From the NCBI GenBank assembly GCA_016165875.1, contig JABBOT010000002.1:3249540-3313539 (forward strand): a stretch of DNA of 64,000 nucleotides, in the 5' to 3' direction. Source of the stretch: Acanthopleura granulata (taxonomy: Eukaryota > Mollusca > Polyplacophora > Chitonida > Chitonidae). The notes beneath the pieces are model-generated. The model ran no database searches and was not told the DNA's origin. It saw only the letters and a program-made list of their open reading frames with translations. Below, one piece after another: positions 1 to 64,000 of this stretch; positions within the stretch are counted from its first letter, which is position 1; every line of letters begins with the position of its first letter. The position numbers and the translations under genes are program-made.

Positions 1-338
1 ACACACATCCTTTGTAATGGGTGATACTGTTCGTCCATCTTATCGGGTAATGGCTGCTTTTCAGGGGAGTCATTCTCACACAAGTTACGCCACTGCATCT
101 CACGGCCGTCTTTGGGCATGCGGTCAAACATGTCCTGGAACCAATCAAAATGACTGGCCAGAATCTGCAGGTTGTGGAACTGATCATCAGTCATCCAGTC
201 AAACGGTTTCTTGGCCAGAGCAATCTTGCTGTCAGGGCCTTGTGCAATGCCCAGTGCTGACATGACCATAGCGGCATAGTTTGGTGAAATTATAAATTCT
301 CGTTCACCCACCAAGACATGTCCAAGAGAGTCTTCAAC
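1..338 (-). CDS. Exon 83: AAA5-AAA6 segment, runs to the window edge
   Basis: FDWMTDDQFHNLQILASHFD, WRNLCENDSPEKQPLPDKMD and YHPLQRM match W++..QW..+..L.......W.......P....+P..+......FQ+ML++R. The remaining AAA6 and C-terminal exons must lie left of position 1. The right edge is a clear CAG acceptor (TTTTGTCCAG). Confidence 0.94.
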
Positions 339-3300
339 CTGGACAAAACACAACAGCACAATTTTTTTTAACATCAGTGTTTACAAAAAAACATAAAAAG
401 TTTAGCAGGATTCAACAATCAACAAATGTTAACTTCTCACTGAGTTCCAAAACAGGATATATTGATAATCTAAAAATACTAACAAAGCACTGAATAACCA
501 GGTCAGTTGAAGCTATTGGTAAATTTTTTGAGTCATTCACAGGTAGGGTTATGTTCTAAGCGCTAAACAATATACCAAGTGCTGAGTAAATGTTACCATA
601 ATGAACCAAAATTTCGACTGAAATGTCAGCCATTGTGGTTTCGTAATACATAGCATCAAGGTGTTATGTTACAGATTAGGCTAACAAAGAACTCGTCAAT
701 CATGCCACGAGAGCCCACGACTTGACTGGATTAACGGGAGCTTCACCTGACAGAGAGAACAAGCCGAGCTGTGAGAAATGTGGAGTATTAATTTGTGCAG
801 CCATCGAATGAACGATGAATGTGGTTACCAAGACATCATGCAGACACAATATGGTGTCAGGTATCTTGCAAAGGTCGCACTGACACAATTATGTGTAGTC
901 CATCATGTAGATGGATTCACAATGTTATTTTAAAATTCTGAAGTTCATTGCAACCCAGAGTCCTTCATCGGAACTGAACAAAATTGCCGTAGATCTCGGA
1001 ACTCAAGGTCGATGAACTTGTTCTCAAATGAGGTCCGCGCTCATGTCACCCAAACTTACGTGTATTCAAAATTGACAAAAACGAAAATTTTTTATACCCT
1101 TCTCAGTTGTATTATGAAGATTTAAGAAGAGCCCACAAACAACAATGAAAACATCAAAGTTTTCACGATGTTTTCGATGTCAGAAATACCAGGACCAAGA
1201 GAAGGTTACGAGACTTTTCAAAATGGCTGCCAACAGCTAAAGTGAGCCATTTGGTTTGTTCAAAGTGCTCTCCGCTAATGTGACAACAAGACAGCTTCAT
1301 CAGTAAAGGTAGTAAATAAGAAGACAGGATTCAAGATTCATATGGAAAATGACAAAGGATTTATCAGTCTGTACAACTACACCACATGTATCCAAAGCCT
1401 GAATAATCGTGCCAAATGTCCTGGCCTGCTTGACATAAATTTACAAATGACTATTTTCTCGAATCTCAGTCATAAATGTCACGTGTACGGCCCATTAACT
1501 TTTGGGGGAAATCAGTAGGTATGAGCAGGAGAAGGTAAGAACAGCGAAGCCTGCAGATTACGACTGTGAGTAAACCTATTGCAAATGACGCGAAAGTTAG
1601 AATGTCAAGTTTACAACAATAACACCGATGATGCTAGAAACTAGTTTAATCCAACAACTTTTCTGATTTTTTCAGTGAAGGCGGGTTCTCTGTATACTGT
1701 TCAGGCCATTATATTAGATACACAGGCTCACAAGGTCAGTCAATGTCCCACTGAGCAGCAACCAGTACGTGTGTTCGTACGGTGGCGGCAGAGATTAAAT
1801 TCACCCCAAGAGGGTGGTTGATTATTCCGGTGGTCAATGTTTTGCGTTAATTATGGTAAGTTAACAATGAGTTACTTATCACCCATTTTTCTTCCAGAAA
1901 AGCATATTATTACACCTGTGTTCCTCATGTATCTCAACACACATACAGTTTACAGGCAGTGCTGTCAATAATGGACCAAGACAGAGCATACCTCCAGACA
2001 GAGCAGCAATGAGTACAGGAAGCGATCCCTCTCTAACAGGGCTCTGGCTGTGTTCAGGTAGGAACCCAGGGTTAGTCTGTCCACCACAGCCTTCACAGCA
2101 GCTCTGTAATCACACACAAACACAAGTCAGTTTAACAACAGTTGATACGTAAGTGTAAAGTGACTTGTTACTGTGGTGTCAAGATAAAGAGTGAATGAAT
2201 ACTGTACTGCACGCAAATCGTCAAATAATTGCCATCCTGCATATATTTTCCTTCAGCATTTCTGAGAATATTGCCCTGAGTTGACTGGTAAATATTACTC
2301 TTCTGAACGAAAGTGAACAGTTTCTAAACCCCAAACATAAACTTTTGCAATGTACCAAATAAAACTGTTCTGCTGTATAGAGTTCAGCCAGAGTTGCCAT
2401 GTGTACTTCAGATGCTTAGAGGGTTTAATGCTATTTCCACATTATTTTCAAATCATTAGCCGGGATGCGCTGGTCACTTACTGTTGTATGAATGCTTATT
2501 TGAGCTCATGAGCTTAGCTTGTAACAGCAGGACCTGCACAGTGAATCTGAGCACTCACCTCTCTGAGTGACTAATGGCCGTGTCATACAGGGCCAGAAAC
2601 TGGGTGTAGGCTGTTTGATAGAGAGGGTTCACATCTCTCATATACTGTGCTGTGTCAAAACACACAGCGCCACGCTTGGCTATCACTCGGTAACTCTCGC
2701 GTGCTCGCAAGATAGATGCCTCACTGCTTTCAATCCTGGATTGGCTGGAAAGGAAAAACAATCCAAAGTCATGTACCTCAAGGTGGATGCACAGAATGGT
2801 GAACAGGAGAATACTTAAATACTTAAGCCTCAATGTTTTAACAGCTTTCTTCTTGTTCCCAGTATATTTATAATTAAACAATGTTGCTTACCATGTAGAA
2901 AGGTCTAATTCTGAATACACTGTTTGTAGGACCTGTATTTTCATGCAAAATGCACAGAACAAATCATTGCAATTCGTACAAGTCAAAACCATGCATTCAC
3001 AATAAGATAAATGAGTAACTTTTAAAGCATTGCATACCAGTCCACACTTATAGTCCCATCACAAATAGAACACAAACAACATCCACACAGAGGAACAGAT
3101 TAGTTTACCACACCTAGTTCAATTTTTTTTCACAAAGTTAGATAAACTCACCTTTCTTCAGTTTCATCAAACTGTTTCTTAAGATCTGCCAGCTTCTTTA
3201 TGGCATTCAGGTCATTCATCAGTCTAAGATCGCTGGACAGATTGGCTAACATCTGCTGCTCAATCTTGTTCAAGAACTCCATGTTTGTCACCATTTCCTG

Positions 3301-6300
3301 TAAACAACCCAATCAACTTTCATCACAATGACACAATGATATGTGGTACTTCTCAACAGATGGACTCAGGGCTATTGACGTACATCATGCACTAACAAAT
3401 AGACTCAGTACTTACATGTATATAACGGTGTACACCACAGCACTACAAACAGACTCATTGTATCAGTATGCACCAAAGCACTATAGACCCCCGATGGATG
3501 TGAATAAGTGCTACAAGTGAATACTTCCATCCAACTGATAAGTCACTATCTGGCTAATCTTAAATTGTTAGTATGTACGTTTCCTACCTATGTGCTTTTA
3601 TGCATTTGATGTGAAGGAAACAAGTCAGACAACTCTTGGTCGAGAATGCTTTACTACCTGTCTGAGTGCCGTTCTCTCATCCTCCAGCCGAGACTTCTCG
3701 TGCCTCATGAAGCGATCCAGCAGTTCCTCCTCTACACATGGCCGTGACTGCTGGAAGAACAGCACAGAGGCGTAGGCCGCTAGGCGGTGAGGTACCTGAT
3801 ACGGCTCACATGTAGCGTGCAGAAACAGGCGGAATTTGGGGTCTACTTCTACCTCGTGGTCACCAACCTGAAGAAAGAGAAGACAGATTGTTAATTGTTC
3901 AGTTTCCCAGAAAATGGATGAGTGATTTCAAACCAAAACATTTACTGGAAGAATTTGAGACCAACAAAAGCTCACACATATAGTGGACAAAAGAACTTGT
4001 GATTAGTGAATGCCACAGGCACATGTGCACATGTACATATATTTGTTCTGGAGCAAGCCTTAAGAAAAATCATTTCCTAAAGTAAAGTATTTCAGTTTTT
4101 AAAAATTTACCCTCAGAAAATAAAGATCTATACATGTATATGTATATATACTAAATTGACAAGTTAGTACCAAATTGACAAGTCACTACCTGATGTAAAT
4201 AATTACGTAAAACTCTTTACTGAGATTTATAGACAAAGCTCCTATTATTGTGATGCCAGCTATGACACTTCATTTTTCTCAGTCCCGCCCCCGCCCCCTT
4301 CTTTGCCGAATAAAAACATACATAAGTAAAGGTGGTTCTCAGTTGTTTATATCCTGATGCTTTTTTTTATTTCATAATTTCTAAACAACCTACCATGACT
4401 TTGAAAGGTGCCTTGGAGTGGACAAACATCTTGGTCTTCTGTATGGTGTCTCTGAACCTCTTGTCCCTGGACAAAGCCTGGGCATCACAGTCAGTCACCA
4501 GTAAAGGACAGCCGTCTGACAGACAACTCTCCAGCTGAGACCTCATCTCCTGCACATACAGGTAATAATAAAAATACATCAATACATAGCAGGTGGGTAA
4601 GATTCATTCTTCCATATGTTTCATGGTACTTTAACCTTCCCACATAGAACTTTACCTAGGACTTATCTGTTTACTGAAAACAACTATATTAATTTGTCTT
4701 GGAACACCCTAAAGGAATGGTAAAAGTTACAAATATTTAGCTTGTCACTCATCTTGACATGGCTTGTATGACAATAAAATCTTTTAAAGGTTTACACCAA
4801 ATGGCAGTAAATGATAGTAGATCCCATAATGTTTAATGAATTCGTTAATTTCACATTAAACACATTAAGACATGTACTGTATAAGCCATACTTTTAATTC
4901 TATGTGATACATGCCAAAAAAAACAAAACAACACAACAAAACATCCTTAGTTATTTTCTGCATATTCCAATTACATAACGCAAGTAGATGTAGTGTGAAG
5001 TTGAAGTAATCACAGACTGCCTGTTAGACTTACATGATACTTGACTTCTACAATGCCCTTGTCCCTTTTGAATTTCTTGAGCCAGTCAATGACTCTGCTG
5101 GTGGGGTCACATATGAGGGGCCAGGCGGTCATGGTGTGTTCCTGCATGAGGAAGCAGGCATTCTCCAGCATAAGGGGGGTGGTGGGCAGGCCTAGTAGCC
5201 TCAGCTGCATCACCTCTACCTGATACCACAAACATAGGCACGTCACAAACACAAGGGAATACTTAGTTATTTATTTGACATTTTTTTTTTTTTCAAAGAC
5301 AAGAATATTCTCTGAAGGAGATTATATTTCTGAGAGCCTTTCTTTGGCCCTCTGTCTAACAGCAGTCAACAATGAAGACATAATTATACAGGGATTTGAT
5401 TGAGATTTTGAGAGCAGGTTAATGTTGGAATACCAAGGACCAATCCATTAAATTTTGAGTTGACCCTGATCGGGGCACATTTCCAGGAATCTACCATCAT
5501 GCTGACATGACATGAAGATGTGACACAGTAACCAAATACTTTTGTGGTAAAGTGGCTAAACAAATAAACCAATGAGTCAACCACAGCAATGGGCATATAA
5601 AGCAAATGACCAAAAATTTGAAACCTAGGAGTTCCTGTCTAACTTCTGATGAATACATTAACCCACCTTTGAGTAAAGAAAGTCAAACAGTTCTATGTTC
5701 CTGAACAGTTGTTTCTTATGGAGTGGCAGACCATGGTGTTCACAGACCTGCATGAAAAACTCCCCCATTCTCTTCCTGAAACACCCAACAACAATTTCTT
5801 TTTTCCATGACTTTAAGAGGACAAAAACCAAGTCAATAATGGTTTCCTACATTTTGCTTTTTCATTCAGGCTTTAAAACAAGTGAAATTCAGCCAATGTA
5901 AATACATTTAACCTTGCACTAGTCAAGCAATTTCCTGTTTTAAGATTTTCATACTAGAAAAGGAATGCACATTAAAAAATGCTCTGGGCTGAGAAGGTTG
6001 GCATGACTGTGATGAGAGGCACAAAGCAGACCTTGTTTGTGTCCCCTCACATACCTGGTATCTGTAGACCCTGGGCCACTGTAGGTGAAATAAGCAGCCG
6101 CTGTCAGACAGTTCGCTAGCAGTAACTCATTGCCTTCATTCTCCTTCACAAACTCTCTCCAGTGGTTCTCCTGGCTCTTCAGACTGACAAAAACACATAC
6201 AAACAGTCATCAACTATGAAGAACTTCTCAGTTGACAATTCAACAATCTGACAACCCATTATAAATCAGCACAAAAAAAATCTCTAGCGACAGGATGATT

Positions 6301-9300
6301 TTAAAATGACCATCAGATAAACCACATTAAAAGCCAAAGCAAACTTTCATTCAAAGGCATTTTAAAAACTAATATCTCAGACTGAACAATATTAGATATA
6401 TCTTAAAATCAAGTGCCACTTTCACAAAAGAATGAATAAACCGTCAAATACTTGATAATTACACACAAGTTCAAAGATTGATAGAAAACTTTCAAACTCT
6501 ACAGTGTACAATACAACATAATTTAATCCATTTCATCAAATCATCTTTAAAAGTCCTACATACCTGTCCACCATTTCCGTGGCTGCCTTGAGCCTTTCAT
6601 TCATGGACTTAAGCTCTATTTCGAGGGAGTGTTTCTTAACGACGGCCTTGTCAAACTGCTGCTGGTGAGAGTAGACCTCCTCACGGACCCGGGGCAGATC
6701 AGCCTCCGTGTAATCCTCCTCTTCTTCCTCCTCCTCAGGCTGTTTTTCCTCCTGCTCCTGAGCACATACACACCCACGCAGTGAGTATAACCTCAAACAC
6801 TTACACAAGGATTAGCAGGAACAGGCTTAAGGCAAAGATGGGAGGAGTTATGTCCCCTTGGCATTTGTTCAAATATTATACCAGGATTAGATATTAAAGT
6901 ACTGCTCCTCATAATCAGGAAACGTGAATGTTATTATCAATTTATGTATTACATATCGAATCACTAATACTTTTCTTAGCAAAAATTTACCATTTAAAAA
7001 CAAAATAATCAGCTGATTTTCTGGGTCCTGTTGATATTTCTTGAAAATCTTAATGTATAAATGCGAATGAATAAGCAATATAGTTAGGCTGCTCACAAGA
7101 TTTCATAATAAAAGTCACAATACACTTAATACCATGTAGGCATTTCGTAAACCCTGCACCTGAATATGATTGGGGTGAATTTTGAAATTCACATTCAAAT
7201 TTGCTTAGTTTCCAAACATTTTACTGACTGATTTGAGAAAGGCAGTGTCCCCAGCACGTGCACAACATTAGTGTGTTTTGATAATTATCATGGCACGTTG
7301 TGAACAGATTAACTGTACTCTTGTTTCCATCTCATTTCAAACAACTATACTTCCAAGATCTATCAACACTACCTGGAATATCCCCTATTTGTTTTCAATA
7401 GTAAATATACAGTGATCATGAGGAACAATACTTTGGAGAAAACATATTGAGGGCACATAGTTCCGTCCACACTGATCCATAATTGCTCATTTTGGAATTT
7501 GGTACTTTAACAAAACAGTTAACCTATTCCTTGAGATATGCTGAGGTAAAGCTATAATGAGCAGACTTTATAAATGGATGGGCAAGACAATGACAACATC
7601 AGTCATGGTTAAACCCACATGAACACAAGTATGCCAAACATTCCAGACAGGCCTACTGTAAGTTTACTTTAACACCCTAGAAAATAACCCTGTAGTTACT
7701 CCATTAATTACTCTATAAATTATTGAATTTTTCATCGTTTAATTTTTTATTTTATTTTTAAATAATCATTTGCTACCTAAATTGGAGTATAGCAGTTGTG
7801 TGAGATCATAATGGTTAGTGTCTAAACTGTTGTAATCGTGAAACTAATAATGCATTATTTCATGATTTGCATAAAACCATGCAATACCATGACAATAATC
7901 TGATAGATCAGAAATGTCCCAAACAGGGCTATAATACAGAAAGAAAGACAAAATATTACAGGGGCAATGGACTTATTCCTGCAGCATTTTCTTGAACCAT
8001 GTGTATCATTGGTATTGGTGCAAAATGCTTGTAACATCAAATGTTCCATAACTTGGAATATATGGCAAAGGATTTTCGTTGTGTGGGTAACACTTGGATT
8101 TGAACCTGAACTTCCCAATCCAAAAACCACTCCAACAACTGAGCTAAAGTCAAGTTCCCACTGCATGTAGTTATGGCCAGTATAAGCACTGTAAGAGCAG
8201 CTGCTCCCTTTCGATCCAAATAACTTATACAGAAATGGTGCAAAGGAAAAGACCATTGCCTCAGCATGTACACAAGAACTACAAATACCGAGATAGGAAA
8301 TCAGATGAAAAATAGCAGGTCAGGAATACAAAGAACATGCAAAGAAGATTTCTAATAACTACTGTTATGACAACTCTTTAAAAAACATATCATTCATACA
8401 GTCACGTTCAGCGTAGCAACTAGCATGCACATTGTCAAATACATAAATGTATTTATTAAAATACGATTATAAAACATTCAGAACAACCCTGCCAACCCAT
8501 TATCATCATGCAAACTCAACAGAATCTAAGCTAAACACAATTTTTTTTTTTATAAGATCACCTTTACTTCCTGTTCCTGAAATAAAGAGAGAGTGCTAGA
8601 ATGAATACTGGCTTACAGTGGAATCTTTAACATTACAGACCAAAATAATGTTTCCATCTTACATTTCTTGTATACATGTAATACTCCTATGATTTCATGG
8701 GATGCACAGTGGTACAGACAGGTGAATCACTGGTGATAAATCACATGAGGTCATATGTTGTTTAAATTAGCGTAATTTTTCACCAACTCAGCACAACAGG
8801 GTTATAAGTTGGTAAAAAAAAATCCATGAAATTATAGGTGATATACTTGTTTCAAACAACACGATACATTATTTACCATGTTCTCTTTTTCCCTCTGCAG
8901 CCGCTCATTCTCTTCAATTTCCCTCTCGAGCTCATGCAGTTTCTCCAGGGCAGCCTTGAGGGGGCCACATCTGTGGGTGTACTCCACAATAGCGATGGTG
9001 TACTGTACCAGGGTAGCACAGTCCTCACTGGAGTAGCGGGCAGAGGCTATGGTGATCCCACCTCTCTCAGGGGAAGGGGAGCGGCGCTGAGCTGGGAAGT
9101 GAGCCTCTGAAATACCATTACACACATATCTCCCAGTTTACTTAAGACCTAAGCTGCTGAAAAGCAAAATGATCTTCTGTCTTCTACACACTGTGATTTA
9201 TGTATTACCTATCTGTACAATAATAATGAGGACATTACCCTGTACAGGATTGAAATACTGCCCATTTGACAATCAACTTGAACTCAATCAATCTGAACTC

Positions 9301-12300
9301 AACTGATATGCTACTAATCATGATAAGAGCCTAAAAGATAGGAAGCCTAGTTTATGTAGTAGTGTTCACAATTTTTACACTAGTTTATAGTCAAATGATA
9401 ATTGTGCATTTATGTGAGAATATGTTCTGAACTTGGGTAATGTTATCACATCACTTTCAATGATTTCAAAGACATGTGTATCTGTACAAAACTTTTAGCT
9501 GTCTAGAACTGGTTCAAGGTTAAAAAAAGTGACCTTCATTGTTTATTATTGCTTATTCAGTTGACATATGAAGCAGGGTCTTATGTTCTTTTTATTAAGA
9601 ACAAAAATGCATTATAAAAATATGTATGTATGTATGCTTAGGTTTTATATTTAACAATTTTTCAGTCATGAGAGCTACGATTCTTTAGCACGTGTACAGA
9701 TACTGTGTCTTCTTGTAGGGCGAGTCCATGCTGCCAAAGTCCTGCTGCCACAGCAGCGTCATGTCGAAGACATGACACCTCACCCAGTCATATTACACTG
9801 ACACTGGCTTTCAGTTTTCAGTCTTGCTTCCTTGCTCTAACCCTCAGTGCTGAGTCCCGCATGAAGCGGCAACCAGTACCAACAAGCACAAGACTATAAC
9901 AATAATATGGGTATATACCAACCTGCAGCATTTTCCAGCAATGTTCCCTCTCCAGTCACACCCAGTTTACCATCTCTACCAACACCAAGGTAACTTTCAA
10001 CAGCTGTCAATTTGATGAAACAACAGTATGTAAATACATTGTTTTTGAAATTACAACATCATACTTGGTGAATACAGTTTCTCATGTATTTAATTAGGAC
10101 AGATAACATCCAATAAACTGTTACCAATTTCACTCATTTTTTTTCTCTTCCTTAGTTGGGGGAACTTCATTTGAATCATAATAATAACATTGATAAACAA
10201 AGGAGAAATTTATTTATTTTTAAATCTCTTTGATTATTGTCATCTTCACAGCTTCCTCTTTAGTGTTTTTCCCCCTCAGTAAGCTCACCATGCAGTACAT
10301 CATCTTTCAGGCCGTCCTCCCAGGGAACATTGTGCAACATATCCACAAACTTGAGCACATCATTCATGGAATTCTGCATGGCCTTCCAGTGAGACCGGTC
10401 CACTCTCTCTGATGTTTCCTTGGTTTTACCTGAGAGCACAGAACAATCAAAGCTGAGGCTAAGTCACGAGTACGCACCCTATCCCTTGGTTAGATTTTTT
10501 GGTTAAAGTCAAAATTATGATGGCTAATAAAACAGGCAATTTCAGAGATTACATATCCCATGCTAAATAGTCAAACCTTACACATGAATCAGACTTGTTT
10601 CGGAACCTGATCTGAGGTTACATAAAATGAACATGCACAGAACATTTTATCAAAATCGGACAAAGTTTCAAGCAGTTATTGCACAAACACCAACCCCCGA
10701 TTCATGGAATGAATTAAACATGCAAAACCCAGCTAGCATTCTCACTGGTCAAATCCATTTGAGTGTTGGAAATTACATGATACTATTGCCAAAACAGTTT
10801 AAAGAAATCTATTCCACAGGAGTTTATCATCCACTCCAACAAACAGGCACATTTTGCTATATTAATACATAATTCCACTCAAGAGTACATGTGCTGCAGT
10901 TTAACACAGCAGTGGAATGAAAACATGATACCTTTTCATGAGCAATGGTTCAAGCTGAACTGATCGCTGCTCTCTCTCAATGAATACATGTAGGTAATAC
11001 ATCACTAGCTTTCTATTAAGACTTGCCAACCATTTGTGCACTTACATTTAAAGAAAATTCTTACTGAAAAAAAACTTATACATTTATCGTATGAGTGAAA
11101 AACATTGACCTTTCTTGCTGACTTTCGTGCCACTTGAGCTGGTAGACATACGACTGGAGACATCATCTTTGGTGCTCTCTTTATCAGAGCGATGAAATGG
11201 CAGCCGTTTGCCAATCAGTGTCATCACCATCTCCATCACCTGGCCCACAGTGTAGGGAGGATTGGAGAATGCCTTCAGCCTCTCTATACACTGACGGTCA
11301 ACACGGCCCTTCCAGTAGATCACCTACAGAACAGGAAGAAACTTTGTGATTTAGTTCTCATTTGTATTAAACCACAACAGCAAAACCAGGGTTTCCACTA
11401 GTGACAGAAAATGTTTTTCAGGGGCTTATAATATCCTATGTTTTTCGGTGCTTACAAGTACATATTTGCATGTCAAGACTAAAGATTGAAAACTGGGTCA
11501 GTTTTGGGAGGTGACATTTAACATTGAAAAATGAAGTTGTTTCATGATCTTGTTGCAAATAAACTCTTCATTCACAGATTGCTCTTTTTTTTCAAGGCTT
11601 TCCAAGACCAGTGAGAACCCTGAAAATGACAGAACAACAGGTATGTAGTTTTCACTCAAAGACTTCATGAACATGCATTTAAATCCATTTACTGTTCTTT
11701 AATAGCCTTTGGGCACATAGAATGTTACCTGCTCCTTGGCATATTCTAGTGTCTTCCTACTCTCATCCACCAGCTTCTGTGTGATCTTCAGGTCCTCTTT
11801 AGCCTGCACTTGTCTGGTTTTAAGATTGGCTTCTCTCAGACGGTCAAACTCTTTGTCATAATCATCATATTCATCTGTTCAAATTAGATGAAATACATCT
11901 GTAGTCAGTACCTATTAATGCTTTGAGAGACTCTTTATATATTCTGTGCTTATCAAATCAACAGTGTCATGAATATAGTTCAGAAGAATAATTGTTAAAA
12001 TTGACTGATGTTAAATTCTATAGACAATTGGATCAAGAGACTTGAAAAGGATAGGAGTGTTTGAATAGTTTGCAAGTAAATGTTAATACAGACTATGGAC
12101 AATGGGCTTCACAGGTCCTCTGCACTTCAAGGCTAAAACTAAATTTACAATTGACATGTGGGTGGTACAGTACAATGTTATGAGCCTTTGTGATGAAAAA
12201 ATGCTGTTTTATATACATTTCACGATCTCTCATAGTCTAAGATTACAATCTTACTCCAATTTTTCTTCAAAGGATGGAACTTACCAGTTTTAAGCAGCTC

Positions 12301-15300
12301 ATCCTCTTCATCTTCATCTGACTCCAATTCATTCAGATGAAGATAGGCATCCAGGGAGGAACTAAGTCCTACTTTTGCTTTCAGTTTCTCCAGCTTTGTG
12401 GCCTTCTCTGTCAATTGTTTCAGCAGCTGAGCCGTCTCCACTTTGGACTCCTCATACTTACCTGTGATACTTTTGATAGCTTTTTTCATAACTTTGACAT
12501 CATTTCTTGTTTGGTCAAGGGTGGCCAAAACTTTCCTGTGACAAGACAGCAATATTAAAATATACATGTAACAAAGTGTATGATTTTATCACATGCCAGA
12601 ACATCATGAAATTTCCACTGATATCTTAAGCAAAATTCTTGCAATTTTCCTTCTGGAGAGAAAACTAAATATTAAAATGTTAACTATTTATCTATTTATT
12701 TGACTGATGATTTATGCCGTACTCAAGAATATTTGACTTATTCGACAATGATCGGCTTTATGATGGGAGGTAACCATCATGAAAAAGTCCAAGTGAAACC
12801 CATGACCATCCGTAGGTTGCCATTAGACTGGTGAGAGGCCCCTGGGTCAGTGCGTTACTAGCCCCCTCGGCCATGGAGGTCACAAAAATAATGACTTAAA
12901 AAAGGCTGAAAGTCCTTACTTCAGTCTCTCCACTTTTTCTGTTCTCTCTTCAGCCTTCATGGTGTACAGACTCTTGAAGCAGTCCATAAACCTAGCATAG
13001 GTGGTAGGTCCCACAAATATGTCATTCTTTGATGGATGGCTCAAACCCTGGTGTCTAAATCTAAAGAAAAGAGTAAATAAAGGACAGGTAATGTTCTTCC
13101 TTTTGCTTTCTTTCAGTTAACTATCAGTCATGGCTCAAATTCTGGGAACATTCTTCTCCATCATGGTAATGACTATAAATTGTTTTGATATATAAACCAA
13201 GCAGAAGACCCAGTTGGTGTTTGACCAACAAAAATACCTGAAAAACTTAAAAATCTGATCTAGCTTCATGAGTTTATGCCTAATCGGTTGTCATAAATAT
13301 TCGTGTCAACAAACCAAAAGTGTCCGAGAAACAATTGATGATAGCCTAAATTACAATCATGCATTGGTGCCAGTCCCAGTCCTTTACTCATTAAAGTAAA
13401 CGAATGGGTGTTGTGCGGCTCTGTTTCGTCTCTAATCTGGATTACCGCCTTACTGCTATACCACTATGGTTAACTCACTTGATATTCTCCTGTAAGATGA
13501 CTTTTGAATACGGCAGGTTAGGGACCATGACACTCTGCAGTTTTAACTGGTCTTTCTTCTTCTCGTGGACCTTGACCTGGCTGACAGCAATCTCAGGGCT
13601 CAGGTCTCCAGCCCATGTCAGCTGTTTACAGTCCCGTAAGGCAAAACTATGGATGTTGGCCAAGCAGGTCATCACATTCTCTCTGAAGGACACAACGGTG
13701 GATGCAAATATTAATCGACAGGCAACAAGGCACTAAGTGTTTAATGAGATTCTTGTGACAGAGTTCATGCAGCATGATACCTGAGAAATTCAATGATTCT
13801 CCAAAACTTTACAGAATAAATTTCAAGACTTTTCCAGGACTAATTAAAATCTTGCTCCACTTAAATGTGAAGAATCTGAAACCTAAAACAAGGAGCCTCT
13901 AAACTGTTTAGAAGTTTTTTTATCATTTTAATCAATTTCCACGACTTCCAAAGAAATTCAATGACTCACACCCAAATGCCATCAAGTCAAGATCTGGAAA
14001 TTATAATTTCAAATTCCATGGCTTTGATTTTCCAGAGTGCATAAACAATGTGTATCACAGCCTCTAATGCCTTATTTCATATTCCCACCATAAGACCAGC
14101 AAAGGCAAGTCTCTGACAAAATGCAAAAAGGAATATGATTTCGTCTTGTCAAGATGCAAATCCAATCTACTTTTAGGACACATTTCCCACATGCAATGTT
14201 ACACAAATGAACAAAGATCTGAATACATGTAGCTTTGGGCAACTGTAAAAACCAAATTTTCCATTATTTATATTAGTTATTTGGATCCTGGTTTCCAGAC
14301 AACAGGTTATCAGACTTGATCAAATATATATTTTAAATACTATTTTTATTATTACACCTGGGACATAAAAAGAGATTTGAAAACTATGGCATAATTACCC
14401 CAGCTGTAGGAATTGGTCAGTGCCCAGGTGTTTGCTGATGTAGTAGGATGCCTCTCCCAGCAAAGATTCTTGAGGCCAGTCACAGAGCCAGTTGATCTGA
14501 CAGGCACTGAGTAGGCCAGGGAAATGGCTGAAGCACACACATACACATGTAAGGTGAAACAAACTTTTCCACTGTGAATTTGTGGTACACTTTGTAATAT
14601 TATTTCTTGGGAGTTACTGAATCATGCAATGTCATAGAAAGATATTTTCAGTAATAAAAGAATATATTCACAATACTAGTTGGAAATGGTTAAAATGTTG
14701 GTAATGAAGATGAAGAAAATTTCCTTAGAAAGAAGTAGCACAGCTAAATGTATTCAAATAAATAATATCAAACTCTCTTCAGGTGGGATAACACAAAGTA
14801 CCTGGATGCCATCTTGAGAAGGTAGTGGTCAGGAGGAAGACAAATGAGGATATGAAGGTTCATCTTTACCCTGGATACGAAAAACTTCATGGGGTCAGTC
14901 AGCATGTTGGGGTGTTCTCTCTTCAGCTGAGGGGTCAGAGCCTGTATAAATAAAACATGTCTTAACACCTGTCAAGAATATGCATCTGTCTATTAAGCGA
15001 TATTCCCTTTGGTCAAATATGTCAAGTGACAGCAAATTTAATCATTTTTTGTCACTTCAGGAGTTTCATGGACCACATAAAAATAATCACCATAATCTGT
15101 CTATTTTATTTTTATACATATATGCACATTTTACAATAATTTACAAAACAAATAAGCTCTATTCAGCATTAAAATTTATTTATTAATTTATTTGATTGAT
15201 GTTTTATGCCATTCACTTGTACCATGGTGACCAGAATTATGGTGGGAAGCAGAGCCCGGGGGAAACCCACAACCATCCGCTGGTTACTGGCAGACCTTCC

Positions 15301-18300
15301 TATGTACGGGCGGAGAGGAAGCCAGCATGAGCTGGACTTGAACTCACCACGACCGCATCGATGAGAGGCACTGGGGTCATTACGCCATGTTGGCCTGCTA
15401 ACCCTCTCAGCCACAGATACCCTCAGCATTAAAATTGAAAACACATGTATGTGACAATGTATCATAATTGGGAATGAAATAAAAATACCAAAAATAGAAC
15501 ATGAAAAACAATGGTCTTTGGCCATGCTTCCAATCTTTTACATTCTATTCAGAGTTTCATTGTTGTTTAATGTCAGATTCAAACTGAAACAGCACAACAC
15601 AACAGAACATTTAAGTACACAGCTCAAACTCATGTTTCAGTGCTTGTGGAGGAGCAAATTTTGCGAAGTAAATTTTTAGAAAGGCGTCTTAAACTGAAAG
15701 GAGTGTAAAGTAAGTTTTGTTGTAGAATTATAAATTTTTGCTTACCAGTAGCAGCCCTTCCATCTCATCATTAGAGAACAGGTGTGGGTACTCTCCACTA
15801 ATGAGGATACTATTGATAGCGTCCAGATACATCGGATCATTCAGATCACGGGCCTACAAATATGGATTTACCACTATAACTAAGTTTGGGAGGAAAATAT
15901 CATGAGCTACCTGCTTGTTAATCTATACAATAATAAATCGTCTCTAAAAATTCAGGTCTGGGTGACACTTATGACTTATGGTGTGTAGCTCCATTGCTCA
16001 AGCCAGTAATTTGGTTGATCTTGACTGATCAGTGTAGGCATAATCATATTCATTACACATATGCCCAGATGGTGACTGCAATTAGCTTTTGAACACCTGA
16101 TCGTCTCTCACAATCTGAACTGGAGGGTACTTGTATTAGTCTATCTTACAACATGGATAAACAATGTCGGTAGCACATTTGAGACTAATGTGGGAATTGG
16201 TATACAGGTTTTCACTGTCAAGGCTATGGACTGGTTACAAAAAAAACAGAATGAGCCTTAAATCATACTTTTTTGGTGTAAACTTCTTGAAAACACTTTT
16301 CCTCAACTAAACTGATTTTGGCAAATAGACTTTTGCTGTTTGATTCAACTATAACAGCTCTTGTTTGTCATCTTTGCTTTCCCCTCACCCTCAGACCGTG
16401 TGCTTTTTATTTTTGTAAGTGCCATGTATAGGCAAAATCAACACCACGTCCACAGCTTACTCTGAATTTGAACCCAATCATTTTGTTAGCATGTACATGT
16501 ATATATCACAGTCTTTACAAAAGTGTCAGATTTGAAGAGAAAAAGCGTGGCATCTATTCGTGTATTAAAGGTACTGAATAATAAAATCAATGACATCAAT
16601 AAAAAGCAGTTCTGAATTAATTTGAAACACAATACATTACATAAAGTGGAAAATGGCGAATATTTTGAATGTAGGTTTAAGGGTTTAACACTGCTGTAGC
16701 AGTGTTTGTTGTGTAATCTGATATCGCTGAACTTTGTTTCGTACCGAGTCAAATCCCGAGAAGGAACGAGGGATTTGACAAGGTACAAAACAAGGTTCAG
16801 CGGTATCGGGTTACACAGCAAGTACCAAGATGAAGCACATTTTTTGCTGCAGGTATCTTTTGCTCTCTCTCCAGACGTCATGAATTTTAGACCAATCAAC
16901 GGCAAGCTTAGTCCACTGCAGCTAACCTAGATATTTCAATGACGTTGTGTGTATGACGTTGTGTTCTATTGTTACATGACGTAGGAATGTAAAAGTTTAC
17001 TACACGTGTATTGTGACATCACACCTCTGAGATCAGATTGGAACGTCATGAATCATAATGTTTATTTTTCCGAAGTCATGGCGTTTTTGGGTTTGAAGCA
17101 GGAAAAATGTAATCACAAAGTAATATGTATAAATTATGTGAAATAACACACTTTCAGCACTGAATAAAATCCTGAAAATCCACCTCTTATGTAAATGATA
17201 AAAGCAAATCTACCAAGTATACTAGTTCAAATTATTTTACTTAGGGAAATAAACAGCATTACTGAATATTATTCAGGCCAGGTAAATGTACCAGTATGAT
17301 GCGTGACAAACTCGATCTTGTTTGAAAGGTCATTTCTATTTAATATGTATATTTGTACATGGCCCGCAACTGACAGTGGGGTAGAATATGACTTACCGTG
17401 AACATTAGGGTGAGTATCTTCCCTTCAGACCCACTAAGTCTTATTGCTGATCTTAGCCCATCGAAAAATGTGTTCTGTTTAGATGAATCCACATGATGAA
17501 TGCCGACATCTGCCACATGTAAGGCTAGACGACACAGGGTGGAGAGGTGAGACCCTATACTGCCAATCAGCAGCATATTACCACTGCAAAATAGTCAAGC
17601 AGTTATCAGTTAGTCTACATAATAACAAGCGCAAGAGGGAACTGAACACCAATGGCTAGCAGCATTGATTACATCCTATCATTGCCAAAAACAGAGACAA
17701 ATTGGCTAGAGTCAGATTTCATCTCAAAAAATAGCAATGTTATTTATCTTTCTGGTATCATTTTAACAGGTGCTTGAAAGTATTCAAATCAATACTGAAC
17801 CTTTACTGTCTCTCCTCATCACAAGCTATTATTAAAAAACTTGCACAGTGAGTATGCAGTGAACTTTGAATGATAATGAAAAAACGTGTTCTATAATCAG
17901 TGCGTGTATAATTCTGTAAGACTATAACACAGTCATGTTATCCTACCCATTGTGGAAGCTGAGAACCCGATGCATCCTGACAATGTGTGAGATGACGAAG
18001 TCTGACAGAAGTATGTTGAGAGTGATGTTCCCAAACTCCTCGTTGTAATGGTTCAGGTGGGCACTCAGGCAGGCGTGCACGTCCTTCAGGCTCTCTACAG
18101 GTTGTAACACCACCTGCAACACACACAACACGCACACACTTAATAAAGACTAAACTACATGTGACTTGAAACATTGTGTTTTTTTTTCTATAATTTTTTC
18201 TTTTCTATTTTGTTCCCTACAGAATTCCTGTTTCATCAAGGCACTTTTGTGGAGCTGGACTTCATAAGATCATCCTAAATACTTTAATGGTTAATATGGA

Positions 18301-21300
18301 TGATCATCCTTTCCATCACTCTTTTTCTTATTAGCTGGACTGTCATATACATCTGCTGTAGCTTTGAAGTACATCATCACCAATACAGATCATTTAGCAG
18401 AGAAGATACTCAAGTTTTGGTTGGTAATACAAGCCTGGCATCCAATAGAAAAGCCCATAGCCACAGCCCATAGGTAACAATTAACACATATGAATACTTA
18501 TAACTAACAAAATTATTGTCAGTTATCAAATGAACTGATACTTAAAAGCTTACACACATCAAGGAGTCTGGAGTTTACCAAAAGAAGCCTTGTCCACAAA
18601 AACTATTACCTTCACTTGTTTCCCTACAGATGCAACTGGTCTGTTGTAGAGACGAGCATCAGTTGGAAACGTTACGAAATTGTTGTGGAGTTTTTCCAAA
18701 TTGGGCCATGTCTGAAAAATAACACAAGAATTTGTAACTAGCCATATAAATAAATCATTCGGAATGATATCAGGCACACTTATATATTTATTTTTTGCAA
18801 GTGGTGTAAATTTTTCATTCACAGGATGGCTGTCAGGTTTCTGGGTGGAGGAAACCCGGGTTGCCAGGAATAATCCATCAACCTTTGCCACATACACACT
18901 TCTTGATGTAAGGCTGCATCTGAAATAGTGTCAGCTGGATTCAAACGTGTATTCCCACCGGTCAAGGGCCTGATAGTCACACAAACCTTAACCCACAGAG
19001 TCAGCGAGGCCGTCCAGACAAATTTAAAGATAATACCTAAAATAACCAGCTAAAACATATGAAGCCAGCTCAAAATAAAGGTTTAAATATTCCAATAAAA
19101 TAAGCTGAAGTGACCAGAGGATTAAACAGAAAGTTCTACCTACATACCTCGGATATCAAGGCAGACATGGTCTGGTCAAACCAGCTGACATCAGCAAATC
19201 TGGAGATTCTGTCTCTCATGATTCGCTCTATCTCATGTTTCCATAGTGACACCACCATGACCTCATCAGCACGACTCTCATCTGGTAAGCGTTTCAGGCA
19301 CTGGAAAGAGACGAGGATGATGTAGTGCATTTTATACAAAAGCTTTTTGGTTTAAAATCGCTCAGTCACAAAAAGCTACATGTGACTTGGCCAAAATATG
19401 CCCTAAAGACACATGTTCTGCTAACTGTTACAAGAGTTATCCAAAAAACCCATTTTAGATAGTGTATATAGCCATATAAGAGAGCAAATACCAATTTGTA
19501 TAACACTACTTCCTGAATGGCTACAACATCATAGTGTCATGGTAACTCCAACAACATTGAAATCAGACTGGGCCTTTGCCTTTTCAGTACAATCTGCTAA
19601 TACCTGGAAGCACTTGACGAGCTCTCGAAGCGAGAACAGGTAATGGAATCGTCCTGGCATGGGAGTAGGGGTGAGGACTGACTGGACAGATGTCAGAAGC
19701 TTACATGACACCTCCACCAAGGCATTCTGAAGCTCCAGTTCTAAGGCTGGTTTGTCACCCTGGGTCATGTTAGCCTGAAATAAAAGTACCAAGGACTTAT
19801 ATGCATATACACTTAGTAGGAAAAAGTAATGTCATCGGGAATAGGCTGCAGAGAGAAGACAAACATCTTACAGGCTTTTTCATACTAAGAGTGTTTTCCT
19901 ATACAGTGAAGGTCAAAACCTTATTTCACCAAAATGTGAAGATGAACCTGCATTACACCATACTGAAGTGGTTTAAATTTAATTTTACATTTCAGTTATT
20001 ATAAACTTGCAAGAAATGTTTGCCTAGAACTTACCTCTAGAACTCCATAGACAACAGATTTCAAAGCTTCACCTTCTGGGGCTGGCAGCCAAAACACTGC
20101 AAAGTGCCGCTGAAAGTAACAAAGACATATGTGTAAATCCCCCAAAATGGTATTACGAAATGGATGATTTGTACAGTAAGATGTTTTGTAAGTTCCTGCT
20201 TGTACACAGGTACAATTAGAAGTTCATAAAGATAATCAATCGTTTTCTTAACCATACCAAAAACTATGAAACTGCATCATTAAGAAATATATTTTTAATG
20301 AAAAGGATATTTTCCCAGTGCATAACCCATATCTGTCAAGCAAATGAACATAGGACATATAGTTTTTGATACTTTAACTGATAAATGATATCTAGGTTCA
20401 CACGTGTGATTCTGGTTGCCTCTTTCTGTACCAATGTGAGATTAAAATCAGATTAACAATGAGACATCATCAAAATGTATCATTTCAAGCTGGGTTTGTG
20501 CATTATCTGTTACTACATAAACAAAGTCTACAACTAGGTGCTTGACATTTTTTAATTTACCATACGTAACCTTGCTCCAAGATTATATGGACCAATGCAA
20601 CCTGGACAAAATGCTTTCTGCATAAAAAGAGTTGTTCTCAAGAACATCAGGCATCTATCTTCAGGCTTATACCTCAGTTGGCTGCGATCACTGAGCACCT
20701 TGCACAAAGGAAGCCTGACTCACCAGCAGTCTAGCTGAGATGTTCCTGTTGTCAACGCTACAGTGTTCACTGTGAGACATGCCTGATATGACAGACAAGC
20801 CCTCCACGGTCTTCCACTCAAACGGCCGCTCACCAGTGCACATGACCTTAGCATCCAGCAACTGCCTCAAGAACTGCAACAGCACAACAGATGACACTGA
20901 TTACAGCTGACGACACTCATTTTTGGAATTTGAACGTGGAAGTCACACAACATCATTTTGACGCGAACAACCACCTTTCGCATAGGCAAACTTCCGCAGA
21001 TGTTGGTACTTACCTTGAGACTTACTTCCCAATCCGTCAAAGAAAGAGATAATAAATTTCTGAAAACGTGAGGAGATTAGACATTTATGGTATATTTCAA
21101 AACAAACTTAAGCCTCACTCGACCATGGAATGTCATTTCTGTACAACAAAACAGAAAGCACTTATGTGTTCACACACAATGGTTTCACCTACGCACATCC
21201 TGCAAAGGCCTCACTGGCACATTTATGTGTAGTCCATCAATGTAGATGGCTTCAGGAAATTATTTTAAAATTCTGAAATTTATCACAACTCCCGAGTCCT

Positions 21301-24300
21301 TCACGCGAACTCAACAAAATCGCCACAGATCTGGGACTCGACATCCATGAAACTGCTGTTGATAAGATCCGCACTCATGTCACCCAAACCTATGTGTGCT
21401 CAAAATTGACAATATACAAAAAGTTTATACCCTTCTAGATTGTATGATGAAGATTTTACTGGAGCCTAATAAACGATAATAAGATCCAAGTTTTCAATAT
21501 GGGTTATGTAGGTCTGTTTTCATGATAACGGCATTTCGTTCACGTAGGTTTTGAAAAAATACAGCCTGCCACTATGACTAAGAAACACAAAAGATGGGAT
21601 GTGAGGAGACTTGGCTTTACACCATACATCACAAAGCATCTCAGACCTACAATAAACCTGGGAAGTTCTTCTTTCTCACATTGCCAATTCATAAAAATGA
21701 ATACACGTGTTTGCATGCTATGTAATGAAAAAAAAAAAAATACCAAAAAAATTATCTGTTCAAAAAACTTGACTGATTACAAGTATGACTACTTATATTT
21801 TGAGTGCTAAACAGTTGGTGACGAATTTCTTACCTCATTGCAGCTCTGAATCCCAGATGTATCTGTACTGGGCAAGTTCAGGTCGTCAATAAACACCTGC
21901 AACTTCTTCTTCTCTTTAGCTCCATATACAAATCCTGAAATGACCATGATACCTTATACCATTTGAGAATCTGGTTTATAACCTAGTTTTCTAAAGTTTG
22001 TATCACTGAATTTAAACTCCAAAATGTAAAATTAAAAATACACCTAAAAATTTCAACCTTCCTTCACTAAAGTAACTGATATTGACACCAATAATAAAGT
22101 GTTTTAAAAACTGAGTACAGTATTTGATAACAATGATCCATGTCTAAGCTGTGCTATCATCTAATCATGGATTATAATTTGAGTACAACCCACCTTGTCT
22201 GTGGTACACATTAGCTTCAATGAATTGCTGTAGTTGTTTGGCAGAGGAGGATCCAGAAAAGACCAGCCGTTTTATTACAACTTGCTGAGGATCTGAAACA
22301 TGAGTACATCACCTGATACAATGATTTCCAAGAAGCCCACAAAGGTACCTAAACCGATCTTTTTTACTTGTTAAAATTTGCATCATTTCCTACATACACT
22401 AAAATTTGACAAATCTATAGATAAAAAGGCTTTTAAATTAACAAAACAACCCCAAAATATACTCATTAATGACTTAAAGCAACCTTTTAAACTTACAGCA
22501 GTCTACTGTAAACCACAAGAATAAATCTGATTTCACAATTACTTGCACACGTATATCATTATTTTAACTCCAAAGGAGAACAGCCAGCTGATTTTTACCA
22601 TTGACATGAAGGAAGTCATTGATGAGAAATGTTTTCCCTGAGCCAGGAGGACCAGCTATCATCACATTCTGATCAGCCGCCGTGGCCAGTTCCATTAGAA
22701 TCCGAGTGCGAATCTGAAAGCAAAGGAAAAAAAAGCACATTTAATACCTGCGGGGTGAGTAAAGATAATTTACTCAATAATTCTAAACAAGAGCTATAAA
22801 GCAGCAGTAGCTTTTGATGCTGTTGTTAATAAAGTGTTATTTTTGGTGGACACTGCTTGTATTATTGAGGTAATATTTAAAAACCCATCCACACAAAAGC
22901 CATTTTAGTGAACTCTAATATTTGATACACAGGTAACACTCATGTGATTCTGAGAAATAATTAAATTAAACATAAAAATGTATAATCTGGCTTAAGAAAC
23001 ATAACTTACTGTGTCAACAGTGTCAACCACACACTCTCCAAGCATATTTAAGCTGTCTTGTAATGTTGACTCTGGAACCCTACAAGTAAAGAACAGAAAA
23101 GTCAAGATAATCAAGATATACAGGATAATCAATTTTCATCCTGTTAACTTTTCAGCCATTTTTATCATGTCGTTACAAGTTATGAGAGCTGCATTACGTC
23201 TAATCACTGAGGAAAGGCCCATTTGTCAAGTACCTGGCAGTTAATGGCAGGACAATTTGTTGAATAGTCTAGATAGCTGCACAGGATTACTGATGATCTG
23301 CAGTACTGAACACATGACTATCAAGCCAAGTGATCGCCATCAGTCTTTAGCATTATCACTGCTGCATACAGAAAGTGCAAAGCAAAACCAACCCGTAAAA
23401 TAGTGTAGAAAGAGCGCGTAGAGGTTTCAATCTAAATTTTAGTGACAGAAGATAAGTTGTAAGTGTCACACCTGGAGTGCCATGGATCCCACTCTCCAGA
23501 TTCATCCACATAGTAATCAAATACACAGATGTCACGGTCATCATCAGGTAAGCTGGAAGACAAAAAAGCTAGAAAATCAATTCTCAGCACTAATTTGATC
23601 ATCCTGACATGATGGAGGATGTAAATACATATACTGTGATGATGCACCGAAAAGAACTTTCCTGCTAGGGAATTTCTGATTCTAGCTGGGAAGTTAGGTG
23701 ATATTGTAATGTGTATCTGTGTGCCATACAATGGCTGACAATGTGTTTAATCATTTGTTTCACTGATTAGCCTTTCGTGTTCATCTTCAGAATGTTTCAG
23801 AAACACAGCTTTGTAAATGATTAACGACTGAGGGAATCAGGCAAGAAACTACAGAAATCTTTGTACTGAAAAAATGACGTAGCATGTAAAATGGGGGTTT
23901 TGGAATAAGCGGGTAGAAAGAACCTGTACAATTTAGCAACAAAAATTCGACCACTTTTATTTAAATGTTAACCTTGACAAACCCCTGATCTCTTAGCCCT
24001 CAAAACTATATATAAATAGGCTGCTTTGTAAAATTTACCAGTAACAATATGAGAGGAGAACTAACACCATCTCAGTACACATTTCACTCACGCTGAAGAC
24101 AACGTCTTTAGCAGGTCACTGAACCCTTTACGGTCACTCTTGTCTAGCAAACCCCCAAATGTCCAGATCAGGCAGAAGAGGAAGAGCCTTTCAATATGCA
24201 GTTCTCCCCCGATCTCAATGTTGTCAGCCAACATGGATGACAGCAGGTTTAGACAAGTCTTCAGCATACCAACCTCAGACATCTTCAATTTCAGCCTGAA

Positions 24301-27300
24301 AAAAAAATGTCAGTCATCTTTACAGACGTCTGCTTGTTTTGGATAAACTTCACTTTCCAAACGGTTTGTTACACTTTTCAGACATTCACAGTGACTGCTC
24401 ACTTAAACATCTTGCTGATGTCATCGGACATGACACCAGAACAACAGACAGCATTGTGACATCTTTCAGATTGTGCTATCCATTGCACGGTTGATCCAAA
24501 GACAGTAAGCTGTAGCCCCCCACCCACCCCATTTGAACTGTTTTGTTTGTTTGTTTGGCTCGTATTTTAAGCTGCCTTCAAGAGTATCTTATCACACAGC
24601 CACAGCAAAGCCAGAGAAAACCAAATATGGGGTTGAGAGATTGTCAGTGGTTCTTCTCAAGTGCATGTTTAATCAACGAGCCAGTCAGGGCTTGCTAGAT
24701 TGAAACCATGTCTATCTTGTGCAAGAAAAAAATACATTAAGACATAACAGCATATCAAATTTACAACTTTCTTTAAAGTCTTTTAAGAAATATAAAGGAC
24801 TTAATTCAGCAATGTTTCTAAAAATTATAAGAATGAATTCTGGCTATAAATATTATTGCACACATATTACAGGTACAAACATGCTGGTAAAGAGTATCAT
24901 GAAATGTTTTACTTACTTTGATTCTTGGAGAACATAAGTAGAGACTGGATCAAAGGTCTTGTTGAAAGCTCTCTGCAGAACCTATAGAAAAGTTGAGCTT
25001 AATGTTGAAATGATCGTTTTGCAAATATTTCATATTGTATGTCGCCATTTATGCAATGTTTATTTTGCACATCGACATTAGCAGCCCGACATCTTTTCTC
25101 TCAGTACATATTCGGTCGCCATCTATACAAGAATTACTAAGAGTTTTACCATCTTAATTTTTATCAGTATAATTTTATCAGTCAACAAAGAATAATGCCT
25201 TCAGAATATGCTTGAATAAACACGTTGTAAACATGCAAAACGGTTGAAGAATTACAGTAATAGTCTCCAAAATGAAATGTTAAAACCTAAACCACAAACA
25301 TAACCACTAATATCCCATTTATTAACCATACAGCAATGTCATACATGTTGACATGACGCGCAATTTGACATTCATTTTAATACTATGAGACCATGCATAA
25401 ATCATGGTGATATAAACAGACCATTTCATTTGGAAATACAAAAAATTAGGGTAAACAGTACCCTTATCACACAATCAAACAAACAAATAATTCTAACAAT
25501 TATAAATGGAACGTAAAATCAATCAACTTTCAAAAACCAAGGGCACTTAATGATAAGAAAGAATGTTGATTTTACCCCGTCAGTGCCAAATACATCCACA
25601 TTCCAAGACTGTAATGACAGAACACATTTGAGCAAGAATTCATAACATGAATTATTATTTACTTTACAGTTACACAGGAAATGCATAGTTTTTGTTAACT
25701 ACAGAAAATGGCCTATAATTTCATTTAATTTTTTCAACCTGCTGTACTGAGCTGGAGAAAAATTATGTGCAATTCTATGTGATTTAAATCCCATCACACA
25801 CACTGTTTTGCACCAACAAATCAGCCTTTTGTGGTACAACTTATCTGTTGTCAACTCGTTTGATTCTTCCTCTACCTTTTGAACTATATTCTTAGTGCTG
25901 AAGATGGTTTCTAAAAATGCTCTCTTCACAATAACTCACATGATTCTCTGCTGCAGACCTACTGTTGAGCCAGGCTTTGACAATTGGCTTCCACCCAAGA
26001 ACATTTTTATCCACGTAAATGATTCCCTAGAACGAACAAACAGGATAAAAGTGAAAAATGAAACTGCTGTTCACATGCATAAATTTTAACATACCATTAG
26101 GACAGTGACATAGACTGCTGGGTTCAAAGCAAGCAAGATCTGGAAATCCATGTATATGTTTTATTGTTTTGAAGAATCCAACTAAGTATGCACATATGTT
26201 CATGGCATACTACCCTGTTTGATAATGGTGAGTTTTATGCTGTGAATATTATTGCATGTATTCAAGAGTAACAAGATTCAAGACAAATGAGAAAATGCCT
26301 GCTTTTCACTCAATCACTGCTGCTGCCTATACTTACCGCCCTGGACACTGTAGCAGGGGAAGCTGTGGTAAGGTCATCTGTCTCAAACAGCAGCTTGACA
26401 TTGTCTGACATCACGATCTTGTCACCATTTCTCAAGTGAAGGACCTTTAGAGGCATGTCAACAGACACTGTTAGTATCACCTTTACATTAAAGCCCAGGA
26501 AACTGAGAAGGGTGCAAAACTAATTATCGTCACAGACAAGAAGCTTAGGATGATTAATGAGCAAACGTAAATGCTTCAACTTAATGCCTGCATGTGCAAA
26601 GAACAAAGACAATTAAGTCCACATACTATAAACTGACTATAATGAAACTATAATAGCAGTATGCCATTTCTGAAACAGTGATCAAAAAAAACAAAATTTG
26701 CCCTGTTTTAGAAGTAGCTTTCTTTTATGTGTACATAAAAATATGTATTCCAAAAAGGCTTCGAGAAAGTGTGTTTTTATATTAGTTCAAGGATTCAGGA
26801 CAGGGCTACTTACCCGCTCGGAATCCAACAGGCTGTTAAAATTATCAGCCCACGAGGCGTTCAAGGGTCCATCTAAACATAGCCATGTTGTACTTTGGTT
26901 CTGGAAATTCCAGTAAGGTAACATAAATACATTAAGTCAACCTGTAAGCCATACATTGGCTACAAATGTAAGGTCTGCTCCTACAAACATGCCACCAATA
27001 ATCAAAGTATTACACTGTAGGTGGTAAACTGGTACATCACAATCATTCAAGCATAAGGTGCTATATATGAGAAGAAAAGAAATTACTAGCTTTAATTAGA
27101 GCTACATGTTCATACTGGATAAAGGAGCGAGACTAACAATTTTAATTCAGTTACCAGTTTGACTGTGTCTAGTCTCTTAGAACAGGAACACCAACAGCCA
27201 ATATCTTTATTACGCATGTAGAAGCGCGAGCTGGACATTACCCTATTGGCCTTCTTGAATGTGGTTGTGAAAATTCCGTCAATGAAATCTTGATTCTGAT

Positions 27301-30300
27301 TGATGTATCCAAACATGAGTGAGTCGTCATCCACAACAACAGGGTTGATCCGCTGGAGTTTGTGATTGGACTCCAGGGGCACTGTGGAGTGTCGACTAAC
27401 ACGGGATTTACCGGATTTCTCCCTGGGGGACAGACTGAGGGCTTCCACAAGCACCTCTATACAGCTGGACTTCCCACTGCCAGGCGGGCCAGCCACTATT
27501 GTCCCTGTAAAATAAGGTATAACACCATGTTACCATGGTAGGTGCTTCCAATCACATTTTTAAACTATAACCACTGAGTGTTAACACAATCAATCTAGGC
27601 AACATTAATGATAGCCACCTGCCACTGATGTAATGTAAGAATTCACAAAAACTGGCAAGCAAGGGAGTTAGGCAAACAGCCATAATGTATAAATGCTAGC
27701 CTAATCCTGAATATAAAAATAATTCAGATTTATTTATTTATTTGATTGGTGTTTTACGCCTTACTCAAGAATGGACTGCGGCCAGCATTATGAGAGGACA
27801 CTGGGTAGAGCCCAGGGGAAACCCACGACCATCCGCAAGTTGCTGGTGTTCCAGATTTACAATAATATATTCCAGACAAATGGCCCAACTAAAACCAAAT
27901 AATTAAACCAAGGGATCTGCTCTGATTTTATTGTTTAACATCACAATGGATGTTTTTGTTTTACAAAATGTATTACAGAGTGCCTGTGGTAAACCACTGA
28001 CCAATGACAAGATCCTGATGAACTGTCGCACTTGTGACCGATAGATATGCACACCATACTGGTGGAAGAGGAGTCACGACTCCGACGAACATAAAATTGC
28101 ACAAATGGCCACAGGAGCACTGTCGTCCACTTCTGGTCAACAAGGCCCCCACAAACAATGCAAGCAGGGATTAATTTAAGGAGAAACAGTGGGCAAACTC
28201 AGTTACAAACCATTGTGGACTTGTGAGACAGTGAAGAGTTGCAGACATTTGTTGAGCCAGGCTTTGTGAGGGACCAAGCCGCTTTCCATGGCTTTCTGTT
28301 CCAGAGCCTGGTCTAAGTCCACAGTCCTGGCTATCCCTGACATGGCTCTGGAGGCAGCTGGGGGCTCAGGCAGCCCTGCAAACACATCCTTCACTATAGA
28401 CTTGAACGTCACCATGCTCTGCCGGGGGAACACCATGCAAAGGAAAAACATCAAAGTTATTTGTAGAAAGGGCCATATTTTAACGTCATTTCAGAAAGTG
28501 ATTAAAACTATTTATTCCAAGAATGATGTCTGAACTCTCTCTCTATAAATATATATATTTTTATTCATGCAATGGGAATGAGGTTTATGGGCAGATAAAA
28601 CTGGAATAAACGACTGTCATATATCAGGTCCCCAACAAACCTTATTAGTTTTAGGTATGGTTTCCAGAAGTCTTTCTCCTGACACTTGAATACTTTTTTT
28701 GTCCACTTTACTATAAAGCTGCATTTGTGCGTTTACCCATACTTTGTCCACGGGAATGACAGAGTAAAATGCCTGTCCATCCTACCTCCATGTCAAGCCT
28801 GGGTCCAATGATCTCCTCCACTGCTTGTGCAACTATAGCATGCTCTATCTTCCCTGCTGGAGTCAGGCCCTGGGAACCACTGTTTTTCTTACCGATCTTG
28901 ATGCCAGCAACTGGAGGCAGATACATGTACATCACATGCCATGATTAAGATATTTATACATCCTAAAAATTTTTTTCTCACAACATTTCTCAGAAAGGGA
29001 ATTTTACTACCATTAATAGCAAACCATTATTAACGATCATAAATCATAAAAGTTTGAATGATCATAAAAGATTTAATGCTTTGATTATTTATTTATTTAT
29101 TTATTTTGCAGGTTTCTGTCAGACCTTCCCTCAGAGGAAGCCAGCAAGAGTTGGACTTGAACTCACAGCCACTGCATTGGCTGGGTAACTGTGTCTTCTT
29201 TAACACACTTATAATGTTAAATCATTAAATTACAATCTAGAAATTTGAATGCCTGCTTCGCATAAAGATTTTCTACAACACTACTAACTACACAATCTTT
29301 GCAAAAGCTTGATGAAACAAAGTCAGGAGCTACTCAGTTTCACATGATCTGTAAAATTCATTTCACTATTTAACCATTTTTATACACATTTAGGCCTCAA
29401 CTGTTTTGGTTAAGGTTCAACATTCCAATACATTGCTCCTGACAAGCAACAGGAGTGCTTAAAATCTATGCAGTCCATGAATGAAATAGGAGTGTTCTGG
29501 CTAAGTAATAAGCCCCACTCACACTGGAGGGGGCCACCACAATCACCCTATCAGGGAAATAAAATACTTCTTACATATACTACCATTCACACTGCCTGCT
29601 ACATTTCATGATGGTATTAGGATTGCATCCTTGTTGTCTTCTTTCTGACCAGTACTAGAAACAATTCTACTTTCCATGATGACTTGTATACTTCCGCATT
29701 TTAACCCATGGAAACACTTTTATTCTGACGCCCAGGACTGAATACATCTAAAACATTTGATTGTGACAAGACGAGATTTAACAAGTATTGCTTTCCATGG
29801 TTTTACAGTCTTATATCACTGGTGCATTTAATGTTGTGTGAATAAACAGTGACACAGAGTAGTTGTAACATTCAGTATGAATAGGCATTCACAGCTTACA
29901 AACTGTTACCTGTGCTAAGGCCCACACTGCTCGGCTGGGACTGGATGGCGGGCCTGACGCTCAGAATACCTCCTGGGTTTGCCTCAGACGCCTGGCTGTT
30001 GGATCTGGAGCTGTCCTGCTTCTCTATTTTATCCTGTGTCTTTTCCTCTCTTACGTACTTCCTCTTCTGACAGGCCCTCACTAGCACACCGTTCATCACT
30101 GTCAGAGTGAAGTTGTGATGCACTGATGGAGACCTGCAATCACACACATTAGTCTTCCATAAAGTCTGTAACTTTGTCCAGGTGGGTGATGTCTGCAAAT
30201 GTGTTTAAAGTTACATCACTGTCTAAATGGAAAAACAGTGTAAAATAAAAAAGCTTTGGAATCTTAAAAGTTAATAACCAACATAACCATTAGGATAGGT

Positions 30301-33300
30301 GTTACTGATTTAAATACACAAAATTGTCCCAGGTATATCTACGTAGTGTTCACATGAAAAACTAATTTATCACAAAGAAGGCATAAATTTTAATGTGAGG
30401 TCACATGTTTCCTCATTGGTGACAGAAACAAAAAGAGAACAAATTTTATGACGGTAATGATATGGTGGTCAATCCAAAAAACTTCACAGACAGAGAGAGC
30501 CATGGCAAGATGCAACCTGAAATGTGGGCAGTTAAAAACAAATCTTTTCAGCAGTTTTGAGGCAGGTGTTTTCCTGGAAGATTGAGGTATATCAGGAGTA
30601 ATCACATTTGTAAGAGGACATGACATTTTAAAATGTTTCTGTATTATAAAGTCAGGTCAATATTCTGAAGAAACTTATTTCACTGATGGTTTATCCTTGT
30701 ACAAAAATGTATTTATCTGAATGAAATTTAACATAGCATTCAACAATATTATGTGGTGGCAGTCAGGTTTATGTCTGGGGTATAACTTCATTGCTTTGGT
30801 TCCAGAAACTGAAAGCATTATGTTCCAGAAATGTTTGAGGATACCAGTCAAAAGTTTTAATGACCCGTACTTACAGCTGATCTCGGACTTGATTGATAAG
30901 AACATTGAGCCTGTTCCCCAGTATGTGAGGTGCTTTGAAGCCAAACACAGCACACTTTGCTCTGAGAACATGGCCCATGTCAGGCTTGATGAGAGAAACT
31001 GTTCGGAACAGACTCTTCAGATCTGTAGGCAAGAGCTTGTACGATTCAGACACTGAATTGTTGATGGTTAAGAAAATGCCAGTGTCCACCTTTACGGGAA
31101 CCTGCAAAAAAGTAATTAACGAAAGATTGTGAGCAATATTCAGGCGTATAAGCATACAAATACTCATACTAACTTCTGTAAACCTCAAATAAATAGAAAA
31201 ATTTGCTTAACCTAAAAATCTACTACAACATATGTGTATATGAACTCATCTACACATATATATACATATATATGTATATGGCTTGAACATGTTAGGTTTG
31301 AACATGTTCCTCAAATAAAGTTGTCTGGGAGGGCATCACATCCTGTCCCACAGTGCCCAATTACGTTTCTGACATGAAAGTTTTGACACACCACCGAAAA
31401 CTGCGAACTGAAAAACTTCAATTATTAGAAGTTACAATCATGTAGTTGAGGACTTCCACAAAACAGAGAATACCTGTTGTGTATTACAGGGATCATTGCA
31501 TTAAAAATAACCAAGAATCATGGAAATGACACACAACTGGTAAATGATATCACTTGATGGCCAGCTTTTTAATACTGGATGGAAGAAGCTTTGAGTGTGC
31601 ATGTATCTCACCTCTTGGCCATCTCCTAGTGTTGCAATTGTCAACTTGGCTTTCAGGGCTGACAGTATTGACTGGGTAAAGTCCAGTACAACAGAGAAGG
31701 CTTCCCGACTCAGGCCCTGTACATCATCCAGACAGCCCCAGCAGCCATCCTAGAAGACACACCGCATTATTCACTTAATTATTTCATTGTTATTGACAAA
31801 GTATTTTGGTATAGGAATACAGGCAAGCAATCAGAGCCTGTACGCTACTACAGCAGTTAAACAGGCCTAAGATACCCCACAAAATGCCAGCCCTGGACAC
31901 AGAAGTTAAAAAACTTATCAAATTTTGTATTGAAAAAACAAAAATAAACTGTAACATCAAAAATAAGTACAAAATAACTTCACAATAAGCGGTCACTCAT
32001 AGACACGCATGACACAATGAAGCACAGAAGATAATAACATTGATAACCATTTAACACCTGAGTTATTAAATCTTACCGATGCTAAGCCTTGTAAAATTTT
32101 CCCCAGGCTCCCTGGATGAGTGGCTGTGGAGCAATGGAACAGTCCAAGGAACTTGCCCACCAAAAATGCCAAACCCTGTTTCACAAAGAAAAGCATGCTC
32201 ATGTACATTCAATAAAGAAAACAATATATTGCATTTAAAATAAAACAGGTTTAGCCATTTCAAACTCTTTCAAAAAATGGATATTATTCTTAATTATAAT
32301 GATTATTTCTCTGAAGCTTTTACTTTTTAAGGTTGCTTTGTGAGAAGGACACACTTCAAACATTTCAGCAAACTGACCTTGGCTGTTTCAGTTTTCCCTG
32401 AGCAGGTTGGCCCCATTAGAGCAGAGCCCTTGCTTTGTTGCACAGCATGAGACATGGACAGGAAGCACTTCTCTGTCAGAGGGGTAAGACTTACTCCACC
32501 AAAAGCACCATAAAACTCATTGCCATAGGAGTAACCATCATCTAGTATGTATATCTTTGGCTCGGGTTTTTCATCTGGAAATAAAAATATAGAGAAAACT
32601 GATGGTTCTCTATGGCAATTTCAAAATAAGCAGTGTTCAGCTGAATCAACATATTATCTGCCAGTAGTAAGACAAAGTACAGAAGAAACCTGAACAATAT
32701 CTGCAGGAGATGCAATGAGAGACGCTGATGTTTCCTGTTGTGGTGCTGTAGCACTTGTGTATTACATGAGTGTTTTAAGAGCGCACATGCACGGACAAGT
32801 GTGACGTACTACAGGATAGAGCAAAGGAGTACATAGCTTCGGAACGGTTTGCTAAAGATGGGAAGTATTACGAGCTTCCCATTTACTCTCAACAGCACAC
32901 AGCTGGAAACAAAGTCATGATTTCAGGGGCATAACATGCAAGCACAATTAACTGATGCACTATTAATGTATAAAAGCAATAGACAGGCAATTTCAGGGTC
33001 ACGCATGTTCAGCCTGTGAATACATGTCCAGTTGTCGTGAGAGATGGTTGTTTTGTACATGTACCTTCAAACCTGTTGTACATTCTGATGCATCTTCTCC
33101 AGTCAAAGTCTGTCACTTCCCGCAGCTTTCTGTTGCACATGTTCTCCAGCATGTCTTTCAAGTACAAGGATTGCTGCAACGTACAGGAGTAATAAAATCT
33201 CATCAATATAAAAGACCACAAAAAGAGAGCAGCAATGACACAGTGGTACATGTAATTGGCCAATGATCACATATACATTAACTAGTAAAAACCAGCCTCT

Positions 33301-36300
33301 TTTCAATTTACAATACGCGTCTAAAGTGAGCAATGTTATTATGCCTAATAGCCATAACAAAGACATTTCTGGCAAGACTGTATCTGTAGGACATCTAGTA
33401 ACACTGTTACCTGACCCAGCAAATATTTGTCAGAAAAAAACAAAAAGTTTTTCTATTAGCCTTTCCAGTGGCATCAAAGCATTTCAGCATAACGTTCAAC
33501 CCAGCCACAAAAAGATATACTGCAAATTTCTGACCTTCACCACCCTTTAAACTAATTTTTTCAGTCGATTTAATGCATGCAATGATTATGAAAATGATGC
33601 TAAAAATGATTTGTTTGTGTGACTCAAGATTGAGCTTCACAAAACTATGCTAATTATTTCTCTACATGCAATAGTTCTGTCAGAATGTCTCAAAATACTG
33701 GTTGCAGAAGTGGTTGAACAGGTTGAGGAAACAGAGTCGGCAAAATTGCGTGTAAGGGCTGTAACCTCGAGTTTAGATGTGGATAACTCACACTGATCAT
33801 ACTCTCCAGGCGTATCCGTTGTATCATCACATTGCTGTCATCAGCAGCCTTCCAGCCCCCCTTGGCCAGCACCATGCACAGTTTGGACATGGTGACACCG
33901 TACTTCCTCAGTGTACTCTGTAGGGCTCTCCTGTCATAGCGGATGTCAGCAATACCCTGCTCACACTCCTTTGTCCAGTAGTACAGCATGCCAGCCCTGC
34001 ACACTTGTGTGGGATACTGAAGCAAAAGTAAAAATAATGCTAAACAACAGTCAGGCATAAGTCAACAAGAAGTGAGTGTAAGACACACACATGTATCCAT
34101 CATGTTTCACAGATTAGTATGCGCAAAACTCAGGGATTATAATTTGCGATTTTTAGGTGGATACTTACGAAACTAGAAAACTGATTCCCCATTTAAATTC
34201 TAAGTATTTCATCCTCATATGGGCCAGTATACCAAACTTGGAATCCCTGTGTGAAACTGTATGCAGGCCTCTACGTCTGCACATCGATGAAATTGTCCAT
34301 TTCCAGTCAGTCATGTCAGTTGCTACAGAGACTTAATTGATCGAAGCAATAAATGAAACAGCAATAATTTAAATACAGGCCTAGTTCACCTCAACATCAC
34401 CACAAAACTGGATTGAAGGTTATAATTAACATCACTGCTTAAAACTACACTGAAAGCAAATATTACAATCCCTATTTCTAATCTTCCTACAAGAGAGTGT
34501 AATAAATGTGTGATGTGGAGATATACATACATAAGGATGCGTTCAGCTGTCACTGGTACATAATTTATACCTAAAGCATCATTCACAATAACGACATTGA
34601 AGGTTCAACCGACAAAATATGTACCTTGTTCGGCCATTCCTCAATGGGAATTGCATTGTCAATATCCTGGAGGATTCCTATCACCAGTGATTTTAGTGAG
34701 CGTGATACAGTGTTCTTCAGCTGCTCTAGCCACACTTCCACAGCAATGGATAAAGTCACCTGTTCCCAGCGAGTTAGAGAAATACATGCATTTCAGACAT
34801 TTTGTTATTACATTCTCAACAACCAGGTTACACAAAATTTTTCAAAGTCACACATTATTATATGCTATGTCAGTTGAAATCGGCACCATAACCCACTTAA
34901 AAGAAGTTAGAATAAGGAGTGCACTCTTTTGATCTTTTCTCTATTAAATACAGAGTTTCAGTATGACTGTTCTCGCAATGAAAGATTTCACAAGCACTGC
35001 AGCATAACATCTGAGAATGATGTTCTCTTACAAAGCCAGAAACTCGATTATGTAGGGGGGTCACTTTATCATAATGAATCATTCAAATTCATAATCTGTG
35101 ACTTTCTAGACATTCTAACATACTGTATAATAATTTTTTCCCAATATATATTTTGGACAATCTTCGCACGCATAGTTATGAGGACTGCATTTTGCACAGC
35201 TATAAACACAGGTAAGTTGAAAATAGCTAACAGAAAACTGAAATACTTTAAAATCTCAGAGAGCATTTCATATCTCAGTGGCATCCCTAACAAAACATCC
35301 CCAAATGTCTCAAGGTATTTCTGCTAAAATTGGAAACTGAGAAAACTTCACACTGTGTCAAGGACAAGAAACAAGCGCCATAATCACAGTACAGAATATA
35401 ACATGCTAACTTTAACTTTCAGAGTTTTATCTGTGTTGTTCTACAGAATAAACAAACATACTTACCTTCTCATCCAGTGCAACAAATTCCCCCTCGACAC
35501 TGGACACTGAAATGGCTTCAATGACTTGTTTCTCTTCAACCATAACTTCTGAGGGCAGGTACACATGATGGCCCAAGAGCATGGGGTTGGTATTCTGAAC
35601 ATTTTAAAGGAAACAAGATACAGGGCTTGGTTTGTTACATAACTGATCTTTTCATACACATCAATTTAAAAATCGCACCCTGTTCTCAAAATTACAGCCA
35701 CTGCAAAATAGTTACACCTGTTTTTTGCTGAATAAACATGATAAATTGAAAACAAATGTTAGATGTTATAAAAATTAGGAAGGATATGGTTAAAGTAAGT
35801 ACATCAAAAGTTCATAAATTAATATACTGCTAAGCATTTGTTCACCAAAAACAAAAAACAGATTATCAATTAATAAGAAAACTTTTTAGCCACCCCACCC
35901 CCAAACCACAGAAAAAGATTAAAGAAGGCAAAGTCTCCAAATATTCTGGTAACAGATAAATTTTGTTTTCCACTATAACATGCATTTCAACTACTTTCAA
36001 GTAAGCAGAGGATACTAATAAATAAATCAAATACAAAAAAACAGTACTGAAAGTGGCAGGAGTGAAAAAATTGATGAAGATAAGAAAAGCAGCAGCATGA
36101 ATACAAACATGCATAGATGAACGGATGCATAGATGAAACCATGCCATGCATAACTGAAGAACCTATGCTGACACAAGAAAAGCTCAGAAATTACCCGACT
36201 TAGTTCATCAGATCTGGCTATAGCTTTTAACCATTTCTGATGAGCTGGTGACAGACTGAATTGCCCATCACGCACTTGCTTTTTACCCTAGAAAAAAGCC

Positions 36301-39300
36301 AAGTACAATACACACAACAAGCTTAAACACCTGTTCTGCCATCCATAAGTCAACATAATGAATGTGTCCATTAAAGCAAGCACACCAGCATTTTGCATGT
36401 GAACTGTTTCAAGATGTGTAAATTGCATAAAGTATTTTTAAATGATGCACATTTATTCTTTATTCAAGAATTAATAAATAAAATGCCATGTTACTTTTTA
36501 GTCCCTTATAATCTAAGCAGAACCAGTCCCTAAAAAATTAATAGGGCTATTAATAATTCCACAAGGCATTAGGCACATTACGAAATAAATGACACTGCTA
36601 AACAACAATGGAGTATTGCAAAGATTCATGATCTAGAGAAAAAAAGAAGGCAACATCTCCTGAGAAGATCTTCAGGAATTTTGTGAAAGTGAACACTGAA
36701 CTAGGTTTAGAGCTTTATCAGGAGAAGATATATGTATTGATAGCAATTATCCACATGTCTGTCATTCTTCAGACTTGTAAAAGATGATTATTACTACATG
36801 TACATAACTTACATAGACATGAGCAAGTCGCTTGTCTATCTTGGGTGGGGTTTCTGTATTGACCAAGGAGGTGATGGTGGAGGGTGGTCTCTCACTTCCT
36901 CTCTCTCTGTGGTGGTCTATGGAGCCTCGAATACCTGAACGACTCATCTCACCTGTGCTGGAATACACGCTGTTACCATGACCTGCTACCTTCTCCAGCT
37001 TTACGTCAGCGATACCACTAAAGATAGACCTGAAAAGCAGATCATGGTCAAATTTCTATTTAAAACGTTCAATAATTCATAAAGAGTGCTGTTTCAGTTA
37101 AAGATCTGAAAGGAACTGTGCATAAATAATGATTAGTTAAGTTACAAAGTGTTTTGGAGTACTGCAAAATTAAACAATGGCTTAATCCGCTGGTGATGAG
37201 ATGAAAAATATTTACTTCATCCTGGGTAATTGTGAATTTTGATCTTTTTATCATTGCACAAAAAAACAAAATGTAAATGTCATTTGGAAGGGGTATGTTT
37301 GTTATGTCAAACATTCCAAGAGACGAATGGTTAAATATGGTCTAGCACCAGAGCTTGTGTTGAAATGATTCTACCCTTGGTAAACCAAGTGTTCCTAAAC
37401 ATGACCTACAGCAGCAAGGATGACACCTGTTTATCTTACTTGAGCTGGGGTCGTACAGAGTCCAGGTCGTTGGGTCGACTGAGGATGGCCAGCAAGATGG
37501 GATCAGAGACAAAGTAAAACCTGGGGAAGGCTTTCCTCTTATTGTTCAGATAGCCTACCAGGGATCTGAAGCAGATCTCCAGCTCCTCATAGATGTGCCT
37601 CAACATCACCCCCTTAGGAACCTCACCACCATAGCAACACTGGTAAAGAAAAGTGAGTATATATGGTGTCATGTTTTCTCTGGAATAGATCATGATGCTA
37701 GGTTCTGCTTATAAGTCAATCCTGCAATAAATCAAGAGATGGGTGAGTTGTCTGAGGGAAATTTCACAAAATTTTGTATGGATATTATTCTCCATAAATA
37801 CAGAGTGTCTCATTTATGGGGGAATATGTTTGGAATGAGGTTAATGAAACGGGCCCCTTGTCAGGTACAAGGCTTCCCAGAGGGCTTAGCCTGGCTTCCT
37901 CCAATCATAAACCTAGCTATATCTATTGGTAACTTCTTTAAAACTATGGCTAGCTGTATCATGATTTGTGCATTGACAATTTATCCACAGCAAATAAAAA
38001 TCAGGCTATATTAATAAATATTACAAGTCAATTATGCAATGATACAAGATGGTAGAGTGCACCCATGGAGAGAGATTCTGGCATACAAAACAATCCTAGT
38101 GTCTGATGCATGTCAAATCCTGGACTCCAGGCTATAATCTGAAAGACAACTGGGGAAAGCCAGAAGTTTACCTCTTCCTCATTACAACACTGCTGTTGGA
38201 GGACAAGTATGGCTACTGTGTTATGAACGAAGTGTGCAGTATGAAGTTTATTACCTACTGAGTCTGTGGCATATGCAATATACGAGAAGACGTAGTGTGA
38301 CACTAGATCTTAACTGAAAAATTCAATCAGCTTAATTTCGTGGTATTAAGTAATAAAAACTTACATAAAAACCAAGCCTCTGAGTACAAAGAATTAAAAA
38401 AATCTGAAGTGCATCACAACTTTGTGAAAAATATGGGGGACACATTTGTGGCCATAGTATACTGAAGTGATTGCTGCATTGGAGCATGTTTTGATTAGGG
38501 AGGGATGTATACTAAATATGCTAACTAAAGGACAGCTGGAGGAGATGTTCAGAAAACATTTTTTTTCGAATAACTTGAGCAATCGTGCCACTCAAGGTTA
38601 ATTAATCATCTTCATGGACATTTCCTGTGTTTAATGAACATCTCATACCTGAAGCACATTTCTAGTTTCGAATGCTCTCTTCATCATCTTTGTCCAGCCT
38701 TTATCAATTTGAGCAAATCTCTTGGCCTCTTGTGGTAATTCCTGAATAAATCAATCCAAATCGATAAGTCAAAAGGAATACTTGCAGTAAACCAAAATGT
38801 GTGTAGACAGAAGAATCTGTTCGTTGACAAATGTATGAAGGCTTCTCATACATGGCCACAGTGCTGGAACATAGCATACAACATGCAAATTCAACTAATT
38901 TGCATCTCACAATAAATATACACAACTTATGCATGAAAAAAGATGGCTTTCAAACTTGATCTGACATCACAAAATGAATCAGAACATAAAAATTTTCTAT
39001 CAAAAGTGGAATATATTTGAAACAGTTATTGCAAGATAACCAACAACCAATGAAAATCACAGAATTCACTAAACATATCAAACTTATGAATGGATACAGC
39101 TGGTGTTTGAGCTTGGTACACACAAAATTTTATATAGATCGCACAATATTGGACGTCATTACATTGACACACAGACAAACAGATGTCCCTCACATCTGCT
39201 GAAGTGGGGAATAAAACAAATCCTTGGCCAAGATGTGTTTTAAAACAAAAGCCAAGATGTGTACATCTTTTATTCAACTATGGAATAAATTTAATGAAAA

Positions 39301-42300
39301 TCCTTTACAAAAAATATACATGTACTTTTCAACATAAATGAAGACAAAATGAGATTCAAAAAAAAAAAAAAAAAAAAACTTGATCAAGTATACAAACCTT
39401 AGCTGTGGTGTTATTGGAGAACACAGCCTCCAAGTACTGCCAGAGGTCCTGCACCTCCAGCCACAGTTCCAGCACCTCAGCCACCTCCTTCAACTTCTCA
39501 GCCCATGACGCTGCTTCGTCCCTCAACGGCCCGATGTAGCGTGAAGTCAGCATGTTGGCCAGAAGGGCCTGGGCATCCTCCAGCTGCTCCAGTAATCTCT
39601 GGGTGAAAGCCTTGTCCAGGTACATGGGGCCGCGCTTCTTGAAGTTCTCGAAGCTAAGCACTTGTTCTGTCCATTCCTCCTCTGTCAGCCTCATCTTGAT
39701 CTCCAGCTCTAGTTCTCTGCTGGCGCCACGGCAAATCTCAGTGATGCCACTTTGATGCCTGTATAAAGAGAGAAAAAAAATCGCTGCAATATCGGTCCTT
39801 TAATGTCTGAGAACACAGACTCCTCAAAAAAACAAAAACAAAAAAGACAACACCAGACCAAATGCATATATATAGTGATAAAGCATCCCTGCCAAAGTTT
39901 AAAACAAGTAGTGATTTCCGCCTGTTATGCTTTTTAACCAAGATATTGTTCTCAGCAAAAAAAAGCTGAAAAAAATTGAAAGCCCCACCATGTAATGAAT
40001 TTTAAACCAAGAGACACAAGTTTACACCTGGTTCCACAATGTCCTCCTTACTCTATAAACTGAACCTACTCAATAAGCCCAATATCCAGGAGATGTGACA
40101 GCTTAAAGACATTGGCCTCCAGCTGAAAGGAGCTTCCTGTGACATGCATCACCTGTAACCAATGGCGGTTTCGGATTTCCTGCCAATACAAATATATGTA
40201 TGTGATATTTACGCATAACAGATAATTACAGACAAGTCTGATTTTGATTAATGCAAAGGAGTATAAACCAAACTTAGCTCATTACACCATGAATTTTGTT
40301 CATATTATTGACTTAATTTTCACGACAGCAATAAAAATCATGGTGTTACAAAGAAGACTAATCACAAGATTTCACAGAAGACAGTTCAGTTTAAATTCAA
40401 ACGTTTTGAGCGGAATAACACTTGCAAATATACCTTGCTAAGAATGATGTATTCAACAAACCTAAACCAGCATTTACATTCTTGACTCTGGCATAAAGGG
40501 AAGGCAATGTACATGTACTTACATTCGCAGCAAGACTCTGCAGTAGAGGGAACACAGCCAAGTACTCTTCCAGTGATGTTTTGAGGTCATTATAGGCATC
40601 CCAGTCCTTCAGTTTACTGGGTAGAGCTAAGCACTCATCCCAGTGCATCTCCACCTAAATTAGCAACAGGGATATAATCGTGTATTGAAAAGCATAGGAC
40701 ATCTACACAATGGTTCAATGGAATGTACATGTAAATGGTCTTTACATGTGTAGATAACATCTGATATCAATCAGCCAGACATATACAAAACGGATGTATG
40801 GAGGAAGACTAACTGACAAAGAACGGTGACATGTTGATTTTGTATTCATGCGCTTTGCTGGTCTTCATTTGAATATTTCTTTGAAATTGCTGAAGCCACA
40901 CACATCTTTAAAAATTCTATTACGTCCTGAAGTTGCCCAAATTGAACACTTAATGTCCTTAGTCTAAATTTCCCACTTTATGTATAATTTTATAAGTTAA
41001 CATTTTAAATCTTGCAGAACTGAAAGTTCAGGTGAGCATAAGCGAATTATAAAAGTTAAGCTAAATTGTTTCCAGGACTAGGTTTTAATGGAAATATATA
41101 TGGGTCCAGAAAGCAGTCTTGATACATGCCAAGTTAAGTGAAGTGCATGACATCCTAATGAATAAGGAGATAACAATGATTTGCAACTATGTCTGCTGAA
41201 TATGTCTGGCTGATACTTTTGCAAAGATTAGTTGTTGTTGTTGTTGTTACATCAATAACATGGAGCTATTACCTCTCTTGAGGAGTTATCCAGGTTGACT
41301 TCAGACCAGAGGGTATCTCTGAACTGAGTATCAAACCTGATGAATTTCTGGAACAATCCATACAGCTGACTAAGCAGTTCAAGCTCCTGAAAATGACAAA
41401 AGAGATTGTATTCGTAAAATACCAATGAATAAACGTATGAAATACGTACAGTACACAATACATACATGTCAGGTACAACACAAATGATTAAAACCATTAA
41501 GAAATCTGTTCTCCATGTTTGAAGGTTACTGTATATGTTACTAGACTGTCATTCTCAGTATATGCCACCCTCTAAAAGAGAAAGGTGTGACAGTCATAAA
41601 AATCCAAGATGGCATACAGCAGGCAAACTGAATTATTTAGAGTGACGTAAATCAATCGTAACTGTCCACATACTTGATCTCAAGCTAATGTGCAAATATG
41701 AGCTTCAATGACTGAAAACTGTTCCAATATCTTCAGGTCATGACTGGTGTGACAAACGGACGGATGGAAGAACAGACATTCAGAGAGCATTTCCACATCC
41801 CTAAGCCACGCTCATGGCGAGGGATAATTACGAGGCACGACTCACCTCTCCAGTCCTGTCCAGCTCAGGGAATGGCTTACACACAATACCAAACACCTTG
41901 GAGACTGAATCAAGAGTTTTACGTTTGGTATCATACTGGGCATAGCGTTGCTGGAAGTCATAGAGCCGAGACACAGCTTCTGAAGGTGGAATTCCAGGCA
42001 CTGCTGGGCCTTGACCGTCAAAGGAATTCCTGAACTGTATCACCTCTACAACAAAAGTCTGAAACAAACACAAAAAGAGGGTGTATATTTCATTGATTCC
42101 TGTTCATGCCTGAGTAATTCCTAAATCCTATATGTATATCCTACTTGCATTAATGAGACTAAAGATGCTCTATGTTCTATGTATGCTGTAAGATTCCAGA
42201 AGAACTAAACCAATAAGCCAGTGGAACATTGCACTGTTCAAAATAGTAAATTCAAGAAGCTTATTTTTGTCAGAACATTCTCAATGAGATGAACGCAGGA

Positions 42301-45300
42301 TAACTGTTTTACAGTTAATTCCTCAACCTTTTCGCAAATGAAAGAGCAATCAGTCCAATTTATGCACATTGTTACTGTGATTCGGCCAGTTTCAGGCCTT
42401 AACAAAAAATATAATTTCATTAGTCAACAAAGAATAATACCTTCAGAATTTGCCTGAATAAACGCCTTGCAAACATACGAATAGGTTGAAGAATTACAGT
42501 ACCTACTATTGTTTTAGTTAACTCATGAGGCTGTCTTCTATCAGGTTAGACACTTTCACTCATTCATTGCCCTTTTTAACAATACAATAATTATTCATAT
42601 TTCTGTTTATATGCTGCAAATTAACAAGCACATTACGTTACATGTATCTGCCCCCCCCCCCCCCACCAAACACTCAAAATGTGTTCTTTCAAGACCGTTG
42701 CAAATTTAATTTACCTTGACTTGCTTGTCAAGCTCTTGACCAAATGCCCCTCTCCTCTCTTTCAGCAGTATCATTCGGACCTGATCAGCCAGGTCCATGA
42801 GTTGTTGCCACTTCTCCCTCAGCTGATCCACCTCCTCTACCTCGCTACGTGGCAAGCGTAACTCAAACTCCCTGTCAACAATACAAGGTAGCAGTTCAGA
42901 ATTTCAAGAAATTGAACTTGGCAGAAATGCAGTCAGGCTGCTCATCACATGTCATGACAATCATGGGTGTAGCTTTCTGAACATTGTATCTTTCATTTAA
43001 CTGTCATTGATAAAATGTTTACTTATTTATTTGTTCATTTGATTGATTTTTACTCCATACTCAAGAATTCTAACATAATTAACAATTTTGAATATTACCA
43101 GCTCTAAGTCATTCATATACAACATCCCCCAATATTTTTGAACAGTATACTGAAAATGGACCAGAGCTCTAAGATAAGCCTGTCACACACAAACTCTACT
43201 GACACAGCACTAACCTGAGCCTGATACAAATGGACTATGCGTACTTGACTCACCTGAGCCTTCCAAACACAGATTCTATGCGCACTGGACTAACTGAGCC
43301 TGTCATACATGGATTCTATGGACACTGCACTAACCCGAGCCTGTCATACATGGACTCTATTGGACGCCACACTAATCTGAGCCTGTCATACATGGACTAT
43401 ATGGGCACTGGATTAACCTGAGCCTCTCACACATGGAATCTATGAGGACTGGGCTGACAGAAGCCTGTCATATGAACTCTATAGGCACTACACCAGCCTG
43501 AGCCTGTCATACATGGACTCTATGGGGACTGCACCAACCTGAGCCAGTCATACATTGACTCCATGGCCACTACACTAACCTAAGGGTATCATACATGGCC
43601 ACTATTTGGCCTGGACTAAGTATGGCATGCATGGACTCTATTGGCACAGCACTAACCTGAACCTATCATTTATGGACTTTATGGCCACTACACTAACCTG
43701 AGCCAGTCATACATGGACTCTATGGCTACTACATTAACCTGAGCCTGTCATACACGAACTCTATGACCACTACATTAACCTAAGCCTGCTATACATGAAC
43801 TCTATAAACTCTATGGGCACTGCAGTAACCTGAGCCTGTAATACATGGACCCTATGGGTCTACACTAACCTGAGCCTGTCATACATGGACTCTATAGGCA
43901 GGTAGATAGAGTCTATCTTGTTCTCCATGTCCCTCAGTTCCTCCAGAAGATGGAGGGCACTGTTCAGCTGATCCAGGGTCTGTACATTCATCTCCAGACG
44001 GGACTGCACATTGGACCGATACGACACGACGTCATCCAGCTTTTTCTGAAACATGCCATGTATTTACAAAGATAAGAGATCTAGCCGTTAACATGTATTT
44101 ACAATGATCGTTGACTGAAGTATTGTTGAAAAGGCAATTATGCTTTGAACTTGACTATAATCTGTTCCATGGTTAAATATTACATTTTACAAGATACATG
44201 TACATGTATTAAGTATATTTCTAGATATCACATCTTGCTCGCTGGTGCGCTGAGCACTGATTTCCCTTTGTATTATATACAGATGGGACATCCTTTCTAG
44301 CAGGTGTGGTTGGGATACTAAATGACAATAAACAAGGGTAGGTCACTCAAAGTACAGCCATCATTTATCTTTACAACAGGACATAAAGAGGTTTATTCTC
44401 CGCAGATAAAATCAAGTCTTGTTTCAGTAATATGTCTCTGTGCATACAGGATGCAAATTCCCTGCTGTTCCTGATGGCAACAAGTGCAGGGTATATTGAC
44501 CAATTTGTCCAAAAACACCACCATTCAACTAGTGAAAGGTTTTAAAGATTAAATCATAATAGTAACCTCATAAACCTTATCATTAAGACTAACGAGAAGT
44601 CGCTATTCACCTTTGCATCTTCATGGAGTACTGAAGCAAACTGTGTTTTCCATGCCATTGCAAAGCCATGCAGGGCGTCCTTGATGGGGTTTGTGTGAAG
44701 ACAGACTGGGCCAACAGGTAATACCTCGGGGATAGCCACCACTTTTCTCTCCACCTGTAACATTCGCTCAACTTCTCGCTCCAGAGCCACAGTTCCAGGA
44801 TCAGAGTCTATGAACTCGGCAAAGTTCCCATGCAAATCATCCTTCCACAGGAAATCATAGCAGCTGAAGTGAAACAGGTGTTTTTGGAGTGTAGGCTCCA
44901 AGCCTGAAATAAGGGAAAGAAAAAGATTTTATTCAACTTAATAAATCAATGAACCCTTCATGAAGGGTGTGCTCTTGCAAGAAGACATTGCAGTTGCACA
45001 ATTATTGTGTCATACTGAACAGTAATATTGTCTGCTAAGTTGAACATAGTCATTTTTTTAAAGTAGAGAAAATACTACAATAAAGTGCATGCCAGATGGA
45101 AAACCATTTAATACTGGCCCGAAAAAAGTTTGATATATCTTTTTTTCAGAATTTTTCCAACTGATTAAAATGCTTTTAAAAACATTAGATCGGTCTGGTT
45201 GGAAACCAGTGGGTGTCATCTTGTATCTCATTCATATTCTTTGCTTGAAGCAGTGCGTTTCAAGATTCAATCCAATTTTTTATTTATGCCAAAGGATACC

Positions 45301-48300
45301 AAGTCTCGGAAAATGTAAAACAAAATTTTTCGCTGGGGAGCTGGCAAATCTCATGACTTAACAATTACAGCCCATCAAAGAGTTGGATTCATGCCTGTGA
45401 CCTAATCAGCCATGGGTTGAAAAGCTGAAATGAGAACGGATATTCTGAAAGGTGTATTTGTGTACCATTAGTGACAGTTGATATTTGGTCCTGAAGGTCT
45501 TGAAGGGTTTCGTCCTCTGCAACTTGCTTAAAGAACACTCCCTGTTGACCCAGCCAATTGATGCCTAAAACACAGCATTAAAACACTGATATACAATTGT
45601 ACTGTTGCATGAGAGTATAAGGCAAGAGACATTACATTCATTTACCATTTAATCAATGGTTTCAAAGTCTTGGCTTGAACTGCTATCCAAGATCAAAAGG
45701 AGCAACACTGATAAATACTTGTGCATCACCCTGACATTTTCAGGTTACATTTTTTCTTGATAAATTTTGGTGTCACATCAGGCATTCATATTTAATTCAC
45801 CACACAGTATACCTGTGGGCCACATTCACTGTAACCAAATGGCACACTGTACTGTTACATGTACATGTACATGTACCATGGCAGCCAAAGCACACACAGT
45901 AAATGTTCACCTTAGGTGCTCATTTCATACACAATATGTAGCGTTACATGCTAGTGACTACCATGGCAACCTGTATTCGGGCTGTAGGAACTATGCTGTG
46001 CTGGAAAAGGCACACCATACTGCTTATAATTTGTCAAGCATCTCATAATTTATATTAATGGAAGTACTTAAGGCAACTATTTACCAAACACATCATACTT
46101 ACAGTATCAAAAAAGGGACAGCAAACTAGGGAATAACCAGAGCCTCTGATGAGTCAGTAGCTCTGCTGGTTGGCACAAAATTATCACGGAGTCAACTTAA
46201 AGCGGTTATCCAACAACTATTATTATTATCTATTTACCATATTTGGTAGTCCCATGATAACTTCATGGTAATAAAAAAGAGAAAAAAGTGAAACAACAGA
46301 AAAAGAATGAACTGGACTGAACCTGTGGCTGCCATGTATCATATACAATGGGCTTACCACTAAAAACCTGTGTGGAAGCAATGCAGCTTTGATCTTTTGC
46401 TAACAACTCATAACAAACGACATAAAGAACACAGTGTAGGAAGGAGCATTTCCATATTATGTTAAACTGCACTCAGAGATTTTCAGCTTTACAACTACAG
46501 GAGTTTCCTATCACGTAACTTATAAATATCAGGGAATTTTTTTTTCCGCACTCCACAAATTTCAGCGTAACACCTGTTTTGGTTTTCTGTCCTGTCACCT
46601 CCAAATATGAGGAAAATTGCACTTTTTCAAACTTAGATCAGATTTGTGACTAAGACATCAAACTACATCCGGTAGCATATTTAAAATATTTAAATTCAAA
46701 AAACTATTGGTCATGACAATTTCAGTCATCAGGGCATTTCCACAGTATTCAAGATATGAAAACGCGCATACACCGTACTCCAGAAAATGACATGTCCGCA
46801 CATTCTGTTCATGGCGTCCAAAGTGGATCAGGTTGAATATTGAACAACAAAAATTTTGGGGAAAACTTTTCCATGTAAAAGAGATAAGACATATACATGT
46901 AAGTATATAGCAAGCCTGCACTGACGCACCCCATCAGCACAAGTGGTATGACCCAAGAGGCCTTTGTCCAGTATTTATAATATGGACAACATGGTCATAC
47001 CATTTCACCCAAAGGGTGTTTTGAAAAATGTCAGCTATCTGCAGGCTACCAATGTTAACTGGGGCTACCAGAAAGCCAGTGTAAAGAAAATAAACAGATA
47101 CCAGGACTGGGCCACAGATTGTGTGGACTGCCTTTGATGTACTGCTCCAGGCATCCACATCCTCTGGCCAGCCAAACCACAGTAAAGGCTTTTGTGAAGG
47201 GTTTAATTAAATGTGAGAATTTTGACAAATTTTTGTTGGTTTTTTAGAAAATACTTAAAAACTATGCAATGCAAGAAAGTAATTCTTGTATATTTGTAAT
47301 TCTGACATCATGGAGCACCAGATAATGTGTTTGTTCAATCATTTTAAGCAGTATTTGGACATGACGTAAGTTTTACCTCACTTAAAAGGTCAGTTACGGA
47401 CAACCAATCATTGAAATGGAAAATCGATATTACAGGTTATGTACCTTGCTGTAGTCTAAACTTTAACCAAGTTTCGTTGAAATTGCACAAAAACGGTAAA
47501 AGTACTAGCGTTTTAAAGGAAATGTTAACACAAACAGACAGATAACCAATAACTGACATGGAAAATCAATACTACAAATTATCCATCTTAATGTCGTCTA
47601 CACTTGACCCAAGTTTTGTTCAAATTGACAATAACTGTACGAGGAGTAGCTTTTTGAAGCAAAAATTAACACAAGACGGACAGACACACAGACAGACAGA
47701 TGGATGCAGGGCAACTTGTTAATACATCACATCTTCTGGTCTTCAACCTGTGAGCTAAAAACCAGAACAGTATATAATTATCTTTAAAATGACAGGAAAC
47801 CTGCAAACTCACTTTTACTCCCAAGCTGGATAGCTTCAGCAACAGATATGAGAGCACTCTGAACAGCCTCAATGGAAGGATCTATCGTTGTCTTGGGAAT
47901 GTTAAATCTGACTAGAAGTTCAAATCTGAAAATGAAAGCATGAGCAAAAAAACAGGATTCAATGCAAAATTCTTCAATCCAGTTTGAAATTTATTCTTTC
48001 AAAAGGAAGCAAAACTGCAGATAAAACTATTTATCTTCCTTCAGTATAGACTGCTGAACAAACTAACAGTTTGTGGAAGTGCACATTTAAACATTTAGGC
48101 AAAAATATTCTGAATATTGTTTTGTTCATGAATGTGTCATGTACAACATGGAACATGAACATGAAGCTATGCCAACCAAAACCCCTCAGCTATGCAGCTC
48201 ATCTAAGTAAGACACCCCCTCCCCCTCCTCCCTCCAATAAATGTGAAAAAACCCTGTAAGGCTCCACAGAAAGTAGCTAGTCACAAGTCATCCAATACCT

Positions 48301-51300
48301 CTGCATTTGTACTTTTAGACACATAATTGTAACAATCTATATAGGCAATACCATTTCGTCAAAGTTGATCAAGTTGATCAAATAAAAAAAAAAACAGGCT
48401 CTAATGCAAATATTGCACTCTCTACCTGTACAGGGAAGGTAAAACATGTGAACTAACTGGAGAAGTGCTGGGTTGGTTGTGTCCTCTGCTGACCAAGTCA
48501 TGTTTGAGGTAAGGGACAGGCTTGTGGATGGTCTCAGGTCTCCTGAGCTGGCTGAGGTCACCCGACTAGCAGCCCCAGAGAGGGGGCTGGCACTGCTGAG
48601 GTCAGACGCACCCCTAAATAAGGCACTGGTTACCCTGACCAGCTCCCCTGTACAGCCTGATAGCTCGGCCAGACACAGCAGGGAATTGCCCGTGGCCAGC
48701 ACAATGGCATCAGAGACAATGGACTTGTAATGTTCTACAATTGACAATAGTGAGAGAAAACACAGTTATTCAATGTTGATATCATAAACGTTAAGGTCAT
48801 AAGAGTTGTAAATTGTGCATTGGGTTTTTTTTCCTTCAAATGTACTCTACGTATTGCATGTGATTATAACCAACCTGGATATGCCAGATGACAGAATTCA
48901 GTTATCTATTTTTTGGGATATCATCTTGTGGTACATGTACCAACAGGCCTTTCTGAGCTGTCAAACGTGCATTCAACTAATCATAACCAGTGTTGTTGCA
49001 AGTAGGTCAACCTGATGTCCCACACACTGGTTACAAATGTTCAACCTTTCTGTGACATCATGACGTTACGATTGCTTTCACCGTGGAATCATAAGTAACA
49101 TTGTCATGAATAGGAGTGGTGGGACAACGGATGTGGTGGATCTATCAAGTACACCAGTTGGAACAACCTGATAGGAGAAAATGAGAAACAACTCCTGAAG
49201 TATTGTTAAAAGGTTCACAACCACTATAAAATGCAACACAAACATACATGTGTACTTCTTACCTATGAAAGCTGTAAATATTTTCTCCTCATTTGACAGG
49301 TGTATGGTCTCCGTCTCAGCTGTGTCAAATGTCAGTTTCTTCTGTCTGGTCAGGTCAGGAGACTGAAAACATCATCATCATACAAACCATTATGATTTTG
49401 TATATTTCACTGGATGCATTTGGCATCACTGCAGAGCTCACAAAAAAGAACACAACAACCACAACACACTGTATATGACTCATATAGCATGTACAATATT
49501 ACTAATTTTTGTTTTAAGATGACATTAATGTTCCAATGAATCAGTATCACAGAAAGCAAATCCCCAGCATAATGTTACAAATTCTTTATATTAACAAATT
49601 TTGAAATTTCTAAGCATTAACAAATATATATTTATCTGACACAAAATTCACAATGACTAATACCCACTATGACAAAAATTCATTTCTCATTTATCAGCTT
49701 TCTAAGCATGGTTTAAACAAGAGAAAAATTGCTTCTGGTTTTAAACAATGAAACCTTTAAAAAGTTATACACTTTATATACATATACAGAAAATGTGATT
49801 ATGGAAAACAAAGACAAGTAAAGAAAAGCACAAGAGCTGAACAAACAAGTGTGCATGTAAGTATAAAATAATGGAACATGTTACTGTACACATATGAAAC
49901 GTGACAACACCTTAGATTTAGTAGCAAGGCTTCCAAATAGCTTATTTGTAGGATATAAATGCAAAACTTCAGCCCAATACATCCCCCAACCTTACTTTAC
50001 ATGTATGCAAAATTTGAGCTTAACATACGGAATACTTTTTGAGATAGCAAGCCTACCCTCAACATTTACCTTCTTCAACATTGATTTCAATGCAGAAATG
50101 GCCCAGTCATGTAATTTTGAAGTTTATGTTATTATGATTGTAGAGTATCAATCATGGAACATCCCCTCATGTTTATGGTACTTTGTATGTATGCAAAACC
50201 TGAGCTCAATATATGCAGTACGTCCGTAAAATTGCTTATGTCGACACCAGTGCCGGGGACATGACAATAGCTATTCCTGGACTTTCAACAAATGTCCCCA
50301 AAATGAAATAAACCAAAACATCAGCAAAAGCCAGATAATATTTGCACAAGAATAACATGGAGCAATTTCATGATCATCTCGACTACTGTAAAGAAAGAAA
50401 AAAACACTGAGTTACTGATAAACCCTACTGAGTTTCCTGACTTGTGCAGAGCTGATGAAAATGGTGGAAATTTTGCTACTGCTTTTTCTCTTTCTTCCTC
50501 TTTGGTCTTGGCAAAGTTTTTCAGGCGATGGGCCAAATTGTACTGTAAATGAGGGAGAAACAACAATTCATGCACAATTATGTATGTGCTTCCTTCAAAT
50601 AGATCAGGGTTGGTTAGAGGGTAGGTGTGGTAAAATAAGGACATTCCATGTTAATTAATACAATCAGGTGAGTTGCATTTTATAAATAATATTGACAATG
50701 TCTTTTAAATATGGTACCCATCAAAAATCAAATCTTATGAACAACACTGAAGAAAATATCTGAACAACAGCATACTGATGCATTCTTAGCCTTTGTCCGC
50801 TTTGACACAAATACAGACTTTGCCATAGAAAGACCAATGAAAGTACTTGAAGTCCATGCCTGAAAATCGCACACATCACATCTCATTCAACAATGTGAAA
50901 AAAAAAAGAAAAAAAACTAAAAAACAGCAATTTATGGATAAGCATCAAAAGTAAAATGAACCAAACACAAACATCTTACTGCAGTACTCTTGCGTTTGTC
51001 TTTGCCTCTCTGTCAGTTTGTAAAACAAGTGGGCAACAGTGTTAGACATGTTTCAGAATGATCATGCATATGAATGCATTTATTATACACTGTAAACCTA
51101 GTATTAGAGTAAATGAATGACAGATTATAGCCTTACACCACTTCAACAACACTGAAGCCATATCGCAGACCTAATATTTGAGTAACAAGCTAGATGAGAT
51201 AAAGGGATGAGATGAAATGTCAGTTTTCCTTAAATTTTACAGGGTACAAGAAAGGATGTGTCTCATGTTGTCGAGAAGAGGTGAAATGTCACTCAGTTCT

Positions 51301-54300
51301 CCTCAGATTTTATACGGTACAAAAAAGGATGTGTCTTGTGTTGTCTCAGTGTTGCAATCATGATGATAGTGAGCATTCAAAATGTATGTATCTTCAAAAT
51401 TCTCCACAAAGTTAACTACTGACAACAGACAGCAAATAAGGCATACTCAGATGTGGTTGCAAGTCTATCTAAGAGCTCGCCTGTAGAGGATAGACTCTAA
51501 TATGCGGTAAACAAAACTAAGTCAAGACTTCGGTAATTTACAGTATTTAATATACACACACAGAATGAACGATGGAATATCCCCCTTGTGTTGTAGTTGT
51601 CCACACATGTGCAAACCCTGGACTCAATAAATGCAGCACTTTTAAAGATACCACCCCTAACATTTTGTTCAACACAAATTCTAATACACAGTACACTAAG
51701 TCGGGAATTCAGTAATTTGCAGTATTTAATATGAACTCACAGAATTAACGATGGAATATCCTCCTCATGTTATTGTGCTGTACATGTGTTCAAACCTTGA
51801 ATTCAATGCATGCAGCACTTTTAAAGATACAACCCCTAACATTTTGTTTAACATTGCTTTCCCTGTTACTGGACGCAGGCGCCATCGCTAAGGTTACGAC
51901 AGAAGCTATGATTGTACTTAGTACAGATGAGCCAATAAAGGGCTAATAAACATCCATTAGATGTTCTTGTAGCATTCACTCTCTATGGTGACGGGATAAC
52001 CTTTAAGGACTTGCCTTTCTTACTGCCAACATGCTGGACACATCCTGTAATCCAACCTCGATGGTGTTCACCCATTCTGCTAGCTGTCTGCTTCTCTCCT
52101 CGACTTTCTCAACTATCGTCTTCTTGAACACATGTGGTGGCTAATGGAGACAGAATTGTGCGTCTTTTAAAAGAGGAGAAAACCCTATTCCAGTTGCACA
52201 AGACAAATGTAAATATTTTGGAGAATGCAACTGAGATGACATCCAGGGTCCAAATTAAATTACCATTATGCTTTATTTTAAACTGCAGCATGGCAATAGA
52301 ACACTTGTATGCTACAGATATTCATGTAAGCCATATGAAACATCTTAGTTCAGTTTAAAGGTTACTCACTATCTACTGTAAATGACCTAAAATTTCTTCC
52401 CAAACCTGCATTTTTAGAAGAAGGACAAATAAAACAGATTAAGATTACTTTTGGAGCTCAAAGTTGCACTTGCTGTAAGAAGACCTTCCTAACAAAACAT
52501 AAACACCTTTCTACTGTTACAATCAGGCAAACTGATAACTTTTAGTCAAGGATGAAATGTTACAGCATATACCACAATTTGTGCATTCAAAATCACTGGT
52601 CATTAGAATTTCACTGACCAAAATGGACGACTTTCTACAAGAACTTGATTTGGCAGCAAAATTTACCCAAGATCTGGAGAGAGCATCCTCCTGGTCAAAT
52701 AGAGTGAACTGTCTGATCTTCTCTATGACATCATTAACTTTGGTTTTCAGTACAGCGTTGACCTGCTGGCTCAGTTGTGTTAACTTCAAAGTAGCTGCAT
52801 GAACTTGGTGGAGAAAGGCATCTGTCAATCAAACGTATTTCCAAGTTTGAACATCTGAGGTAAGCTTTAGACATGCAATACAACAACTCTAATGGTCACA
52901 GCCACCTCACTTGTGTGTAATATTATTCAGTCAACAATGTATTAGCAATGATCTAATGATCTTACGCATTCTCCACTTCTACTGAACAAAACCAAAATAT
53001 CAACAACAACAAAAGTCTTATAGGACACATGCTACAAACATACCATAACTTCATTTACTGGTACTAAACATTCAGCCAGAGGTACAAACAAAACATTAAC
53101 ACAATGAAATGAAATGCTCTTCCGGACAGATAATAAATGCTTTACACAAAAAAAAAACTATTGGACACAGTCTGCCTGATTCACCTATATTCATGCTGCT
53201 CCAGAAGAGAGTGTTAAGCCCTGGCTGTAATTGTTGTTGCACATTCCTCAGGTGAGAAGCAAACAGTGGTTTGAGGGCCTCTGGAATTGAATCTGATACT
53301 GCCTTGTACTCCTGTAGGCAGAGTTCCAGGTGAGCCTTGTAGCTCTTAAACCGAGACTCCTGCTGAATCATGGAACTAGCTGACTCTGGCAACTGTATCC
53401 CAAGTCGGGCCAACCACTTGGCTTCATGGATAAGCTCCAGCACTCTGAAAACATAACATTAATAATGGTAATTATAGAGACAGTAACAGACTGAAGCAAT
53501 ATGGTTTGACAAAAACAATTTCAACAAAGAACCAATGACATGTATATCATCACTTGTCCTTAAACACGCAGAAGATGAATCTGCACAATGGCATATCCAA
53601 CACTGGGCAAAATAGATTTCATTTATCTGCAGAATTATACTCTCTGGTAGCTTTGTAAGTATTAAAATCTGTTGCTTCTTTATTATTTTATGAAATGTCA
53701 GTTGAACATTACCAATAATACCCATCAAGAAGAATTGCAAATTGTGATTTATACATTTACCATGAATTCATCACAAAATCTAATGCACACCTAAGCAGAA
53801 ATTAGAGTAGACGTACTTATCATCAGCATTGACATTCATCTCTCCAGTCAATGGATTTCTCACAAGTAAAGTGGCCTTCATGCCACTCTTGGCCTGCTCA
53901 ATCTGCCCTTTCCACTGGGTGAACCAAAGGCTCTCAAAGGTGACCAGGGCAGTGGCCAGCCTGTTGTAGAGGCGCACGAGACGTGCAAACTCCGCTGAGT
54001 GGTTGACAGCCTTGTTGTCACGGAACACCTTCATTGGGTCCTCTATCTTCTTGAGGAGCTGCCTTGACCAGTGGATGGCTCCAGCCACAGGAGGAGCATT
54101 CCTCACTGCTTGAGGCTCATCCTGGAATCGTTCAGAAAACAACATGATGTTAGTTACAATCCCAGTATAATGGAGTACCAACAGTATCACATATATGCTA
54201 AATATTATGACTTATTCATACATGTTAACTTCCATGTTAATAAGGATTTACAAAACAGGATTTAGATTCTAACATGAGCTTTTCACTTAATTCAAGAACT

Positions 54301-57300
54301 AGAAATTAAAGAAAGTAAGTTACTGGATATGTGAGAAGACAAAAAACAATTATAATAAGAGACTAGTCACCTTATTTAAACCCAAACATTATCATTCAAC
54401 TGAATATCTGATTTGTAATGTCATGAACTATAAGGCCATTCCTGGCATGACAATGATTGCTAAGAAAAGGTTTGAATATGGAAAGTGCTTGTGCACATGT
54501 GTGAGAGTGTGGGGGTGTGTCTGAGAGGGGGCATCGTGGCAACCAAATTTTTAAAGTCATAGTTGAATTTGGTGCTCAAAGAGCAAAGGAAAATATGATT
54601 ATACTGAATCTCACTCGATTACTCAATACATAAAATGAATCAGTTTTTTTTCACCAATTATCAAATTTTCAGTTGTTATTTCCATTAATGGGTTTAATTA
54701 CACTCACTGTGGTTTCAAGCCCTACTCAACGAGTATTTCACATATATGACAAACGGTCAGTATTTCAGTTTCAACTAGGAATCGAACCCAGCAGTTCTGC
54801 GTGAGCAGTCTTATATGCTGATCACCAGGCTATGGCCCACATGAGGTTAAATTGCAAGTTACGCAGTGGTTCATTGATTGAATGTGGTTCCAAGGCAATA
54901 TTCAAATGAACACTTGAAAAAAAAAATCGAAAACAGCTGTAGAGTGCACTTCACTGGGTATTTTCCATTATGTAGGTATACATGTTCTTTAGTTTTCCAA
55001 ATGTTGGGTTGTGGATTTAGTGCATAAACAAGACACTAAATACAACAGGTTTAGATTTATATGCCACTAAAAGATCTGATCATAGAAATCAAGCCACAAC
55101 TACAACCAGAAGATGTTCCCACTCAATTCTGAATGCTGCTGCTAAATCCCATGAGTTTTCTCAAGGCAGTAGTTCAAATGGCACACAGTGGCCTACATGT
55201 CAATGAACTAAATGTAGTCGTATCCTGAATGAACATGTACACTTTTCCAGTTGCTTTTTCTATGCAATGGCTAATATTATTTTTTTTTATATAAAACTTT
55301 GGCATAGGTCACAATAAAAGAGCAAAAATCCACCAAAATGCAAAACTTTTCCCCCAAGGGAAGATTGTCTGGCAGTATTATGGTATAATTTCGCACCACC
55401 AGCACACTGTAGTTTGAGAAACGATACTTTACCCATTATCTAATTTATCTGATTTGACAAAAACAAAATCCAAACAAATCAGCCACTATTCGGCACAGAA
55501 TTAATTATTATCATACCTAAAACATGATGCTTCCTGCCCTCATATTGTCCGCTTTCGGTTTTACAACTACCGAAAACTGAAATGCTCTTGTTCATAGGCT
55601 CGTGTACACGTGTAAAGAGTACACAGTTGTGCATTGTACATCGGTCGTATGTGAAGAAAGTGCTGCCGATCACAACAACATTACTGGTTTACAGTACTAC
55701 AGGATTTTGACATGGAAACCGGTTGAGGTGATGGACATCTGACGTGAGTGAATACATGTACGTCCAATCAATTATTAAATTACGACCGTTCTTGCCAAAC
55801 TGAGTTCCCCTCCACAATCTCCACACACACTAATTTGCTTCTCGGAATTGTACGGATCTCAGCAACGATCTTTTCAGCCGAAAAAGATGGAAAATTCTCA
55901 TGACTGCCATTCCCCAGGGTAATTTTTGATTAAAATCATATTCGGAATTTCAGTAGAATGCATAAATATATTGTCTGGATTATATTTTCTCCAATTGGTT
56001 ATCCAATCACAGGTAAATTTGCACTTGTTTGTGTGTAAAAGTATACATGTAAATATGGGATTCAGGCATATACAGAATCGTGATTAGACAATAATTTCAT
56101 CATGGCTGATTACTGGTAAATTGGCATGTCAAAATGCAAAACTGATTTCAATGAGGAATGACCTCTTTAAGAACTCTTTAATACTGACAACAAAGCAATT
56201 GATACAACCACCAACCTTGTATTTCTCATATATTCTTTGCACTTCCTCCAGATCTTTTTCATACCAACTGAATAGCTGTACAAATTTCTCTGAAACTGCA
56301 GTTCTAATGCCTGAACGGTTTTGGATTGGAGCAAATCTGGGAAAATGAAAATCAGCGATGTAGATGGTCAGTGTCATTACTGTCATACTTGTTGAACAGT
56401 AATTTAGAAAAAAAAAAAAAAAAAAACATGCTAAAAAACTCTGCCATGCTTGAAATAATGGAGTGCTTTATCATAATGACATCAGTATGGGAATAACAAT
56501 CAAAATAGTGGTACCTCAGGAAGTTAAACATAACTGAACCGGTGTTCCATGTTACCTTGTAATCATATCCAAACCCTCATGTGTCTTCATTTTTCGAGTG
56601 AACAGAGCATGTAAATAGGCAGCCAGAAACTTCTCAAGGTCAGCCACAATTGCTTGAAAGTCCATGTAGTATTCATCAAATACATCCTTGTCCTGCAAAT
56701 GGAAAGAGAAAGGCATTTGATCTGATTTCAGAAGTTTCAGAAGTAAGCCATGTTTATGTAGCAATGAGGTAGAAACCCAGCATATGCCCAGGGCACCTGC
56801 AGATGCTGTCTGCAGAAAGAGTTAATTCTTGTACCTTAGTTATTTACTCATCATTCACATTTCTATGCCATAATTTCTGCGAAAAAAAAAAACTGTTACG
56901 GAGAAAAAACTTGACGTACTACTTTTGTTAACTGGAAATTCAAAATGACCATACCAAATATATGTGTATACATTCTCAAACAAGTAACCTGTGAAACTTT
57001 ACACAACTTTCAGGACTTCACTTAAATGCTAAAAATTCTAGGGCGTTACAACACTAAAGATTCTGATGGCCACTGCTGTTCCATTGACCATCCGAACAAA
57101 ACAGTGGCACCTCTGCGTCCCATCAATGAGTTTCAGATCAATGGAATCGACAACCAGTGTTGCAGCATCTTCTGGAACACCAGGTATCACACTGTCATGA
57201 GTGGCATTCAGGTTGACAAATTGAACACATCCTCGATAAACCTGAGGAGTGGCCTTGAGGGCTTTAGCCGGCTAACCTTGGACTCCACATCGAGCATGGT

Positions 57301-60300
57301 TTTTGTGGAGATTTGGGCCATACACTGCCCCATCCTCTGTAGGCTCTTAGCGATAACAGAGCACACACTGGGGCCATCTTCCTCTTCACCTGAGTGATAA
57401 TACTGTCCTGTGAACACAGCCAACGGTAAACACATTAAGTCTTTTTATTCTACATAAATCATTCAGATATTTTTGTCATATGGCTAGATTCTAGGTATTA
57501 CTTCTGACAATATAAAGAATGAACAACTTCTACAAAACTTGGCACATGAACGATGACATAAAACGATTTCTTGCACATTAATATAAATCATTTTCATCAT
57601 GGTGCAGTCTATTTATATAAAAGAAGGTAATGGTGACATTTTCAAACTACTAGATTAATGTCATACTATTATCTGCCTCAGTAACATGCATGCTTGTCAT
57701 TCCAAAAGCAACATTCACACATTATACATGTATAATGTAATAACTGGTGAACAAATCTGATCACAAAAAGTATGTATATGAAACTACCAAGAAATAAAAG
57801 CAAGTTGGAGGTGCCAATGACTATGAAATTTCTAACAATGAAAATGAAAAGTGAAAAAAAACTCACTGAGTATGTCCGATTCCTCAGCAGTGAGCCCTCC
57901 CCTGACGGTAAAGACTTCATCCCCAATCTGGTCCGACTCTGGCCCTCCACTGTCTCTGTGACTGGTTTTCTCTTCATCCTCTGATATTGAGCCTAGGTTT
58001 CTTAGGTCAGTTGTCACCTGTGGCAGCATTCTGCCATCACTTCTGTCCGGAGTGGAGCTGTCAGTATCTGAAAAGTCTGCAGGGCAATAAGACAAGGGTT
58101 AGCAAATGTACAATCACTATCCCCACGCTGCCGAGTGCACCGTAATGACTCAGAAGCCTCTCACCAATGTTGATGCTGGTAATTCAAGTCCAGCTCTTTC
58201 TTCCTCTCCGGCAGTATGTTGAAAGGTCTGCCAGCAAACTGCCGATGATCACCACTATAATGCTGGTCGGCGTCCTATATTCTTGAGTACAGCAAATAAC
58301 ACCAATCAAATAAATAAGCCAACTATCTCCACATATATTCAGGACTATTGATACTATTCCCCAGATAATGCATCCATGCAAACAGTCATGTAGTACAGAG
58401 GTCTAATAAGACTATTCCCAAGACAAGGGTTTGCAACTATCCTAATTCTTCTAATTTTTTTAGCACAATATTAGTAGCGCTTAAAGCAAAATTTCAATTT
58501 CTTTCCCAGTTTCTGGAAAAGTAAAGATTGGGATATGCTGTTCATTAAATGAATTCACCAAGTGCAGAAAGAGAAACTGTGCATTCATCCTACAATTATA
58601 TGTATCCTGGCTAAAAACTGCAAGCCAAACATCCCCAAAATTAGAAGAATTAGGGAATATATAATCATAATTTTCATGTACAGTCAAATACACTAATGTA
58701 CTATTCATTACAACAATGCCGTTTTGGGTTGTATGAAGTTTGCAAGCCACTAATAATCCGTATCATACATGTACATACTAAAGTAAGCTGATACGGATAT
58801 TAATTGCAAGCCAAGTTAGCATCAAATGATTGCTTTCAATGAATAATTACATGATAACCAAGCCTTTTTGTGCAGACAATTCAAAATATGAACATATTTC
58901 TTCACAAGTAATTTTACAAGTACAGGTTGTGCAACAACAACTGAATGGGATCGCGTGTTGTAATGAATCGCTTTATCATGAGGAAGAGGTGTACTAGAGA
59001 TAATGCAAAAGAAGCTCATACCAAAATCACACTTCCTCTGCTTATAGAGATGTCCACCTTTCTCATCATGGTTACTATCTACTGTGAGGTCCTCTTCCCT
59101 TGGACGAGCCATGCCATTGGCAGTTGTCATCATTCTGAAAGTCAAACATAAAATCACAAGTCATTTCAATCAGCCAGTAGGATGACATACACTGTATGAT
59201 GTCAGTTTTTGAAAAATGACAGATTTTCCCTTTGTCAAATGTTACAGAAATATCAACAGTATTTTATAAAAAATGACTATACTATGATGTAGGTATTTAT
59301 TTGCGTCATGTTTGAAATCTTACTCAGGAATCTTTCACTTTTAGACAAGATTGGTCAGGTTTATGGGTGAAAGAATCTGGAGCTTCCAGATAGGCTGTAT
59401 TTAGGATATTCGTCTCACCTGGGTTTCGAGGCACAAACAGAATGGAAAAAAGAACTTCTCAACGTGTACATTCTCTTATACATATCAATCACAAAAATCC
59501 TCCTAAATTCACCGACACACAAACAGCATGGACAAACCTGCTGTACTGTGACATTGTGTTGATGACTTCTATGAACTGGCGAATGCGGTTGCAGAATGTG
59601 TCCATGTGTCCCATGACTGCTTCTTCATCTGCCATAGACACTCCATGACCTAATATATCTCCAAATGCAGAAGAGCCCTTCTTGGATGGGAGATTGCCAA
59701 CTGTCATGCGATTCTGAATGCTACCAGCTCTCTCAGGGCGAGATCTGAACAGAAATTCATAGCTTTCACCAAGAGTAATTTACTGATATTTTTCCTTTTA
59801 TTTGTCTTTCATTTATAATTAAAGAAGCCAGGTAAATATAAATATACATTCTGTGGCAGTTAAAGCCGAGAGGAACTGAGGCTTAAAGATGTAATATGTT
59901 ACTGGTCAATCACTAAGAAAGACACACCACAAGGCCTGTAAGTGTCCTACACTCTCAAGCAATGGTGCAGTAGTAGAATTAAATGACCCTTTATCATGAA
60001 GGCCACTTGGCAGAAATACTCTCATTACCCTAACTACACTTTATCCAAACTTTGTGCACACAAGATCAAAAATCATTACAATACATTTAGTTGGGCTGGC
60101 TTTACCTCACAACTATGCGAACAATTTTTTGAAAAAATTCTGATGATAATTAAAATAATGAGCCTCTATTCAAATAGAAAATAAACAATGTAATAGAATA
60201 ATGACGTGATAAACTTGTACATCAATAATCATAAACATTAACCAACATGACCGGCATGATGATGACAAAAGACTACAGAGTACATCGTTTTGAAAACAGT

Positions 60301-63054: not shown

Positions 63055-64000
63055 CTGAACATTCCCATTTCAGTGGGTCATTTCAGGATTTGATGGGTCA
63101 GACTTCCTGAAGTACTACTATGACTACTATTCCCTTTTGTGCAAGGAATAGTGAAATGCAGCAGTACTGATATGTCTATCAAATTTTATTGGAGGTCCTT
63201 TCAAATGCTTTTAAAATGGTATAGGAAAATAAAAGAAACACTGAAGATCTTTCACAAAAAACAACCCAGTAAAAGATCTTTTAACAGTTTCAGGACTGGA
63301 ACTTTGTCAGTCCACCCTTCTCTTTGTTAATTTAATTGTTTCTTTTTGCAAACAACTATAACAGGGATTCAGAGAATTCAAAATTATACACACCGAAATT
63401 GAAAAACTTCGAGTTTTTGAGGGGTGGTAAATTGGGATAAAAATATTATTTCCCACCAATAAGGAATTTTTACGTTGCACTGTGTAATTAGCTACAGATT
63501 TTTATAAATATTCACTTCAAGGTTTCACTCTTTAAGTGATTTTGAGAACGAAAATATGACATTCTGGAGAGCCAAATAGCATGAGCAAAATTACAATTAC
63601 AGGTTGAGATAGACTAAAAGAACTTAAACATAGAGCTTGAATCCTAAAAATGTCAACAATATCATACATACTTTACATTTACGGGTGTTAATTAGTGAAA
63701 GACTTAATTGAAAAACCTTTCTGTAGTTATTTCTCTGCCCAGAATCAATATCAAAATTGAGTTACCTCCCTTGTTCAACAACCCACTTGTTGAACATTAT
63801 CCCCAATTCCTCCTAATTGCTGCTGAGTTGCTAGGGCGCCCATGCGAATACTTAGTTTACTTCTGTGTGTGCTTAACCCTAGGCAGGGACAATTTCTTTG
63901 ATTTCTTGATTACAATACAACAACAACGTGAAGCATGACAGTTACAATAAATGGGCCTTTAAATGGCCACCTTTTGCAGCTGGTTTTTTCGAAAGCAAAA
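63055..64000. other. Upstream flank: intron toward the gene start
   Basis: No convincing exon, promoter or start codon. Canonical tail sequence implies further N-terminal exons to the right of the window. Confidence 0.5.

Follow-up and report, generated by a model that had tools for sequence, protein, structure and literature searches.

Minisatellites whose units lie across an exon–intron boundary have been described before, and the closest systems are the "mirage" minisatellites of amphioxus, found in Adh3, in the globin genes BflGb6 and BflGb9 and in troponin C, with similar repeats in PGBD5 (PMC3087553, PMC3902484). Many of their units, but not all, retain the AG/GT splice signals, and regular splicing was reported or suggested to be undisturbed on RT-PCR evidence; the units of the Adh3 mirage measure 10–72 bp, and those of BflGb6 are 81–100% identical and show concerted evolution (PMC3087553, PMC3902484). 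A related situation is found in intron 7 of the human coagulation factor VII gene (F7), where a unit of 37 bp is repeated many times in tandem and the first copy contains the authentic donor. These repeats are highly homologous and variable in number, their downstream copies are reported to be silent in normal splicing, and mutation of the donor leads to exon skipping and to the activation of downstream cryptic donors (PMC6627357). In addition, internal tandem repeats at exon–intron boundaries, which can alter splicing, were described in recently duplicated human genes (PMC2812944).

Here, we describe an array of this kind in an axonemal dynein gene of the mollusc Acanthopleura granulata, located in a window of 64,000 nucleotides (the whole stretch of DNA that was analysed). 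As in the amphioxus mirages, its unit lies across an exon–intron boundary, the authentic boundary is included in the array, and a splice signal is present in many but not all units. At the level of its sequence, the array has the features of the mirage class that were tested, and its 41-bp unit falls inside the Adh3 range of 10–72 bp. All the cases to which the cited papers give the name mirage come from amphioxus, an animal with GFP genes; the genome studied here gave no GFP-family match, the control of that search likewise gave none, and COX1 had no match in the assembly. It differs from the amphioxus cases in its host gene, a ciliary dynein, and in being known from the sequence alone, whereas RT-PCR evidence was presented there; moreover, its units are strongly diverged, with little recent homogenisation, in contrast to the 81–100% identity and concerted evolution of BflGb6. 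As in F7 intron 7, the donor copies form a series with the authentic one at its upstream end, although the repeats are highly homologous in F7 and diverged in the dynein array. Minisatellite units at exon–intron boundaries are also shared with the human internal tandem repeats, but those cases involve alternative splicing or novel introns in segmental duplications, whereas the position of the dynein intron appears to be old, with no indication of a new isoform.

A study has also reportedly dealt with intron gain by tandem duplication of AGGT (PMC4974935); the tandem duplication of a sequence with a splice signal is common to both, but in the dynein gene it lies within an existing intron, with nothing to indicate a new one. 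A comparable array in a dynein gene was not found in the literature searched, most subscription journals being outside its coverage. The preliminary description of the locus called the array unusual, which is a fair word for it, but the kind had already been described in amphioxus and in F7, so it is not unprecedented: the array in the ciliary dynein gene is a further case.

Host Gene and Gene Model

The array extends from a coding exon into the following intron, and the parts of the gene concerned are these:

43870..44045, minus strand: 176-nt exon of a gene for an axonemal dynein heavy chain (outer-arm gamma / DNAH5 class), with the open frame KKLDD...ESMYDRLR
43864..43872, minus strand: authentic 5' splice site CAG/GTTAGT, intron +1 at 43869, phase-2 junction
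42872..43869, minus strand: host intron, 998 nt, ending in TTGTTGACAG
42715..42871, minus strand: next coding exon, 157 nt, with GTAAAT next at 42714

The first base of the intron is thereby placed at 43869, as a correction to the preliminary description. The 176-nt exon begins on a codon boundary and exits in phase 2, and the splice signals of the gene model are the acceptor TTTCAG/AAAAAG, the donor CTCAG/GTTAGT and the next acceptor GACAG/GGAG. Use of the authentic donor with the acceptor at 42872/42871 restores the dynein reading frame, and the two exons, once joined, gave the stop-free frame KKLDD...ESMYDRLREFELRLPRSEVEEVD..., which matched a flagellar outer-arm dynein gamma chain at E 1.6e-10 and, at E 3.4e-6, dynein axonemal heavy chain 5; we take these chains to be from Chlamydomonas and human, respectively. 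The gamma-chain alignment spans residues 1074–1176, across the junction. Translations of 15 kb around revealed further exons colinear with the same dynein chains, some of these matches being weak. We regard the gene model around the array as sound, and the dynein gene looks ordinary in this region.

No other near-copy of the gene was detected in the genome, as the next best match of the exon (five matches in total) was only 33% identical (E 0.015) and was read as a distant dynein paralogue. A short 21-bp tandem repeat of 2.2 copies was observed at 39439–39484, inside a coding exon as judged by the match of that stretch to dynein heavy chains.

Anatomy of the Array

Cyclic alignment revealed an array of 41-bp units on the minus strand, running from 43897 to 43169. 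Tandem Repeats Finder reported it at 43177–43900, with period 41, 17.7 copies and 72% matches, and detected two further local periods, one of 80 bp with 80% matches and one of 200 bp with 75%. The array is composed of the following:

43858..43897, minus strand: first repeat unit, composed of 28 bases from the exon end, the authentic donor and the bases that open the intron (cyclic alignment)
43169..43857, minus strand: 17 units in the intron, each of about 41 bp except for a partial last one (Tandem Repeats Finder and cyclic alignment)

The array includes the authentic exon–intron boundary as one of its members, and each unit spans the boundary, with 28 exonic columns and the donor and intron columns. 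The number of intronic units agrees with the approximately 17 repeats counted earlier, whereas the exonic part of the unit comprises 27–28 bases and not the 29 coding bases then given. When the exon copy was left out, the majority of the 17 intronic units was identical to it at 27 of the 28 exonic columns and to the authentic donor at all six bases of GTTAGT. In these and the other column counts, the exon row and an incomplete leading row of 3 bases are omitted, inserted bases are ignored, and the last unit is partial.

The tetranucleotide TGCC stands directly before TATAGAG in the exon, and raw counts found it also at the starting edge of four of the 17 intronic units; a microhomology of this kind bordering the units would be consistent with slippage. 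The exon sequence at the array's 5' edge (43888–43913, minus strand) carries GACTCTAT and ATAGAGTC, 10 bases apart, and the second arm alone of this pair is repeated in the unit consensus. No local RNA structure marking the real donor was found, the fold of the 86 nt around it being ordinary (z −0.78; an equally good fold in 36 of 200 shuffles), and no member of a known RNA family was detected in the window at gathering thresholds.

Divergence of the Units and Proposed History

The mean pairwise identity between units, with the exon unit included, was 0.73. It showed no steady fall with distance along the array (0.738 at lag 1, 0.733 at lag 7 and 0.742 at lag 8), as expected of an array whose amplification stopped, and this pattern fits an array that was once homogeneous and has drifted since. 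At lag 16, represented by two pairs, identity was 0.66; given this drop and the local periods of 80 and 200 bp, a later duplication within the array is possible.

Among the intronic units, conservation amounted to 30/34 for the GT, 88/101 for GTTAGT and 579/689 for all columns. The donor columns are conserved about as well as the rest of the unit, with no sign that selection has removed or kept the decoy donors. A selective purging of the decoys was taken out of account on the GT figure compared with that of all columns.

We consider it highly probable that the array is a mirage-type minisatellite formed from the dynein exon end and its donor, amplified and then left to drift, the decoy donors being tolerated passengers. 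In the history that we propose, the starting segment would have been 41 bp long, made up of the last 27–28 exon bases and the first 13–14 intron bases with the donor. A tandem duplication of this segment would have been followed by amplification within the intron to about 18 copies, presumably through slippage or unequal exchange. Amplification would then have slowed or stopped, and the intronic copies would have drifted, with hardly a trace of continued homogenisation, whereas protein coding would have preserved the exon copy. The downstream donor copies would most likely be tolerated passengers, and the spliceosome would take the most upstream donor, anchored to the exon and first transcribed, as was reported for human F7 and suggested by RT-PCR for the amphioxus mirages. 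An array that derives from a splice junction and has had time to decay provides material on how such arrays end, and also on whether they feed intron growth.

Donor Copies and Predicted Splicing

The preliminary description stated that several unit joints keep a donor-like sequence, and this is borne out, as 13 of the 17 intronic joints carry GT, one carries GC and three neither. The positions it gave for four of them (43426, 43508, 43671 and 43712) were inexact, the nearest joints being at 43417, 43497 (GC and not GT), 43656 and 43697. Pairing with U1 was predicted for the 5' end ATACTTACCTG, which is carried by the two best U1 genes of the genome. The authentic donor gave a predicted duplex of −10.2 kcal/mol, and seven of the GT joints paired within 1.5 kcal/mol of this value or better. 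All nine donor bases are identical to those of the authentic site at three joints (43697, 43656 and 43214). The authentic donor is the most upstream of the series, and the strongest predicted one is a distal copy at 43253. The copies of most interest and the stop codon that concerns all of them are located as follows:

43692..43700, minus strand: intronic donor copy CAG/GTTAGT, +1 at 43697, U1 duplex of −10.2 kcal/mol, equal to the authentic site
43248..43256, minus strand: intronic donor copy CAG/GTGAGT, +1 at 43253, predicted U1 duplex of −12.3 kcal/mol against −10.2 kcal/mol for the authentic site
43860..43862, minus strand: in-frame TAG (AGG TTA GTG TAG), first stop for all 17 downstream joints, the ORF ending in ...RLRLV

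Separately, four equal, weak U1-like matches, about 5.5 kb apart and below the family cut-off, were observed at G000:C31:740-17378 (L016–L019). L016, the one inspected, carries ATACTTACCTG, and the four matches may form a tandem array of U1 gene variants.

It had been proposed that splicing at a distal donor would soon meet an in-frame TAG, and one and the same stop, at 43862–43860, two codons past the junction codon, was indeed found for all 17 joints. A stop codon with later exons downstream is expected to cause mRNA decay, and since later exons follow this TAG, mis-spliced dynein mRNA would be expected to decay. By analogy with the precedents, the decoy donors are probably silent and the first donor alone is probably used. 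Because the strongest predicted donor is a distal one, this silence would need a position effect. The cell would presumably have to choose actively among the donor copies, as first proposed. In some minigene experiments with duplicated donors, however, the copy nearest the 3' splice site was reportedly favoured, which is the opposite of the upstream-first assumption. The locus offers a natural experiment on the choice by the spliceosome of one 5' splice site among serial, near-identical copies: if splicing takes place only at the first donor, an unrelated gene would add support to the upstream-first rule reported for human F7, and if other donors are used as well, this rule has a limit.

A regulated poison-splicing device would be another way to read these copies, with some cells using distal donors, adding the TAG and lowering the amount of dynein mRNA. 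Such a device would agree with the persistence of the donor copies, given GT at 13/17 joints and seven of these with U1 pairing near or above that of the authentic site, and with the single stop that all extended exons hit. We nevertheless hold it to be unlikely, as the conservation of the donor columns resembles that of the rest (GTTAGT 88/101 versus 579/689), a pattern to be expected of drift, the intron of the nearest relative, P0001, begins without the repeat (see below), and the precedent arrays were reported to be without effect on splicing (PMC3087553, PMC3902484). Slightly harder to credit is a further proposal, in which distal donors would be used at a controlled rate, with the common TAG stop, and the length of the array would set the output of ciliary dynein. 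A bolder version starts from the several copies that read CTCAG/GTTAGT like the exon: splicing into such a unit could recreate an identical donor, so that the array could be removed in recursive steps and the mRNA would remain unchanged.

Origin of the Array

The growth of the array from the exon junction, as proposed above, was examined by comparing the exon end with its relatives. A search with the exon as query provided 30 predicted relatives, 29 of which are similar to it up to the codon at the exon end; in the other one, P0019, similarity breaks off before that point. Among these 29 relatives, 14 end at the exon-end codon and 15 carry tails unlike the intron of the array, some of the tails resembling each other. 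Since similarity stops or diverges at one codon, as in ORFs entering a shared intron, the intron position looks common to 29 of the 30 relatives, as far as ORF predictions indicate.

The closest relative, P0001, is 92% identical and presents the same ESMYDRLR, followed by LV and 21 residues (LVQSLLTVMFF...). Its tail after LVQ matched the start of the array at 27 of 60 bases at best, compared with a shuffle mean of 24.9 (sd 3.2), and 31% of 2000 shuffles reached this value; the best fit anywhere in the intron, 35/60, lies beyond the array and is a maximum taken without shuffle control. Judged from about 60 bases of a predicted ORF tail, the intron start of P0001 is unrelated to the repeat; repeats located deeper in its intron, or a loss of the array, are possible. 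On the order of exon and repeat, for which the preliminary description had envisaged an outgroup, P0001 offers a relative with the exon end and with an intron that starts without the repeat.

At up to 3 mismatches, the unit was located at seven places in the genome (606.5 Mb, 87 contigs), all of them in the array, and a repeat unrelated to the exon, also envisaged at the outset, was not found elsewhere at this threshold. The whole array recovered only itself among the genome matches listed, one array-derived ORF used as a probe gave no candidate relative carrying the array, and a 22-base core of the array had no exact match in viral contigs. The conserved exon end, the unrelated intron start of the relative and a unit confined to the array at this threshold strongly support an origin from the exon junction, and the array most likely grew from the exon end and its functional donor, as had been claimed; the 27/28 match of the majority and the first unit spanning the exon agree with this.

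The opposite order, in which the repeat came first or from elsewhere and overwrote the exon end, either by gene conversion from array to exon or by insertion of a dispersed repeat, would likewise leave exon and array majority nearly identical (27/28). The exon end, however, aligns through the junction with distant dynein chains and also with 29/30 predicted relatives, P0001 has it with no repeat at the intron start, and the failure to find the unit elsewhere at up to 3 mismatches led us to reject a dispersed-repeat origin; we therefore consider this order very unlikely.

An assembly artefact, by which the number of units would be inflated or the array misassembled, has to be weighed because a single assembly is the sole source, and the copy number depends on its correctness. 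Units as diverged from one another as these (mean of 0.73, exon unit included) are not expected of a misassembly, and the flanking exons are colinear on both sides, making such an artefact scarcely credible. Finally, a chance likeness of a simple-sequence intron to the exon end, mentioned in the preliminary description as a possible objection, is ruled out for practical purposes, since the 28-base exon end found its best ungapped match in its own intron at 27/28, with 12 places of at least 22/28, compared with a top match of 18/28 in 200 trials with mononucleotide-shuffled introns, and since the independently built majority matched it equally well. Apart from the array, no place on either strand of the window reached 22/28, and one reached at least 20/28.

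Other repeats were observed in a different part of the window. A sequence of about 179 bp is present twice, head to tail, at 51516–51853, the copies being 82% alike, and near this duplication, at 51220–51345, a 53-base repeat is present in two copies, 73 bp apart and 85% alike.
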